The notes under the pieces were generated by a model, which was not told the DNA's origin, did no database searches, and saw only the letters and a list, made by a program, of their open reading frames with translations. Below are positions 1 to 64,000 of a stretch of 64,000 nt of DNA, piece after piece (the stretch's first letter is position 1; every line of letters starts with the position of its first letter). A program made the position numbers and the translations under genes. Source of the DNA: Martelella mediterranea (lineage in GTDB: Bacteria; Pseudomonadota; Alphaproteobacteria; Rhizobiales; Rhizobiaceae); assembly GCF_004342225.1 (NCBI RefSeq), contig NZ_SMAR01000002.1, forward strand, positions 186,001 to 250,000. Direction: 5' to 3'.

Positions 1-648
1 CGTCTGATCGATGAGGGGCTTTTCCCCTATACCAAGCGCTATCTCGGTACACTGCGCAATCACTTCTCCACGCTTGGGGTGAACGGCATCAATGAAATGA
101 TCCGCAATTTCACCGATAACCGCGAGGACATCACCACTGAGGAAGGCTATGCACTGGCGCTGAGACTGCTCGACCATGTGCGCGAAAAGATCGTCTCCTA
201 TCAGGAAGAAACCGGTCACCTCTACAATCTGGAAGCCACACCCGCTGAAGGCACGGCGCACCGTTTTGCGCGTGAGGACCAGAAGCGTTTCCCCGGCATC
301 ATCCAGGCCGGTACGGAAGAACAGGCCTATTACACCAATTCCAGCCAGTTGCCCGCCGGTTTCACCGATGATCCCTTCGAAGCCCTTTCGCGGCAGGAGG
401 CCTTGCAGAAGAAATACACCGGCGGCACGGTTTTGCACCTTTATATGGGATCGCGGCTTTCGTCCGGTGAGGCCTGCAAAAACCTCGTGCGCCGCTCTCT
501 GGAAAATTTCCGCCTGCCCTACATCACCGTCACGCCCACATTCTCGATCTGCCCGAAACACGGCTACATTGAGGGTGAGCATCAGTTCTGCCCGAAATGC
601 GATGCGGAACTGATCGAACGCAAACGTCAATCCTGTGTCGAATGCTAG
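1..648 (+). CDS. nrdD: Anaerobic ribonucleoside-triphosphate reductase, large part (C-terminal end only; 5' cut by window)
   Basis: The frame is open from base 1 and reads RLIDEGLFPYTKRYLG and GVNGINEMIRNFT, which are typical class III ribonucleotide reductase sequence. The enzyme makes deoxyribonucleotides from NTPs without oxygen. Near the end is the cysteine-rich zinc region (CPKHGY, then CPKC, with two further Cys in the last five residues). In ordinary NrdD proteins the glycyl-radical segment (RVxGYxRP) follows directly in the same chain; here the chain stops at 648 and that segment is on the next, separate gene (672-875). The gene is therefore one half of a split NrdD. The family and role are clear; only the last 215 residues are visible. 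Confidence 0.93.
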   Translation, partial: RLIDEGLFPYTKRYLGTLRNHFSTLGVNGINEMIRNFTDNREDITTEEGYALALRLLDHVREKIVSYQEETGHLYNLEATPAEGTAHRFAREDQKRFPGIIQAGTEEQAYYTNSSQLPAGFTDDPFEALSRQEALQKKYTGGTVLHLYMGSRLSSGEACKNLVRRSLENFRLPYITVTPTFSICPKHGYIEGEHQFCPKCDAELIERKRQSCVEC

Positions 649-671
649 AATAGTCCCCGAAAGGAACCGAA

Positions 672-875
672 ATGTCCGTTCTTGAGAAAACCCGGCCCGC
701 TGATGCGCAGATCACGCTTACCGATGAAGAACGTCAGCCCTGCGAAATCTGGACCCGTGTGATGGGTTATCACCGTCCGGTTTCGTCTTTCAACCGAGGT
801 AAGAAGGGTGAGTTTGCCGAGCGTCTTTATTTCAAGGAGGCGTCTAATGACGCAGAAACAGGTCAGCGCCGCTGA
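672..875 (+). CDS. Separate glycyl-radical segment of anaerobic ribonucleotide reductase (small NrdD subunit)
   Basis: This is a 67-residue protein. Its residues 22-50 match the extreme C-terminus of full-length NrdD: PCEIWTRVMGYHRPVSSFN followed by a GK..EF..R tail. Gly32, in RVMGYHRP, is the expected site of the stable glycyl radical that NrdG makes. Residues 1-21 look like a linker that a full-length enzyme does not have. An AAAGGAA ribosome site precedes the ATG, and the 3' end overlaps the start of nrdG by 29 bases, which suggests coupled translation. Inference: it docks on the NrdD body encoded just upstream, much as the small protein YfiD supplies a spare radical domain to pyruvate formate-lyase. 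A simple frameshift is unlikely because both partners carry extra residues at the break. Confidence 0.85.
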   Translation: MSVLEKTRPADAQITLTDEERQPCEIWTRVMGYHRPVSSFNRGKKGEFAERLYFKEASNDAETGQRR

Positions 876-1509
876 CCTGAGGGTTGGCGGTTTCGAACCG
901 TTCTCGCTATGCGACTGGCCTGGCAAGATCGTCGCCACGGTATTCTGTCAGGGATGCCCATGGCGATGCCCCTATTGCCATAACCCTGCGCTTTGCGAGG
1001 CCGATGCAGAAACGGATTTCGATTTTTCCGAGATTCTCGATTTTCTCAAAAACCGTCGCGGGCTTCTGGATGGCGTTGTCTTTTCCGGCGGCGAGCCGAC
1101 ACTGCAAAAAGCCCTGCGTCCGGCCATTGAGGCCGTGCGCAGCATGGGCTTTCAGATTGGGCTTCACTCTGCCGGACCATATCCCGAGCAACTGAATGCG
1201 GTTCTGCCACTGATCGACTGGATCGGTCTCGACTTCAAGGCGCCCTTTGGTGCCTATGACCGGATGACAGCCACACCAAAAAGCGGAAAACGCGCCTTTG
1301 CCAGCCTGCGCCATGTGCTTGCAAGCGGTGTTGCGCATGAAATCAGGACAACGGTGCATCAGGATCTGATGAGTGAAATGGAACTGGGCCTTCTGAAAAA
1401 TGAACTGACGGCGCTTGGGGCTGGGCCGCCGGTCATTCAGAATTTTCGCGAAACCGGTGTAGACCGGCAACGCCTGGATGCCGCTCTTAAAGAACGCAAC
1501 ACTGGTTAG
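847..1509 (+). CDS. nrdG: Anaerobic ribonucleotide reductase activating protein (radical SAM)
   Basis: A 220-residue radical S-adenosylmethionine enzyme. The iron-sulfur cluster motif C-x3-C-x2-C is Cys37, Cys41 and Cys44 (GCPWRCPYCHNP). FSGGEPTLQ further on is the typical SAM-binding GGE motif. It uses reduced flavodoxin and SAM to place the radical on the glycine of NrdD, here presumably on the small separate subunit. I chose the ATG at 847 because AAGGAGG lies six bases upstream; the frame is open further upstream but that part overlaps the small gene. Length fits the longer (about 230 residue) NrdG type found with oxygen-sensitive reductases of proteobacteria. Confidence 0.92.
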   Translation: MTQKQVSAADLRVGGFEPFSLCDWPGKIVATVFCQGCPWRCPYCHNPALCEADAETDFDFSEILDFLKNRRGLLDGVVFSGGEPTLQKALRPAIEAVRSMGFQIGLHSAGPYPEQLNAVLPLIDWIGLDFKAPFGAYDRMTATPKSGKRAFASLRHVLASGVAHEIRTTVHQDLMSEMELGLLKNELTALGAGPPVIQNFRETGVDRQRLDAALKERNTG

Positions 1510-1522
1510 GCGGCTTTTGCAC

Positions 1523-2272
1523 TCAGCCCTGCGGCTGAAGGCGGCCGGTTTTGCGCGCCACCGCACGCTCCAGCATGACAAACGCATCATGGATCAAAAG
1601 CGCCAGAACGCCCACCACCAGCCCGCCTTGAAGCACGAAGGCCGTGTTGTTGGACAATAACCCGGCAATAATGACCTCGCCCAGCGTTTTCGCAGCCACC
1701 GTGGAGCCGATAGTGGCTGTTGCCAGCGATATGACAACAGACAGTCTGACGCCGGCAAGAATGACGGGGAAGGCGAGGGGAAATTCAACCTGAACCAGCT
1801 TTTGCGCCTCGGTCATACCGGCACCCCGCGCCGCTTCGGAGACATTACCCGGCAGATTTGTGAGACCGGTCAGAGCGTTTTCGAAGATCGGCAGAAGGCC
1901 ATAAAGAAACAGCGCGATCAGGGTCGGGATTGGTCCGAAGCCAAACACCGGTACTGCCAGAGCCAGAACCGCGACAGGCGGAAAGGTCTGCCCGATATTG
2001 GCAATTGACCGTGAGAGCGGAAGAAACTCGCTACCCGAAGGACGCGTGACAAGGATTGCGAGGCTGACGGAAAAGAGCGTGGCTGCAACCGTTGCTGCGG
2101 CGACAATCGCCAGATGGCTCAATGTCAGAGAAAGCAGGCTTGTCTGCGTGTAGATCGCTGGCGCGCCGTTCTGTGCAAAGGGCCTGAAAAGCGGAGCGAA
2201 GGCCTGCGGCCAGAGAATAAAGGCCACAAGCAGTATCAGCAATCCAATCCTGATCGCTGCTGAAATTTTCAT
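1523..2272 (-). CDS. yehW: Osmoprotectant ABC transporter permease, YehW/OsmW-like
   Basis: A 249-residue hydrophobic protein with about six membrane segments and the permease signature EAARGAGMTEAQKL...EFPLAFPVILAG. It is the last gene of a minus-strand operon osmF-yehY-yehX-yehW and its ATG overlaps the stop of the ATPase gene by four bases. Gene order and sizes match the enterobacterial yehZYXW (osmF) glycine-betaine importer. The system imports compatible solutes, usually with low affinity. It shares the betaine/choline (OpuB/OpuC) permease fold; the exact substrate cannot be read from sequence. Confidence 0.85.
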   Translation of the reverse strand: MKISAAIRIGLLILLVAFILWPQAFAPLFRPFAQNGAPAIYTQTSLLSLTLSHLAIVAAATVAATLFSVSLAILVTRPSGSEFLPLSRSIANIGQTFPPVAVLALAVPVFGFGPIPTLIALFLYGLLPIFENALTGLTNLPGNVSEAARGAGMTEAQKLVQVEFPLAFPVILAGVRLSVVISLATATIGSTVAAKTLGEVIIAGLLSNNTAFVLQGGLVVGVLALLIHDAFVMLERAVARKTGRLQPQG

Positions 2273-3207
2273 GAGCGCGGCTCCGCAGCATGCCGGATAA
2301 GCGCCTCACGCGTGACCCGACCGATGACGACACCATCTTTCTCCACCGGGACTGCATCACGACCGGACCAGAGCGTTTCGGCCAGCGCATCTTTCAGGCT
2401 GGCCGTACACGAAACCGGATTTCCATCCGCTACGCCTTGTTCAACCAGATTTTCACACGCTTCCAGCGACAGCATACGAAAAGCCTTGTCACCGGTGCCA
2501 AGAAGCACATTGACGAAGTCGCTGGCAGGATTGGTGATGATTTCGGCAGGGGGGGCATATTGCAGAAGCTTGCCGTCACTCATCACGGCGATTTTGTGCC
2601 CCAGCATGATGGCTTCATCCATATCATGGGTCACAAGCACAATCGTGGTAGAGAAGCGCCGCTGAATGTCGAGCAGATCTTCCTGCGCCTTGGCCCGGAT
2701 GATCGGATCAAGCGCACCGAAAGGCTCATCCATCAGAAGAAGGTGCGGTTCAGCCGCCAGCGCCCGGGCAACACCGATCCGCTGCTGTTCTCCCCCCGAA
2801 AGCTCAAACGGCATACGATCCCGATATTGCCCCGGCTCAAGATGAAACAGGCTCAACAACTCATCCACGCGATCATGCCTGCGCTTTTTATCCCACCCAA
2901 GCAGTTTTGGCACCGTCGCGATATTTTCCGCCACAGTCCGGTGCGGAAAAAGGCCATGTCCCTGAATGGCGTAGCCGATACCGCGTCTTAGTTCATAATC
3001 CGGCAGATCGCGATTGTCGCGGCCGTCAATGCGGATCGTGCCCGCGCTTGGCTCCACAAGGCGGTTGATCATCCGCATCAGGGTTGTCTTGCCAGAACCT
3101 GACGTGCCGACAATAGCTGCCAGTTCACCGCTTTCAATTGTCAGTGACACATTTTCGACGGCGTTCTGATCGCCGTAGATTTTGGAGATGGCATCAATCT
3201 CAATCAT
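2269..3207 (-). CDS. yehX: Osmoprotectant ABC transporter ATP-binding protein, YehX/OsmV-like
   Basis: A 312-residue ABC ATPase. Walker A is GTSGSGKTT (residues 34-42), the ABC signature is LSGGEQQRIGVARAL, and Walker B is LLLMDEPFGALDP followed by the switch histidine in VLVTHDMDEA. The C-terminal third ends with a single CBS-like stretch (VEKDGVVIGRVTREALI), as in OpuCA/OsmV proteins that sense ionic strength. It energises the two permeases encoded on either side and overlaps both neighbouring genes by four bases, so the three products are probably made in fixed ratio. Confidence 0.9.
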   Translation of the reverse strand: MIEIDAISKIYGDQNAVENVSLTIESGELAAIVGTSGSGKTTLMRMINRLVEPSAGTIRIDGRDNRDLPDYELRRGIGYAIQGHGLFPHRTVAENIATVPKLLGWDKKRRHDRVDELLSLFHLEPGQYRDRMPFELSGGEQQRIGVARALAAEPHLLLMDEPFGALDPIIRAKAQEDLLDIQRRFSTTIVLVTHDMDEAIMLGHKIAVMSDGKLLQYAPPAEIITNPASDFVNVLLGTGDKAFRMLSLEACENLVEQGVADGNPVSCTASLKDALAETLWSGRDAVPVEKDGVVIGRVTREALIRHAAEPRS

Positions 3208-4406
3208 GCCGACGCTCCTTTTTTGCCATGGGTCTGGCTGATTTCAACAAGCGCATCGAGAATGATGGCCGCGGCAAACGCCATGCCGACAACCGGCATG
3301 GCTCCAAGAAGAACAAGATCGGTTGCCGTTTGTGCGATACCCTGAAATACGAAGGTGCCATATCCCCCGCCGCCGATCAGTCCGGCAATCACGGCAAGGC
3401 CGATATTCTGCACCAGGACGATGCGAATACCGGTGAGGATAACCGGGAAAGCCAGCGGCAGCTCAATCTGCAGCAGAAGCTGCCGGACAGTCATACCCAT
3501 CCCGCGTGCAGCATCGCGCGCATCCGGCGGCACGCTATCGAGCCCGGCAACAGTGTTCGAAACGACAGGCAGAAGCGAATAGGCATAGAGCGCCACAATC
3601 GCCGGTGCAAAGCCAATACCGGCAATGCCGAGTTCGGCCGCCCCCGGGATATTTCGCCCGATCCAGGCAAGCGGCGCAATCAGCAACCCGAACATCGCAA
3701 TGGAAGGGATCGTCTGTAAAACGTTCAGGATGTTGAGGATTGTTGCCCGCACTTTCGGCACACGATAGCACAAGATGCCGATTGGAATGCCCGTCACTGT
3801 AGCGGCACCAACAGAACCGAATGTCAAAAGAAGATGCGTGCGCCCCTCACGCCAGAATGCATCGGAGCGGTTGGCATATTCTTTCAGAATTGAAAGTTGG
3901 TCCCAGGCACCGGACCAAAGCAGGAGGCCGATTGCCGCCATACCGATGGCCAGAAATGCCATACGCTTCATCGGTGCGAGCTGCTTGCGCACAATGGCGT
4001 CCGCCATGGCGATGGAAAAGCCGAACAGCATGATCCAGAAGCCGCCACCGGCTGAAACACGCGCATAAGGATTATCATCCGGCATCAGAAAATAGCCCGA
4101 ACGCCCGACCATAAGTGCCAGGACAGCCATCATGGCAACGCTGACGCCAAGCCGCAGATTAACAGGGGAACGCAGGACCATAACCACGATCGCAGCGATG
4201 ATTGTGGCCATCAGACACACACCCTGCCATCCGGGCAGGGCGGACCAGATCATCTTCGGCGTAGCCTCAACGATCCGATTGGCAGCAAACTGGCTGAAAG
4301 GCTGAAGAAACAGGCCTGCCAGAATAATCAGCGCAAGAATCATCCCGAGTTTGTCGAAGGCCGTGAGGCTCTTTTGCGCTGTTGTTGAAGCACTGATCGC
4401 TGACAT
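3204..4406 (-). CDS. yehY: Osmoprotectant ABC transporter permease, long YehY/OsmY-type subunit
   Basis: A 400-residue permease, longer than YehW because of an N-terminal extension with several extra membrane segments before the transport domain (signature DAARGMGMTVRQL...ELPLAFPVILTG near residues 300-330). This two-permease arrangement, one long and one short, is characteristic of the yehZYXW/osmF system. It sits 183 bases downstream of the binding-protein gene osmF, and a GC-rich hairpin lies in that gap, so it may be made at a lower level than the binding protein. Confidence 0.85.
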   Translation of the reverse strand: MSAISASTTAQKSLTAFDKLGMILALIILAGLFLQPFSQFAANRIVEATPKMIWSALPGWQGVCLMATIIAAIVVMVLRSPVNLRLGVSVAMMAVLALMVGRSGYFLMPDDNPYARVSAGGGFWIMLFGFSIAMADAIVRKQLAPMKRMAFLAIGMAAIGLLLWSGAWDQLSILKEYANRSDAFWREGRTHLLLTFGSVGAATVTGIPIGILCYRVPKVRATILNILNVLQTIPSIAMFGLLIAPLAWIGRNIPGAAELGIAGIGFAPAIVALYAYSLLPVVSNTVAGLDSVPPDARDAARGMGMTVRQLLLQIELPLAFPVILTGIRIVLVQNIGLAVIAGLIGGGGYGTFVFQGIAQTATDLVLLGAMPVVGMAFAAAIILDALVEISQTHGKKGASA

Positions 4407-4536
4407 GGCGTGCCTTTTGGCTATCGGTCGGGCTCGGCTCTGGTCGAGGGGTGCATGGCGGCGTCACAAGCGCCATGCCTTGCTTGTAAAGTGTAAGCAG
4501 CACGCTCTCCTGTCTCAAGTTCCGCGCACTTGAAGA

Positions 4537-4568
4537 CCCCCGGATGGTAGATAATAAATATCCGGGGG
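4537..4568 (-). terminator. Intercistronic hairpin between osmF and yehY
   Basis: CCCCCGGAT and its exact complement ATCCGGGGG form a nine-base-pair stem around a 14-base AT-rich loop, 22 bases past the osmF stop. There is no U-run after it on the minus strand, so it is more likely an mRNA-stabilising or partly attenuating hairpin than a full terminator. It would allow osmF, the periplasmic binding protein, to be made in excess over the membrane subunits. Confidence 0.5.
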
Positions 4569-4589
4569 ATCGCGGAGATTGCCCGCCTC

Positions 4590-5507
4590 TTATTTCAAAA
4601 AACCATTCTTCATGAGATAGTCCTTCGCCACCGCATCGGCAGGCTCACCACCCACCTGAACGCGGCCATTGAGGTTCTGAAGCGTTTCAAGCGTCAGGCC
4701 TTCAAAGATCGGTTCGAGAATGTCGGCGATCTCGGGATATTCTTCCAGCCGCACTTCGCGGATGATCGGTGTCGGCAGATAAACCGGCTGAACGCCCTTG
4801 TCGTCTGTCATCACCTTCAGACCGGAAGGCGCAATACCACCATCAGTACCATAAACCATTGCAGCATTTGCGCCGGACGTCTTTTTGGCCGCCGCCGCAA
4901 TGGTGGCCGCCGTATCACCGCCGGAAAGCTGGATCAGCTGACCGGACGAAAGGTCGAAACCATAAGCCTTTTCAAAAGCGGGAAGTGCTGCCGGAGAGGT
5001 CACAAACTCCGAAGAGGCTGCCAACTTGATCGTGCCGCCATCGGCAACATAAGCGCCGAAATCACTCATCGTCGAGAGATTTTCCGGATCGGCAACGTCC
5101 TTGCGCACGGCGATGGCCCAGGTGTTGTTGGCATCGGCCGGGGTGAGCCAGACAATCTTGTTGGCATCATAGTCGAGCTTCTTGGCTTCCTCATACCCCG
5201 CTTCAGGCTTATTCCAGACGGGAAGGTCCGTCTTGTTGAAGAAGAAGGCGGCATTGCCGGTATATTCCGGATAGATGTCGATCTGTCCTTGCGTTATCGC
5301 CTGACGCACGATCGGTGTTCCACCGAGCTGGATCTTGTTTTCAGTCGGAATATCGTTGGCTTTCAGTGCCTGAAGGATGATGTTGCCAAGCACACCACCC
5401 TCGGTATCGATCTTCGATGAAACGACGACGGGCGCCGCAACAGCGGTCGAAGCTGCGGCAAAGGCGGCGATCGCCAGAGCGCCTGTCAGTTTGAAAATTC
5501 GGTTCAT
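4590..5507 (-). CDS. osmF: Osmoprotectant ABC transporter substrate-binding protein, OsmF/YehZ-like
   Basis: A 305-residue periplasmic protein with a clear Sec signal peptide (MNRIFKLTGALAIAAFAAAS, cleavage expected after AVA). The mature part reads VVVSSKIDTEGGVLGN and GTPIVRQAITQGQIDIYPEY, typical of the OpuC/OsmF binding-protein family for glycine betaine and related quaternary amines. It is the first gene of the minus-strand transporter operon. A GAGAGGGA ribosome site precedes the ATG. It diverges from a DeoR-type regulator, but that regulator belongs to the sugar operon on its other side. Confidence 0.88.
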   Translation of the reverse strand: MNRIFKLTGALAIAAFAAASTAVAAPVVVSSKIDTEGGVLGNIILQALKANDIPTENKIQLGGTPIVRQAITQGQIDIYPEYTGNAAFFFNKTDLPVWNKPEAGYEEAKKLDYDANKIVWLTPADANNTWAIAVRKDVADPENLSTMSDFGAYVADGGTIKLAASSEFVTSPAALPAFEKAYGFDLSSGQLIQLSGGDTAATIAAAAKKTSGANAAMVYGTDGGIAPSGLKVMTDDKGVQPVYLPTPIIREVRLEEYPEIADILEPIFEGLTLETLQNLNGRVQVGGEPADAVAKDYLMKNGFLK

Positions 5508-5986
5508 GGAACTTGTCCCTCTCTTGCCAGCTCTCTCTCATATCCTCAAAGAGCCGTTTCCTGTTCGCCCTGAAGACTGTTCACTCAGTCCGGATCATCA
5601 GGCGGTGCGCGTGCAAACATGTCACAGGCTTCCGCGAATAGTCAGAAGTCCAGTGTCTGATATCTAACTTTGTCCGATCCGGCTTCAGCTTCAACCCTTA
5701 TCGGCGCATTTCAGTAAAATCAGTCAGATAGGGCACGAAATACGTCTGGCGATAGCAAAGGTGTTTTTTTCTGAAGGTGCGCCTGACATCGCTCGTTCAA
5801 TGTTTGTAAACCCGCTTCATGAAATCAGGACCAAGACGATAGATATGAAAGGGATTGAAAGAAATTGATCATTTCCGATCATCATATGATCGTTATATCG
5901 CAGATATAAGCCATTTCGGTTTTCAAACTTGCATGAACGATCAATCATATGCAAAATAGTACGTGCAATTCCGCTGGGAGGACGGA
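5508..5986. promoter_or_regulatory. Divergent intergenic region osmF / deoR-type regulator
   Basis: A 479-base non-coding stretch between two divergently transcribed genes. It must hold promoters for both. No RNA gene or long coding frame is visible. The right-hand 110 bases are AT-rich and contain the paired CGATCA..CATATG motifs described separately. The left half shows nothing I can name. Confidence 0.5.
5876..5951. promoter_or_regulatory. Candidate operator pair for the DeoR-type regulator
   Basis: The first site, 5876-5892, is a perfect palindrome: CGATCAT, three bases, ATGATCG. A second, imperfect copy (CGATCAATCATATG) starts at 5938, 62 bases downstream, about six helical turns. Paired, phased sites of this kind are common for DeoR-family repressors, which often loop DNA. 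They lie just upstream of the regulator's own start, so autorepression together with the downstream sugar ABC genes is the simplest reading. This is inference from pattern only. Confidence 0.45.
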
Positions 5987-6772
5987 GTGGCCGAATTATA
6001 CAGACATGAAAAAATTATTTCTTTGCTGGCAGAACGTCCGTTTCTGTCCGTCACAGAGCTGACGGATGAGACCGGCGTGTCCGCCGCCACGATTCGCCGT
6101 GACATAGACAAGCTGGAAAAGGCCGGTTTTGGTCAGCGTGTGCACGGTGGTATTGCTTCAGAGCGCCTGCATGCGGCACGCCGCGCTGTTCCACTTCCAT
6201 TCATGGAAAATCGAGACATTGCCGTCGATGCCAAGCGCGCCATTGCGCGTTCCGCAGCTGGCCTTGTACGTGACGGAACGGCAATCATCGTTCATGGCGG
6301 CTCCACCTGCTTTCATTTCGGTGTTGCTGTCGCAAACCGCAACCTGCGCATTTTCACGCATTCCATGCCGCTGGCCGCCTACCTGGCAGAGTTTGGCCAG
6401 TGTCAGCTGACCATGGGCGGTGGCGACCTTCATCGTGAACCCGGCATCATCTATGACCGGTTTTCAGATGAGCGTGCCTTCTACGCCTCTCAGTTTTTCG
6501 CCGGAGCACTCGGCATCAATCGTGAAGGGCTTCTGGAAAGCAATCCGCTGCTGGTTCAGCTGACACGCGAGATGGCAGCTTATGCCAACGAAACCATCGT
6601 ACTGGTCGACAGCCGGAAGTTTTCCGAGAGGCCCTCCACACTTTCTCTTCCATTTACCCAGATCCGCAGACTGGTGACCGATGACGGCCTCAGCGATGCC
6701 AATGCCCGGATGCTTGAAGAGGAAGGGATTCAATACATCATCGCCGAACAAAAGGGAGATGCCACGCCATGA
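5987..6772 (+). CDS. DeoR-family transcriptional regulator
   Basis: A 261-residue regulator. The N-terminal 60 residues hold the DeoR winged helix-turn-helix (HEKIISLLAERPFLSVTEL, then TIRRDIDKLE), followed by a sugar-phosphate sensor domain with the DeoR pattern VHGG, TAIIVHGGSTC and LVDSRKF. I chose the GTG at 5987 because GGGAGGAC lies just upstream; an earlier in-frame GTG at 5963 has no ribosome site. Its stop overlaps the ATG of the ABC ATPase by four bases, so it is co-transcribed with the transporter. It probably represses that operon and responds to a phosphorylated sugar derived from the imported substrate. The effector is unknown. Confidence 0.88.
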   Translation: MAELYRHEKIISLLAERPFLSVTELTDETGVSAATIRRDIDKLEKAGFGQRVHGGIASERLHAARRAVPLPFMENRDIAVDAKRAIARSAAGLVRDGTAIIVHGGSTCFHFGVAVANRNLRIFTHSMPLAAYLAEFGQCQLTMGGGDLHREPGIIYDRFSDERAFYASQFFAGALGINREGLLESNPLLVQLTREMAAYANETIVLVDSRKFSERPSTLSLPFTQIRRLVTDDGLSDANARMLEEEGIQYIIAEQKGDATP

Positions 6773-8298
6773 GCAGTGCCAAAGCTGAACCTGTTCTGGA
6801 AATGCAGGGGATTTCAAAAACCTTCGGGCCGATGAAGGCACTCTCAGGGGTCGCAATCACCGCCTATGGCGGAGAAGTGCATGCCCTGATGGGGGAAAAT
6901 GGTGCCGGCAAATCCACCCTTATGAAGATCCTGTCCGGTGCCTATACGCCGGATCGGGGTGGCTCAATCAAAGTTGGCGGCGAGACCGTTCCGCACGGAA
7001 AGCCCAAGGCAGCCAAGTCGATGGGCGTCGCTGTTATTTATCAGGAGCTTTCTCTGGCACCAAATCTGACCGTTGCTGAGAATATTTTCCTCGGCAACGA
7101 GCGGGCCAGCCACGGCATCGTCAACCGCGGACAGATGCGCACGGCAACCCAGCCGATCCTCGACCGTCTCGGCGTCGACTTCAAGCCGTCGACACCCGTA
7201 AGCGATCTTTCGCTCGGTGAGCGACAGCTTGTTGAGATTGCCCGCGCGCTGTCCGCCAACGCGCGGATCATCGTCATGGACGAGCCGACAACATCTCTGA
7301 CGAGTCGGGAGACCGATCGGCTTTTCGACGTGATTGCTGGCCTGAAAGCCGAAAACATTGCCATTATCTACATCAGCCACCGAATGGAGGAAATCTACCG
7401 CCTCGCCGATCGGTGTTCGGTTCTGCGCGACGGCAGCTATATCGGCACGCTTCAGCGCGAAGAACTGAACGCCGACCGCCTCATCTCCATGATGGTCGGC
7501 CGCGAGCTGTCCTCATTCTACAAAAAGGAGCATGTCGAGCATGATGATGAGGACATTGTGCTCGAAGTGCAGAACATGAGCGATGGCCACAAGGTGAAGA
7601 ACTGCTCGTTCACTGTACGAAAAGGCGAAGTTCTGGGGGTTTCAGGGCTGGTGGGTTCTGGCCGCACCGAACTCGCACGCCTGATCTACGGTGCAGACAA
7701 AGCAACCAGCGGCAAGGTTTTTCTCAATGGAAAGGACGTAACGCCGCAAAGCCCGAGTGTCGCGCTTAAGAAGGGCATTGTTTATCTGACAGAAGACCGG
7801 AAGAAACTGGGACTGTTTCTGGATATGACGATTGCCGACAACATCAACATCTGCGTCATGGCGGGCGACAGCGGCACCGCAGGAATCCGCAATTTCCAAA
7901 CAGCGCGGGAACGCGCGGAAAACGAGGTCGAAAGGCTTTCCATCCGTACGCAGTCACCCTTCGTCAATGTCGGCTCGCTTTCCGGGGGCAACCAGCAGAA
8001 AGTGCTTCTGGGCCGCCTTCTGGAGGTCAGTCCGAAGGTGATCATTCTTGATGAACCCACGCGTGGCGTCGATGTCGGCGCAAAATCCGAAATCTATCGT
8101 CTGATCGATATGATGGCCCGTCAGGGCATGGCAGTGGTGATGATCTCCAGTGAATTGCCGGAAATCATCAACGTTGCCGATCGTGCGCTCGTGATGCGCG
8201 AAGGCGCAATTGCCGGAGAAGTCACATCCGGTCCCGGACAACCCATCGATCAGGAAGCAATTATGCGGCTTTCAACCGGAACCCGGTCGGCCGCCTGA
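6769..8298 (+). CDS. Sugar ABC transporter ATP-binding protein, tandem-domain (RbsA/MglA type)
   Basis: A 509-residue protein with two ABC domains. The first has Walker A GENGAGKST (residues 42-50), signature LSLGERQLVEIARAL and Walker B IIVMDEPTTSL. The second has the degenerate Walker A usual for this family (LVGSGRTELARL), signature LSGGNQQKVLLGRL and IILDEPTRGVDVGAKSEIY. This is the architecture of ribose, galactose and xylose importers of the CUT2 class. It works with the permease and binding protein that follow. The sugar cannot be named from sequence; a pentose or polyol would fit the DeoR regulator. Confidence 0.92.
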   Translation: MSSAKAEPVLEMQGISKTFGPMKALSGVAITAYGGEVHALMGENGAGKSTLMKILSGAYTPDRGGSIKVGGETVPHGKPKAAKSMGVAVIYQELSLAPNLTVAENIFLGNERASHGIVNRGQMRTATQPILDRLGVDFKPSTPVSDLSLGERQLVEIARALSANARIIVMDEPTTSLTSRETDRLFDVIAGLKAENIAIIYISHRMEEIYRLADRCSVLRDGSYIGTLQREELNADRLISMMVGRELSSFYKKEHVEHDDEDIVLEVQNMSDGHKVKNCSFTVRKGEVLGVSGLVGSGRTELARLIYGADKATSGKVFLNGKDVTPQSPSVALKKGIVYLTEDRKKLGLFLDMTIADNINICVMAGDSGTAGIRNFQTARERAENEVERLSIRTQSPFVNVGSLSGGNQQKVLLGRLLEVSPKVIILDEPTRGVDVGAKSEIYRLIDMMARQGMAVVMISSELPEIINVADRALVMREGAIAGEVTSGPGQPIDQEAIMRLSTGTRSAA

Positions 8299-8336
8299 AA
8301 CACCGCCACGGGAACAGGCGAAGGAGGAACAAACAC

Positions 8337-9320
8337 ATGAGTGAGGCGTCGAACAGAGCGCAATCACGCAAATCCCAGCAGTTTGGTAACCTGGTCAAGA
8401 CACTCGGCATGTTGCCGGTTCTGATTCTGCTGGCGATCGGATTTCAGTTGCTGACGGGAAAGTTTCTGGGCGTCAACAACCTTTCCATTGTGATGCAGCA
8501 GGCATCGATCAACATCGTTCTGGCGGCAGGCATGACATTTGTTATCCTGACCGGGGGTATCGACCTTTCCGTGGGATCTATTCTGGCTGCGTCAGCCATG
8601 GCAGCGGTTATTTTCTCGCTGATGCCTGAACTCGGCTGGCTTGGCATTCCCGGCGGGCTGGCACTGGGGCTGGCTTTCGGGCTGGCGAACGGTGCACTGG
8701 TCGCCTTTCTGCAGCTTCCGCCATTTATTGTAACGTTAGGCTCGCTGACAGCCGTGCGCGGTGTGGCGAGACTCATGGGCGATGACACGACGGTCTTCAA
8801 CGCAGAATTACCCTTTGCGGTAATCGGAAACGGCTCTGTTTTCGGTATTCCTATCCTGGCGATCATTGCCTTATCGGTCATTCTTGTTTCCTGGTTTATT
8901 CTGCGCCGAACGGTGCTCGGCACCTGGATTTATGCTGTCGGCGGCAACCAGGAAGCCGCACGGCTTACCGGCATTAAAGTGCCGGTAGTGCTGCTGTTTG
9001 TTTACGGTTTATCCGGTCTAATGGCCGGATTGGGCGGTGTGATGTCGGCAGCGCGGCTTTATGCCGCCAATGGCTTGCAGCTTGGACAATCATACGAACT
9101 CGACGCGATTGCTGCCGTTATTCTGGGTGGGACCAGTTTCGTTGGCGGCGTCGGGTCAATCTGGGGCACGCTGATCGGTGCGCTGATTATCGCTGTCCTT
9201 TCGAACGGCCTCATTCTGACAGGTACGTCGGATATCTGGCAGTTCATCATCAAGGGTCTTGTCATTATCGCAGCTGTGACGCTTGACCGCTTCCGCGGCA
9301 GAAGCAGCGGCTCGACCTGA
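8337..9320 (+). CDS. Sugar ABC transporter permease (RbsC family)
   Basis: A 327-residue membrane protein with eight to ten hydrophobic segments. Family hallmarks are GMTFVILTGGIDLSVGS near residue 65, the GNQEAARLTGIKV loop, and ILGGTSFVGGVGSIWGTLIGA near the C-terminus. It forms the homodimeric channel of the CUT2 importer encoded around it. The gene starts 38 bases after the ATPase gene, with GGAGG just upstream of the ATG. Confidence 0.92.
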   Translation: MSEASNRAQSRKSQQFGNLVKTLGMLPVLILLAIGFQLLTGKFLGVNNLSIVMQQASINIVLAAGMTFVILTGGIDLSVGSILAASAMAAVIFSLMPELGWLGIPGGLALGLAFGLANGALVAFLQLPPFIVTLGSLTAVRGVARLMGDDTTVFNAELPFAVIGNGSVFGIPILAIIALSVILVSWFILRRTVLGTWIYAVGGNQEAARLTGIKVPVVLLFVYGLSGLMAGLGGVMSAARLYAANGLQLGQSYELDAIAAVILGGTSFVGGVGSIWGTLIGALIIAVLSNGLILTGTSDIWQFIIKGLVIIAAVTLDRFRGRSSGST

Positions 9321-9375
9321 CAAACCTGCAATTCAAGGTAATCCACTAGAGACGCAAAACGCGGAGGAGCTATTT

Positions 9376-10332
9376 ATGCGTACATTTAAGAAAACCCTTC
9401 TGGGCGCAGCAGCAGCACTGGCGATGACCGCCGGTGCGATGCCCGCCAGCGCACAGGATCAGGAGCTGGAAAGCATCGGTATTTCAGTAGGTCTTCTCGG
9501 CAACCCGTTCTTCGTTGCCACGATCAAGGGTATCGAAGACAGGGCTCGCGAGATCAACCCGGATGTTGAAATCACTTCGGTTTCCGCTGACTACGACCTC
9601 AACAAACAGGTCAGCCAGATCGACAACTTCATCGCCAAGGGCGTTGACATCATCATGCTGAACGCCGTGGACGATACGGCCATTGCACCTGCTGTCATGC
9701 GCGCCAAAAACGCCGGTATCACGGTTGCAGCCTTTGACGTTTCAGCTCCCGGTGCTGACGTGACTGTGATGACCGACAATATCGCAGCCGGACAGAAAGC
9801 CTGCCAGTATATCGTCGATGCGCTGAGCGGTGAGGGTAATGTCGCCATCATTAAAGGTCCGTCTTCATCTTCCCTCAATGACCGCTTCGACGGTTGCATG
9901 GAAGTTTTTGAAGAAAATGACGGTATCAATATCGTTTCCAACGACCAGAATGGCGGTGGTGCCCGTCAGGGTGGCATGGACGTGATGCAGGGTCTTCTGA
10001 CCCGCTTTGATGATCTGGATGCTGTTTTCGGGGCCAATGACCCGATGGCGCTCGGCGCTCAGCTTGCCGCCAAACAGCTTGGCCGGACGGACATCATAAT
10101 CACTGGTGTGGATGGTGCTCCCGACACCGAAAAGTCACTGAAAAACCCGGATTCTCTCTTGAAGGCATCCGCTTCTCAGGATCCCTATGTCATGGCCGGT
10201 GAGGCCCTTCAGCTCGGTTACAAATTCTTCCAGGGCGAAGATATCGAAGAAGCCACCGTTCTGATTGAGCCGGTTCTGATCACGGCTGACAATGTCGATG
10301 AATATCAGGGGTGGACAGCCGAACGTGACTGA
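9376..10332 (+). CDS. Sugar ABC transporter periplasmic binding protein (RbsB-like)
   Basis: A 318-residue type I periplasmic binding protein with a Sec signal peptide (MRTFKKTLLGAAAALAMTAG, ending ASAQ). The mature N-terminus ISVGLLGNPFFVATIKGIED and later DNIAAGQ, GVDGAPDT are typical of ribose/allose-type binding proteins. I placed the start at 9376 because GGAGGAGC lies seven bases upstream and a proper signal peptide follows; the longer open frame from 9283 overlaps the permease. It is the last gene of the operon and is followed directly by a strong terminator. Confidence 0.92.
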   Translation: MRTFKKTLLGAAAALAMTAGAMPASAQDQELESIGISVGLLGNPFFVATIKGIEDRAREINPDVEITSVSADYDLNKQVSQIDNFIAKGVDIIMLNAVDDTAIAPAVMRAKNAGITVAAFDVSAPGADVTVMTDNIAAGQKACQYIVDALSGEGNVAIIKGPSSSSLNDRFDGCMEVFEENDGINIVSNDQNGGGARQGGMDVMQGLLTRFDDLDAVFGANDPMALGAQLAAKQLGRTDIIITGVDGAPDTEKSLKNPDSLLKASASQDPYVMAGEALQLGYKFFQGEDIEEATVLIEPVLITADNVDEYQGWTAERD

Positions 10333-10357
10333 TCCGTCTCTCATTGACGACAGTTCA

Positions 10358-10389
10358 GGGTATGCCGTTTTTAGCGGCATACCCTTTTT
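10358..10389 (+). terminator. Rho-independent terminator of the sugar ABC operon
   Basis: GGGTATGCCG pairs perfectly with CGGCATACCC over ten bases, with a short U-rich loop and a run of five T after the stem. It lies 26 bases past the binding-protein stop. A convergent gene ends just beyond it, so it may serve both. Confidence 0.9.
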
Positions 10390-10392
10390 ATA

Positions 10393-11148
10393 TCAGTTTA
10401 CCGTCGGACGCTGGTGGTTACGCTCCAGGAGCAGGCCCCAGTTCTGAGCAGAAGCCAGATGCAGGGCAATCGCATCCGTCCAACCATTTTTATTCCACTC
10501 CCGTATAGTTTTAACGGGAAGCGCTCGGTAGCGCTCCGGGTCAACCACCTGAAAACCATCAAGGCGGTAATGGCTTTTGTCGGGAAATTCGAAATCTGCA
10601 TGGCGGGAGACCAGAATGTCCGCAGCCATCACCGCCTGCAGAAAATCGGCGTCATGTGCCCGGTGCTGGTGATATAGCTCACAAAGCTGCATCATCGGCT
10701 GGATCGCTTCGGAAGGCTGACCATCTGCCTTAAAAAGCGGGGTTGCCTCCGGTGCTTCCGACAGAGGCTTGACCCGGCCGCTCGTCGTTTCAAAGGCCAG
10801 AATGCGCCTGTCCTTATCGTCGGGCGCCTGAACAAGAATAAAGGGATAGCGGCGAATATAGGCCGGAATATACGTGTTTTTCTCCCACGCGCCATCAGCC
10901 CCCACCATCAGGTTCTGGCCTTGTTTAATCCCGGTAATGGCAATAGGCACCGCCCCTTCTGCATCAATAAACACGATCGGATAATGCCGGATCACTGGCA
11001 TAAACTCACTGACAGACAGCGGAATAGCCGTTGCGTTTGCAGCGAAGGAATAGTCTGTCGAAGAGACCACACCCATATCTTTATGGGCGTCAAAATGCAG
11101 CACCTGCGGCTTTTGATAAAACAAGGGCATTCCACTGCTTGTTGCCAT
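10393..11148 (-). CDS. SapC-family protein
   Basis: A 251-residue protein without signal peptide. MPLFYQKPQVLHFDAHKDMG, then FMPVIRHYPIVFI and RYPFILVQ, are hallmarks of the SapC family (PF07277), named after a Campylobacter surface-layer gene but of unknown biochemical role; alphaproteobacterial members are usually annotated as peptide-transport or SapC-like. I chose the ATG at 11148 because GGAGGTTG precedes it at normal spacing; the frame is open 29 codons further upstream without a ribosome site. It stands alone between two convergent/divergent operons, so context gives no hint of function. Confidence 0.8.
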   Translation of the reverse strand: MATSSGMPLFYQKPQVLHFDAHKDMGVVSSTDYSFAANATAIPLSVSEFMPVIRHYPIVFIDAEGAVPIAITGIKQGQNLMVGADGAWEKNTYIPAYIRRYPFILVQAPDDKDRRILAFETTSGRVKPLSEAPEATPLFKADGQPSEAIQPMMQLCELYHQHRAHDADFLQAVMAADILVSRHADFEFPDKSHYRLDGFQVVDPERYRALPVKTIREWNKNGWTDAIALHLASAQNWGLLLERNHQRPTVN

Positions 11149-11325
11149 AAAACAACCTCCGGTACACACAATTTGAAATACATATTTCTTTAATTGTTTA
11201 GATAAAGTTTGCAACGAACAATTGGGTTTCTTCAAGCATGTATTACCGCCTCGGCTGTAATCTCCGGTTTGCCGACGGCTTTATATGCGCCGGGGACAGC
11301 GTTCGAGCCGGACGGGCAAAATTTC

Positions 11326-11345
11326 ACATAAAGAAATCTTTATGT
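11326..11345. promoter_or_regulatory. Palindromic operator candidate (SahR-like) upstream of ahcY
   Basis: ACATAAAGA and its exact complement TCTTTATGT are separated by two A. SahR, an ArsR-family repressor that responds to S-adenosylhomocysteine, controls ahcY and methionine-cycle genes in many proteobacteria through palindromes of this general form, so it is the best guess. The assignment to SahR is from memory of the motif and has not been checked. Confidence 0.55.
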
Positions 11346-11412
11346 CTTTCTTGCCAGCGTCATCTGTGGCTGTTACTTACAAACCAAACTGAAAGAACCA
11401 GGTGCCCTCTTG

Positions 11413-11433
11413 GCTCCCCGGAAACGGTGGAGC
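11413..11433 (+). promoter_or_regulatory. GNRA-tetraloop hairpin in the ahcY 5' leader
   Basis: GCTCC-CCG, loop GAAA, CGG, one bulged T, GGAGC form an eight-pair stem 42 bases before the ahcY start. A stable hairpin with a GAAA loop here suggests a structured mRNA leader. It does not resemble the SAH or SAM riboswitch cores as I know them. Confidence 0.35.
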
Positions 11434-11474
11434 AGAGCCCGCACTTTTGATCTGCACGCCTCGGGAGTTTTTCA

Positions 11475-12875
11475 ATGAGCGCCACAGAAGATTTCATTGT
11501 TGCCGATATTGCACTGGCCGACTATGGCCGCAAGGAACTGGACATCGCCGAAACTGAAATGCCGGGCCTGATGGCCGCGCGCGCGGAATTTGGCGAAAGC
11601 CAGCCGCTGAAGGGCGCCCGCATCTCCGGCTCGCTGCACATGACAATCCAGACCGGCGTTTTGATTGAAACGCTGAAAGCACTGGGCGCCGACGTTCGCT
11701 GGGCCTCCTGCAACATCTTTTCCACGCAGGACCATGCAGCCGCAGCCATCGCGGCCACCGGCACGCCCGTTTTCGCCGTCAAAGGCGAAAGCCTTGAAGA
11801 ATACTGGTCCTATACCGACCGGATTTTCCAGTGGACCGACGGTGGCCATTCCAACATGATCCTCGATGATGGCGGCGACGCGACCATGTATATCCTGATC
11901 GGCGCCCGCGCCGAAGCCGGCGAAGATGTGCTTTCAAAGCCTGGCTCTGAGGAAGAGGAAGTGCTGTTCGCGCAGATCAAAAAGCGCATGACGGAGACGC
12001 CCGGCTTCTTCACCAAACAGCGCGATGCGCTTCTGGGCGTAACAGAGGAAACCACGACCGGCGTCAACCGGCTTTACCAGCTTGCCCGCGCCGGAGAGCT
12101 GCCGTTCCCGGCGATCAACGTCAACGACTCCGTCACCAAGTCGAAGTTCGACAACAAATATGGCTGTAAGGAATCGCTGGTCGACGGCATTCGCCGCGCC
12201 ACCGACGTGATGATGGCCGGCAAGGTCGCCGTTGTCTGCGGTTATGGCGATGTCGGTAAGGGCTCGGCCGCCTCGCTTTCGGGTGCTGGCGCCCGCGTGA
12301 AGGTGACAGAAGCCGATCCGATCTGCGCGCTTCAGGCAGCAATGGACGGTTTTGAGGTTGTGCTCCTGGAAGACGTCGTCTCGACCGCCGATATCTTCGT
12401 CACCACGACAGGAAACAAGGACATCATCCGCATCGAGCATATGCGCGAGATGAAGGATATGGCCATTGTCGGCAATATCGGGCACTTCGATAACGAAATC
12501 GAAGTCGCATCGCTGCGCAACTACACATGGACCAATATCAAGCCGCAGGTCGACATGATTGGCTTTCCGGATGGAAAGCGCATCATCCTGCTTTCGGAAG
12601 GCCGCCTTCTGAACCTCGGCAATGCCACGGGCCATCCATCTTTCGTGATGTCCGCCTCCTTTACCAATCAGGTTCTGGCGCAGATGGAAATCTTCCAGCA
12701 CCATGAAAAGTATGAAAAGGGCGTGCATGTTCTGCCAAAGCATCTTGATGAGAAGGTTGCCCGCCTGCACCTCGACAAGCTGGGCGCCAAGCTGACCGTG
12801 CTTTCCGAAGAACAGGCGTCCTATATCGGCGTGACACCGGAAGGCCCGTTCAAGCCGGAACACTATCGCTATTAA
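11475..12875 (+). CDS. ahcY: Adenosylhomocysteinase
   Basis: A 466-residue cytosolic NAD-dependent enzyme that splits S-adenosylhomocysteine into homocysteine and adenosine, relieving product inhibition of methyltransferases. Substrate-domain features include [13 protein letters not shown] and [13 protein letters not shown]-like sequence ([16 protein letters not shown]); the NAD fold reads [13 protein letters not shown]. The C-terminus ends HYRY, as in full-length members. GGGAG precedes the ATG. It is single-cistron here: a hairpin terminator follows, and a palindromic operator candidate precedes it. Confidence 0.97.
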
Positions 12876-12904
12876 CCAAGCAGTAAGCATAACCGGATTA
12901 ATCT

Positions 12905-12943
12905 GGCCGCGTCCTTATAAAACAGGGCGCGGCCGCTTTATTT
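12905..12943 (+). terminator. Terminator after ahcY
   Basis: GGCCGCGTCC pairs with GGGCGCGGCC (one G-U pair) across a ten-base AT-rich loop, followed by a T-rich stretch, 30 bases past the ahcY stop. Confidence 0.75.
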
Positions 12944-13153
12944 CCGCAGGAGTCTTTTCGCGGATTCACCAAGCGTCTATGTTTTAAAGGGCGCGATTCG
13001 CCGGAAACCGGTCGGATCTTTTCAGAATCTGAAATGCCTTTACGGGCGGCAGGCGCTTTCAATGCGGCATATCAGGCGCGTGGCCAGCCCGAAACAACGA
13101 TGCGGAAGACGATGATGGAGCTTTGCCGGGGCGGCGCAGAAAACGGGGGCCCG

Positions 13154-15637
13154 ATGAGACAGCGTTTTCACGTGAAACGCATGGCAAAGCGCGTGCTGAC
13201 GGCCAGCACCGCGCTTTCCTTTACATGCGCTCACGCTCTGGCCCAGACAAGCGAAAACGTCGCACCTGCGCTTTCCAGCCGGGATGTTGCCGTCCTGTCA
13301 GCCTTTTCGGGTATTCTGGCCGCAACGGTGCTCGCAACGCTCTGGTTTGTGCGTCTGCGTGGCCGCTCCGAAGCAGAAAACCGTGCTCTGCGGGAAGAGC
13401 GCGACGCAGCCCATGAACGCATTGCCAACCTGAAAGCGCTCAATGCAGAAAAAAATCGCCGGATCATCTTCTGGGAAGGGCCGAAAAGCGCGCCGGAATT
13501 CTTAGGGTCGCTTCCCGAAGAGGCGGGGGCACCTGAAGACGATGACGCCTTCCTGAAATTTTCCGAGTGGCTTTCACCTGGCAGCCGCCGCCAGCTTGAA
13601 ACTGCAGTTACCCGGCTGCGTAAAACAGCAAAAGCCTTTGAAATGCTGGTGGAGACCAGATCCGGCTATGTTCTGGAAGTTCTCGGTTCAACCACCGGCG
13701 GCAGGGCACATGTCCGCTTTGGCGCTCTGGAATCCGTTCGCGCGGAGCTGGCCGAGCTGAAGATTGAACACAAGCAGGTCAACGAAACGCTGTCACGCTT
13801 CGAACAACTGCTCGATGTGACAGAAATGCCTGCCTGGATCAGAAACGGCGAGGGGCAGCTGGTCTGGGCAAACCGGGCCTATGTAAAGGCTGTCGAGGGT
13901 GAAACGGCAGAAGATACGATTTTGCAAAACCGCATGCTTCTGAATACGCCGACACAGGCAAAGCTGGATGCGGCACTGCGTGACAAGAAACGTTTTGACG
14001 GGCGCCACCCGGTCGTTATCGATGGCGAACGCACATTTTTCGAGATCAGCGAAGTTCCCTTTGGTGAGGGCTCAGCCGGTATAGCCCGTGATGTTTCAGC
14101 GCTTGAAGCTGCGGAAGCGACACTTCGGCAAACCGTTGAAGGTCACGCCGAGACCCTCAATCATCTCAATACTGCTGTCGCCATCTTCGATGCAGACAAG
14201 CGGCTGGAATTTTATAACGAGGCGTTTGAAAAACTCTGGAAACTCGATATCGGCTTTCTGGAAAGCAAGCCGGACAACGCAGAAATGTTCGAGCGACTGC
14301 GCGCAGACAGCAAGCTTCCCGAGCCCTATCAGTGGAAGGAATGGAAGGACAAAGCGCTCAGCGTCTATCGTTCCGTCGAGCCCTATTCTGATCTCTGGTA
14401 CCTGCCAAGCGGCGAGACCTTAAGCGTGTTTGCCTCCGCCAACCCGCGCGGCGGCGCGACCTGGGTCTTTGAAAATCATACCGAACAAGTGGCGCTCAAG
14501 ACGCGCTACAACACACTTGTTAAGGTGCAGGGCGAAACCATCGACCATCTTTCCGAGGGCGTCGCGGTGTTCGGACCGGATGGGCGCCTCAAGCTTGCCA
14601 ACCCTGCATTCCAGCACCTCTGGCAGATTGATGAGAAAAACGCAGAAGCAGGCACTCACATTCGCGCACTGATGAAACACTGCGAAAAAGATTACGACGG
14701 TTCGGATGGCTGGCGTCTTTTTGCCCGCATGATCACCAGCTTCGACGACAAACGCGAATCCCATCAGGGACGGCTGGACCTCCGTTCGGGTCTCGTGCTC
14801 GATTATGCCGTAACGCCTTTGCCCAATGCGCAGACGATGCTGACCTTCGTCAACAAAACCGATTCAGTGCATGTGGAACGGGCTCTGACGGACAAGAACG
14901 ACGCTCTGCGCAAGGCAGAAGAGCTGAAGAACGCTTTCCTCGAGCATGTCAGCCACGAATTACGCACACCGCTGACCAGCATCATGGGCTTTGCCGAACT
15001 GCTGAAATCACCGGAAATCGGCCCGCTGACAAAGCGCCAGAGCAATTACGTCGACCATATTGCAAATTCGTCATCGGTGTTGATGACGATCGTCAACGAC
15101 ATGATCGACCTGAAATCGGCAGATGCCGGTATTCTGCAGCTTGATCACGATACGATGTCACTTGATGATCTGATCGATTCCGTTGCCGATGATATTTCGA
15201 GCCGCCTGCAGGAAGCCGGAATTACGCTGGAAATCACCGCGCCGCCATCGCTCGGGCAGATCACCGCAGACTTCCAGCGCTTAAAGCAGGTTCTTCTGAA
15301 GATCCTTGGTAATGCGATCAAATACGCCCCGCGCAGTTCGGTGATTGCACTCTCATGCTGGCGCGAAAACAGCGATTTCGTGTTCACCGTTACCGACAAC
15401 GGTCCGGGAATTTCCGAAGAGCAACTCGGCAACGTCTTCTCACGCTTTGAGTCCGGCGAACGTCAGGCACAATATGCCGGTGCAGGGCTGGGGCTGGCCA
15501 TCGTTGAAAGCTTTGTCAGGCTTCATAATGGTAAAGTCTTTATCGATTCAGAACCAGGCGCCGGCACAACGGTTTCCTGCCGTATTCCCGATGCGACAGA
15601 AGAACGCGACGGCCCTGAAATCATCGCGGCGGAATGA
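13154..15637 (+). CDS. divL: Membrane PAS-domain sensor histidine kinase, DivL-like
   Basis: About 827 residues. The N-terminus has a signal-like hydrophobic stretch and a membrane segment (VAVLSAFSGILAATVLATLW), followed by several PAS-type regions and a C-terminal kinase. The phospho-acceptor box is LEHVSHELRTPLTSI with His601; the ATPase part has LGNAIKYAP, DNGPGI, and GAGLGLAIVESF. In Caulobacter, DivL controls the CckA-CtrA cell-cycle relay and has Tyr instead of His at the acceptor; here His is kept, as I expect for rhizobial members. Location between ahcY and tsaE supports the assignment. The start is uncertain: the frame is open from 13034, but 13154 has a G-rich ribosome site and a better signal region. 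The stop overlaps tsaE by four bases. Confidence 0.75.
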   Translation: MRQRFHVKRMAKRVLTASTALSFTCAHALAQTSENVAPALSSRDVAVLSAFSGILAATVLATLWFVRLRGRSEAENRALREERDAAHERIANLKALNAEKNRRIIFWEGPKSAPEFLGSLPEEAGAPEDDDAFLKFSEWLSPGSRRQLETAVTRLRKTAKAFEMLVETRSGYVLEVLGSTTGGRAHVRFGALESVRAELAELKIEHKQVNETLSRFEQLLDVTEMPAWIRNGEGQLVWANRAYVKAVEGETAEDTILQNRMLLNTPTQAKLDAALRDKKRFDGRHPVVIDGERTFFEISEVPFGEGSAGIARDVSALEAAEATLRQTVEGHAETLNHLNTAVAIFDADKRLEFYNEAFEKLWKLDIGFLESKPDNAEMFERLRADSKLPEPYQWKEWKDKALSVYRSVEPYSDLWYLPSGETLSVFASANPRGGATWVFENHTEQVALKTRYNTLVKVQGETIDHLSEGVAVFGPDGRLKLANPAFQHLWQIDEKNAEAGTHIRALMKHCEKDYDGSDGWRLFARMITSFDDKRESHQGRLDLRSGLVLDYAVTPLPNAQTMLTFVNKTDSVHVERALTDKNDALRKAEELKNAFLEHVSHELRTPLTSIMGFAELLKSPEIGPLTKRQSNYVDHIANSSSVLMTIVNDMIDLKSADAGILQLDHDTMSLDDLIDSVADDISSRLQEAGITLEITAPPSLGQITADFQRLKQVLLKILGNAIKYAPRSSVIALSCWRENSDFVFTVTDNGPGISEEQLGNVFSRFESGERQAQYAGAGLGLAIVESFVRLHNGKVFIDSEPGAGTTVSCRIPDATEERDGPEIIAAE

Positions 15638-16104
15638 TGCAGGCGCCTGCAAAACAGCAAAGCCTTTTTCTTGCGAATGAAGACGCCACGATTGCTTTTG
15701 CAGCCAAAATCGCGCCGCTTCTTAAATCCGGCGACTGTGTTTTGCTTTCCGGTGATCTGGGCATGGGCAAATCCACCTTTGCCCGCGCCGTCATCCGTGC
15801 CCGGCTCGACGATCCGGAGATGGAGGTTCCAAGCCCCACATTCACGCTTGTACAGGTTTATGAGGCAGAAACGCCGGTTTTTCATTTCGACCTCTACCGT
15901 CTTGGCGATTCCAGTGAGCTGGTCGAACTCGGACTGGATGAGGCACTGGATGAAGGAATCAGCCTGATAGAGTGGCCGGAGCAGGGCGAAGGTTTCCTTC
16001 CATCCAATGCCATCCTGCTGTCTTTTCGTGAAGAAGGCGAAGGCCGCCGGCTGAGCCTTGACGGGCCGCAAGACCGTATCAAAGAGCTTCAGCCAGCGCT
16101 GTGA
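15634..16104 (+). CDS. tsaE: tRNA threonylcarbamoyladenosine biosynthesis ATPase TsaE
   Basis: A 156-residue P-loop protein. Walker A is GDLGMGKSTFAR; later motifs FHFDLYRLGDSSELVELGLDE and SLIEWPEQGE are the family signature. TsaE is the ATPase of the TsaB-TsaD-TsaE complex that makes t6A37 in tRNAs reading ANN codons. Its ATG overlaps the divL stop. In many relatives a kinase and a nucleotidyltransferase gene (amgK/murU-like) lie between tsaE and addB; here only 76 bases separate them. Confidence 0.93.
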   Translation: MMQAPAKQQSLFLANEDATIAFAAKIAPLLKSGDCVLLSGDLGMGKSTFARAVIRARLDDPEMEVPSPTFTLVQVYEAETPVFHFDLYRLGDSSELVELGLDEALDEGISLIEWPEQGEGFLPSNAILLSFREEGEGRRLSLDGPQDRIKELQPAL

Positions 16105-16180
16105 GCGTGGCTTGCGTGGGCCAGAAGCGCCATCTAAACTCACCGCAGTTACACAATCAGGCAGAACGGAATTCACGAAA

Positions 16181-19100
16181 ATGGCAGGGCGTACAAATGC
16201 ACGGTTCTGGACACTGCCACCTGGAACGCCGTTTCTCACAGCACTTGCCGAAAGCCTGATCAACGGCCATCTGAGCGAAAACTTCCGTTATGACCGGAAC
16301 AACCCGCTGGCGCTTGCCGATGTGACGATCCTGCTGCCTACGCGGCGCTCCGTACGTGTCCTGCGTGCAGAATTTGCCGCCCTTCTGGGCGGTGAAGCGG
16401 CGATCCTGCCGGAAATTCGTGCACTTGGCGAAACCGATGAAGATGAAAGCTTCCTCACAGAAGCACTTTCTGAGACGTCTGAGGCCCTGCCGCCAATCGA
16501 ACCGGTTCCGCGCCTGCTGGAACTTGCCGGATTGATCCTGCCGTGGCGCAACCGCCTTTCAGACGAGCTTTCCGCCGTCCATGACGGTGCAGCACTGGTG
16601 GCACCGGCAAGCCCGGCTGATGCCGTTTGGCTTGCGCGTGACCTTGCCGAACTGATCGACGCGATGGAGACCGAAAAGACAGACTGGAACCGGCTTTCTG
16701 AACTGGAACAGGAAAATTACGCGATCTGGTGGCAGCTTACGGCCGAATTTTTGAAGATTGCCGCGCTCTACTGGCCCGGTCGGCTGGAAGAGCTCGGACG
16801 TTCCTCGGCTGTTGCCCATCGCAATGGTTTGCTGGCGGCAGAGGCACAACGGCTTAAAGCCCGCAGCGGCGGGAAGCCAATCATCATTGCCGGTTCCACC
16901 GGTTCCGTTCCTGCGATTGCCGATCTGATCGCCACTGTCGCACAGCTTCCGGAAGGCGTCATCGTTCTGCCCGGACTGGATCAGTCGATGGCAGATGATG
17001 ACTGGCAGGGTTTAACCGCTCCGGATGCCGACCGGTCGATGCCCGATCCTTCCAGCCGCAGCCATCCGCAATATGAAATGGCGTGCCTGATCAGGCGGCT
17101 TGGACTTTCCCGCGAAGATTTCGAGACTTTAAAACCGGCACCGGCGTCCATGGCAATCCGCGAGCAGGTTCTCGCTGCAGCTTTCGCAACCGCGGAGGCC
17201 ACAGACCGCTGGGAAAGCTGGCGTGAACAATTCTCGCCCGGAGACCTGGAAGCCGGGTTTGCGAAGACCGCTCTGATTGAGGCAGCCAATGAGCGGCAGG
17301 AAGCCGTTGCCATTACCACAGCGCTTCGCCTCGCACTTGAAAAGCCAGCGGATGACGGGCGGCCCGCCCGCGCTGCACTGATTACGCCGGATCGCGACCT
17401 CGCCCGCAGGGTAACAGCGGAACTCAGGCGATTTTCAATTGAGGCTGATGATTCCGCAGGCACGCCACTGGCTGCCACAGGACAGGGGACGCTTTTGACG
17501 CTGATGCTGGAAACGGTGCTGAAACCAGGCGAACCCGGAACGCTGGCGGCACTGCTCAAGCATCCTCTGGCGCGTTTTGGACTTTCCGCCAGACGAATGC
17601 GGGCTGCAGCCGCCGCTTTCGAACTGATTGCACTGCGTGGCGGCACAAAGCCGGTCGAGCCCGGCGCGCTTTCTGGGTTTGTTTCTGATGCTCTGGAACG
17701 GCAAAAAAATGATCGCCACCCACCGCGCTGGCGCATCGCTTTGCCAAAAGATGCCGCTGAATCCGCGCTTGATCTGGCGGCCAGGATTGATGCTGCGCTT
17801 TCGCCATTAACCGAAACACTGGTGCCACGCGGCCCCGACCAACCCGCGATTACAGAATTCATTCTGCTCTCTGACTGGGCGGCGCGCACAGGCAAGGCAC
17901 TGGAAAGCGTCGCAGCGGATGAAACCGGCGACCTTTCGGCGCTTTGGAGCGGAGAAGCCGGTGAGCGGCTTGCCAATGTGCTGGCAGAGACCATCGGCTC
18001 TACGAGCCCGATTGAAGCGGATGGACCGCAGTGGATTGATATCATTGCTGCCCTGTCAGCCTCTGAAGCTGTCAAACCACGCTCCATGGGAAACCCGCGC
18101 GTTTTTATCTTCGGTGCGGTGGAAGCAAGGCTTCAGGATGCCGACACGATTGTTATCGGTGGTATGAATGAAGGGGTCTGGCCGACGCAGCCGAAGAATA
18201 ACCCTTTTCTGTCACGCGGTATGAAGGCAGAGATTGGACTGGAGCCGCCGGAAAAACGCACCGGTCAGCTGGCACATGATCTCTGGATGGCGGCAGGCTC
18301 GCCGAACCTGATCTTTTCACGCGCGCTGAGACAGGGATCGGCACCAACGGTTGCCAGCCGCTGGCTACAAAGACTGACAGCCTTTGGTGGTGACCGGCTG
18401 AGCCGGGATCTCAAAGCCCGTGGCGAACCTTATCTGCGGTGGGCGGCTCAACTGGATGAAGCAGAAAAGCAGCCCATTCCAGGCAGACCGGAGCCTTATC
18501 CGCCTGCAGACCTTCAGCCGGAGCGCTATTCCTTTTCCGAAATCGGCCGACTCAGACGCGATCCATACGCCATCTATGCCCAGAAAATTCTGAAGCTGGA
18601 TCCTCTGGAACCGTTTAATGCTGATCCCGGCATGAAGGAACGCGGCATTCTCTACCACGCACTGGCCGAAAAATTCGTCAATTCCGGCGCTGACCCGGAA
18701 ACGGATGAGGGCAGACAGGCGATGGAAGATATTCTGAGTGCATTGCTTCTGGAGGCCGAGTTGCCGCCGCATCTTGCGTTAAGCTGGGTGCCGCGCCTGC
18801 GTTCGGTGGCCGAGGAATTTCTGAAATTTGAAGCCAGTCGCCGGACCAGTGTCGCGATAGACAAAACGCTGACAGAAGCAGGTGCGGGCTTTGATATTCC
18901 GCTTGCCGGTGTGCGCCTGACCGGCATTGCAGACCGGATCGATATTCTGGACAACGGGCGGGCTGAAATCATTGATTACAAAACCGGCTCATCGCCTTCT
19001 GTCAACATCGCCCGCACGCTGATTGATCCGCAGTTGCCACTGGAAGCCGCAGCCCTTGCTGCCGGAGCGTTCAAGGGTGTCCCGGCGATGGAAACACGCA

Positions 19101-19384
19101 GCCTCCAATATGTGCGCCTTCGGCCCGGAAAACGTTTCGGCCGGGAGATGCTGGAAAAAGCTGCCACAAAAAGTGAACCTGAAATCACGGCTGACGGACT
19201 GGCAACCGACGCACTGCGCGAATTCACCAAATTTGTGATCGCGCTCAAAAACGGGCAGAGACCGTTTGCTTCAAGGATCATCCCGGTGAGCGAACGCGAT
19301 TATGGCGGTGAGTATGACCATCTGGCGCGCGTCGCCGAATGGGCAACAGCTGAAGACGATGGCGAAGGTGGCGATGACACTTGA
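16181..19384 (+). CDS. addB: Double-strand break repair protein AddB
   Basis: A 1067-residue subunit of the AddAB helicase-nuclease that processes broken DNA ends for RecA loading. The N-terminal helicase-like part is degenerate (LLPTRRSVRVLRAEF in place of Walker A), as usual in alphaproteobacteria. The C-terminal RecB-type nuclease motif is AEIIDYKTGSSPS near residue 930, preceded by RGILYHALAEKF. I chose the ATG at 16181 because the protein MAGRTNARFWTLPPG fits the family; the frame is open from 16058 but that part overlaps tsaE. It overlaps addA slightly. Confidence 0.93.
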   Translation: MAGRTNARFWTLPPGTPFLTALAESLINGHLSENFRYDRNNPLALADVTILLPTRRSVRVLRAEFAALLGGEAAILPEIRALGETDEDESFLTEALSETSEALPPIEPVPRLLELAGLILPWRNRLSDELSAVHDGAALVAPASPADAVWLARDLAELIDAMETEKTDWNRLSELEQENYAIWWQLTAEFLKIAALYWPGRLEELGRSSAVAHRNGLLAAEAQRLKARSGGKPIIIAGSTGSVPAIADLIATVAQLPEGVIVLPGLDQSMADDDWQGLTAPDADRSMPDPSSRSHPQYEMACLIRRLGLSREDFETLKPAPASMAIREQVLAAAFATAEATDRWESWREQFSPGDLEAGFAKTALIEAANERQEAVAITTALRLALEKPADDGRPARAALITPDRDLARRVTAELRRFSIEADDSAGTPLAATGQGTLLTLMLETVLKPGEPGTLAALLKHPLARFGLSARRMRAAAAAFELIALRGGTKPVEPGALSGFVSDALERQKNDRHPPRWRIALPKDAAESALDLAARIDAALSPLTETLVPRGPDQPAITEFILLSDWAARTGKALESVAADETGDLSALWSGEAGERLANVLAETIGSTSPIEADGPQWIDIIAALSASEAVKPRSMGNPRVFIFGAVEARLQDADTIVIGGMNEGVWPTQPKNNPFLSRGMKAEIGLEPPEKRTGQLAHDLWMAAGSPNLIFSRALRQGSAPTVASRWLQRLTAFGGDRLSRDLKARGEPYLRWAAQLDEAEKQPIPGRPEPYPPADLQPERYSFSEIGRLRRDPYAIYAQKILKLDPLEPFNADPGMKERGILYHALAEKFVNSGADPETDEGRQAMEDILSALLLEAELPPHLALSWVPRLRSVAEEFLKFEASRRTSVAIDKTLTEAGAGFDIPLAGVRLTGIADRIDILDNGRAEIIDYKTGSSPSVNIARTLIDPQLPLEAAALAAGAFKGVPAMETRSLQYVRLRPGKRFGREMLEKAATKSEPEITADGLATDALREFTKFVIALKNGQRPFASRIIPVSERDYGGEYDHLARVAEWATAEDDGEGGDDT

Positions 19385-22300
19385 AAAGGAGACAAGCCCG
19401 GCACCGGATGCCAGTGCGGAAGAATGGCTGTCCTGGACCACAGGACGACAACGTATCGCCTCCGATCCGGCCCGCACCGTCTGGGTTTCGGCCAATGCCG
19501 GCTCCGGCAAGACGCATGTTCTGACCCAGCGGGTGATCCGCCTGCTTCTCTCCGGTGCACGGCCATCGGCCATTTTGTGCCTGACATATACCAAGGCCGC
19601 AGCCTCAGAAATGTCGAACCGCGTTTTCAAGCGACTGGCAGAATGGGCGGTTCTGCCGCAGGCTGAGCTTTCCGCAGAGATTGCCGCAATTGAGGGCGGC
19701 GAGCCGGATGCGCTGAAAATCGCCATGGCCCGGCGACTGTTCGCACATGCGCTGGAAACGCCCGGCGGTCTGAAAATCCAGACGATTCACGCCTTCTGTG
19801 AATCTCTGCTGCACCGCTTTCCGCTTGAGGCCAATGTTGCCGGTCATTTCTCGGTTCTTGACGATACGGCGGCGGCAACGCTTCTGGCCGACGCGCGCCG
19901 CCAGCTTTTTCTGGCAACGGCCAGCCGCGAGGATCGGGCACTTTCTGTCGCATTCCAGACCGTTTTAGATATTGCCGATGACAGCGGGCTTGAGAAGCTG
20001 CTGAGCGAGATCATTTATGCCCGTCATGCCATTCGGCCGTTTCTGGAAGATGCGCGACGCAATGGCGGCATTGAAGCAAGGCTTAAGCAGGCTTATGAAT
20101 TTGACACTTCAGATAGCGAAGAAACCATTGCCGCCAAGGCCTGGCCCCTTCCCGAACTATCAGGCGGGGATGTATCTCTTCTCATCGATATCGCCCGGCA
20201 GGATGGCGGAAAGCGTTCAGGAGAATTTGCTGACAGGCTGCAGGAGGCGGCAGAGTCCAAAGAAACTTCCGATCGGTTTTCAGCACTTCAGTCCGCCTTT
20301 CTTACAAGTCAGGGCGCACCAAAAGCCGAGCGAACGCTGATTTTCAGATCCCTGAAGTCAGGCGCGCCGCAGCTGATAGACCCGGTCATGAATGCTGCTG
20401 TTCATATCGCAGAAATCCGCGACCGGATCACCCGATACGAAATCTTCCTGAAGACGCTTTCGGCTCTTACCCTGGCTGACAGACTGGATACCCGGTATGA
20501 GGAACTGAAAAAGCGGCGCGGCAAGCTGGATTTTGAAGACCTGATTGCCCGCACAGCTGCACTGCTGACACGCGCAGATTCGAGCGAGTGGATCCACTAC
20601 AAGCTTGATCAGGGGATCGACCACATTCTGGTGGACGAAGCGCAGGACACGGCTCCTTTGCAATGGGATGTCGTGCGGGCGCTCAGTGAAGACTTCTTTT
20701 CCGGCGCCGGTGCGCGACCGGGCCTTCGCACGATGTTCGCTGTTGGCGATGAGAAACAATCGATCTACTCGTTTCAGGGAGCGCGGCCGGAGCGGTTTGC
20801 CGAGGAAGGCCGGGTTATGGCCTCCCGCGTTGCCGGAATTGACGCGGAGTTTTCGCGGATCGGCCTGCCGCTGTCATTCCGTTCCACTGCATCCGTGCTT
20901 TCAGCTGTCGATCAGGTTTTCGCGCTTCCTGAAAATCGCAAGGGCCTTTCTGCCGATGGTGACGAGCCTGTCCATATTTCCAACCGGATCGGCCATCCGG
21001 GTCAGGTGGAAGCATGGGAAATGGTCATCCCCGCTGAGACCGAGGACACCGAGGACTGGACTGCACCGTTTGACGCAACGCCGGAATCGGCCCCCTCGGC
21101 CATTCTGGCGCGCCGTATTGCCCGGCGCATTGCAGAAATGATCGGTCATGAAACGCTGATAGAAGACGGAAAAGAGCGGGCAATCAGAGCCGGTGACATA
21201 CTGGTTCTGGTCAGGAAACGTGATGCCTTCGTCAATGCTCTGACTCGTGCCCTGAAAGCCCCGCATGATGTTCCGGTTGCTGGTGCCGACCGGCTGAGGC
21301 TCGCCGACCATATTGCAGTCAAAGACCTGATTGCGCTTGGCCGTTTTGCGGTCTTGCCGGAAGACGATCTTTCCCTTGCAGCGATTTTGAAGAGCCCGCT
21401 TTTTCAGTTTAGCGAAGATGACCTGTTTGCCGTCGCTGCCCGCCGCAAGCCGGGCGAACACGTTTGGTCGGCACTGCGCCGGCTGGCAAAGGCCGGTGAT
21501 GAGGCCTTCGCCAGCGCTGAAGAAAAGCTGGAACGGGTGATCAACGCTGCCCGCCGCCGCACGGCCTTTGATTTTTTTGCCGGCATTCTGGCGCGTGAGG
21601 GTGGCAGACGAGTCTTTCTCTCAAGGCTTGGCAGCGAGGCCAGCGATATCCTCGATGAATTCCTCAATGCCGCCAAAGCGCATGAGGATACCGGATTGCC
21701 GGGGCTGCAAAGCTTTCTCGACGTTTTGGAAGAGGGCGGGCTTGAGATTAAACGCGAACAGGACAAGGGGCGCAACGAAGTTCGGATCATGACGGTGCAT
21801 GCCTCTAAAGGTCTGGAAGCCCCTGTGGTCTTTCTCGTTGATAGTGGCGGCAAGCCTTTTGATACCCGCAATCTTTCCGGTTTTCGCACCATACCCGGAA
21901 AAGGGCCGCTTCCGGTGCCCCTCTGGCACGGTTCTAAATCGGGCGCAGACCGGATGGTCATCGACGATATCGAAAGGCGCGAATCCGAAGCGAAAGAAGA
22001 ATATCGCAGGCTGTTATACGTGGCGATGACGCGCGCCGCGGACCGGCTGATCGTGACAGGATATCGCGGCAAGAGAGATGTTGAAGACTGCTGGCATCAT
22101 CTTGTCTGGAATGCACTGGCCTCCGATGACAAGGCGCGTTGTCAGGAGACAACGGTTCAGGGCGATGACAACAGCGAATGGGCCGGACTTTTATGGCAGG
22201 AGCATATTCCGCCGCGCCGCTTTGAAAAAGCGGAACAGGAAGCGCGGGCAGTTTCTGAAAAGCCCGTTCTGCCAGACGCTCTGACAAAGCCGTTTAAGGA

Positions 22301-22928
22301 AGCAGAGCGACCGAAACCACCATTGAGCCCATCAAAGGCCGGGCTTGAGGTTGATGATCTGGCGCCAATGACCGTGTCGCCGCTATTTTCCGAGCGCTCG
22401 GTTAATTTGGCGCTTGAGCGCGGCCGTCTGGTGCACCGGCTGCTGCAACTCCTGCCAGGCGTTGACGCTGAGGGCCGCGCGGATGCGTGTCGCCGCTATC
22501 TGACGCGGGCAGGCCACCATCTGCCTGAAAGCGAACAGAACCGGTTGTTCGACAGCGTTATGGCGGTGTTGAACGATAAAAACCTGGCACCGGCCTTTTC
22601 TCTTTCCAGTCGAGCCGAGGTATCGATTTCGGGAACGCTCAATCTTGCCGGAAACCAGTATTCGGTTTCCGGACGGCTGGATCGGCTGGCTGTGCTTGAA
22701 GACACCGTGCTTCTGGTCGACTTCAAGACCAACGGTAATCCTCCGGAGGAAGCCGCCGGAATTCCATCCGATCATGCAGCCCAGATGGCCGTTTATCGGG
22801 AAATCCTTCAGCCGCTTTATCCGGATAAGACGGTTCTTTGCATGCTGGTCTACACGGAAAGTGCAACAGCTCTGACGCTTTCGGCCGATCAGCTTGCGGC
22901 GGCTTTGGGTGCGCTTTCGACAAAGTAG
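19374..22928 (+). CDS. addA: Double-strand break repair helicase AddA
   Basis: A 1184-residue UvrD/RecB-type helicase with nuclease domain. Walker A is [15 protein letters not shown] near residue 40, helicase motif II is [16 protein letters not shown], motif V/VI are [13 protein letters not shown]-like ([16 protein letters not shown]) and [15 protein letters not shown]. The C-terminal nuclease core is [13 protein letters not shown]. It is the catalytic partner of AddB. The start at 19374 has GAAGGTGG just upstream; an ATG at 19359 is an alternative. It overlaps the addB end by 11 bases. Confidence 0.95.
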
Positions 22929-23037
22929 CGCCTCTGCCATTGATTTTTGTGTCAGACATGCTCACATGAAGGCCAATTATTTGACGTTCGAAGAAAGGGC
23001 TGAGCCTTTTGTCTTCGACCTTGCCAAGGAGCGCATT

Positions 23038-23361
23038 ATGACGACTGTTAAAGTCACCACTGCCAACTTCAAGCAGGAAGTTCTGGAATCGGAAACACCT
23101 GTCGTCGTCGATTTTTGGGCAGAATGGTGCGGCCCGTGCCGTATGATCGGACCGAGCCTGGAAGAGATTGCTGACGAAATGGACGGCAAGATCAAGATCG
23201 CCAAGGTCAATGTCGACGATAACCCGGATCTTGCTGTTCAGTACGGTGTTCGATCAATCCCGATGCTGGCCATGTTCAAGGGCGGCGAAGTGGCTGATGT
23301 GAAGGTTGGCGCCTCACCGAAGTCTGCGCTTTCAAGCTGGATTTCCGGCGTTGCTGGCTGA
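23038..23361 (+). CDS. trxA: Thioredoxin
   Basis: A 107-residue thioredoxin with the active site WCGPC (Cys31, Cys34) and the cis-proline loop [12 protein letters not shown]. It reduces cytosolic disulfides and serves enzymes such as ribonucleotide reductase. The ATG at 23038 follows AAGGAGCG. It closes the divL-tsaE-addB-addA-trxA run and is followed by a hairpin terminator. Confidence 0.97.
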
Positions 23362-23386
23362 GTTTTAAAATCAGCTGTTCTTTCAG

Positions 23387-23420
23387 AAAGCCTGTGCTCG
23401 ATGAGTGCAGGCTTTTTATT
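23387..23420 (+). terminator. Terminator after trxA
   Basis: AAAGCCTG and CAGGCTTT form the outer stem, extended inward with G-U pairs, and a run of five T follows. It lies 25 bases past the trxA stop. Confidence 0.85.
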
Positions 23421-23496
23421 TGTCTTATTGGGAACCCAAACGCCTGTTAATCGTTAGGGTCCAAATCCTGAAAAACCGCTCTGAACTGGACACCTG

Positions 23497-25110
23497 ATGA
23501 ACTTTCGCCTGACACCGTCTTTGATGCCGCGACCGCTTCTTGGCGCTGCACTGTTCACCGCTGCACTGTTCACCGCTGCCCTTTCCACTCTGTCGCCTTT
23601 CACAACGCCGGCCCATGCGCAGGACTTCAAACCCGAACTTGGCGAGGCGCAGCCGTTTTCGTTCGATATTCTGGCCGAAAAGGCCGAGAAGATGGCCGCT
23701 GAACCTTTCAAGCCTTATCCGGTGAAGAACCCCGAGCTTTTTGACAAGATCGACTATGATGCTCACTGGAAGATCGTGTTCCGCAAAGATCATACGGTTG
23801 ATGTGGGACCTGAGGCCCCGGTTCAGTTTTTCCATCAGGGCAAATACTTCAAAGAGCCGGTGACCATCAATCTGGTGAAAGATGGTGAATCCCGGGAGGT
23901 TCTCTACACCCCCGATTATTTCGACATGCCGGAAGACAGCCCCGCAAAGGCTGTTGAAGATCAGGCTGGCTTTGCCGGCTTTCGGGTGATGCGGCCGGAT
24001 ATTAAAACCGACTGGATCTCATTTCTGGGGGCCAGCTATTTCAGGACCGATGGCCCGGACCGCCAATATGGACTTTCCGCCCGTGCGCTTGCGCTAAACA
24101 CCGGCATGTCCGAACCGGAAGAGTTTCCACGCTTCACATCGTTCTATCTACAGCAGGGTGAAATGCCCGGCGAAAACATCGTGATCTACGCATTGCTTGA
24201 TAGTCCGAGCGTCGCTGGGGCGTATCGTATCGAAGCCGAGAACGAGGATGGCAAGGGCCAGGTTCTGAATATCAAGAGCCGGCTGTTCTTCCGCGACAGC
24301 GTTGAGCGGCTTGGGATTGCACCGCTGACATCAATGTACTGGTACTCCGAAAAGCATCGAAACGCCGCCTTTGACTGGCGGCCGGAAGTACATGACTCCG
24401 ACGGCCTTCAGATTCTGACCGGCAGTGGCGAACAGATCTGGAGACCGCTCAACAATCCAAACCGGGTGGTCACCTCAAGCTTTTATGATGAAAACCCACG
24501 CGGATTTGGCCTGATCCAGCGGGACCGAAAGTTCGACCACTATCAGGATGATGGCGTGTTTTATAACAAGCGCCCGTCAGCCTGGATCGAACCGGAAGGC
24601 GACTGGGGCAAGGGGGCCGTTCAGCTCGTCGAGCTGCCGACGGACGATGAGATCTACGACAATATCGTCGCCTACTGGATGCCGGAAGACCTGCCGGAAG
24701 CCGGTGATGAACGCGACTTTTCCTACAGGCTCTACTGGGCCGAAACTGCACCGGAAACAGCTGCGCTGGCGCACACGACGGCCAGCCGTGTTGGCCGGGG
24801 CGGCGTGCCGGGGCAACCGCGCCCGAGTGATCAGGTGAAGGTTGTCGTGGACTTCTCCGGCAGCGCTGTGAAAGGCCTGACAACAGACGATGGCGTCAAG
24901 CCGGAAGTTTCAGTCGGCAATGGCGCAGAACTTATCAATGCCTATGCCATGCCGATTGTCGGAACGGATGACTGGCGCCTGAGCTTCGACCTCAAATTCG
25001 ATGACACAATCGATACCTCTGAGGTCAGAGCCTACCTCGTCAAAGACGGCGCCCCCCTGACCGAGACCTGGCTCAGCCAGTTTCATCATCAGCAGTATGA
25101 AGAAGAGTGA
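23497..25110 (+). CDS. opgG: Periplasmic glucan biosynthesis protein, OpgG/MdoG family
   Basis: A 537-residue exported protein. The signal peptide runs to AHAQ near residue 42 and contains an exact tandem duplication (FTAALFTAAL). The mature part matches OpgG: FSFDILAEKAEKMA, then WKIVFRKDHTV, RDSVERLGIAPLTSMYWYSE and later RRGFGLIQRDR-like sequence (NPRGFGLIQRDRKFDHYQDD). OpgG is needed for branched osmoregulated periplasmic beta-glucans. A partner glucosyltransferase gene opgH is not next to it in this window. Many rhizobia instead make cyclic glucans by NdvB/ChvB, so an OpgG gene here is of interest. Confidence 0.88.
   Translation: MNFRLTPSLMPRPLLGAALFTAALFTAALSTLSPFTTPAHAQDFKPELGEAQPFSFDILAEKAEKMAAEPFKPYPVKNPELFDKIDYDAHWKIVFRKDHTVDVGPEAPVQFFHQGKYFKEPVTINLVKDGESREVLYTPDYFDMPEDSPAKAVEDQAGFAGFRVMRPDIKTDWISFLGASYFRTDGPDRQYGLSARALALNTGMSEPEEFPRFTSFYLQQGEMPGENIVIYALLDSPSVAGAYRIEAENEDGKGQVLNIKSRLFFRDSVERLGIAPLTSMYWYSEKHRNAAFDWRPEVHDSDGLQILTGSGEQIWRPLNNPNRVVTSSFYDENPRGFGLIQRDRKFDHYQDDGVFYNKRPSAWIEPEGDWGKGAVQLVELPTDDEIYDNIVAYWMPEDLPEAGDERDFSYRLYWAETAPETAALAHTTASRVGRGGVPGQPRPSDQVKVVVDFSGSAVKGLTTDDGVKPEVSVGNGAELINAYAMPIVGTDDWRLSFDLKFDDTIDTSEVRAYLVKDGAPLTETWLSQFHHQQYEEE
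23546..23575 (+). repeat. Tandem 15-bp duplication inside the opgG signal peptide
   Basis: Two exact adjacent copies of a 15-base unit (beginning CTGCACTG, ending CACCG), each adding five residues to the hydrophobic core of the signal peptide. The frame is kept. It is a likely slippage site. Confidence 0.9.
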
Positions 25111-25125
25111 CCTGACAAAAAATGA

Positions 25126-25147
25126 GGGCGGGAATTTCCCGCCCTTT
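25126..25147. terminator. Bidirectional terminator between opgG and folC
   Basis: GGGCGGGA and TCCCGCCC form a tight stem with a three-base loop between two convergent genes. On the minus strand it is followed by six T, a good folC-operon terminator; on the plus strand the T-run is shorter. Confidence 0.85.
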
Positions 25148-25177
25148 GTCGAACCCTGACAATGGAACCACCGCACA

Positions 25178-26521
25178 TCATGCCGGTGGTGTGCCGTTTT
25201 CAGCCAGTGCATTGCCCGCAAAATAGAGCGAACCGCCAATCAGTATACGTGGTGGCGGCTGATTTGGATCAGCCCGGTCATAAATCGCCTCCAGCGCTTC
25301 ACCGATGGACGACACCGGCTCTGCAGCAAGACCAGCATCAGCCGCAGATGACGCCAGCGCAACGGGATCAATAAAGGCATCGGTACCTTTGATCGGCGCG
25401 CAGTAAACATAGTGCGCAAGACCTGCAAAATGCTCAAAGAAACCGAAGGGATCTTTGGTATTGATCATGCCGATGATCAGATAGAGCGGGCGCGGCTCCT
25501 TTTCCTCAAAACTTGCCAGAGCTTCAGCGATCACTTCACCAGCTCCGGGATTATGCCCGCCATCGAGCCAAAGCTCTGAACCCTGAGGTGCGGCATCAAC
25601 GAGAACACCCTCATAAAGCCGCTGAAGCCGTGCCGGCCAGAAAACCGACTGCATAGCCCGTTCGACCGCCATATCTTCCAGCACGAAACCTGCAGCCTTC
25701 ACAGCGGCAATGGCTGCCGCGGCATTTGCATGCTGGTGCCGGCCCGGCAGAAGCGGCAGGGGCAGATCCATCAGCCCGTCGCCGTCCTGATAGACCAGCC
25801 GGCCATGTTCTTCGTGTGCGGTAAAATCCTGCCCGTAAATGTGCAGCGGACAGCCAAGCCTGTCGGCGGTCGCGATCAGAACCTCTTCCGCGGCTTCAAA
25901 TTCCTGATGCCCGATCACAACAGGACTGCCCGGTTTCATGATCCCGGCCTTTTCCGCCGCGATCAGCTCTACACGATCGCCGAGATACGCCTGATGATCC
26001 AGCGAGATCGGCATGATCACGGAAACCGCCGGATTGTCGATCACATTCGTGGCATCATAGCGACCGCCCAGCCCGACTTCGAGGATCACGACATCCGCCG
26101 GAATATCTGCAAACAGCACGAAGGTGGCTGCGGTCAGAAGCTCAAAAACAGTGGCCTTTGCACCGTCATTGACAGCTTCCACCCGCCGAAGCGTCTCAGC
26201 CAGCAGCGTATCGTCAACATAGCCGCTCGTACCGCCGGGACCTCCGATGCGAAACCGCTCATGCCAGCGCACCAGATGCGGCGATGAATGAACATGAACC
26301 GAAAGCCCGGAGGCTTCCAGCAAAGCACGACAGAATGCGCTCGTCGAACCCTTGCCATTGGTTCCGGCAATGTGAATGACCGGTGGCAGGCTCTTGTGCG
26401 GATTGCCGAATTTCTCCAGAAGTATGCGGATACGATCGAGCGAAAGATCGAAGCCTTTTGGATGCAATTGCATCAGGTGCTCGATCACCTGCTCGGCTGC
26501 GCCGAAGGATTGATTGTCCAT
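25178..26521 (-). CDS. folC: Bifunctional folylpolyglutamate synthase / dihydrofolate synthase
   Basis: A 447-residue Mur-ligase-type enzyme that adds glutamate to dihydropteroate and to folates. The ATP site is IHIAGTNGKGSTSAF; HSSPHLVRWHERFRIGG is the folate loop, and LEVGLGGRYDATNV and ISLDHQAYLG follow. LDGGHNPGAGEVIAE is typical of the C-terminal domain. It is the last gene of a minus-strand run trpF-trpB-x-trpA-accD-folC, the usual order in rhizobia. Confidence 0.95.
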   Translation of the reverse strand: MDNQSFGAAEQVIEHLMQLHPKGFDLSLDRIRILLEKFGNPHKSLPPVIHIAGTNGKGSTSAFCRALLEASGLSVHVHSSPHLVRWHERFRIGGPGGTSGYVDDTLLAETLRRVEAVNDGAKATVFELLTAATFVLFADIPADVVILEVGLGGRYDATNVIDNPAVSVIMPISLDHQAYLGDRVELIAAEKAGIMKPGSPVVIGHQEFEAAEEVLIATADRLGCPLHIYGQDFTAHEEHGRLVYQDGDGLMDLPLPLLPGRHQHANAAAAIAAVKAAGFVLEDMAVERAMQSVFWPARLQRLYEGVLVDAAPQGSELWLDGGHNPGAGEVIAEALASFEEKEPRPLYLIIGMINTKDPFGFFEHFAGLAHYVYCAPIKGTDAFIDPVALASSAADAGLAAEPVSSIGEALEAIYDRADPNQPPPRILIGGSLYFAGNALAENGTPPA

Positions 26522-26610
26522 AATAGGCCCGCTTTCTGATGCGCGGTTTCAATTTGTCTGCGCACCGGCAGTTTTCCAGGCCGGTGCGGTTACGAGGCCC
26601 AAAAAGCCTG

Positions 26611-27561
26611 TCAGTTCTGTCCCGCTTCGTCCGCGGCTTCTGTGTCATCCGCATCATCATGATCGGCTTCTTCGCCATGCGGCGGTTCCAGCATGGCGCT
26701 GGCAGGAGCAGCCGGTGCGCCGGTCATGATTTTCAGGAGACGAGAAAGCGTGCCGGGGATCTCGTGGCGATCAACGACCATATCAACCATGCCGTGATCC
26801 AGCAGGTATTCAGCCGTCTGAAAACCTTCCGGCAATTGCTCGCGGATGGTCTGTTCAATCACGCGGCGACCGGCAAAGCCGATCTCGGCGCCCGGCTCGG
26901 CAATCTGGATATCGCCAAGCATCGCATAAGAAGCGGAAACACCACCGGTCGTCGGGTTGGTCAAAACCACGATATAGGGCAGGCCTGCTTCGCGCATCAT
27001 CTCGACCATAACCGTCACACGCGGCATCTGCATGAGGGACAAAATGCCTTCCTGCATGCGCGCTCCACCGGAAGCCGGGAATATCACCAGAGGGCTATTT
27101 TCTTTCAGTGCCCGTTCGAACGCCTGAATGATCGCCTCACCGGCTGCCATGCCAAGCGAACCGCCGAGAAACTTGAACTCGTGGACAACCGCGACCAGCT
27201 TCAGCCCGTCAAGCGTACCAACACCGGCTATGATTGTATCTTCCTGATCGGCCTTGGCGCGGTTTTCCTTGAGCCGGTCAGCATATTTTTTGGAATCCCG
27301 GAATTTCAGCGGGTCCTGCGCCACCTTCGGCTGTGGCAGCTCTTCGAACGCACCATCATCAAACAGGTCTTTCAATCGCGCACGCGCCGGCATTTTCATG
27401 TGAAAGCCGGATGACGGGATCACCCACTTGTTTTCTTCCAGATCGGTGTGAAACACCATTGCACCGGTTTCCGGGCATTTGATCCACAAATTCTCGGGAA
27501 CCTCACGGCGGCCAAACATGGAATTGATCCGCGGCCGCACATAGTTCGTAATCCAGTTCAC
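26611..27561 (-). CDS. accD: Acetyl-CoA carboxylase carboxyltransferase subunit beta
   Basis: A 316-residue subunit that, with AccA, transfers the carboxyl group from carboxybiotin to acetyl-CoA in fatty-acid synthesis. Core motifs are [26 protein letters not shown] and [16 protein letters not shown]. The N-terminal zinc ribbon, four Cys in E. coli, is reduced here to one (Cys29 in WIKCPETG), so zinc is probably not bound. I chose the GTG at 27561 because AGGAGG lies upstream and the protein then starts [10 protein letters not shown] as in relatives. The C-terminus is acidic. Confidence 0.94.
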
Positions 27562-27604
27562 CAGATGAACCTCCTGAGTAATATTGCCTTGCCGTTTGCC
27601 AGAT

Positions 27605-28444
27605 TTACTCGGCTGCCGCAAGGCGGGCGCTGCGAACGCCGCTGGAAAGGCCCTTCACAAAGGTCGAAACGGCATCAACCGTGTCCTTGGTGGCCTGATT
27701 ATCCTGATCCAGACTGCCCGCAATCTGATTGACGACGGCTGTGCCGACAACAACGCCATCGGCAGCAGCGCCAATGAGGCGGGCATGTTCTGCGGTTTTC
27801 ACACCAAAGCCAACGCAAACGGGAAGGTCTGTATGCGCCTTGATGCGCGAAACGGCGGCACCAACCTTTGAAGGATCCGGAAGCGCCGAGCCGGTTACGC
27901 CGGTCATTGAGACATAATAGACAAAGCCGGATGTGTTATTGAGAACGGTCGGCAGGCGCTTTTCATCCGTTGTCGGTGTGGCAAGCCGGATAAAGTTCAA
28001 GCCCTTTGCCAGTGCCGGTATGCACAGTTCCGTATCCATTTCCGGCGGCAGATCAACGATGATCAGCCCGTCAATCCCGGCATCAAGTGCATCCTGAATA
28101 AAGGCATCGACGCCGTGGATGTAGATCGGGTTATAGTAGCCCATCATCACGATCGGCGTATCGGCATCTTCCTTTCGGAATTCACGGGCCAGTTCCAGTG
28201 TCCTGTTCAATGTTTGCCCGGCTTTCAGCGCGCGTAAACCTGCCATCTGGATGGCAGGGCCATCTGCCATCGGATCGGAAAACGGCATGCCCAGCTCGAT
28301 CACATCGGCACCCGCCTTTGGCAAAGCCTTCATGATTTCCAGTGAGGTTTCAAAATCAGGGTCGCCGCCCATGAAATAGGTGATCAGCGCCGGCCGCCCC
28401 TCGGCCTTCAGATCAGAAAAGCGTTTTTCCATACGTTCGGTCAT
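27605..28444 (-). CDS. trpA: Tryptophan synthase alpha chain
   Basis: A 279-residue TIM-barrel enzyme that cleaves indole-3-glycerol phosphate to indole. Catalytic Glu is in [19 protein letters not shown] and catalytic Asp in [40 protein letters not shown] is the phosphate-binding end of the barrel. It lies downstream of trpF, trpB and a small unknown gene, and upstream of accD. Confidence 0.96.
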
Positions 28445-28472
28445 CGTCTTACTCCGTGGCGTCCCGCGATCA

Positions 28473-28760
28473 TTACTGTTCGTCTTCTTCCGACCATGCG
28501 GTAATGGCCCTGACCAGAGACTTGTGCACCGACTTCATATTCAGAAGCATACTGTCGAGTTCAGCTTCCGGTCGACCGCCTTCTGAAAGGATGGAGAGGG
28601 CGGAGAGCATCTCGATATTGAAGAGGTTTTGATGCGCCAATGCCTCCACAACAGCGTGGCGCAGATCCGGTGTTTCTGCATTTTCTTCTTCGATAATATC
28701 GAACAGCGCTTCGGCAAGTTCCGACATATCCTCAATGGTCGCCGCGCGGGCCTCGTTCAT
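28473..28760 (-). CDS. Small acidic protein of unknown function inside the trp operon
   Basis: A 95-residue protein between trpB and trpA. It starts three bases after the trpB stop with a GGAG ribosome site, and ends 28 bases before trpA, so it is clearly translated as part of the operon. I do not recognise a family. The sequence is acidic, Ala/Leu/Glu-rich and looks all-helical, with no signal, membrane segment or cysteine. Inference: it may assist or regulate the tryptophan synthase complex or be an unrelated passenger. Spacing, operon position and protein-like composition make it a real gene. Confidence 0.7.
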
Positions 28761-28763
28761 GGA

Positions 28764-29990
28764 TTACATCTCCATGCCGAGAATCTTGCCGACGGTGTGC
28801 ACATCCTTGTCACCACGGCCGGAAAGATTGGCAATAATGATCTGGTCCTTGCCCATTTGCGGTGCGCGTTTGATGATCTCGGCAATGGCATGGCTGGTTT
28901 CAAGGGCTGGAATGATGCCTTCCAGGCGGGTCATCAGCTGAAACGCTTCCAGCGCCTCATTGTCCATAATCGGCACATATTCAACGCGGCCAATATCATT
29001 GAGCCATGAATGCTCCGGGCCGATACCGGGATAATCCAGCCCGGCGGAGACCGAGTGTCCTTCCTTGATCTGCCCGTCTTCATTCTGCAGCAGATAGGTG
29101 CGGTTGCCATGCAGCACACCGGGTGCACCCGCCGTCAGCGATGCACAATGTTCTTCACCATCCAGACCGCGACCACCGGCTTCCACACCAACAATTTTCA
29201 CTTCAGGATCATCAAGGAACGGGTGGAAAATGCCAATCGCATTCGATCCGCCTCCGACGGCCGCAACCACCAGATCCGGCAGGCGGCCTTCGGCTTCCAT
29301 GATCTGTTCCTTTGCTTCGGTCCCGATTACCGACTGAAAGTCGCGAACAAGCTCGGGATAGGGATGGGGACCGGCCGCAGTGCCAATCAGATAGTAGGTA
29401 TCTTCGACATTCGTCACCCAGTCACGCAGCGCCTCGTTCATGGCATCCTTCAGCGTACCATGCCCAGCGGTGACGGGTTTTACCTCTGCCCCCAGAAGCT
29501 TCATGCGGAAGACGTTCGGTGCCTGACGCTCCACATCGGTCGCGCCCATATAAACCACGCAAGGAAGCCCGAAACGGGCAGCAACGGTTGCCGATGCAAC
29601 ACCGTGCTGACCAGCGCCCGTTTCAGCAATGATACGTGTCTTCCCCATACGTTTTGCCAGAAGGATCTGGCCAAGACAGTTGTTTATCTTGTGCGACCCT
29701 GTGTGGTTCAGCTCTTCGCGCTTGAAATAGATTTTCGCGCCACCGAGATGCTCACTCAGACGCTCGGCGTAATATAGCGGGCTCGGGCGCCCGGTATAAT
29801 GCTTGCCAAGGGCGGTCAGTTCTGCACGGAATTCCGGGTCATCTTTCGCCTTTTCCCACTCTTCCTGAAGCTCAAGAATAAGCGGCATCAGTGTTTCGGC
29901 GACAAAGCGCCCACCGAAGATACCGAACAGGCCGTTTTCATCCGGACCGGATTTGAAAGAATTGGGTTTCAGCGTCTCGTTCAACTTCAT
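28764..29990 (-). CDS. trpB: Tryptophan synthase beta chain
   Basis: A 408-residue pyridoxal-phosphate enzyme that joins indole and serine. The PLP lysine is in [14 protein letters not shown], the indole-tunnel and substrate loop is [12 protein letters not shown], and the phosphate-binding loop is [14 protein letters not shown]. Start ATG follows GGGAGA, six bases after the trpF stop. It works in an alpha2-beta2 complex with TrpA, from which it is separated here by a 95-residue unknown gene. Confidence 0.97.
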
Positions 29991-29996
29991 TCTCCC

Positions 29997-30659
29997 TTAA
30001 GCCGTCTGGCTTTCCAAGGCATGTGCTACAGCATCAAAAAAGGCATCGATCCGGCCTGGGTCCTTCACGCCTGGTGCAATTTCCACGCCCGAAGATATAT
30101 CGAGCCCCGGAGCACCGGTTTTGACAATGGCTTCACCGACATTCTCAGCATTCAGACCACCCGACAGAAAATAAGGAATAGAATCCCTCATCCCTGCGAG
30201 CAAGCGCCAATCAAAGGTGATGCCGTTTCCGCCAGGCAGGACAGCGCCTTCCGGCGGCTTGGCATCAAAAAGCACACGATCAGCAACACCTTCATAAGCT
30301 TCTGTGACTACGAGATCTTCAGCCGTGCGGATTGAAAAGGACTTGATCACCGGTTTCGCAAACAGCGCCTTGACCGTCAGCACCCTTTCCACGCTTTCCT
30401 TGCCATGTAATTGCAGCATATCCGGCTTTGCACCGAATACGATTTCTTCCAGATAATCATTATCGGCATTAACGGTGACGGCGACTGTTTTCGCACGTCC
30501 GCCAACATGCTCGATCAGCCGTGCGGCCTCATCGGTTTCCACATGGCGCGGGCTTTTACCGAAGAATATGAAACCGACATAGTCAGCGCCGCGCGCAATC
30601 ACCTGGTCGATTGCTGCTTCGTTCTTCAGGCCACAGATCTTGATTTCAGGTCTTTTCAT
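29997..30659 (-). CDS. trpF: Phosphoribosylanthranilate isomerase
   Basis: A 220-residue TIM-barrel enzyme of tryptophan synthesis. The catalytic cysteine is in EIKICGLKNEAAI; VGFIFFGKSPRHV, LQLHGKE and FLSGGLNAENV follow the family pattern. First gene of the trpF-trpB-x-trpA-accD-folC run. The rest of the pathway (trpE, trpDC) is not in the window. Confidence 0.95.
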   Translation of the reverse strand: MKRPEIKICGLKNEAAIDQVIARGADYVGFIFFGKSPRHVETDEAARLIEHVGGRAKTVAVTVNADNDYLEEIVFGAKPDMLQLHGKESVERVLTVKALFAKPVIKSFSIRTAEDLVVTEAYEGVADRVLFDAKPPEGAVLPGGNGITFDWRLLAGMRDSIPYFLSGGLNAENVGEAIVKTGAPGLDISSGVEIAPGVKDPGRIDAFFDAVAHALESQTA

Positions 30660-30719
30660 AGGTGTTTCATAACATATCGATCCGTGCTGCGTAAAAATTC
30701 CTGCACAAAATGCTGAAAT

Positions 30720-31472
30720 TCACTCGAACCGCACAGCGTGCAAAACCGTGCCGTTTTCCTTCAGCCAGGCACGCGCGCTTTCGGTGTGGGGACAAAGCTT
30801 TCTGCAAAGCGCCCAAAAGCGCGGCCCGTGGTTCATTTCTGTCAGATGGGCAACCTCATGGGCAGCAAGATAGTCAACGATTTCAGGCGGTGCCATCGCA
30901 ATCCGCCATGAAAAATTCAGGTTGCCCTTTGAGGAGCAGGAACCCCAACGGGTTTTGGTATCCTTGAAAGCTATGGACGCCACTTTTTTACCGCTTGCAG
31001 CGGCATGAACCGCCACCCGCACGCCAATTTCCCGTTTTGCGACAGTCTTCAGATAATCTGCCACCCGCATTCCGGCGCGGTCTTCCGGACCGCTGACGCA
31101 TAAAACGCTGGGATCACGTTCATTCTGGCCCGGTGTGGCTTTTGTTAGTCCCCGCAGATTGCCGCTATGGATAATCCGATGATCAAGCCCGAGAACCGGA
31201 ACGGTGGCACCGATCTTAACCACTGTGTCGCCACCTTCAGGGAAGCGAGAGATCTTGTCCAGAAGCCAGTCATGATGACGACGTAAAAAACCATCGATCT
31301 CATGACGAGGGAGACCTGGTGGCACGGTGAGGCTAAGCGCCCGCCCACCGGGCTCAATCTTCAAGGTCATGCGACGCGCGCGCGGGTGCGTTTTCACGGC
31401 CAGCGGCAGGTGACGTCCGCCAAGCTCAACCGTTTCTGCTGTCGCTTTCATCGCCGCATGCCTGATCGCCAT
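30720..31472 (-). CDS. YgjP/DUF45-type zinc metallopeptidase
   Basis: A 250-residue protein of the YgjP-like metallopeptidase family. The zinc site is AAHEVAHLTEMNHGPRFW (HExxH with the third ligand His in NHGPRFW). The preceding KTRWGSCSSKGNLNFSWRI is the family signature. A cytosolic enzyme of unknown substrate. An internal ATG seven codons later is an alternative start. It lies 60 bases upstream of trpF on the same strand and may share its transcript. Confidence 0.88.
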   Translation of the reverse strand: MAIRHAAMKATAETVELGGRHLPLAVKTHPRARRMTLKIEPGGRALSLTVPPGLPRHEIDGFLRRHHDWLLDKISRFPEGGDTVVKIGATVPVLGLDHRIIHSGNLRGLTKATPGQNERDPSVLCVSGPEDRAGMRVADYLKTVAKREIGVRVAVHAAASGKKVASIAFKDTKTRWGSCSSKGNLNFSWRIAMAPPEIVDYLAAHEVAHLTEMNHGPRFWALCRKLCPHTESARAWLKENGTVLHAVRFE

Positions 31473-31568
31473 TGGCAGTCATCATCCATCTTCATTCACT
31501 GCCCGGTTTTTAGCCGCTTCAGCGCGAGAAGCAAATGCCTTTCTGAGGCGTTGCGATGGACTGATACA

Positions 31569-31607
31569 CAAAAAACCGGCGCTTCGCAGGGACTGAAGCG
31601 CCGGTTT
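31569..31607 (-). terminator. Terminator after the DUF2852 gene
   Basis: AAACCGGCGCTTC and its exact 13-base complement flank a nine-base loop; on the minus strand a run of T follows. It lies 28 bases past the DUF2852 stop. Confidence 0.9.
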
Positions 31608-31634
31608 AATTAAGAGGTCATTTACTCTATAAAC

Positions 31635-32075
31635 TCATATCGAAGGCGAAGGTTCCTCGCGATTGCGGTCCATTTTGGTCCCATGCTCACGCATGAAGCG
31701 CTCAAACTCTTCGCGGTCCCGTGCCTTTTTCAGTTCACGCATATAATTATCAAAGTCTGCCCGCATCTCATCAAGCTTTCGCCGCTCGGCTTCAATACGA
31801 TCCATCTCGTTGCGCCGCCATTCATCAAAGGCAGCATTGCCAGACGATGACATGGTGCTTTCAGCCCGGCGTGCACTGCGGCGGCACTGACCAAAAGCCT
31901 TTTCAGCTCTCTGACGCATTCCACCACTGCGCGGCACGTTAATTCTGTCGCCCCAGATGATATAGGCGAGCATGACCAGCCCAACCGGCCAGTAAACAAT
32001 AAAACCGATCACCATCAGGGCAATCGTCAGAGGCGTCCACGCCGGACGCAGCCATGCTGTCTCGTTCATTGACAA
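31635..32075 (-). CDS. DUF2852-family membrane protein
   Basis: A 146-residue protein. Residues 10-42 are hydrophobic with TPLTIALMVIGFIVYWPVGL, followed by a charged, mostly helical cytoplasmic part (residues 80-130, rich in Arg/Glu, coiled-coil-like, DEWRRNEMDRIEAERRKLDE). This matches DUF2852, a family widespread in rhizobia with no known role. It is monocistronic with its own terminator. Confidence 0.82.
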   Translation of the reverse strand: MSMNETAWLRPAWTPLTIALMVIGFIVYWPVGLVMLAYIIWGDRINVPRSGGMRQRAEKAFGQCRRSARRAESTMSSSGNAAFDEWRRNEMDRIEAERRKLDEMRADFDNYMRELKKARDREEFERFMREHGTKMDRNREEPSPSI

Positions 32076-32136
32076 TTTCCTCCGGATCTAAACCCGATTA
32101 CGCGCTTCACTTGATTTCAAGGTGGTGATTGTCATC

Positions 32137-32153
32137 ATTTTATTCAATAAAAT
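32137..32153. promoter_or_regulatory. AT-rich palindrome between DUF2852 and nitroreductase genes
   Basis: ATTTTATT, one C, AATAAAAT. It lies 62 bases upstream of the DUF2852 start, in the divergent intergenic region. It could be an operator or simply part of an AT-rich promoter. Confidence 0.3.
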
Positions 32154-32322
32154 TTTTAGTAAGGAGCATACTAAACCATCAGAAAAGGGCACTCGACTTC
32201 GCCGGGACTTTTCAGTGATTTTCGAATATGCCTGACCAGAGTGAGGTTTTGACCGCCTCTGCCTACCGATGTAATCCGTAGAAGAGATTTTCTTTTCAAC
32301 TTGTTTCAGAAAGCCAACGCTG

Positions 32323-32916
32323 ATGACTGAATCCAATCACAGACAGTCCGAATATCCGATCAACCCGATCTTTCTGGATCGCTGGGGTCCACGCGCTTTT
32401 GACGGCAAGCCAATGCCTGTGGAGGATCTGCTGACCGTGCTGGACGCTTCGCGCTGGGCACCATCTGCTCTGAACGTGCAGCCCTGGCGGTTTATTTACG
32501 TCTTACGGGACAAAGACGGATGGGACGAGGCTGTGGCACTGCTGATGGAAGCCAACCAGGTTTGGGCAGGAAATGCTGCCGCGCTGGTGTTCATGGTGTC
32601 ACATACCAAACGACTGAACCGCGATGGCGGCTGGGCTGACAATGCCGGTCATGCCTTTGACAGCGGTTCTGCCTGGATGGCAGCTTCTCTTCAGGCCAAG
32701 ATGCTGGGCTACGATACCCACGGCATGGGCGGCATCCACAAGGACAAAATCGCGGAAAAATTCGGCGTTCCGGCCGACTACACCGTGGAGATGGCTTTCG
32801 CGATCGGCAAATATGGCCGCAAGGAAGACCTGCCCGAAGCATTGCAGGAACGCGAGGCCCCCAGCAGCCGCAAGCCATTGTCGGAAGTGGTTTTTGAAGG
32901 TCATTTCAAAGGCTGA
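32323..32916 (+). CDS. Nitroreductase-family protein
   Basis: A 197-residue FMN-dependent oxidoreductase of the nitroreductase superfamily. The flavin-binding segment is LDASRWAPSALNVQPWRFI, followed by GSAWMAASLQAKMLGYDTHGMGG, both typical. These enzymes use NAD(P)H to reduce nitro compounds, quinones or flavins; the natural substrate is unknown. Monocistronic, convergent with gyrB. Confidence 0.88.
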   Translation: MTESNHRQSEYPINPIFLDRWGPRAFDGKPMPVEDLLTVLDASRWAPSALNVQPWRFIYVLRDKDGWDEAVALLMEANQVWAGNAAALVFMVSHTKRLNRDGGWADNAGHAFDSGSAWMAASLQAKMLGYDTHGMGGIHKDKIAEKFGVPADYTVEMAFAIGKYGRKEDLPEALQEREAPSSRKPLSEVVFEGHFKG

Positions 32917-32923
32917 ACGAAAA

Positions 32924-32950
32924 GAAGGCGGTGCCTTTGGCACCGCCTTC
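32924..32950. terminator. Terminator hairpin between nitroreductase and gyrB genes
   Basis: GAAGGCGGTGCC and GGCACCGCCTTC form a 12-base-pair stem with a TTT loop. The T-rich tail is on the minus-strand side, so it mainly ends gyrB transcription, and it can also stop the nitroreductase transcript. Confidence 0.8.
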
Positions 32951-32979
32951 CCGGAACGAATAATACAAATCAGCCGTCG

Positions 32980-35526
<2,547 letters not shown>

Positions 35527-35664
35527 TCAAAACCCGCGCGCACTCAAATCACGGACCCGCCTTTTACAGCGAATTCGTTGATAAGCCCATAGCAGAACGA
35601 CCGGTCTGACAGACCGCCTTCCAAAGGCCCGGTTTTAAAGCCCGGTGAAGTTCAGTTTTTTACC

Positions 35665-35870
35665 TTACAGCTCGGCCCAAGCTTCTTCGGCGATCGCAGG
35701 TGTTACCGCGTATTGAGAGCATGCGGCATCGCCGCAGGAAAATACTCCGGATATGCTGGTTTCCTGTCGGTCTGACGTATCAATTTCGACATCTGGAGGC
35801 ATTTTTTTGTATTTGCCGTCAAAAGCTTCTGCCAGCGGAGAAGCCGACAAGTCCGCGCGGGTTTCATCAT
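35665..35870 (-). pseudogene. Remnant of a thioredoxin-reductase-like FAD oxidoreductase (C-terminal end)
   Basis: The minus frame reads SASPLAEAFDG, then EIDTSDRQETSISGVFSCG, DAACSQYAVTPAIAEEAWAEL. The segment TSISGVFSCGDAACS..VTPAIAEEA matches the second FAD-binding motif (TSVPGVFAxGDAA) and last helix of TrxB-like NAD(P)/FAD-dependent oxidoreductases. The first two-thirds of such an enzyme, including the N-terminal GxGxxG and CxxC, are missing and the upstream frame is not similar. It is thus a fragment rather than a working gene. Confidence 0.5.
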
Positions 35871-36000
35871 CGCGTTCAATGCGCGTGTCTGGCAGGAAAG
35901 CCGTTTTGCTCCACTCCGGGATAAGCCAAGCCCGATGGAGCCAAATCAACGCAGCCTGCAAATTCCAGGCATTGCCTGATGAGAAGCTGGTCGTAAACCA

Positions 36001-36030
36001 GAGGGCCTTTGCCACGGAGCAAAGGCCCTC
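36001..36030. repeat. Hairpin-forming inverted repeat in the eroded region
   Basis: GAGGGCCTTTGC and GCAAAGGCCCTC, exact complements, six-base loop. It may be the terminator of a lost gene; no U-run follows on either side. Confidence 0.6.
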
Positions 36031-36432
36031 TACCCGGGATAGGATGCAGCCACCACCCCACTTCTGTCAGAGGCAGCCGTCAGCCTTTTCGGCGCCTTCT
36101 GTCGGAAGCGGGGTTTTTCAGGTGGCCGGGGTTACGCGCGGCTTTTATTTCAGCGCGCGAGCCCGAATTTCCGTTTCCACTTATGATCCGGTTCCAGAAG
36201 GGCAGCACTGGCAAATGTAGCCATTTCCGTCTCAGCCTTATCGTGAGTGAGAATGCCGTTCCAGTGCAGATAAAGATAGCTGTCACGAACGATCTGGTTT
36301 TCGTTATCGCCGGGCTGTACGCGGGTTGCCGTTGCCGGGACACTCTGATGGCCCATTGCGGTCTCCATGGAGCAAATGCGGATTTCATTCGGGCGGTGAA
36401 ACCTTCACCCCTTTTTGGGGGTATCAGCTTCA

Positions 36433-36510
36433 GCATTCAGGATCCCGAGCGCCCGCTAAGCCGGATGCAAAGAACCTCTTTGGCCAGAAGCACTCCGGGA
36501 TCCTGAATGC
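36433..36510. repeat. 15-base inverted repeat flanking a 48-base core
   Basis: GCATTCAGGATCCCG at 36433-36447 and its exact complement at 36496-36510. The size and layout resemble a small non-coding mobile element (MITE-like) or its scar, but no target duplication is obvious. Confidence 0.6.
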
Positions 36511-36617
36511 AATTTCAGGTTAGCAAAAAGGCCCTTTGCTGCTTTGACTTCCCTCAAATCGAAACCCGCAGATGACATTTTTTTGAAGCAACCAGACTTT
36601 CGCGGAAGAACGCAGTG

Positions 36618-36980
36618 TCAGCGTTTCACCTGCTTGTCGATAATGGCCTGAAGCTCTTCAATCGTTTCGGTATCAAGCATACCGATATGACGCGCGAGCC
36701 GGTTGGCAAATTTCGTATGCGCAGCGGGAAGTCCTGCGGTATCGACGATGACACGCGGATCTGAAAGATCGGCGATATCAAACAATGCCTCTGCATCATC
36801 CCAGATGATGTGGAAGTACCCGGCGACACGCTGCAGAAAATCGAAACTCGGTTTGCCGCGGCGGCCATGCTCCAAAGCAGAAAGATAGGCGGCCGAAACG
36901 CCGATGGCATCTGCCATCTGCTTCTGGGAGACGCCCCGTTCCGCTCTGAGCTGGCGAAGGGCCTCTCCGAACGGCGTCAT
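36618..36980 (-). CDS. XRE-family helix-turn-helix regulator
   Basis: A 120-residue DNA-binding protein. Residues 5-55 form a Cro/C1-type helix-turn-helix (LRQLRAERGVSQKQMADAIG, then SAAYLSALEHGRRGKPS). The C-terminal half is conserved in rhizobial homologs next to the Smr gene and may mediate dimerisation. It starts 12 bases after the Smr-gene stop and is likely co-transcribed with it. Targets unknown. Confidence 0.88.
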   Translation of the reverse strand: MTPFGEALRQLRAERGVSQKQMADAIGVSAAYLSALEHGRRGKPSFDFLQRVAGYFHIIWDDAEALFDIADLSDPRVIVDTAGLPAAHTKFANRLARHIGMLDTETIEELQAIIDKQVKR

Positions 36981-36992
36981 TGTCCACTCCCT

Positions 36993-37556
36993 CTACTGCG
37001 GCCTGTTCTTTCGCGCCAGCCGGACATAAAGCGCTCCCTCGCCACCGTGGTGACGGGCCGCTGTCTCATAAGATGAGATCAGTGGCCGGAACTCCGGCAG
37101 CGAGAACCACAATGGAACCGAGCGCTTTAGAACGCCCTCGCTGCCAAGCGACGTTCCCTTACCCGTGATCACCAGCACATGTCTGTGTCCTCTGGAATGT
37201 GAGCGGGTCAGAAACGCATATAAAAGCGCATGCGCCTCATCCTGGAACAAGCCATGAAGATCTATCTTTGCATCGATGGAAATACGTCCACGCGCGATCT
37301 TGCGTTTTACCGGACGTTCCAGCGGATGATGCTTCTGTTGATTTTGCTGTTGTTTCTTGGGCAGTGCAAGCGGCGAAACAGTGGTTTCGCGTGTCGTTCG
37401 CTTTTTTTGCGGACTGGACATATCATTGATCAAATCTGAAAAGCTTTCTTCCACAGCGGCAGGCTTTTCAAGTTTTTTGCCGGGCAGGGGGCGTGCCGTA
37501 CGCGCGACCTTATTCCAGAGTTCCCGTTCTTCTGAGGAGAGCTTCCGGCGGCTCAT
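36993..37556 (-). CDS. Smr/MutS2-type domain protein
   Basis: A 187-residue protein. The basic N-terminal half looks disordered; residues 95-180 form an Smr domain with IDLHGLFQDEAHALL and VLVITGKGTSLGSEGVLK, the LDxHG-like and GKG motifs. Smr domains nick or bind nucleic acid; roles include ribosome rescue or recombination control. In many relatives an mltA murein hydrolase gene separates it from the Tim44-like gene; here only 93 bases do. Confidence 0.88.
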   Translation of the reverse strand: MSRRKLSSEERELWNKVARTARPLPGKKLEKPAAVEESFSDLINDMSSPQKKRTTRETTVSPLALPKKQQQNQQKHHPLERPVKRKIARGRISIDAKIDLHGLFQDEAHALLYAFLTRSHSRGHRHVLVITGKGTSLGSEGVLKRSVPLWFSLPEFRPLISSYETAARHHGGEGALYVRLARKNRPQ

Positions 37557-37649
37557 TTTTCAACGCTCTCCGGTCATTATGCAAAAAGAGGGCGGCCAAT
37601 TTCTCCAGGCCGCCGCCTCAGCTGTCAAATCGTTGCCCGCTTCTGTATC

Positions 37650-38351
37650 CTATTCTGAAGCGGTGGCGATCAGTTTCCAGTTCGGATCACGCGCCCGCAT
37701 GTCACGGGCAAATGTCCACAGATCCCGCACTTCTGCGATTTCATCAGGATCACCATCAACCAGTTCCCCGTCCTTGCTATAGGTCGCAGAAATCATCTGG
37801 CTCACGATTCTCAGGGTGATACGGGCTTCATTCTTTTCCACTTCAGCTTCGGTAAAATCGGCTTTCTCGATGCCGACAAAGCTCGCCTTGACCGTCTCGC
37901 CTTTGGATTCACGCTCGCTCATGGCGGCATTGAAGCCTTCGAAAACCTCTTTCGACAGAAGATTTTTCAAGGTGCGACGATCGCCATCGGCAAAAGACAT
38001 GACGATCATCTCATAGGCAGACTGTGCGCCTTTCAGGAATTCTTCCGGCTCAAACTGTGCATCGTTTTCAACAATTTCGCGCAAGCCGTTGTTCAGCGCG
38101 CTGCCCTCAGGCGAAACACGGTCGACTGCTGCCAGACGTGCAGCTTTATGCTCTTTCTCGGCACCAGGAAGAGTAATCACGTTACCTTCCTTGGTCGCGG
38201 CATCCACCGTTTCAGCACGCGAGCGCGCCTGCGACTGCTCGTAACGCGGCTTTTCACTGCCTGTACGACGGCCCAGCACGCTGCGAAGCTGGAAGAAGAT
38301 CACCACCGCAGCAACCAGAAAGAACAGGGTAATCAGATCACTTGTGCCCAT
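37650..38351 (-). CDS. Tim44/TimA-family membrane-associated protein
   Basis: A 233-residue protein with one N-terminal membrane segment (LITLFFLVAAVVIFFQL), a charged linker and a C-terminal Tim44-like domain (residues 95-230: FLKGAQSAYEMIVMSFADGDRRTLKNLLSKEVFEGF). The family is related to the mitochondrial import-motor anchor Tim44; bacterial forms are thought to act as inner-membrane adaptors. It diverges from fxsA and secB, other envelope and export genes. Confidence 0.9.
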   Translation of the reverse strand: MGTSDLITLFFLVAAVVIFFQLRSVLGRRTGSEKPRYEQSQARSRAETVDAATKEGNVITLPGAEKEHKAARLAAVDRVSPEGSALNNGLREIVENDAQFEPEEFLKGAQSAYEMIVMSFADGDRRTLKNLLSKEVFEGFNAAMSERESKGETVKASFVGIEKADFTEAEVEKNEARITLRIVSQMISATYSKDGELVDGDPDEIAEVRDLWTFARDMRARDPNWKLIATASE

Positions 38352-38496
38352 TTTGTCTCAACCGCCGTTTGCTCTAAAATCTCTAAGCCCCATATAGACT
38401 TCACAGGGCCATGATTCAAATGTAACACTGAAATTGAGTGCTTGCATTCGTCCGTATGGCTAAAATCACGAACGCCGGAAACAGGATTAACATCTC

Positions 38497-39063
38497 TTGC
38501 CCCTACTGATCGCCATTTTTCTTTTTCCGTTTGTGGAAATCGCAGGGTTCATCATCGTCGGTCGGGCTATCGGCGTGCTTCCGACGCTCGGCCTGATCAT
38601 TCTCACTGCCATGATTGGCGCAGCGCTTCTGCGCATTCAGGGTTTTGGTGTATTGCAGCGCCTGAATACCGACGTAAATGATAACGAGGATCCAGGACGC
38701 GACCTCATTCATGGTGCCATGATCGTGATCGCAGGTATTCTGCTGCTCATACCCGGATTCGTTACGGACATCCTCGGCTTTCTGCTCTTCATTCCACCGA
38801 TCCGCGACCTTGTCTGGAAATATATGAGCAGAAACGTGATGAGTGTTTCTGAGCGGACTGTCTATTTCCGCTCCGGCGGAGCTGGCCCCGGCCGTGGGCG
38901 TGGCGGACCGCAGCCACGACGCCCGGGCGAGGGACCAAAGGTTGTCGATCTGGACTCATCTGATTTTTCGTCATCCGAGCCTGACCCGAATTCGCCATGG
39001 AAAGACAAATCCAATGACGGCTCCGGTGACAAACCGGATCACGACGACAAACGGCACAACTAG
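38497..39063 (+). CDS. fxsA: FxsA-family membrane protein
   Basis: A 188-residue protein with a hydrophobic N-terminal two-thirds (IAIFLFPFVEIAGFIIVGRAIG, then a second and third membrane segment) and a long Gly/Pro/Asp/Ser-rich hydrophilic tail. FxsA in E. coli suppresses F-exclusion of phage T7; its cell role is unclear. The start is a TTG at 38497, with AGGA upstream; no ATG fits. Located between the Tim44-like gene and secB, the standard rhizobial order. Confidence 0.88.
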   Translation: MPLLIAIFLFPFVEIAGFIIVGRAIGVLPTLGLIILTAMIGAALLRIQGFGVLQRLNTDVNDNEDPGRDLIHGAMIVIAGILLLIPGFVTDILGFLLFIPPIRDLVWKYMSRNVMSVSERTVYFRSGGAGPGRGRGGPQPRRPGEGPKVVDLDSSDFSSSEPDPNSPWKDKSNDGSGDKPDHDDKRHN

Positions 39064-39218
39064 CGAAATACAAATCCCCTGGACATACCCTCAGCCGAAA
39101 CCGCTGAACCGACGCTTTGCCCCGCATTTCAGGGGCTTGCGTTCAGGCCCGCAGGGTTGTGCCTTTCCGTGCAAGATGCTAACTGGCATCCCAAACTGAC
39201 CACTCGAAAGGACGTGAA

Positions 39219-39701
39219 ATGGCAGAGGAAAACGGCGCAAGCAAGCAGGAAAGCCCGTCGCTGAGCATTCTCACTCAGTACATAAAGGATCTTTCCTTTG
39301 AAAATCCGGGCGCACCGGCATCGCTTCAGAAGCGTGACGGCCAGCCGGAAATCAGCATCAATGTCAATGTGAACGCCAACCCGATCGGCGAAGACACTTA
39401 CGACGTTACCCTGTCGCTGAAAGCCGAAGGTAAATCCGGCGAGAAATCGCTGTTCCTGTGCGAACTGGTTTACGGCGGTGTCTTCCGCGTTGCCAACTTC
39501 CCGAAAGAGCACATGCTGCCGATGCTGTTCATCGAATGCCCGCGTCTGCTCTTCCCGTTCGCACGCCAGATTGTTGCAGATGCGACCCGCAATGGTGGCT
39601 TCCCGCCGCTTTTGGTTGACCCGATCGACTTTGCTCAGATGTTCCAGAAGCGTATGGCCGAAGAACAGGCCCGCTCCAAGGTTCAGCAGACAACCAACTG
39701 A
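39219..39701 (+). CDS. secB: Protein-export chaperone SecB
   Basis: A 160-residue cytosolic chaperone that holds preproteins unfolded for SecA. Family features are [34 protein letters not shown] and [35 protein letters not shown] precedes the ATG. A terminator follows. Often found next to dnaQ on the opposite strand in rhizobia, as here. Confidence 0.97.
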
Positions 39702-39733
39702 TCAGCCTTGCTGCCAGCGGTTTATTCACATGC

Positions 39734-39763
39734 AAAACCCGGCCTTAAAGCCGGGTTTTTTGT
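39734..39763 (+). terminator. Rho-independent terminator after secB
   Basis: AAAACCCGGC, a six-base loop, GCCGGGTTTT and a T-run, 33 bases past the secB stop. Confidence 0.9.
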
Positions 39764-39788
39764 GTCGCCAAGTACAAGAAAGCCCTGC

Positions 39789-39822
39789 TACAGCATCGTG
39801 CTTTGTGCATCCGAATGGATGC
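39789..39822 (-). repeat. 34-bp interspersed repeat, copy 1
   Basis: Its reverse complement is identical over 34 bases to 60422-60455. The unit starts with a small palindrome (GCATCCATTCGGATGC) followed by ACAAAGCACGATGCTGTA. It lies between the secB terminator and the dnaQ stop. It looks like a short intergenic palindromic repeat family (REP/RIME-like). Confidence 0.8.
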
Positions 39823-39836
39823 TCGGCACTCCAGGA

Positions 39837-40550
39837 TTATTGGCCTGACACCTTGTGCCATAAAGCCTTTTCGCCGATTTCTTCCAGCATCTTCTGGTGT
39901 GCCTCCACCTCTTCAGGATGAATGCGCGAAGCGAGCGGGCGCGGGCGGACAAGCGGTGCCAGCTTGCGAATATTGCCATCCGCATCATAGCCATCATCAT
40001 CACCCTTGTTCACCAGCCTTAAGGCCGCCTGCCGGCCACCGGACATCTCGATGTAGACTTCCGCAAGAAGCTCGGCATCGAGAAGCGCCCCGTGTTTGGT
40101 GCGGTGTGCATTATCAATGGCATAGCGCTTACACAGCGCATCCAGATTATTCGGCCCCATCGGATGCTTGCGCCGTGCCAGTGCCAGTGTGTCGACAACA
40201 ATATCATCAGAAATTGAAGGTTTTCCAAGCCGCGCCAGCTCGGCATTGATGAACCCCATATCGAAGGTCGCGTTATGCGCGATCCAGCGGGCGCCCTCGA
40301 AGAAGGCCAGCATTTCATCGGCGATTGCAGAAAATTTCGGCTTATCCGCCAGAAATTCATCGCTGATACCATGCACCCTCAGTGCTTCGGGATGAACCGG
40401 CTGACCGTCGGCATTGATATATACATGGAAGGTTTTCCCCGTCGGGAAATGATCGATGAGCTCAACCGCCCCGATCTCGATAATGCGGTCTTCCTTATTG
40501 TCCATACCTGTGGTTTCGGTATCGAAGATGATATCGCGAATACCCTTCAT
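39837..40550 (-). CDS. dnaQ: DNA polymerase III epsilon subunit (proofreading exonuclease)
   Basis: A 237-residue DEDDh exonuclease. Exo I is IIFDTETTGMD, Exo II WIAHNATFDMGFINAEL, Exo III HRTKHGALLDAELLAEVY. It proofreads for the replicative polymerase. Last gene of the minus-strand operon ppsR-maf-aroE-coaE-dnaQ; its ATG overlaps the coaE stop by four bases. Confidence 0.96.
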   Translation of the reverse strand: MKGIRDIIFDTETTGMDNKEDRIIEIGAVELIDHFPTGKTFHVYINADGQPVHPEALRVHGISDEFLADKPKFSAIADEMLAFFEGARWIAHNATFDMGFINAELARLGKPSISDDIVVDTLALARRKHPMGPNNLDALCKRYAIDNAHRTKHGALLDAELLAEVYIEMSGGRQAALRLVNKGDDDGYDADGNIRKLAPLVRPRPLASRIHPEEVEAHQKMLEEIGEKALWHKVSGQ

Positions 40551-41146
40551 CGCTGCTTTTTTCCTTTGGTTCTGATGTCGGCAATGATCGCATCAACAGC
40601 CCGCCGCGCACCATCAAAGCCTTGACCCGTATCGACAGTATAATCAGCCCGTGCCCGCTTTTCGCTATCAGGCATTTGCCTTTTGAGGATGTTTTCGAAC
40701 TTTTCCACTGTCATGCCACGGCGCTCCAGCACACGCTGACGCTGCGTCGCCGCATCGCAGCTGGCAACGACGACACAATCGACATCGCGATCCCCACCGG
40801 TCTCAAACAACAGTGGAATATCAAGAAGTGCCATCTCGGCCCCATCGGCCTCGGCCTTCTTCAAAAACGCCTGACGAGCTTCAAAAACCAAGGGATGAAC
40901 AATCGCCTCAAGCTTTTGGAAGTTCTCAGGTTTTCCCGCCAACGCTTTGCCAAGACGCATCCGGTCAATCACCCCATCGCGCGACACGCCGGGAAAAGCC
41001 GCTTCGACGGGATCGACAGCCTTGCCCCGATAAAGAGCGTGAACGGCCTGATCGGCATTGTGAACAGGCACACCATGTTCTGAAAAAAACTGCGCCGTCG
41101 TCGACTTGCCCATGCCGATGGACCCTGTCAAACCGATGACAATCAA
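40547..41146 (-). CDS. coaE: Dephospho-CoA kinase
   Basis: A 199-residue P-loop kinase for the last step of coenzyme A synthesis. Walker A is GLTGSIGMGKSTTAQFF; HPLVFEARQAFL and LLDIPLLFETGGD follow the family. Overlaps aroE and dnaQ by four bases each. Confidence 0.95.
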   Translation of the reverse strand: MIVIGLTGSIGMGKSTTAQFFSEHGVPVHNADQAVHALYRGKAVDPVEAAFPGVSRDGVIDRMRLGKALAGKPENFQKLEAIVHPLVFEARQAFLKKAEADGAEMALLDIPLLFETGGDRDVDCVVVASCDAATQRQRVLERRGMTVEKFENILKRQMPDSEKRARADYTVDTGQGFDGARRAVDAIIADIRTKGKKQR

Positions 41147-42003
41147 CCGTTTGCCTCCAGGTCCGCGATGATTTCTGCCCTGAGGGCGTCATCCACCACG
41201 GGCTTTTTTCCAAACCATTTTTCAAAGCCGGGCACGGCCTGATGCAACAGCATACCGAGGCCTTCTGCCGTTTTGAAACCCTGTTCCTTCGCCTGTTTGA
41301 GGATCGATGTTTCAAGCGGAACATAGACAATATCCGCCACCAGACTGCCGGTCTTCATCGCGCTGAAATCAAATTCAGGCACCGGCGATCCTTTCATGCC
41401 CAGCGAGGTTGTGTTGACGAAAAGCCCAGCCCCTTCAAGCCCCCCGGCAAGCCCGTCCATTTTGTGCGCCGAAACACCTTCGCCAAACCAGCTGGCCAGT
41501 TCTTCAGCTTTCCCGATCGTGCGATTGAGAATGCAAATCTCCGCGATCCCACGATTTTTAAGCGCCAGAACAATCGAACGAGCACCACCACCGGCGCCCA
41601 GAACTACTGCTTTTTCCACCTTGTCCCAGCCGGGATGTGAGGCATCGAGATTGCCGGTGAAGCCAATCCCGTCTGTATTGCTGGCATAAATCAGCCCGTC
41701 TTCAACCCACAGTGTGTTGGCAGCGCCCAGCGCTTTGGCAAGCTCATCGGGCCGGTCTGCCAGTTCAAACGCGGCTGCCTTGTTCGGCATGGTGACATTT
41801 CCACCGATAAAGCCTGCCGCACCGGAGCGAAGATCGTCCATAAAGGCCGGCATGTCTTCAGGAGCAACATCCTTGCGCACATATTCGCCAGACAAACCAT
41901 AGGCCTTCAGCCAATAGCAATGGACCATCGGAGAGCGGGAATGGGAAACCGGATGGCCGATAATGCAGGCGCGGCGTTTGTTCGTTTCACGTGGAACATT
42001 CAT
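41143..42003 (-). CDS. aroE: Shikimate dehydrogenase
   Basis: A 286-residue NADP enzyme of aromatic amino-acid synthesis. The shikimate loop is GHPVSHSRSPMVHCYWL, VTMPNKAAAFELAD holds the catalytic Lys, and the dinucleotide fold is VLGAGGGARSIVLAL. The first codons, MNVPRET, are encoded by a parS-like site (41983-41998). Four-base overlaps with maf and coaE show a tight operon. Confidence 0.95.
   Translation of the reverse strand: MNVPRETNKRRACIIGHPVSHSRSPMVHCYWLKAYGLSGEYVRKDVAPEDMPAFMDDLRSGAAGFIGGNVTMPNKAAAFELADRPDELAKALGAANTLWVEDGLIYASNTDGIGFTGNLDASHPGWDKVEKAVVLGAGGGARSIVLALKNRGIAEICILNRTIGKAEELASWFGEGVSAHKMDGLAGGLEGAGLFVNTTSLGMKGSPVPEFDFSAMKTGSLVADIVYVPLETSILKQAKEQGFKTAEGLGMLLHQAVPGFEKWFGKKPVVDDALRAEIIADLEANG
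41983..41998. promoter_or_regulatory. parS-like ParB-binding site in the aroE start
   Basis: CGTTTCACGTGGAACA. Read on the other strand it is TGTTCCACGTGAAACG, one base from the consensus TGTTnCACGTGAAACA. It lies 1.6 kb left of the origin and codes residues 2-6 of AroE. Confidence 0.65.
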
Positions 42004-42614
42004 GGTCTCACTCCCAAAGTTCTGAGCGCTGACAGAAGCGAAAGCATCGGCATGCCCAGTATGGTGAAATAGTCACCTTCGATTTTCGAGAACAGCTGAA
42101 CCCCTAAACCTTCGAGCTGATAAACACCGGATGAAAAAAGTGCTTCATCAGAAATGCGGGAGAGATAAGCCTCAATCTCCGGCTCACTGAGTGTCCGCAT
42201 GGTCAGCTTTGCGGTCTGGCAATCTTCAAAAAGCACCACATCATCGCGGGCGATGGCAAAAGCGCTGTGGAGATAATGGGTCTTGCCGGACAAACGTGAA
42301 AGATGCGCTTTGGCTTCGTGCCGGCTTTCCGGCTTTGAATAGGCGGCCCCTTCAAATGCCATGACCTGATCACCGCCGATGACATAAACACCGGGAATAC
42401 GGTTTGCTACATCCAGCGCCTTCGCTCTCGACAAAAGCCCGGCCAGAAATTCCGGTGAAGCGCCGGTTTTCACATAAGGCGTTTCAACCGCCCGCTCATC
42501 GACATGCGGTCGAATGCTGGAAAAATCGAGCCTGGCATTGTTCAACAGTGCACGCCGTGACGGGCTGGTCGATGCCAGAATAAGCTGGGCCGGCGCTCTG
42601 ACATTATCCTGCAT
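42000..42614 (-). CDS. maf: Maf-family nucleoside triphosphate pyrophosphatase
   Basis: A 204-residue house-cleaning enzyme that hydrolyses non-standard or excess NTPs. Motifs: LILASTSPSRRALL at the N-terminus, VIGGDQVMAFEG, and the ISDEALFSSGVYQLEGLG end region. I placed the start at 42614 because AAGGAGGAT is just upstream; the frame is open ten codons further. It overlaps aroE by four bases. Confidence 0.92.
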   Translation of the reverse strand: MQDNVRAPAQLILASTSPSRRALLNNARLDFSSIRPHVDERAVETPYVKTGASPEFLAGLLSRAKALDVANRIPGVYVIGGDQVMAFEGAAYSKPESRHEAKAHLSRLSGKTHYLHSAFAIARDDVVLFEDCQTAKLTMRTLSEPEIEAYLSRISDEALFSSGVYQLEGLGVQLFSKIEGDYFTILGMPMLSLLSALRTLGVRP

Positions 42615-42653
42615 CCCATCCTCCTTGATGCGGCGGGGTTTCAAGTCACCTGA

Positions 42654-43475
42654 TTACTTGACGTGATATTTAAGGGCAAGGATCGCGGCGGCGGTTTCCT
42701 CAATCGAACGCCGCGTGACATCAATCACCGGCCAGTCATTCTGTACTGCCAGCGCGCGGGCATATTTCAGTTCCTCGGCTATTGAGGCGCGGTCGATATA
42801 CTCATTCTTCCCCTCATCCGCACCGCTGCCAAACTCGCGAAACGCGCGAACCTGAGAAATTCTGGCAGGTGAGGCGATCAGGCAGACGATCAACGGCTTC
42901 TCCGAACGGTATAAACTTTCCGGTAAAGGCGTTCCCGGCACAATTGGAATATTGGCGGTTTTGATCCCACGATTGGCAAGGTAAACGCTGGTGGGGCTTT
43001 TGGATGTGCGGCTGATGCCAATGATAACAACATCGGCCTCATCGTAGCTCTCCGGCATCTGGCCGTCATCATGTTCCATGGTGAAATTCAGAGCTTCAAT
43101 ACGCGCGAAATAGTCTTCATCCAGGCTGTGCTGCGCACCAACCCGCCGGCGCGACGTCGTGCCAAGATAGGTCTGGAAAAGTCCAACCACCGGCTCCAGT
43201 ACATTCACGCACGGTACATCCATGTCGCGGCACATCTCATCAATGAGCGCACCAAGCTCTTCGTTCACGACGGTGTAAAGCACGATACCTGGTGCCTCGT
43301 CGATCGCGCGCAACACTGAAAGCAGCTGTTTGCGGTTCCGGATCAGCGGATAGACGTGCTCAATCGGCTCATAACCGCCAAACTGCGCCGCCGCTGCACG
43401 TCCGGCAGAAATCAGTGTTTCCCCCGTCGAATCAGAGATCATATGCAGGTGAAAGAAGTTTTTGCGGTTTCCCAC
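42654..43475 (-). CDS. ppsR: Phosphoenolpyruvate synthase / PPDK regulatory protein (DUF299)
   Basis: A 273-residue bifunctional kinase/pyrophosphorylase that switches pyruvate phosphate dikinase or PEP synthase by phosphorylation. [13 protein letters not shown] at the N-terminus and the P-loop-like [18 protein letters not shown] are the signature. Start at GTG 43475 with AGGAGG upstream fits the family length; the open frame runs further but into the origin. In alphaproteobacteria this gene (RP001-type) flanks oriC opposite hemE. Confidence 0.92.
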
Positions 43476-43560
43476 GATATTCTTTGCCTCCTGTGCATAA
43501 AGCTGGATAGCCGGGCGGCAAAACGAGACCATCCAATGAGCCTGTGTATAGGTCACCGGT

Positions 43561-43569
43561 TTATCCACA
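43561..43569 (+). promoter_or_regulatory. DnaA box (perfect consensus) in oriC
   Basis: TTATCCACA exactly. Weaker boxes follow at 43612-43620 (reverse) and 43650-43658 (forward), spaced 51 and 38 bases apart. Confidence 0.75.
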
Positions 43570-43692
43570 ATCCCATTTTCGTGGAAGCGCATGAACAAGA
43601 TTTGTGGACAGTGGGGATAAGTACTACCGTTTCAGACCTTGTGAGAGGGTTTTCCACAGCTTGAACAGCCGCGTCTGCGATGGCAATTATCT

Positions 43693-43862
43693 GAATCAAA
43701 ACTGCTTTTCCCACTTTTCCATAAAACCAGCAATCCGGTTCAGATCCAAGACTGCATTCAGGAGTCGAAAACGGGGAAAAGACTCACAAACATGGAAGAG
43801 CCTTTAATCCTTGATCCTCACAGACTCTAAGAAATAAAAGGAATCCAACAATCAACAGATTC
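43693..43862. promoter_or_regulatory. Cluster of six GANTC (CcrM methylation) sites in oriC
   Basis: GAATC 43693, GAGTC 43762, GACTC 43781, GACTC 43823, GAATC 43841, GATTC 43858. Chance expectation is roughly one per 256 bases. CcrM methylates GANTC in alphaproteobacteria and ties replication passage to gene expression. Confidence 0.75.
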
Positions 43863-43884
43863 ATTATTTGGGAAGGCTGGGGAT

Positions 43885-44907
43885 ATGCAAAAACGAAAGC
43901 TCATGCGGGTTCTCGAAGGTGAGACCGTATCTCCGCCACCGATCTGGCTGATGCGTCAGGCCGGGCGATATCTGCCCGAATATCGCGCTGTCCGGGAAAA
44001 GGCAGGGGGATTTCTAAATCTCTGCTATACACCGGATCTTGCAACAGAAGTGACGCTGCAACCGATACGCCGTTATCGCTTTGATGCAGCCATCCTGTTT
44101 TCCGATATTCTCATCCTTCCGGATGCGCTGAAACGTGGTGTTCGCTTTGAAAAAGGCGAAGGGCCACGAATGGAGCCTATATCAGCCTCAGAAATTGAGG
44201 CTCTTGCTGATAAACCTGTCACTGAGACGCTAAAACCGGTGCTGGAGGCGATCCAGCGCATCCGTGAAGCTCTGCCCCGTGAAACGACACTGATCGGCTT
44301 CTGCGGCGCTCCGTGGACGGTTGCCACCTATATGATTGCTGGCCGCGGAACGCCGGATCAGGCACCAGCTCGCCTTTTTGCCTATCGCTACAGGAAAGAA
44401 TTCCTAATTCTTCTTGATATCCTTGCTGACCTTTCCGCTGAATATCTGATCAGGCAGCTCGAAGCTGGCGCCGACACGGTTCAGATCTTTGACAGCTGGG
44501 CTGGCATCCTGGGCGAACAGGACTTTTACGATTTTGCTGCAAAACCTGTTGCACGGATCATTGAAAGGGTTCGTACGGTGCGGCCTGATGCGAAAGTGAT
44601 TGCCTTTGCCAAAGGTGCCGGGTTGCAGCTTAAAACCTATCGTCAGATTACCAAAGCTGATGCCATTGGCCTCGACTGGACCGTTCCGCTTGAATTTGCT
44701 TCAGAGCTTCAGAAAGATGGGGCAGTGCAGGGCAATCTGGATCCTTTATCTGTTGTGGCCGGTGGTACGGCAATGCGCGACCGTGCGCAGGCAATCCTTG
44801 ATGTGTTAGGAAACGGGCCGTTGATTTTCAATCTGGGCCATGGAATTACACCAGAGGCTGACCCCGAACATGTAACGGATCTGGTTAACACCGTTCGTGG
44901 GGGGTAA
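43885..44907 (+). CDS. hemE: Uroporphyrinogen decarboxylase
   Basis: A 340-residue heme-pathway enzyme that decarboxylates uroporphyrinogen III to coproporphyrinogen III. The N-terminal signature is [30 protein letters not shown] and IFDSWAG follow, and [16 protein letters not shown] is near the end. First gene right of oriC on the plus strand, followed by hemJ 12 bases later. Confidence 0.97.
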
Positions 44908-44919
44908 CGGGAGGAATGC

Positions 44920-45462
44920 GTGAATAAAAACAATGAGATATCAGAGAATGCGGGCAAGAAGTCATCAAGCCGCGCTTTAACGGCGCTTCTGATCTTCCTG
45001 TTTATCTGTCTCGGGCTTTTCGCTTTTGACAGACCGAACTTTTATCTCTGGGCCAAGGCGATCCATGTGATGGCTGTTATCGCCTGGATGGCCGGCATGT
45101 TTTATATGCCGCGCCTGTTTGTTTATCATGCTGACAGTGAACCGGGATCTGAAAAATCGGAAACATTCAAGGTTATGGAAACGCGGTTGATGAAGGTGAT
45201 CATGAACCCGGCCATGATCCTGACCTGGATTTTCGGCCTCTATCTTGTCTTTGACGGTGGCTGGCTTGCAGATGGTTGGTTGCACGTGAAACTTCTGGCC
45301 ATAGTGCTGATGTCTGGCGTGCATGGTTACTACAGCAAGGCCATCAAGGATTTCGCCCGGGATGGTCGTAAAACCACAGCCCGGCACTGGCGCATCGTGA
45401 ATGAAATCCCGACGGTTTTAATGATTATCGCGGTGATTATGGTGATCCTGAAGCCATTTTGA
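44920..45462 (+). CDS. hemJ: Protoporphyrinogen IX oxidase HemJ
   Basis: A 180-residue inner-membrane protein with four hydrophobic segments. After a polar N-terminal leader the motif LWAKAIHVMAVIAWMAGMFYMPRLFVYH carries the conserved His; LHVKLLAIVLMSGVHGYY holds the conserved Lys. HemJ oxidises protoporphyrinogen in bacteria lacking HemG/HemY. The GTG start has GGGAGGA upstream. It directly follows hemE, so the two likely form an operon. Confidence 0.93.
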   Translation: MNKNNEISENAGKKSSSRALTALLIFLFICLGLFAFDRPNFYLWAKAIHVMAVIAWMAGMFYMPRLFVYHADSEPGSEKSETFKVMETRLMKVIMNPAMILTWIFGLYLVFDGGWLADGWLHVKLLAIVLMSGVHGYYSKAIKDFARDGRKTTARHWRIVNEIPTVLMIIAVIMVILKPF

Positions 45463-45494
45463 TGACTAAAGAAAAGGCTTGTGATCTTCTTTTC

Positions 45495-45523
45495 TTGACG
45501 TAAATGTGCGGTTTGCTCTTGTA
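45495..45523 (+). promoter_or_regulatory. Possible sigma-70-type promoter for rho
   Basis: TTGACG, 17 bases, CTTGTA. The -35 is good, the -10 poor. It would give a leader of about 140 bases before the rho start, which could allow Rho autoregulation. Confidence 0.3.
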
Positions 45524-45667
45524 TTGCGCGCAGCAAATCAGTATCGTTGCACCAACTCATCCAAAAAGGCATTGCGTAGCATACCCCTGAGCCATTCGAT
45601 CTGGCCCTGCTCTATCCCCGCAAGCTGCCTCGATCCCACCTTTATCAAAATGACGGTTTTTTCCTTC

Positions 45668-46933
45668 ATGTCTCAAATGAAGCTTCAGGAACTGAAAAAC
45701 AAAACGCCAACCGATCTTCTCGCATTTGCGGAGTCGCTCGAAGTGGAAGGTGCTAGCACGCTGCGCAAGCAGGAGCTGATGTTCGCCATCCTCAAGGTTC
45801 TTGCGACACAAGACGTGGAGATTATCGGAGAGGGCGTTGTTGAGGTTCTGCAGGACGGTTTCGGCTTCCTGCGTTCTGCCAATGCCAATTATCTGCCTGG
45901 ACCCGATGATATTTATATCTCGCCCTCACAGATACGCCGGTTTGCTCTGAAAACCGGTGATACGGTTGAAGGCCCGATCCGTGGCCCCAAGGAAGGCGAA
46001 CGCTATTTCGCACTTCTGAAGGTCAATACGATCAATTCCGACGACCCGGAAAAAATCCGGCATAAGGTTCACTTTGATAATCTTACGCCGCTTTATCCGG
46101 ATGAACGCTTCAACATGGAGCTGGAAAATCCGACAACAAAAGATCTGTCATCGCGTGTGATCGATCTCGTTGCACCGCTTGGTAAAGGCCAGCGCGGTTT
46201 GATTGTTGCGCCGCCACGTACCGGTAAAACGGTTCTGCTGCAGAATATCGCGCATTCGATCACTGCCAATCATCCGGAATGTTTCCTCATCGTTCTTCTG
46301 ATTGACGAACGCCCGGAAGAAGTGACCGATATGCAGCGCTCAGTGAAGGGTGAAGTGGTTTCCTCCACCTTTGACGAACCAGCAGCGCGCCATGTTCAGG
46401 TTGCTGAAATGGTGATTGAGAAGGCAAAACGGCTGGTCGAACACGGCCGCGATGTTGTTATTCTTCTTGACTCGATTACCCGCCTTGGTCGCGCCTACAA
46501 TACCGTTGTTCCGTCTTCCGGTAAGGTTCTGACAGGTGGTGTCGATGCCAATGCGTTGCAGCGACCGAAGCGGTTCTTTGGTGCTGCCCGTAACATTGAA
46601 GAGGGCGGTTCGCTGACAATCATTGCAACTGCACTGATCGATACCGGCAGCCGCATGGACGAAGTGATCTTTGAAGAGTTCAAGGGCACGGGTAACTCCG
46701 AGATCGTTCTTGACCGCAAGGTCGCTGACAAGCGTATCTTCCCGGCAATGGATATTCTGAAATCCGGAACCCGTAAGGAAGATCTTCTTGTGCCGCGTCA
46801 GGATCTGCAGAAGATCTTCGTTCTGCGCCGTATTCTGGCACCGATGGGCACGACGGACGGTATTGAATTCCTTATCGACAAGCTGAAACAGACAAAGACA
46901 AATGGTGAGTTCTTCGAAACGATGAATACCTGA
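45668..46933 (+). CDS. rho: Transcription termination factor Rho
   Basis: A 421-residue hexameric RNA helicase. The RNA-binding domain has [29 protein letters not shown]; Walker A is [12 protein letters not shown], Walker [17 protein letters not shown], and the Q/R loops include [20 protein letters not shown]. Start at [14 protein letters not shown], the form seen in relatives; the frame is open 54 codons upstream without a family match. A terminator hairpin follows. Confidence 0.97.
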
Positions 46934-46964
46934 TCATCATTGATGTCTGAGTTTTTATGCGAAG

Positions 46965-47005
46965 AGAAAAGCGGTGTGGCGGAAAACGCCCGCCGCTTTT
47001 CTTTT
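46965..47005 (+). terminator. Terminator after rho
   Basis: AAAAGCGG and CCGCTTTT form the outer stem, with GGCG/CGCC inside, followed by CTTTT. It lies 34 bases past the rho stop. Confidence 0.8.
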
Positions 47006-47075
47006 ATGCAGGTTTCGATAAAACGCGGTTGTGTGTTCCTCTCTGGGACCGGCAACTGAAAAAGGCATAAAATCT

Positions 47076-48404
47076 ATGCAGGACAGCGATACAATCTATG
47101 CACTTTCAAGCGGCGCGCTGCCATCCGGTGTTGCAGTTGTCAGGATATCGGGCGATCAGGCACGCTCAATCTGTGAGGCAGTCGCCGGTAGCGTGCCAAC
47201 GCCGCGGCAGACAAAACTGATGACCCTTCGCGCGGCGGAAGGTGGCGAAATAGATCAATCGCTTGTTCTGTTTTTTGCCGCACCGGCATCTTTTACCGGA
47301 GAGGATTGTATTGAATTTCATCTTCATGGTGGCCGGGCAACCGTTCAGGCCATGCTGGATTGCCTTTCAAAGTTTAAAAACACCCGCCATGCCGAGGCTG
47401 GTGAGTTTACTCGGCGCGCTTTCGAGAACGGTAAGCTTGATCTTGTCGAGGCTGAGGGCCTTTCTGATATAATCTCAGCCGAGACGGAGATGCAGAGACG
47501 GCTGGCGATTGAACAAGCCTCAGGCCATCTCTCCAGCCTTTATGAAGGCTGGTCTGAAACTTTGACCCATGCGCGCGCGATGATTGAGGCAGAACTCGAT
47601 TTTTCCGATGAGGACGACATACCAGGCTCCGTTTCGCGAACGATCTGGCAAAGTGTTGAGAAAACCGCTTCTGAGCTGCGACAACACCTTGAAGGCAGTC
47701 GCATGGGAGAAATCATTCGTGATGGTTACCGGATTGTTATCGCCGGTCCGCCAAATGCCGGAAAATCCAGTCTTATGAATGCTTTGGCGCGCCGTGATAT
47801 TGCCATTGTCACGGAGATCGCCGGTACGACCCGCGATGTTATTGAAGTCAATCTCGATGTGAATGGTTTTGCCGTCCGGCTTTATGATACTGCTGGTTTG
47901 CGCGAGACGCTGGATGCGGTGGAACGGGAGGGCGTCCGGCGCGCCCGAGCACTGTTCGAGAATGCTGATCTCATTCTATTGCTTTCCGATATTGATGCTG
48001 GCTCCAGTGAAGAAGAACGTCTTCCAGATGGTGTCGATTGTCTTAGGATCGGGACGAAGCTTGATCGTGTTATCCGTAGTGAGGATCATGAGCATAGCTA
48101 TGATCTTCTGATTTCAGCGACAACAGGGGAGGGGATTGAAACCCTCATCAATGCGATTGGCGAACGTCTGTCCTCCCGTTTTTCAGCGGCTTCAATGTCA
48201 CTTCCAACGCGCGAACGGCAGGTGAATTATCTGCGTGAAGCGTTGCGATCGCTCGAGGAAGCACTTGCCATGAAAGATGTTTCCCCGGAAATCCCGGCGG
48301 AAGCGTTGCGAAACGCGGCTCAGGCTTTGGGGCGGATTACAGGACATGTTGATGTCGAGGATTTGCTGGATGTCATCTTTTCGGCATTCTGCGTCGGTAA
48401 GTAA
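47076..48404 (+). CDS. mnmE: tRNA modification GTPase MnmE (TrmE)
   Basis: A 442-residue GTPase that works with MnmG to make the cmnm5U34 modification in tRNA. The N-terminal folate-binding domain begins DTIYALSSGALPSGVAVVRISG; the G domain has GPPNAGKSSLMNAL, IAGTTRDVIE and DTAG; the C-terminus ends FSAFCVGK with the conserved CxGK. ATG at 47076. mnmG follows after a gap containing a perfect parS. Confidence 0.96.
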   Translation: MQDSDTIYALSSGALPSGVAVVRISGDQARSICEAVAGSVPTPRQTKLMTLRAAEGGEIDQSLVLFFAAPASFTGEDCIEFHLHGGRATVQAMLDCLSKFKNTRHAEAGEFTRRAFENGKLDLVEAEGLSDIISAETEMQRRLAIEQASGHLSSLYEGWSETLTHARAMIEAELDFSDEDDIPGSVSRTIWQSVEKTASELRQHLEGSRMGEIIRDGYRIVIAGPPNAGKSSLMNALARRDIAIVTEIAGTTRDVIEVNLDVNGFAVRLYDTAGLRETLDAVEREGVRRARALFENADLILLLSDIDAGSSEEERLPDGVDCLRIGTKLDRVIRSEDHEHSYDLLISATTGEGIETLINAIGERLSSRFSAASMSLPTRERQVNYLREALRSLEEALAMKDVSPEIPAEALRNAAQALGRITGHVDVEDLLDVIFSAFCVGK

Positions 48405-48423
48405 TTCAAATAAGCCTCAACAG

Positions 48424-48439
48424 TGTTTCACGTGAAACA
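48424..48439. promoter_or_regulatory. Perfect parS site between mnmE and mnmG
   Basis: TGTTTCACGTGAAACA, the full 16-base ParB-binding palindrome, in the intergenic gap 4.5 kb right of the origin and 2.7 kb left of parA. Strongest partition site in the window. Confidence 0.95.
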
Positions 48440-48535
48440 AACTTGACTTCACCCTGACAAGACGGCAAAACCAGAGCCAACAGGACAGATGGCTCCAGGC
48501 GGTTGCCCGTAGAGCCTGAGAACCGGAGCAATTTC

Positions 48536-50395
48536 ATGTCTTATCAGTATGATGTCATCGTCATTGGCGGTGGCCATGCCGGTTGTGAAGCAGCAAGTAT
48601 GGCGGCCCGTGCCGGCGCCAGAACAGCGCTTATCACGCACAGCGCAGATAAAATTGGCGTTATGTCATGCAATCCCGCCATTGGTGGTCTGGGGAAGGGG
48701 CATCTTGTGCGCGAGATTGATGCCCTGGACGGCCTGATGGGTCGCGTTGCTGATGCCGCGGCCATCCAGTATCGGATGCTGAACCGGCGCAAAGGTCCGG
48801 CTGTCCGGGGGCCACGCAGCCAGGCAGACCGCAAGCTCTATCGACAAGCGATGCAGATTGCCCTTCGAGAGACAGAAAATCTCGATATCATCGAAGGTGA
48901 TGTTTTTGACCTGGAAACAGACCAGGGATGCGTATCAGCTGTTGTGACCAAAGATGGGCGCAGGTTTTCCTGTGGTGCCGCTGTATTGACGACCGGGACT
49001 TTCTTGCGCGGGCTTATTCATATCGGAAACCGAAAGATACCAGCTGGCCGGGTGGGCGAAGAACCATCAGTCGGCTTATCCGGCTCGCTTGACCGCCTTG
49101 GTCTCGCTCTTGGACGGCTCAAGACAGGCACACCCGCGCGCCTCGATTCTTCAACCATCGACTGGGCTTCCCTCGACCGGCAATCTGCCGATGCCGATCC
49201 TGTACCATTTTCTTTTATGACAGACAGGATCGTCAATCCTCAGATTGACTGTGGTATTACCCGAACCACACCGGAAGCTCATCAGATCATTCGCGATAAT
49301 ATTGGTTTATCTGCAATGTATTCGGGACAGATTGAGGGAGTAGGGCCTCGCTATTGTCCTTCGATTGAAGATAAGATCATGCGTTTCGGCGATCGTGACG
49401 GGCATCAGATTTTTCTCGAACCTGAAGGTCTCGACGACAATACCGTCTACCCGAACGGGATTTCGACGTCTTTGCCGGAGGAAGTTCAGAAAGCCTTCAT
49501 TCATGCTATCCCCGGGCTTGAGAAAGTTCGTATTCTTCAGCCAGGTTATGCAATCGAATATGATCATATCGATCCGCGAGAATTAACCGGTGGGCTGGAA
49601 GTGAAGAAGCTTTCCGGGCTTTTTATGGCAGGGCAGATCAATGGCACCACCGGCTATGAAGAAGCAGGGGCGCAGGGACTTGTTGCCGGCCTGAATGCCG
49701 CGCGACTGGCAGGAAACTCAGAACCTGTAATTTTTTCACGCACGGATTCCTACATTGGCGTAATGATTGATGACCTGACGACCCGTGGTGTTGCCGAGCC
49801 ATATCGCATGTTCACGTCTCGCGCGGAATATCGTCTGACATTGCGCGCCGATAATGCGGACCAGCGTCTGACGCCAATGGCTATCGCTCTGGGCGTTGCT
49901 TCTGCTGAGCGGCGTCAGAGGTTTGAAGCTTTTTCTGATGCCCTGGATATCGCCCGACAAGAACTGAAAGAAAAGTCTCTGACGCCAAACGAGGCTGCGA
50001 AGTTCGGATTGAAATTGAATCAGGACGGTCAGCGCCGGACGGCCTATGACCTGCTTTCCTATCCGGATCAATCCGTGGAGACGATGTCGGCAATCTGGCC
50101 GGAACTTTGGGATCATGACCCTCAAGTCATAAAGGCCGTTGAGATCGAAGCTGCTTATGCCGTTTATCTTGACCGTCAGGCTTCCGATATTGCACAGATG
50201 CAGAAAGACGAGAGCCGCCTGATCCCTGACAATTTTGATTATGCGTCGCTCGCTGGATTATCGAATGAGCTTAAGGGTAAGCTTGAAAAGGCACGACCAG
50301 CCACAATTGCTCAGGCCAGTCGCGTTGATGGTATGACACCTGCAGCAATTTCATTGCTGCTTGTCCGCCTCAAAATGGCTGGAATGGCAGCCTGA
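48536..50395 (+). CDS. mnmG: tRNA uridine 5-carboxymethylaminomethyl modification enzyme MnmG (GidA)
   Basis: A 619-residue FAD protein. [23 protein letters not shown] is the dinucleotide fold; [24 protein letters not shown] and the Cys-containing [30 protein letters not shown] are family signatures. It pairs with MnmE. ATG at 48536. Plus-strand run mnmE-mnmG-rsmG-parA-parB. Confidence 0.97.
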
Positions 50396-50434
50396 CAGGC
50401 TTTCGTGGATTGGCAATAACCAGTAGGGCAGCAC

Positions 50435-51058
50435 ATGAAAATTAACGGGCAGAACGTTTCACGTGAAACACAGGACCGTCTTGAGCGATTTGCCGACCAC
50501 TTCGACAAGTGGGCCCGGTCCATTAATCTTGTGGCTCCCTCGACACGTCAGAAACTCTGGGACCGCCATATCGCTGACAGCGCACAGCTGTTTCAGATGG
50601 CACCGGAACCCAAAACCTGGATTGATATCGGAAGTGGCGGTGGATTCCCCGGCGTGATTACCGCGATTTTTCTCGCTGAAACAGACAGCGGTTGGGTGCA
50701 TCTTGTGGAAAGCAATAACAAGAAAGCTTCGTTCCTGCGTTCGGCTATTCGTGAAACCGGTGCGCGTGCCTCAGTCCATGCAATCCGCGCTGAAACCGCT
50801 CCTGAGGTTATTGCGCAAGCTGACGCTATGTCGGCCCGCGCTCTTGCCAGTCTCGATCTCCTGCTTGGGTTTGCAGAGCCCTGGTTCGCCAAAGATAGCA
50901 ATTTCCGTGCATATTTCCACAAAGGCCGGGATTACCAGCGTGAAATCGACGAAGCGCGTGGTCAGTGGCAATTTGATCTGGTAAAACACGCAAGCAAGGT
51001 GGAGCAGGGCGCTGTAATGCTTGAAATTGCCCACCTTGCGCGTGTTTCAGCCGGTTGA
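50435..51058 (+). CDS. rsmG: 16S rRNA (guanine527-N7)-methyltransferase RsmG (GidB)
   Basis: A 207-residue SAM methyltransferase. [19 protein letters not shown] is the SAM-binding loop; [25 protein letters not shown] is typical of the N-terminal part. Loss gives low-level streptomycin resistance in other bacteria. Codons 7-12 (NVSRET) are formed by a parS site. Directly upstream of parA. Confidence 0.95.
50455..50470. promoter_or_regulatory. parS site inside the rsmG coding start
   Basis: CGTTTCACGTGAAACA, one mismatch (first base) from the consensus. It encodes part of NVSRET near the RsmG N-terminus, so the sequence serves protein and ParB binding at once. Confidence 0.88.
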
Positions 51059-51173
51059 ACGATCAGAAACACTTCCCGTTCCCGGCCAGAAGATTATCGA
51101 TGGTTGCTTTTTGCGCATCGGCTTGAGTGCTAAGAAAACTGGCCGAAGATGCGCCAATAGGGCGGATTTAAGC

Positions 51174-51962
51174 ATGGATCATACGCGTGTCATAACAATC
51201 GCCAATCAAAAGGGTGGTGTCGGCAAGACGACGACGGCCATCAATCTCGCGACCGCGCTGGCTGCGATTGGTGAAAAAGTTCTGATTATAGATCTTGATC
51301 CGCAGGGCAATGCTTCAACTGGCTTGGGTGTCGACCGAGATCAGCGGCGTACATCGACCTATGATTTGCTCGTTGGCGAAAAAAGTGCTTCGGAGGCGGC
51401 TGTGCCGACAGCAGTTCCGAACCTTGATCTGGTTCCCTCGACGCTGGATCTGCTTGGTTTCGAACTGGAGATTGCGTCAGATCCCCGCCGCGTGTTCAAG
51501 CTCCGTGATGCGCTTTCGCATCCCGATGTGCGTAAATATCGCTATGTCTTCTGCGATTGCCCCCCGTCTTTCAATCTTCTCACGATGAATGCCATGTCGG
51601 CTGCGCAGGCTGTTCTCGTTCCGCTTCAGTGCGAGTTTTTCGCTCTGGAAGGACTGAGCCAGTTGCTGGATACGGTCGCAGAAGTTCGCTCGAGTGTTAA
51701 CCCGAAGCTTGAAATTCAGGGTGTCGTGCTGACTATGTATGACTCGCGTAACAACCTAGCCCAGCAGGTTGTCAGCGATGTTCGCGAATACATGGGGGAT
51801 AAGGTCTATAAAACACTGATCCCCCGTAATGTTCGTGTTTCCGAGGCTCCGTCCTTCGGGAAGCCTGTTATTCTTTATGATCTTAAGTGCCATGGCAGTC
51901 AGGCCTATATCCAGCTTGCATCTGAGCTCATACAGCGTGAGCGGGCGGCAATCGCTGCTTAG
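51174..51962 (+). CDS. parA: Chromosome-partitioning ATPase ParA
   Basis: A 262-residue Walker-type ATPase. The deviant Walker A is KGGVGKTTTAINLA, followed by LIIDLDPQGNASTGLG and FCDCPPSFNLLTMNA. ParA forms the gradient that moves ParB-parS complexes. ATG at 51174 with a GGCGG ribosome site; the open frame upstream overlaps rsmG. parB follows 68 bases on. Confidence 0.97.
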   Translation: MDHTRVITIANQKGGVGKTTTAINLATALAAIGEKVLIIDLDPQGNASTGLGVDRDQRRTSTYDLLVGEKSASEAAVPTAVPNLDLVPSTLDLLGFELEIASDPRRVFKLRDALSHPDVRKYRYVFCDCPPSFNLLTMNAMSAAQAVLVPLQCEFFALEGLSQLLDTVAEVRSSVNPKLEIQGVVLTMYDSRNNLAQQVVSDVREYMGDKVYKTLIPRNVRVSEAPSFGKPVILYDLKCHGSQAYIQLASELIQRERAAIAA

Positions 51963-52030
51963 CAGACGGCTTTCTTGATATAAAAACCTGTTTGGAACAG
52001 GCCGCTTTTCCGGATTTCAGGGTGAAAACA

Positions 52031-52915
52031 ATGAGTGAAGATTCTTCTAAGCGTCGTCTCGGACGTGGTCTTGCTGCTTTGATCGGCGATATCGATAAAG
52101 TCGATCCTGTCGATGTTGAAACTGTATCTGTCAGTCCTGACCGAACTGTTCCGATTGAGTTTGTGGTTCGAAATCCTCGAAATCCGCGCCGGCATTTTGA
52201 AGAGGAAGATCTGAGAGATCTTGCTGCTTCTGTCCGTCAGCATGGCATCGTCCAGCCTGTTGTTGTGCGCACGACAGCTGAAAAAAGATTTGAGATTATT
52301 GCCGGTGAACGGCGGTGGCGGGCCGCACAGCTTGCAGGACTTGCCGAAATACCGGTTCTGATCCGTGATGTGGATGACCGAACCGCTCTCGAGATCGCCA
52401 TTGTCGAGAATGTTCAGCGGGCCGACCTCAATCCGCTTGAGGAGGCAAACGGCTATGAGCTGCTCATGGCTGAACACGGCTATACGCAAAATGATCTTGG
52501 TGAGATTATCGGTAAAAGCCGCAGTCATGTGGCGAATAGTTTGCGCCTCCTTAAGCTTCCTGATGGTGCAAGGCGGATGCTTGCGGAAGGTGCGCTTTCG
52601 GCGGGCCACGCGCGCGCACTGATTTCTACGCCGGATCCTGATTCACTTGCTCAGATTATTGTCGACAAGGGACTCTCCGTTCGCGATGCAGAAAAGCTGG
52701 CTCAGAAGGCGATGGAGGGTGGAGCCGCAAAACGCGGGCGTTCAACTGCCAACCAGAAGGATGCTGATACGCTGGCGCTTGAGAAATCGCTGTCCGATCG
52801 GCTTGGTCTGTCGGTGACGATTGATCATAAAGCCAATGGCGGGCAGATCAGAATTGCCTACTCATCGCTCGATCAACTGGATGACGTCTGCAGGCGGCTT
52901 GATCGTAGCGTGTGA
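52031..52915 (+). CDS. parB: Chromosome-partitioning protein ParB
   Basis: A 294-residue CTPase/DNA-binding protein that loads on parS. GRGLAALIGD at the N-terminus is the ParA-stimulating patch; IAGERRWRAAQLAGL is the CTP site; the helix-turn-helix is TQNDLGEIIGKSRSHVANSLRLLKLP. ATG at 52031. At least two strong and several weaker parS sites in this window are its targets. Confidence 0.97.
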   Translation: MSEDSSKRRLGRGLAALIGDIDKVDPVDVETVSVSPDRTVPIEFVVRNPRNPRRHFEEEDLRDLAASVRQHGIVQPVVVRTTAEKRFEIIAGERRWRAAQLAGLAEIPVLIRDVDDRTALEIAIVENVQRADLNPLEEANGYELLMAEHGYTQNDLGEIIGKSRSHVANSLRLLKLPDGARRMLAEGALSAGHARALISTPDPDSLAQIIVDKGLSVRDAEKLAQKAMEGGAAKRGRSTANQKDADTLALEKSLSDRLGLSVTIDHKANGGQIRIAYSSLDQLDDVCRRLDRSV

Positions 52916-53297
52916 GCCTGTTTCAAATGAAAAAATTGTATCATGTCGAATTAATATGATACAATTTTATTACTAATTGACAGCAATTTATGACGCCGAT
53001 CCGGCCTTTCTCAGTGTGGCATCAGGTAAAGAGTAGCTGACGCTGTGTTCTGTTTTAAGCGCTTTTAGGAAGTGGCAAAGGCTTTCCACAGATATAACGA
53101 AGTGGCCTTCGACAAACAAAAAAATCCCGCTGAAAAGGTCGTTCATTCAGGGAGCACGTGCATTGCACGCAGAATATTCATCAGCCGGATCAAGACATCT
53201 GACGTGGGTGAGGTATCTCAATAGGCAGGAAGAGCGAGGCCGGGTTTTCAGTGAGGCGTCACATGAAAGATGTGCCGACATTTATTTCCGGCCAAGT
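52916..53297. other. Non-coding gap between parB and holA
   Basis: 382 bases between two convergent genes. The left end holds the parB terminator hairpin (52931-52969). The rest shows no gene, repeat or RNA that I can recognise. Confidence 0.6.
52931..52969. terminator. AT-rich terminator hairpin after parB
   Basis: AAAATTGTATCAT and its exact 13-base complement flank an 11-base loop; A- and T-runs on the outer arms make it work in both directions. Confidence 0.75.
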
Positions 53298-54341
53298 TTA
53301 TCTTCGGTTTCCGCGTGCCGAGCGCACTGTCAGAGAAAGAAGCGTCTGGGTTGCGATACTCTCTTCCAGAGCCGGGTTCTGTCTGGATTTCAGCAAAGCG
53401 GATTGCAGTGAGCGTAGTGCTTGCTCGCAGGCCGATCCGGTCCAGGAATTAAGCGCCTTTTCAAACACAGGCTTGCGACGAAAGAAAATCTGTCGCCCAT
53501 AGGTTTGCATCACCTGGCTGACGGACTGCCGTTCACTTTCCATCTGCGCCCGCATCAGATCAATCAGCTGAAATTGTCTCAGACAGCCATTGAGGATCAG
53601 GAAAATTGGCGTCTTGGATTGTGCGACTTTCGCCATGGCCCGTCTGAGAGCCGCAATATCGCCCTTCAAGACAGCATCGACTGCATCATCAGCAGAGGTT
53701 GCGCTGGCGTCACCAATAATAGCCGCAACATGATCTTCGTCGATGATATCCATGCCGCGTCCGAAAAGAACAAGCTTGTCGATTTCATTGCGGGTTGCCA
53801 GCCGGTCTCCACCCAGAAGAGATAGCAGCAGCTGGCGGGCAGGTGGCGTCATGCGCAGCTCTGCCTTTGAAAGAGCTTCATCAATCAGGGCATTCAGTGC
53901 CCGTGCATCATCGGCGTAACAGGGGATGGCTGCAATGTCGCGGGAGCCTTCGGCGGCTTTACGCATGGCCGTGCCCTTGCGCAGTTCGCCAGCCTCAATG
54001 ATCAGAAATGCATTTTGCGGCGGAGATGCTGACAAAGCCTTCAAAGTGTCTGTCAGCGCCTTGTCATTGCCGCTTGCACGCACCCACACAAGCCGCTCGC
54101 CGCCAAACAGGCCGATTGCATTCACTTCATCGAGAATACGTCCTGCACCGCCTTCCAGATCCGCTGAGTCAAGTTTCATGATGGAGAAAGGGTCGGAGAG
54201 GTCGATACCCGTCTGCCTAGCCAGCGCCGTCGCCCGCTCGCTGACGAGGCCGCGATCTGGTCCGTAGACCAGAAAAACCCGAAGCCGTTTGGCATCGCGG
54301 CGGAGAAACTCGTCGAACTGATGCGATTTAACTTCCGTCAT
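53298..54341 (-). CDS. holA: DNA polymerase III delta subunit (clamp loader)
   Basis: A 347-residue subunit of the clamp loader. FLVYGPDRGLVSERA at the N-terminus and LERLVWVRASGNDK-like sequence (GGERLVWVRASGND) match rhizobial HolA; helical C-terminal domain with LLSLLGGDRLATRNEIDKL. It opens the beta clamp during DNA loading. Minus strand, downstream of lptE but separated from it by a terminator. Confidence 0.92.
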   Translation of the reverse strand: MTEVKSHQFDEFLRRDAKRLRVFLVYGPDRGLVSERATALARQTGIDLSDPFSIMKLDSADLEGGAGRILDEVNAIGLFGGERLVWVRASGNDKALTDTLKALSASPPQNAFLIIEAGELRKGTAMRKAAEGSRDIAAIPCYADDARALNALIDEALSKAELRMTPPARQLLLSLLGGDRLATRNEIDKLVLFGRGMDIIDEDHVAAIIGDASATSADDAVDAVLKGDIAALRRAMAKVAQSKTPIFLILNGCLRQFQLIDLMRAQMESERQSVSQVMQTYGRQIFFRRKPVFEKALNSWTGSACEQALRSLQSALLKSRQNPALEESIATQTLLSLTVRSARGNRR

Positions 54342-54483
54342 TCAGGCGGTACCTTAACCGGACATTGTCAAACAAAACTGCACCTGGATCATAATCGCTT
54401 TAAAACGTGCCTTCGTGCTTGAAAGCCCTGTTTGCGCGTCATCCCATCAGCTGCATCTGCTGCATAAACTAGTGCACTGGCAT

Positions 54484-54516
54484 AAAAAACGAAACCCGCA
54501 GGCCACGCTGCGGGTT
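54484..54516 (-). terminator. Terminator after lptE
   Basis: AACCCGCAG and CTGCGGGTT with a six-base loop, followed on the minus strand by six T. It ends the leuS-lptE transcript before holA. Confidence 0.85.
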
Positions 54517-54554
54517 CGGGTTTCAACGGCTTATTTACGTCCAGCGATGTGTGT

Positions 54555-55121
54555 CTACTTTGCTGATTCAACAGGTGCGGCCGGAAGCTTTTCCGGTGGT
54601 TCATCGTTAAGAGCAATTGCCAGCTGATTGTAGATTTGCTCGGCGGCTTGCCGTGCAGCGCGCTGTTCAGCATCGCGAATGGCGCGCATCTTGGCGAATT
54701 CCTGTCGTGGAAAATCGAGCTGTGCTGTGCCGCGCTGACGCCCGCTGGCCAGAAGCTTGCTATCAGAACGCCGGCGCATCGAGTAATCCGCCCTCACAAC
54801 CGTTTTCGCCGAACTGGATGTATTGGAGGTATCGTCCTGGAAAAATTCCGAAGTGGACGCGACAGCTGTGATCGAAACATCGTATTTCGGATCAAGGCTT
54901 TCACCCTGTCCGCCGCCGGTCAGAAAAATCAGCTCATTGAGCACGTTCTGTGCAGCTGTCGTGGTTGGGGTGTTAAAGGCAAGCTGATGCATTTTCGCAT
55001 TCAGGGCCTGGCCTTCCACTCCGCCATAGAGCGGGCGAACCTGGCAGGAAGACAGCGTCACTGTTGCGGCAAGTGCCATCAGTGAGAACGCGGCGGCGCG
55101 AAGCAGACGGTCAGACAACAA
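54555..55121 (-). CDS. lptE: LPS-assembly lipoprotein LptE
   Basis: A 188-residue lipoprotein. The signal peptide [20 protein letters not shown] ends in the lipobox LSSC (Cys26), followed by QVRPLYGG, the hallmark of alphaproteobacterial LptE. It plugs the LptD barrel that inserts LPS. The start is a TTG at 55121; the gene overlaps the leuS end by 11 bases, so the two are coupled. A later ATG at 55079 would destroy the signal peptide. Confidence 0.9.
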
Positions 55122-57744
55122 CGTTCACGATCCTTTGCGGCACAACGATTATTTTCTTCGGTTCCTTGCCATCCAGAGCCTTTTGCACTGCATCGAGCGC
55201 CAGAACGGCAGATTTAATGCTGTCCTGATCGGCATCACGGGCAACGGTCAGCTCAGCCCGCTTCTTGCCATTGATCTGAACCGGAAGCATGACCTCGTTA
55301 TCAGCTGTCAGGCCATCATCAAAGGCGGGCCAGCCAGCCATGGAGATCATACCGTCCTGACCCAGAACCTTCCAGCATTCTTCTGCCAGATGCGGCATCA
55401 TGGGTGCAAAGCAATGGGTGAGAAACAGGCTTGCTTCCTTGGTGGCGGCGCAAAGCTCATCATCAGCCTTGCCTGCAGCGATATCGCTCAGCGGCGCAGC
55501 CAGAACATTGACCAGTTCATAGATGCGGGCAATCGCCTTGTTGAATGCCAGCCCATCCAGATCTTCGCCGATGGCTTTGAGTGTTTTATGGGCAGCACGG
55601 GAAACCTCCAGTGCCTTGCCTTCCTTGCCCTTGGCCGCCGCGACATTTGCAAGCGCGGGCGCTGCCTCGGAAATCAGGCGCCAGATCCGCTGAACGAAGC
55701 GGAACGTGCCCTGAACACCGGATTCGGTCCAGACAACATCGCGATCCGGCGGGGAATCCGACAGGACAAAGAAGCGTGCTGTGTCGGCGCCGTAGGTCGA
55801 CAGAATATCATCGGGGTCGATGACGTTCTTCTTCGACTTCGACATTTTCTCGATCGAACCGATGGCCACCGGTTCACCGGTTTCAATCAGTGTTGCCCGC
55901 CGTCCGTTCTCATCCTCGATAATGTCGATTTCACTCGGCGAAACCCAGCGGACCTTTGTGCCTTCGCCCAGACGATAGGTTTCATGAACCACCATGCCCT
56001 GCGTAAACAGGCCCTTGAATGGCTCGTCATGGCTGACATGTCCTGTTTCTTTCATCGCACGGGTGAAGAAACGCGAATAAAGCAAGTGCAGAATGGCATG
56101 TTCAATTCCGCCGATATACTGATCGACCGGCAGCCAGCGGTCAGCGACGGCCGGATCTGTGGGATTATCTTCCCATGGTGCGGTGAAGCGCGTGTAGTAC
56201 CAGCTGGAATCGACGAAGGTGTCCATCGTATCGGTTTCGCGCCGTGCTGCCTTGCCGCAGCAGGGGCAGGGCACCTGCCGCCAGGCATTGTGACGGTCCA
56301 GCGGATTACCCGGTTTTTCGAAATCAATATCGTCGGGCAGTTTAACCGGCAGGTCTTCCTTTGGAACCGGGACAACACCGCAGTCATCGCAATGGATAAC
56401 CGGGATCGGGCAGCCCCAGTAGCGCTGGCGTGAAATACCCCAGTCCCGCAGGCGGAAATTGACCTTACGTTCGCCCCGTGGCGCATCGCCGGCCAGATCG
56501 GCTTCAAGTTTTTTCGCAATGGTTTCAAAGGCTTCATCAGTGCTCATGCCATTGAGAAAGCGTGAATTGATCATCACGCCGTCATCGGTAAAGGCTTCGT
56601 CACCGATTTCGAAAGTGGTCGCATCGCCATCTTTCGGCATTACAACCGGCGTAACCGGCAAGCCATATTTGCGGGCAAAGTCGAGGTCGCGCTGATCGCC
56701 GGAAGGACAGCCGAAGATGGCGCCCGTGCCGTAATCCATCAGGACAAAGTTTGCGACATAAACCGGCAGCTCCCAGTCGGGATCAAACGGATGACGTACG
56801 GTGATGCCGGTGTCGACACCCTTCTTTTCCGCGGTTTCGAGGGCCGCCAGTGAGGTGCCGGCATGGCGGGTTTCCTCGCAGAATGCGGCAACCCTGTCAT
56901 CGTGTTTCGAGGCTTCCTTAGCCAGCGGGTGGTCTGCAGAAATCGCCATGAACGAAGCGCCGAAAATCGTGTCGGGACGCGTTGTATAAACCGTCAACTC
57001 GTCATGGTTGCCAGCCTTTCCGGCACCATTCGCGATGTCCCAGCGTACCATCATGCCTTCGGAACGGCCGATCCAGTTTTTCTGCATCAGGCGCACTTTT
57101 TCCGGCCAGTTGTCGAGCGTGTCGAGAGCGTCCAGAAGATCCTGTGCGAAATCGGTAATCCTGAAGAACCACTGGGTCAGCTCGCGGCTCTCCACCAGAG
57201 CGCCGGAGCGCCAGCCACGGCCGTCAATCACCTGCTCATTGGCCAGAACCGTCATGTCGACCGGGTCCCAGTTCACCTTCGATTGCTTGCGGTAAACCAG
57301 CCCCTTTTCCAGCATATCGAGGAACAGGTGCTGCTGGCGGTGATAATATTCAACATCGCAGGTGGCAAATTCCCGCGACCAGTCCAGCGAAAGACCCATG
57401 GATTTCAGCTGGTTCCGCATGGTCGCGATATTGTCATATGTCCAGTCCTTGGGGTGGACCTTATTCTGCATGGCGGCATTTTCAGCAGGCATGCCGAAGG
57501 CATCCCAGCCCATGGGATGCAGAACGTTATATCCGCACGCCCGTTTGTAACGCGCCACGACATCGCCCATCGCATAATTTCGGACATGCCCGATGTGAAT
57601 GCGCCCTGATGGATAAGGGAACATCTCCAGCACATAATAGGTTTCACGCGGATCGTCATTACGGGTCAGAAAGACATCGTTTTCAGCCCATTGCTTTTGC
57701 CATTGCGGTTCGACTTTACGCGGATTGTATCGTTCTGTGGCCAT
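55111..57744 (-). CDS. leuS: Leucyl-tRNA synthetase
   Basis: An 877-residue class I synthetase. The HIGH box is [20 protein letters not shown], the KMSKS box is [14 protein letters not shown], and an editing (CP1) domain lies between. Start at the ATG 57744 ([16 protein letters not shown]), as in relatives. It is followed by lptE and starts divergently from the YggS-family gene. Confidence 0.97.
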
Positions 57745-57943
57745 GTCGGATGTACTCTTGATTATCGCTCTTTTTTGGGGCTGAGCTTCATCATGAAAGC
57801 GCCGGGGCGTCAAGGCGAACAGGGGTCAAACGGGTATATTCAGAGAGAATTAGGATGGCGCGTCCCGGTTTCGCCATTGAATGCTTCAGGATTTGATGTT
57901 TGATTGCAACGCGTTTTTTTGACGATTTGGAAGGTGCTGAGCG

Positions 57944-58615
57944 GTGGGTGTTGTCGATAATCTGAAAGATGTTCTGGAAAATATCGCTTCTGCGGCGCAT
58001 GAGGCCGGGCGCCCGGAGAACACAGTGACTCTCGTTGCTGTTTCAAAAACCTTCGATGCTGACCACATCCGTCCCGCAATTGATGCTGGCCAGCGGGTTT
58101 TCGGTGAAAACCGGGTTCAGGAAGCGCAGAAGAAATGGCCAGGGCTCAAGGCAGAAACATCCGATATAGAACTGAGACTGATTGGCCCGTTGCAGTCCAA
58201 CAAGGCAGAAGAGGCGGTCAGGCTTTTCGATGTGATCGAAACCATTGACCGTGAAAAGATTGCGCGTGCTCTCGCAAAGGAAGTTGAGAAGCAGGGCAGG
58301 GCACCGCGGCTTTATGTTCAGGTCAATACCGGTAATGAGCCACAAAAGGCGGGTATTGATCCACGTGAAACATCCGAATTTCTGAGATTATGCCGCGAGG
58401 AGCTGGGCCTTGAGATTGAGGGGCTCATGTGTATTCCACCGGTCGGTGAAAATCCGGGGCCGCATTTCTCGCTGTTGTTTGATCTGGCAAAGGAAAACAA
58501 CGTTCCCAAGCTCTCAATGGGCATGTCGGGCGATTATGAGATCGCCGTCGCCTTCGGCGCAACGAGTGTTCGTGTGGGGTCTGCGATTTTCGGCGCCCGC
58601 GATTATCCCGCATGA
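57944..58615 (+). CDS. YggS-family pyridoxal-phosphate homeostasis protein
   Basis: A 223-residue PLP-binding protein. LVAVSKTFDADHIRPAIDAG contains the PLP lysine, FGENRVQEAQKKW follows, and LSMGMSGDYEIAVAFGATSVRVGSAIFG is the C-terminal signature. It buffers PLP and affects amino-acid pools; it has no known catalytic reaction. GTG start with GGAAGG upstream. A parS-like site (58367) lies inside and codes PRET. Confidence 0.93.
   Translation: MGVVDNLKDVLENIASAAHEAGRPENTVTLVAVSKTFDADHIRPAIDAGQRVFGENRVQEAQKKWPGLKAETSDIELRLIGPLQSNKAEEAVRLFDVIETIDREKIARALAKEVEKQGRAPRLYVQVNTGNEPQKAGIDPRETSEFLRLCREELGLEIEGLMCIPPVGENPGPHFSLLFDLAKENNVPKLSMGMSGDYEIAVAFGATSVRVGSAIFGARDYPA
58367..58382. promoter_or_regulatory. 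Weak parS-like site inside the YggS-family gene
   Basis: TGATCCACGTGAAACA, one mismatch to TGTTnCACGTGAAACA. It codes IDPRET in frame. Confidence 0.55.
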
Positions 58616-58644
58616 ACATCAGCTTCATTCCGTCCGATCACGGC

Positions 58645-58678
58645 AAAAGATGCGCAGCTCTGGCCGCGCATCTTTTGG
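58645..58678 (+). terminator. Terminator after the YggS-family gene
   Basis: AAAAGATGCGC and its exact complement, ten-base loop, T-run at the end of the second arm. Confidence 0.85.
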
Positions 58679-58703
58679 TTTCTGGCGCTCTAACCTATTG
58701 AAT

Positions 58704-58756
58704 CTACGCATCGTGCTTTCCGAAAATCGATTCCAATTTTCGGGCCGATGCTGTAG
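58704..58756. repeat. RIME-like intergenic palindromic element
   Basis: A 53-base element with ends CTACGCATCG / CGATGCTGTAG and an inner palindrome CCGAAAAT...ATTTTCGG. It closely resembles the Rhizobium-specific intergenic mosaic elements (RIME). It lies between the YggS terminator and the convergent oxidoreductase gene, touching its stop codon. The end CATCGTGCTTT also occurs in the 34-bp repeats. Confidence 0.75.
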
Positions 58757-58757
58757 C

Positions 58758-59885
58758 TCAGTAAAGCTCAGCCAAGGCTTCGCGCGAAAACGCTTCGAGC
58801 TTGTCGGTCTGGCCGTTTTCGACCTTTTTCACCCATTCCGGATCCTTGATGAGAGCACGTCCGACAGCGATCAGATCGAACTCGTCCTTCTCCATGCGTG
58901 AAATCAGTTTCTGAAGGCCGGACGCAGAAGCAGAGGTTTCCGCGCCGCCGAAGGAGCCCAGGAAGTCGGCGCCATCAAGGCCGACAGAACCGACCGAAAC
59001 CGTCGGGACACCGGTGATCTTCTTGGCCCAGCCGGCAAAATTCAGACCATCCTCACCATCAACACTGGCAAATTCCGGTTCCCAGAAGCGGCGCTGCGAA
59101 CAATGGAGAATATCCGCACCGGCATCGACAAGTGGTTCAAGCCATTCAGCCATTTCATCGGGCGTATTGGCAATCTTTGCCGTGTAATCCTGTTGTTTCC
59201 ACTGGCTGAGGCGAATGAGAACCGGCATGTCGTCGCTCACAGAGGCGCGAACGGACTTGATGACTTCGACGGCAAAGCGTACGCGATCCGAAATCGCCGG
59301 ACCGCCCCATTTGTCACCGCGTTTATTAAGCTCTGACCAGAAAAACTGGTCGATCAGGTATCCGTGCGCACCGTGGATTTCGACAACATCAAATCCGAGA
59401 CGTTCAGCATCGGCTGCGGCCTTGCCGAAAGCGGCAATTGTATCGGCAATATCTTCTTCGCTCATGGCGCGTCCGCGCGGCTCACCAGCCGATACAAAGC
59501 CGGACGGGCTTTCGGTGTCTTCACCCTTTGGCCATTCCGGATGTGCAATCGTGTTGGCGACGTGCCAGATCTGCGGGCCCATCTTTCCACCGACAGCGTG
59601 GACATTGTCGATGACGCTTTTCCATCCGGCGAGAGCCTTTTCACCATAAAAATCCGGGATGGAGGGATGGTTTTTCGAGGTCGGGCGGTCAACAACAGTG
59701 CCCTCAGACAGGATCAGACCAACATGATTTTCGGCACGGCGGCGATAATATGACGCAACATTATCGCCGGGAATGCCATTCGGTGAAAATGTGCGCGTCA
59801 TCGGTGCCATGACGATGCGGTTTTTTAATTCGAGATTTTTAAATTTGAAGGGTCTGAAAAGCGTATCGGTGACAAGATCTGCCAT
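58758..59885 (-). CDS. Old Yellow Enzyme-family NADH:flavin oxidoreductase
   Basis: A 375-residue FMN enzyme of the OYE family. FKFKNLELKNRIVMAPMTRTFS is the N-terminal flavin region; EIHGAHGYLIDQFFW contains the substrate-binding His pair; VGSVGL and AVGRALIKDPEW are phosphate-binding. It reduces activated alkenes with NAD(P)H. It diverges from an HxlR regulator with two matching operators between them, suggesting induction by electrophiles or quinones. Real substrate unknown. Confidence 0.9.
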   Translation of the reverse strand: MADLVTDTLFRPFKFKNLELKNRIVMAPMTRTFSPNGIPGDNVASYYRRRAENHVGLILSEGTVVDRPTSKNHPSIPDFYGEKALAGWKSVIDNVHAVGGKMGPQIWHVANTIAHPEWPKGEDTESPSGFVSAGEPRGRAMSEEDIADTIAAFGKAAADAERLGFDVVEIHGAHGYLIDQFFWSELNKRGDKWGGPAISDRVRFAVEVIKSVRASVSDDMPVLIRLSQWKQQDYTAKIANTPDEMAEWLEPLVDAGADILHCSQRRFWEPEFASVDGEDGLNFAGWAKKITGVPTVSVGSVGLDGADFLGSFGGAETSASASGLQKLISRMEKDEFDLIAVGRALIKDPEWVKKVENGQTDKLEAFSREALAELY

Positions 59886-59919
59886 TGAAATTTCCCTTTC
59901 CCGGTTAAAGATGAATGTA

Positions 59920-59940
59920 TAGGTATAAAATATAAACCTA
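59920..59940. promoter_or_regulatory. Operator 1 of the OYE/HxlR divergent region
   Basis: TAGGT at 59920 and its complement ACCTA ending at 59940, with AT-rich centre. A TTGACA on the minus strand (59943-59948) lies beside it, so a bound repressor would cover the OYE promoter. Confidence 0.55.
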
Positions 59941-59966
59941 GTGTCAATAAGGCAATCGTGCTAGAC

Positions 59967-59988
59967 TAGGTATATTGGAGGATACCTA
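59967..59988. promoter_or_regulatory. Operator 2, overlapping the HxlR ribosome site and start
   Basis: TAGGTAT, eight bases, ATACCTA. It contains GGAGG and reaches the first base of the HxlR ATG, so binding would block the regulator's own expression. It shares the TAGGT/ACCTA half-sites with operator 1, 47 bases away. Confidence 0.6.
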
Positions 59989-60389
59989 TGGATCAGTCAG
60001 TGTCGCGCGCGAAAACATGCCCGCAATTTCAATCCAGTTGCCTGAGCCGCGAAATTCTTGATCAGATTTCCGGCAAATGGTCGGTTATGACGCTGTCTGC
60101 GCTGTCTTATGGCCCGATGCGGTTTAATGATATTCGAAGGCGTCTTGAAGGCATCACTCAAAAAGCCCTGACAGATACTCTCAGGCGACTGGAGCGCAAC
60201 GGCCTGATCGAGCGGCGCATTCTCGATACAGCGCCTGTGGGTGTGGAATATTCCCTGACAGAGCTCGGAGCGTCGCTGAAAACCTTCTATTGCAGGCTTT
60301 ATGCGTGGACGCAGGACAATAAGGAAACCATCCGTGCAGCCCGAGAGCGCTTTGATGAGCGCAGTGACGCTCGCATTGCGGCAAAATAA
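59988..60389 (+). CDS. HxlR-family transcriptional regulator
   Basis: A 133-residue winged-helix regulator. The HxlR signature is CPQFQSSCLSREILDQISGKWSVMTLSAL, then MRFNDIRRRLEGITQKALTDTLRRLERNGLI. Two cysteines near the N-terminus (about residues 9 and 16) could sense electrophiles or redox state. It diverges from the OYE gene and probably represses it and itself through the two TAGGT palindromes. Confidence 0.92.
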   Translation: MDQSVSRAKTCPQFQSSCLSREILDQISGKWSVMTLSALSYGPMRFNDIRRRLEGITQKALTDTLRRLERNGLIERRILDTAPVGVEYSLTELGASLKTFYCRLYAWTQDNKETIRAARERFDERSDARIAAK

Positions 60390-60411
60390 AAGGGGCCGTT
60401 GAAGGCCCCTT
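60381..60411 (-). terminator. Terminator hairpin between hxlR-type and trcR genes
   Basis: AAGGGGCC and GGCCCCTT with a six-base loop. The T-run is on the minus-strand side, so it mainly ends trcR; it begins just inside the end of the HxlR gene. Confidence 0.75.
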
Positions 60412-60421
60412 GGAGCGCCGT

Positions 60422-60455
60422 GCATCCATTCGGATGCACAAAGCACGATGCTGTA
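60422..60455 (+). repeat. 34-bp interspersed repeat, copy 2
   Basis: Identical over 34 bases to the reverse complement of 39789-39822, 20.6 kb away. It starts with the palindrome GCATCCATTCGGATGC. Lies between convergent genes. Confidence 0.8.
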
Positions 60456-60478
60456 AATAAGTTGAACTGCGACAGCGA

Positions 60479-61195
60479 TCAGGACTTGCTGTCATCCTCT
60501 TCGTCGCTGTTTTCGTCACCATCGCTCTTCAGCGAGGCAAAGCGTGAGAACACTTCGTCGGCAGACATCTGCTTGTCTTCCGAGTTCTCCGAAACAGAGT
60601 TGCCGAGGCTTTCCATATCGTGGGCGGAAGCCAGCGTTGCATTATCCATTTCTTCAGCGGACGGCAGCGGACGATCCTTGGCAGATTTTTCCACTTCAAG
60701 ATCAAGGTCGATCTGGCTGCAAAGGCCGAGCGTGACCGGGTCCATTGGCGTCAGATTGGCCGAATTCCAGTGTGTGCGGTCACGGATCTGCTCGATGGTG
60801 GATTTTGTTGTGCCAACGAGGCGCGAAATCTGGGCATCTTTCAGTTCCGGATGGTTGCGCACCAGCCACAAAATCGCGTTCGGTCGATCCTGACGCTTGG
60901 AAACCGGGGTATAACGCGGCCCTTTGCGTTTCGATTCAGGAACCCGCACTTTCGGTTCGGAAATCTTCAGCTTGTGGTTCGGATTGCCTTCGCCGCGCGC
61001 AATTTCTTCGCGGGAGAGCTGTCCGGTTGAGATGGGGTCCAGCCCTTTGATACCCTGCGCGGATTCACCATCGGCGATGGCTTTGACTTCCAGCGGGTGC
61101 AGTTTGCAAAATTCGGCGATCTGATCGAACGACAGCGCTGTGTTGTCTACGAGCCAGACGGCCGTCGCTTTGGGCATTAGCAGCTTCTGTGCCAT
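60479..61195 (-). CDS. trcR: Cell-cycle transcriptional regulator TrcR (DUF1013)
   Basis: A 238-residue protein. The N-terminus AQKLLMPKATAVWLVDNTAL and the central LVGTTKSTIEQIRDRTHWN (helix-turn-helix-like) match DUF1013, now named TrcR, an alphaproteobacterial regulator associated with the cell cycle. The C-terminus is acidic and low-complexity (SDGDENSDEEDD). ATG at 61195 with GAAGGAA upstream. It diverges from acs. Confidence 0.9.
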   Translation of the reverse strand: MAQKLLMPKATAVWLVDNTALSFDQIAEFCKLHPLEVKAIADGESAQGIKGLDPISTGQLSREEIARGEGNPNHKLKISEPKVRVPESKRKGPRYTPVSKRQDRPNAILWLVRNHPELKDAQISRLVGTTKSTIEQIRDRTHWNSANLTPMDPVTLGLCSQIDLDLEVEKSAKDRPLPSAEEMDNATLASAHDMESLGNSVSENSEDKQMSADEVFSRFASLKSDGDENSDEEDDSKS

Positions 61196-61353
61196 GGGTA
61201 AATTCCTTCCGTCGTCCGCGCCGGTGTCGCGGTCCGTGGGTCTTTTTGCCACTATTTCCGGGAAAACATTGCCTCCATATAAAATGAAAGAGACGTAAAT
61301 GCAATTCAAAGCAGGAGAATTGACGAATGTCTTATTGAAGACGCGTTTAAGCT

Positions 61354-61374
61354 TGTTATGGTTCGACCATAACA
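61354..61374. promoter_or_regulatory. Palindromic operator candidate upstream of acs
   Basis: TGTTATGGT, three bases TCG, ACCATAACA: nine-base arms, perfect. It lies 68 bases before the acs start in the trcR/acs divergent region. Regulator unknown. Confidence 0.55.
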
Positions 61375-61441
61375 GGCATTCTTGTTGACGATAAACAGAT
61401 TGTCGCACGGAGGAGAAGCTGAATAAACTCAGGAGGAGGTC

Positions 61442-63400
61442 ATGTCAGCAAAAATATATCCGGTTTTGAAGCCGGCTAAAGCCCGCGCATTGATTGATCA
61501 GGCCAAGTATGACCAGTGGTATCAGGAAAGCATCAATGAGCCGGAATTGTTCTGGGACAAGCACGGTCGCCGCATTGACTGGTTCAAGCCCTACACCAAG
61601 GTCAAAAACACCTCTTTCAAGGGCCGTGTCTCGATCAAGTGGTTTGAAGACGGCCAGACCAATGTATCCTACAACTGCATTGACCGGCATCTGAAAACCC
61701 ACGGGGAAGAAACCGCCATCATCTGGGAAGGCGATAACCCCTACATCGATAAAAAGATCACCTATAACCAGCTTTACGATCAGGTTTGCCGTATGGCGAA
61801 CGTGCTGAAGAAGTACGGCGTCAAGAAAGGTGACCGGGTCACGATCTATATGCCGATGGTTCCGGAGGCGGCCTATGCGATGCTTGCCTGCGCGCGGATC
61901 GGTGCTATTCACTCCGTTGTCTTTGCGGGTTTTTCGCCGGAAGCACTGGCCGGTCGCATTGTCGATTGCGAAAGTACGTTCGTGATCACCTGCGATCAGG
62001 GCGTGCGCGGCGGCAAGCCAATCCAGTTGAAGGAAAATGTCGATCTGGCGATTGATATCGCCGCGAAGCAGTATGTTCTGGTCAACCACGTTTTATGTGT
62101 TCGCAGAACCGGTGGCCATGTTGGCTGGGCGCCGGGCCGTGATGTCTGGTACCATGAGGAAATCCGCACGGTGAAAGGCGATTGCCCGCCGGTGAAGATG
62201 AAGGCAGAGGATCCGCTTTTCATTCTCTATACCTCCGGCTCGACAGGCAAACCCAAGGGTGTTCTGCACACGACCGGGGGCTACCTCGTCTGGGCGTCTA
62301 TGACCCACGAATATGTTTTCGACTATCGGCAGGGAGAGGTTTACTGGTGTGCAGCCGATGTCGGCTGGGTGACCGGTCACTCCTATATCGTCTATGGTCC
62401 GCTCGCCAATTGTGCGACAACCGTCATGTTCGAAGGCACACCGAACTTTCCGGACTATGGCCGCTTTTGGGAAATCGTTGACAAGCACAAGGTCAATATT
62501 CTCTATACCGCGCCGACTGCGATCCGCGCTCTCATGGGGGCCGGTGATGAACTGGTACAGAAATCGTCGCGGGAATCGCTTCGCCTTCTCGGTTCGGTGG
62601 GTGAGCCGATCAATCCTGAAGCATGGGAATGGTACTATCATGTTGTCGGAGAGGCCCGTTGCCCGATCGTCGACACCTGGTGGCAGACCGAAACCGGCGG
62701 CATGATGATTACACCTCTGCCCGGTGCGACTGATCTGAAACCCGGTTCGGCAACCAGACCCTTTTTCGGTATCAAGCCCGAACTTCTCGATAGTGACGGC
62801 AATCAGCTGGACGGCGCAACAGACGGCAATCTGGTGATTACCGACAGCTGGCCGGGGCAGGCGCGTTCCGTTTACGGCGATCATCAGCGCTTCGTGCAGA
62901 CCTATTTCTCCGCCTATAAGGGCAAATATTTCACAGGGGATGGTTGCAAGCGCGATGAGGACGGTTACTACTGGATTACCGGCCGTGTCGACGACGTGCT
63001 GAATGTTTCCGGTCATCGTCTCGGTACAGCGGAAGTCGAATCAGCGCTTGTGTCGCATCACTTTGTTTCTGAAGCTGCCGTCGTCGGATATCCGCATACG
63101 CTGAAAGGGCAAGGCATTTATTGCTATGTGACACTGATGAGTGAGCATGATCCGGATGAGGCTTTGAGGCAGGACCTTATCAAATGGGTGCGTGCGGAAA
63201 TCGGGCCGATCGCAACGCCGGACAAAATCCAGTTTGCGCCGGGCCTGCCGAAAACCCGCTCCGGTAAGATCATGCGACGTATTCTGCGGAAGATCGCGGA
63301 GGATGATTTTGACAATCTGGGTGACACATCGACGCTCGCAGATCCCGGCGTCGTGGATGACCTGATTGCAAACCGCCAGAACAGGCGTGAAGCGGCCTGA
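61442..63400 (+). CDS. acs: Acetyl-CoA synthetase
   Basis: A 652-residue AMP-forming ligase that activates acetate. The ATP loop is [18 protein letters not shown], the acetate pocket region includes [11 protein letters not shown], and [16 protein letters not shown] contains the catalytic lysine (third from the motif's Gly) that is often acetylated to switch the enzyme off. AGGAGGAGGTC precedes the ATG. Confidence 0.97.
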
Positions 63401-63413
63401 CGCCGTTTCGTGC

Positions 63414-63429
63414 TGTTTCACGTGAAATA
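63414..63429. promoter_or_regulatory. parS site just after acs
   Basis: TGTTTCACGTGAAATA, one mismatch from the consensus, 14 bases past the acs stop and about 20 kb from the origin. Confidence 0.82.
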
Positions 63430-63601
63430 GATAGGAGCCATCGGCAGCACCAGCTGGCGGTGGCCTCCTGCCTACCCGCAACCTGAAAACGCATTCCTGT
63501 GAGCCCGGAACTCTTTTGCGGCTGTATGCGTTTTAAAGAAACGCTTGCGCGCATCGGTCAGTTGACCTTTCGGCGCAATCTTCAGCAAAAGGAGAGCAGA
63601 T

Positions 63602-64000
63602 ATGTCGACACCTAAAATCGCGATCATTGTGGGCAGCACCAGACCGGAGCGTTTTGCTGATACCGCAGTTGAATGGTTCCATGGCATTGCCGCAACCTAT
63701 GATGAAGCCGCGTTCGAGGTGGTCGATCTCAGAGACTATCCTCTGCCATTCTTCGATGAGACAGCGCCTGTGGCAGCCAAGCCGCCGGAACATGAAGTGG
63801 CAAAGAAATGGGAAGCAAAACTGGCTGAATTCGATGGCTTTGTGTTCTCGGTCGCTGAATATAACCACGGCATGACCGCAGTTTTGAAAAACGCCCTCGA
63901 CTATGCCTATCAGGCTTGGAGCCGTAAGCCGGTTGCCTTTCTGGGATATGGTGGTGTCGGTGGAGCCCGCGCTGTTGAGCAGGTTCGCATGGTCACCAGT
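63602..64000 (+). CDS. NADPH-dependent FMN reductase (3' end beyond window)
   Basis: 133 codons are visible and the frame is open to the window edge. IAIIVGSTRPERFADTAVEWF is the FMN phosphate loop and VAEYNHGMTAVLKNALDY the second flavin motif of the flavodoxin-like NADPH-dependent FMN reductase family. AAGGAGAGC precedes the ATG. Such proteins act as quinone, azo or chromate reductases; substrate unknown. Confidence 0.9.
   Translation, partial: MSTPKIAIIVGSTRPERFADTAVEWFHGIAATYDEAAFEVVDLRDYPLPFFDETAPVAAKPPEHEVAKKWEAKLAEFDGFVFSVAEYNHGMTAVLKNALDYAYQAWSRKPVAFLGYGGVGGARAVEQVRMVTS

Follow-up and report, generated by a model that had tools for sequence, protein, structure and literature searches.

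The 64,000-nucleotide stretch of Martelella mediterranea DNA analyzed here (contig NZ_SMAR01000002.1, positions 186,001 to 250,000; hereafter the window) opens on a locus that, judged from its sequence, very probably encodes a constitutive two-chain class III ribonucleotide reductase (RNR), with the catalytic body and the glycyl-radical loop carried by separate proteins. Class III RNRs are usually described with the radical on their own C-terminus. Comparison of genomes gives good support that the two-chain variant is real and widespread, and its mechanism is what we infer from the same material.

The window opens inside nrdD, the gene of which starts upstream, and contains the C-terminal 215 residues of its product on the forward strand (1..648; G000:C2, locus L001). 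The stop codon of this body, TAG at 646-648, follows FSICPKHGYIEGEHQFCPKC and a short tail, with FSICPKHGYIEGEHQFCPKCDAELIERKRQSCVEC preceding the stop at 648, and the zinc-ribbon segment CPKHGYIEGEHQFCPKC (550..600, + strand), which fused relatives have as well and which we take to hold the zinc ligands familiar from NrdD structures, stays on the body; NrdD ends at 648 behind its zinc region, as the original prediction had it. The same prediction had placed the glycyl-radical segment on a separate 67-residue gene with its own ribosome site and an overlap with nrdG, and this arrangement was found as described. The small open reading frame (ORF; 672..875, + strand) begins with ATG at 672, 23 nt after the body stop and in a different frame, is preceded by a ribosome-binding-type AAGGA (661..665, + strand, recognized in the sequence), and was assigned as the protein with the glycyl-radical loop based on its match to Pfam NRDD positions 531-562, a 34-row alignment and dN < dS. 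The predicted radical glycine, Gly32, lies in the motif RVMGYHRP (codon 765..767, + strand) and is invariant in the 34-row alignment. The gene for the radical-SAM activase (847..1509, + strand) starts within the small ORF, overlapping it by 29 nt, and its product is of the NrdG2 type (TIGR02495, 190.7 bits vs. a cut-off of 131.15). After nrdG, ORFs on the - strand (1523-5507) resemble by reading an osmoprotectant-type ABC transporter (permeases, ATPase, and binding protein).

The 680-aa body scored 1123.6 bits with PRK08270 (cut-off 548) and covers positions 2-532 of Pfam NRDD (PF13597; 562 positions, cut-off 26.2 bits) with 570.6 bits, and the small ORF covers positions 531-562 with 28.6 bits in the genome scan and 31.4 in the protein scan, so that the two pieces together tile the family. 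Both the NRDD/PRK08270 profile and the radical-SAM activase NrdG expected of a class III RNR are present, and a radical glycine is found at the locus in RVMGYHRP of the small ORF, not at the C-terminus of the catalytic chain, which ends at profile position 532. NRDD was the only Pfam match listed for the small protein up to E 1, with no match to Gly_radical (PF01228). By body identity, the nearest named records were Martelella mediterranea L024, with 91% over residues 35-697, and L023, titled Marinicella sp. W31, with 92% but over residues 468-697 only. A full-length NrdD elsewhere in the genome, named in the original prediction as an observation that would speak against it, was looked for with an NRDD profile scan of the assembly (4.3 Mb in 105 contigs, with a listed completeness of 100%); none was found, nor any NRDD match beyond the two pieces. 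The other RNR genes found were a PF02867 gene and an adjacent PF00268 gene on contig C7 (G000:C7:24771-27268), which form the aerobic-type pair, and the sole PF01228 match of the genome was at G000:C42:22855-23175, in a 757-aa frame of a pyruvate formate-lyase (PFL)-type glycyl radical enzyme.

The split was found well beyond this genome. Among close relatives (41 genomes including this one), 11 genomes from 2 genera had NRDD matches, and all 11 were split. The search proposed earlier, for genomes with a truncated NrdD and a short neighbour, showed the arrangement to be common: when the small protein was used to scan genomes of named species, at least 466 stretches were confirmed, and of the best 80, which, having been selected for their match to a split protein, are no fair sample of split vs. 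fused forms, 78 had a split body with a separate small ORF. One exception (L065) had a single frame, but its nrdG was frame-broken, and the other (L040) had no body nearby; in some of the named loci the bodies were interrupted or cut by contig ends (L023, L051). The hosts of these 80 were mainly alpha- and betaproteobacteria, plus one MAG each under the labels Verrucomicrobia, Trueperaceae, and Deltaproteobacteria. Wider samples, counted by hand from listings with only part of the rows read in sequence, contained both forms: 29 of 289 genomes in the class sample had NRDD matches (21 split, 8 fused), and 66 of 397 in the phylum sample (19 split, 46 fused, 1 weak partial). A stop between body and small ORF placed G172 (L178) and G603 (L140) with the split forms, and was also confirmed in G080, G447, and G685. 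The phylum of the Trueperaceae record (100 genomes) had one genome with both pieces and two with weak partial matches, that of the Verrucomicrobia record (240 genomes) had at least 159 genomes with NRDD matches, and phage records gave 2 weak matches. Some split bodies (L039, L044-L046, L005, L067, and others) match the window NrdD only from about residue 117-135, as if their N-terminal ATP-cone were missing.

Plasmid records with a match numbered 28, and the 8 that were examined comprised five split loci (Cupriavidus necator H16 pHG1, Bradyrhizobium japonicum, Sulfuricurvum kujiense, Paracoccus denitrificans, and C. metallidurans), two fused ones (Actinomyces oris and Acidiphilium multivorum) and one lone small gene (Allochromatium vinosum). 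Two of the records, those of Paracoccus and C. metallidurans, come without a gene table and were read from the sequence; in the 4 of these 6 plasmids with a split or lone small gene that have such a table, RefSeq calls the short genes nrdD, which bears out the earlier suspicion that short NrdD-like proteins already sit in databases undescribed. The nrdDG locus on pHG1, found here to be split, belongs to a strain (C. necator H16, under the epithet eutrophus) in which NrdDG is essential for complete denitrification according to a second-hand report in the part of PMC2864759 consulted.

The small gene is not always next to the body. In G560 it shares a contig with the body but lies, together with nrdG, ~10 kb upstream of it, and in the draft assemblies G269, G293, and G127 body and small gene are on different contigs (nrdG accompanies the small gene in G269), the small gene not being found in the stretch fetched after the body. 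Four genomes (G099, G280, G115, and Magnetospirillum fulvum, G688) carry another small gene at a distance from nrdDG, and four small copies had no body nearby (L104, L155, L157, and L166). The L166 copy, from M. fulvum and at the same place as L040, is a lone small gene (3937-4098) directly before class I nrdA (4189-6108) and nrdB (6093-7220). The L104 copy (3992-4201), annotated nrdD, lies on A. vinosum plasmid pALVIN01, on which no NrdD body was found.

Such copies bear on the reading that the small protein is mainly a spare part, one of a renewable pool from which the body is resupplied once oxygen has cleaved its radical protein, in the manner of YfiD/GrcA and pyruvate formate-lyase. This would add to the two-chain arrangement and does not compete with it, and we regard it as possible, though somewhat short of probable. 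The second small genes apart from nrdDG and the lone pALVIN01 copy speak for it, as does the statement, in the portion of PMC8683613 available, that other glycyl radical enzymes may have spare parts; however, most genomes seen have one copy, adjoining nrdG, and an obligate subunit would fit equally well. The extra unlinked copies in a few genomes are compatible with swapping, without showing it.

The lone copies, one of them before class I nrdA/nrdB, could also mean that the body no longer needs the small protein or that the latter serves another enzyme. We consider this unlikely, as the small gene sits between body and nrdG in 76 of the 78 named split loci and its motif is of the NrdD kind, not PFL-type. 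In these 76 loci nrdG overlaps or follows within 400 nt, the exceptions being L035 (3738 nt) and L096 (no nrdG found). A fusion of small protein and NrdG, considered for L006, L067, L079, and L087, was rejected, NrdG being in another frame in all four.

The layout of the 101 distinct split loci supports the preferred reading of two chains. All three frame relations between body and small ORF occur (29/26/46), the body stops are TGA, TAA, and TAG in 67, 27, and 7 loci, and the gaps between the two reach 376 nt, the median being 20 nt (the lowest value, -65 nt, probably reflects a wrongly chosen start). In 96 of the 101, the chosen start has a Shine-Dalgarno match of 4 nt or more ahead of it, vs. 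28.4 when the same 14-mers are shuffled, a figure that is biased upward because the match was partly used in choosing starts. A single chain made by programmed frameshifting or stop read-through over the gap is accordingly very improbable: the two ORFs do share a frame, separated by at least one stop, in 29 of the 101 loci, but the three frame relations, the several stops in some gaps, gaps of up to 376 nt, and the Shine-Dalgarno-type site before the small ORF stand against it, and unlinked cases such as G560 exclude it as a general mechanism. An intein or intron was rejected, as the 23-nt gap in the window is too short.

The small gene is under purifying selection. Compared with 10 relatives, the small ORF of the window has a dN of 0.10-0.33, with a dS of 1.1-2.5 in 7 of the comparisons (not computable in 3). 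The glycine is kept in all 101 split and all 11 fused rows; of 10 further rows without a nearby body, 9 inform on the glycine (L040 is excluded), and L153, near a contig end, is not firm. E20, R21, Q22, C24, E25, W27, T28, R29, V30, M31, G32, Y33, H34, R35, and P36 are invariant in the 34-row alignment. Single errors do occur (L065 with its frame-broken nrdG, and stops inside the L184 and L185 bodies). With purifying selection on the small ORF, an intact body (the PRK08270 score above) and the same break in many independent assemblies, however, an assembly artefact or a decaying pseudogene is scarcely credible, and the recurrence of the break in 10 other close relatives and many other species leaves very little room for a sequencing error here. 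Conservation, selection, the unlinked and extra copies, and the failure to find a full-length NrdD in the assembly thus uphold the core of the original prediction, a class III RNR with a separate glycyl-radical protein.

The invariant ERQ is part of a lead-in that seven fused relatives from the alphaproteobacteria (L167-L169 and L171-L174) lack; in these the motif follows directly after the zinc ribbon (e.g., CPQCGAKTKVWTRVMGYFRP in L169), and the fused Actinomyces and Acidiphilium proteins read CEVWTRVMGY, without ERQ. We infer that the lead-in may be a docking or start extension tied to the split.

Other break points were seen in the 19 stretches fetched from the Verrucomicrobiota search, most of which were picked for looking broken. 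In 12 of them (L181-L183, L186-L192, L198, and L199) the body ends at about GEHxECP and a separate MAKCGEKTEVYSRVCGYFRP-type ORF is present, a break that puts the last zinc-ribbon cysteine on the small protein; L193 and L194 are broken as in the window, and four are fused (L184, L185, L196, and L197), of which L184 and L185 have the body interrupted by a stop. The remaining one, L195, as well as G172 (L178) and G603 (L140), carries the motif in its RRITGYLVGTLDRFN form on an ORF of its own; this form marks another NrdD type. In L195 a nrdG-like ORF follows the small ORF. The break inside the ribbon in genomes of this search and the split of another NrdD type in three genomes indicate that detachment recurred. 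A quick IQ-TREE phylogeny (76 bodies, 500 columns) requires 7 switches between the split and the fused state, of which well-supported branches force 6, and the count does not give their direction. Single fused proteins amid split ones (L107, L108, and L185) suggest re-fusion. The fused L185 (G734) reads ECPMAQCKIKCEIYSRVVGY, as if the start Met of the small protein had been kept on re-fusion, a weak sign because its body has an in-frame TAA. A broader proposal, which we find doubtful as a whole, is that class III RNRs have repeatedly detached the glycyl radical, at two or more break points and in two or more NrdD types, one form building its zinc ribbon from two chains, and that the small proteins form an exchangeable radical-cofactor pool, which is replenished after oxygen damage while the large chain is kept, some genomes having dedicated spares, e.g., before the M. 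fulvum class I nrdA/nrdB.

In the two-chain enzyme proposed here, both chains would be translated separately, the large one holding the ATP-cone, the barrel, the finger-loop cysteines (SMCCR), and the zinc ribbon, and the small one the glycyl-radical loop, preceded by the LxDxERQPC extension seen in split forms. NrdG2 would make the radical on Gly32 of the small chain, which would dock in the cleft that the C-terminal tail occupies in ordinary NrdD, and the radical would pass from the small chain to a finger-loop cysteine by interchain hydrogen transfer. According to the text available of PMC11226230, NrdD of Prevotella copri has a mobile radical domain that was not seen with dATP, an observation that lends mechanical plausibility to a detached form.

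Structure predictions with AlphaFold gave no confident fold for the small protein alone (34 rows; pLDDT 56.2, pTM 0.16). L099, a natural same-frame locus with a single stop, was read through as a stand-in for a co-fold (102 rows), and the resulting chain had a mean pLDDT of 74.8 and a pTM of 0.67; the pLDDT is below 50 at 711-729, the region of the glycine (713), so this model does not show docking. Its top Foldseek matches were class III RNRs (9d3x_A, E 2.7e-31), with Thermotoga maritima class III RNR chains at a TM of ~0.7 by target length. By sequence, the nearest solved chains to the body are the class III RNRs 4coi and 4u3e, and the small protein had no PDB sequence match up to E 1.

The locus resembles single-chain NrdD (PRK08270, TIGR02487, and Pfam NRDD) in that body and small protein span the whole profile and NrdG2 adjoins, but here the break falls after the zinc ribbon and before the glycine loop, and each side of it has extra residues. 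YfiD/GrcA, as presented in the part of PMC8683613 seen, is likewise a small separate glycyl-radical protein able to serve a larger enzyme, and the one at the present locus might be exchangeable in a similar way; YfiD backs up a complete pyruvate formate-lyase, whereas here a complete NrdD was not found and the small protein matches NRDD, not PF01228. The split class II RNR NrdJa/NrdJb of Pseudomonas aeruginosa is also a two-chain RNR in one operon, and both proteins are required in vivo, as given in the sections of PMC4520616 at hand; by the same source it differs in being B12-dependent and in that NrdJb does disulfide exchange, not radical storage. In addition, it is the class II barrel PF02867 that is split there, whereas the locus here is NRDD.

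In the accessible portions of PMC4390871, PMC11528403, PMC4493059, PMC9669993, PMC3019208, PMC5645315, and PMC12338860 there is no mention of a split NrdD, and none was found described in the titles and abstracts listed by searches of the open-licence literature, although an earlier description is possible. One RNR phylogeny dropped all sequences of <400 residues, as stated in the part of PMC9531940 available; surveys that discard short sequences would miss the small chain.

NrdJab is stated in the text seen of PMC4520616 to be the only split RNR outside viruses, and the split NrdD contradicts this printed claim. The two-chain form appears to be common in alpha- and betaproteobacteria and is also present in genomes of the Verrucomicrobiota search, and, as a natural system of two parts, it would allow radical installation, docking, and oxygen repair to be tested one by one.
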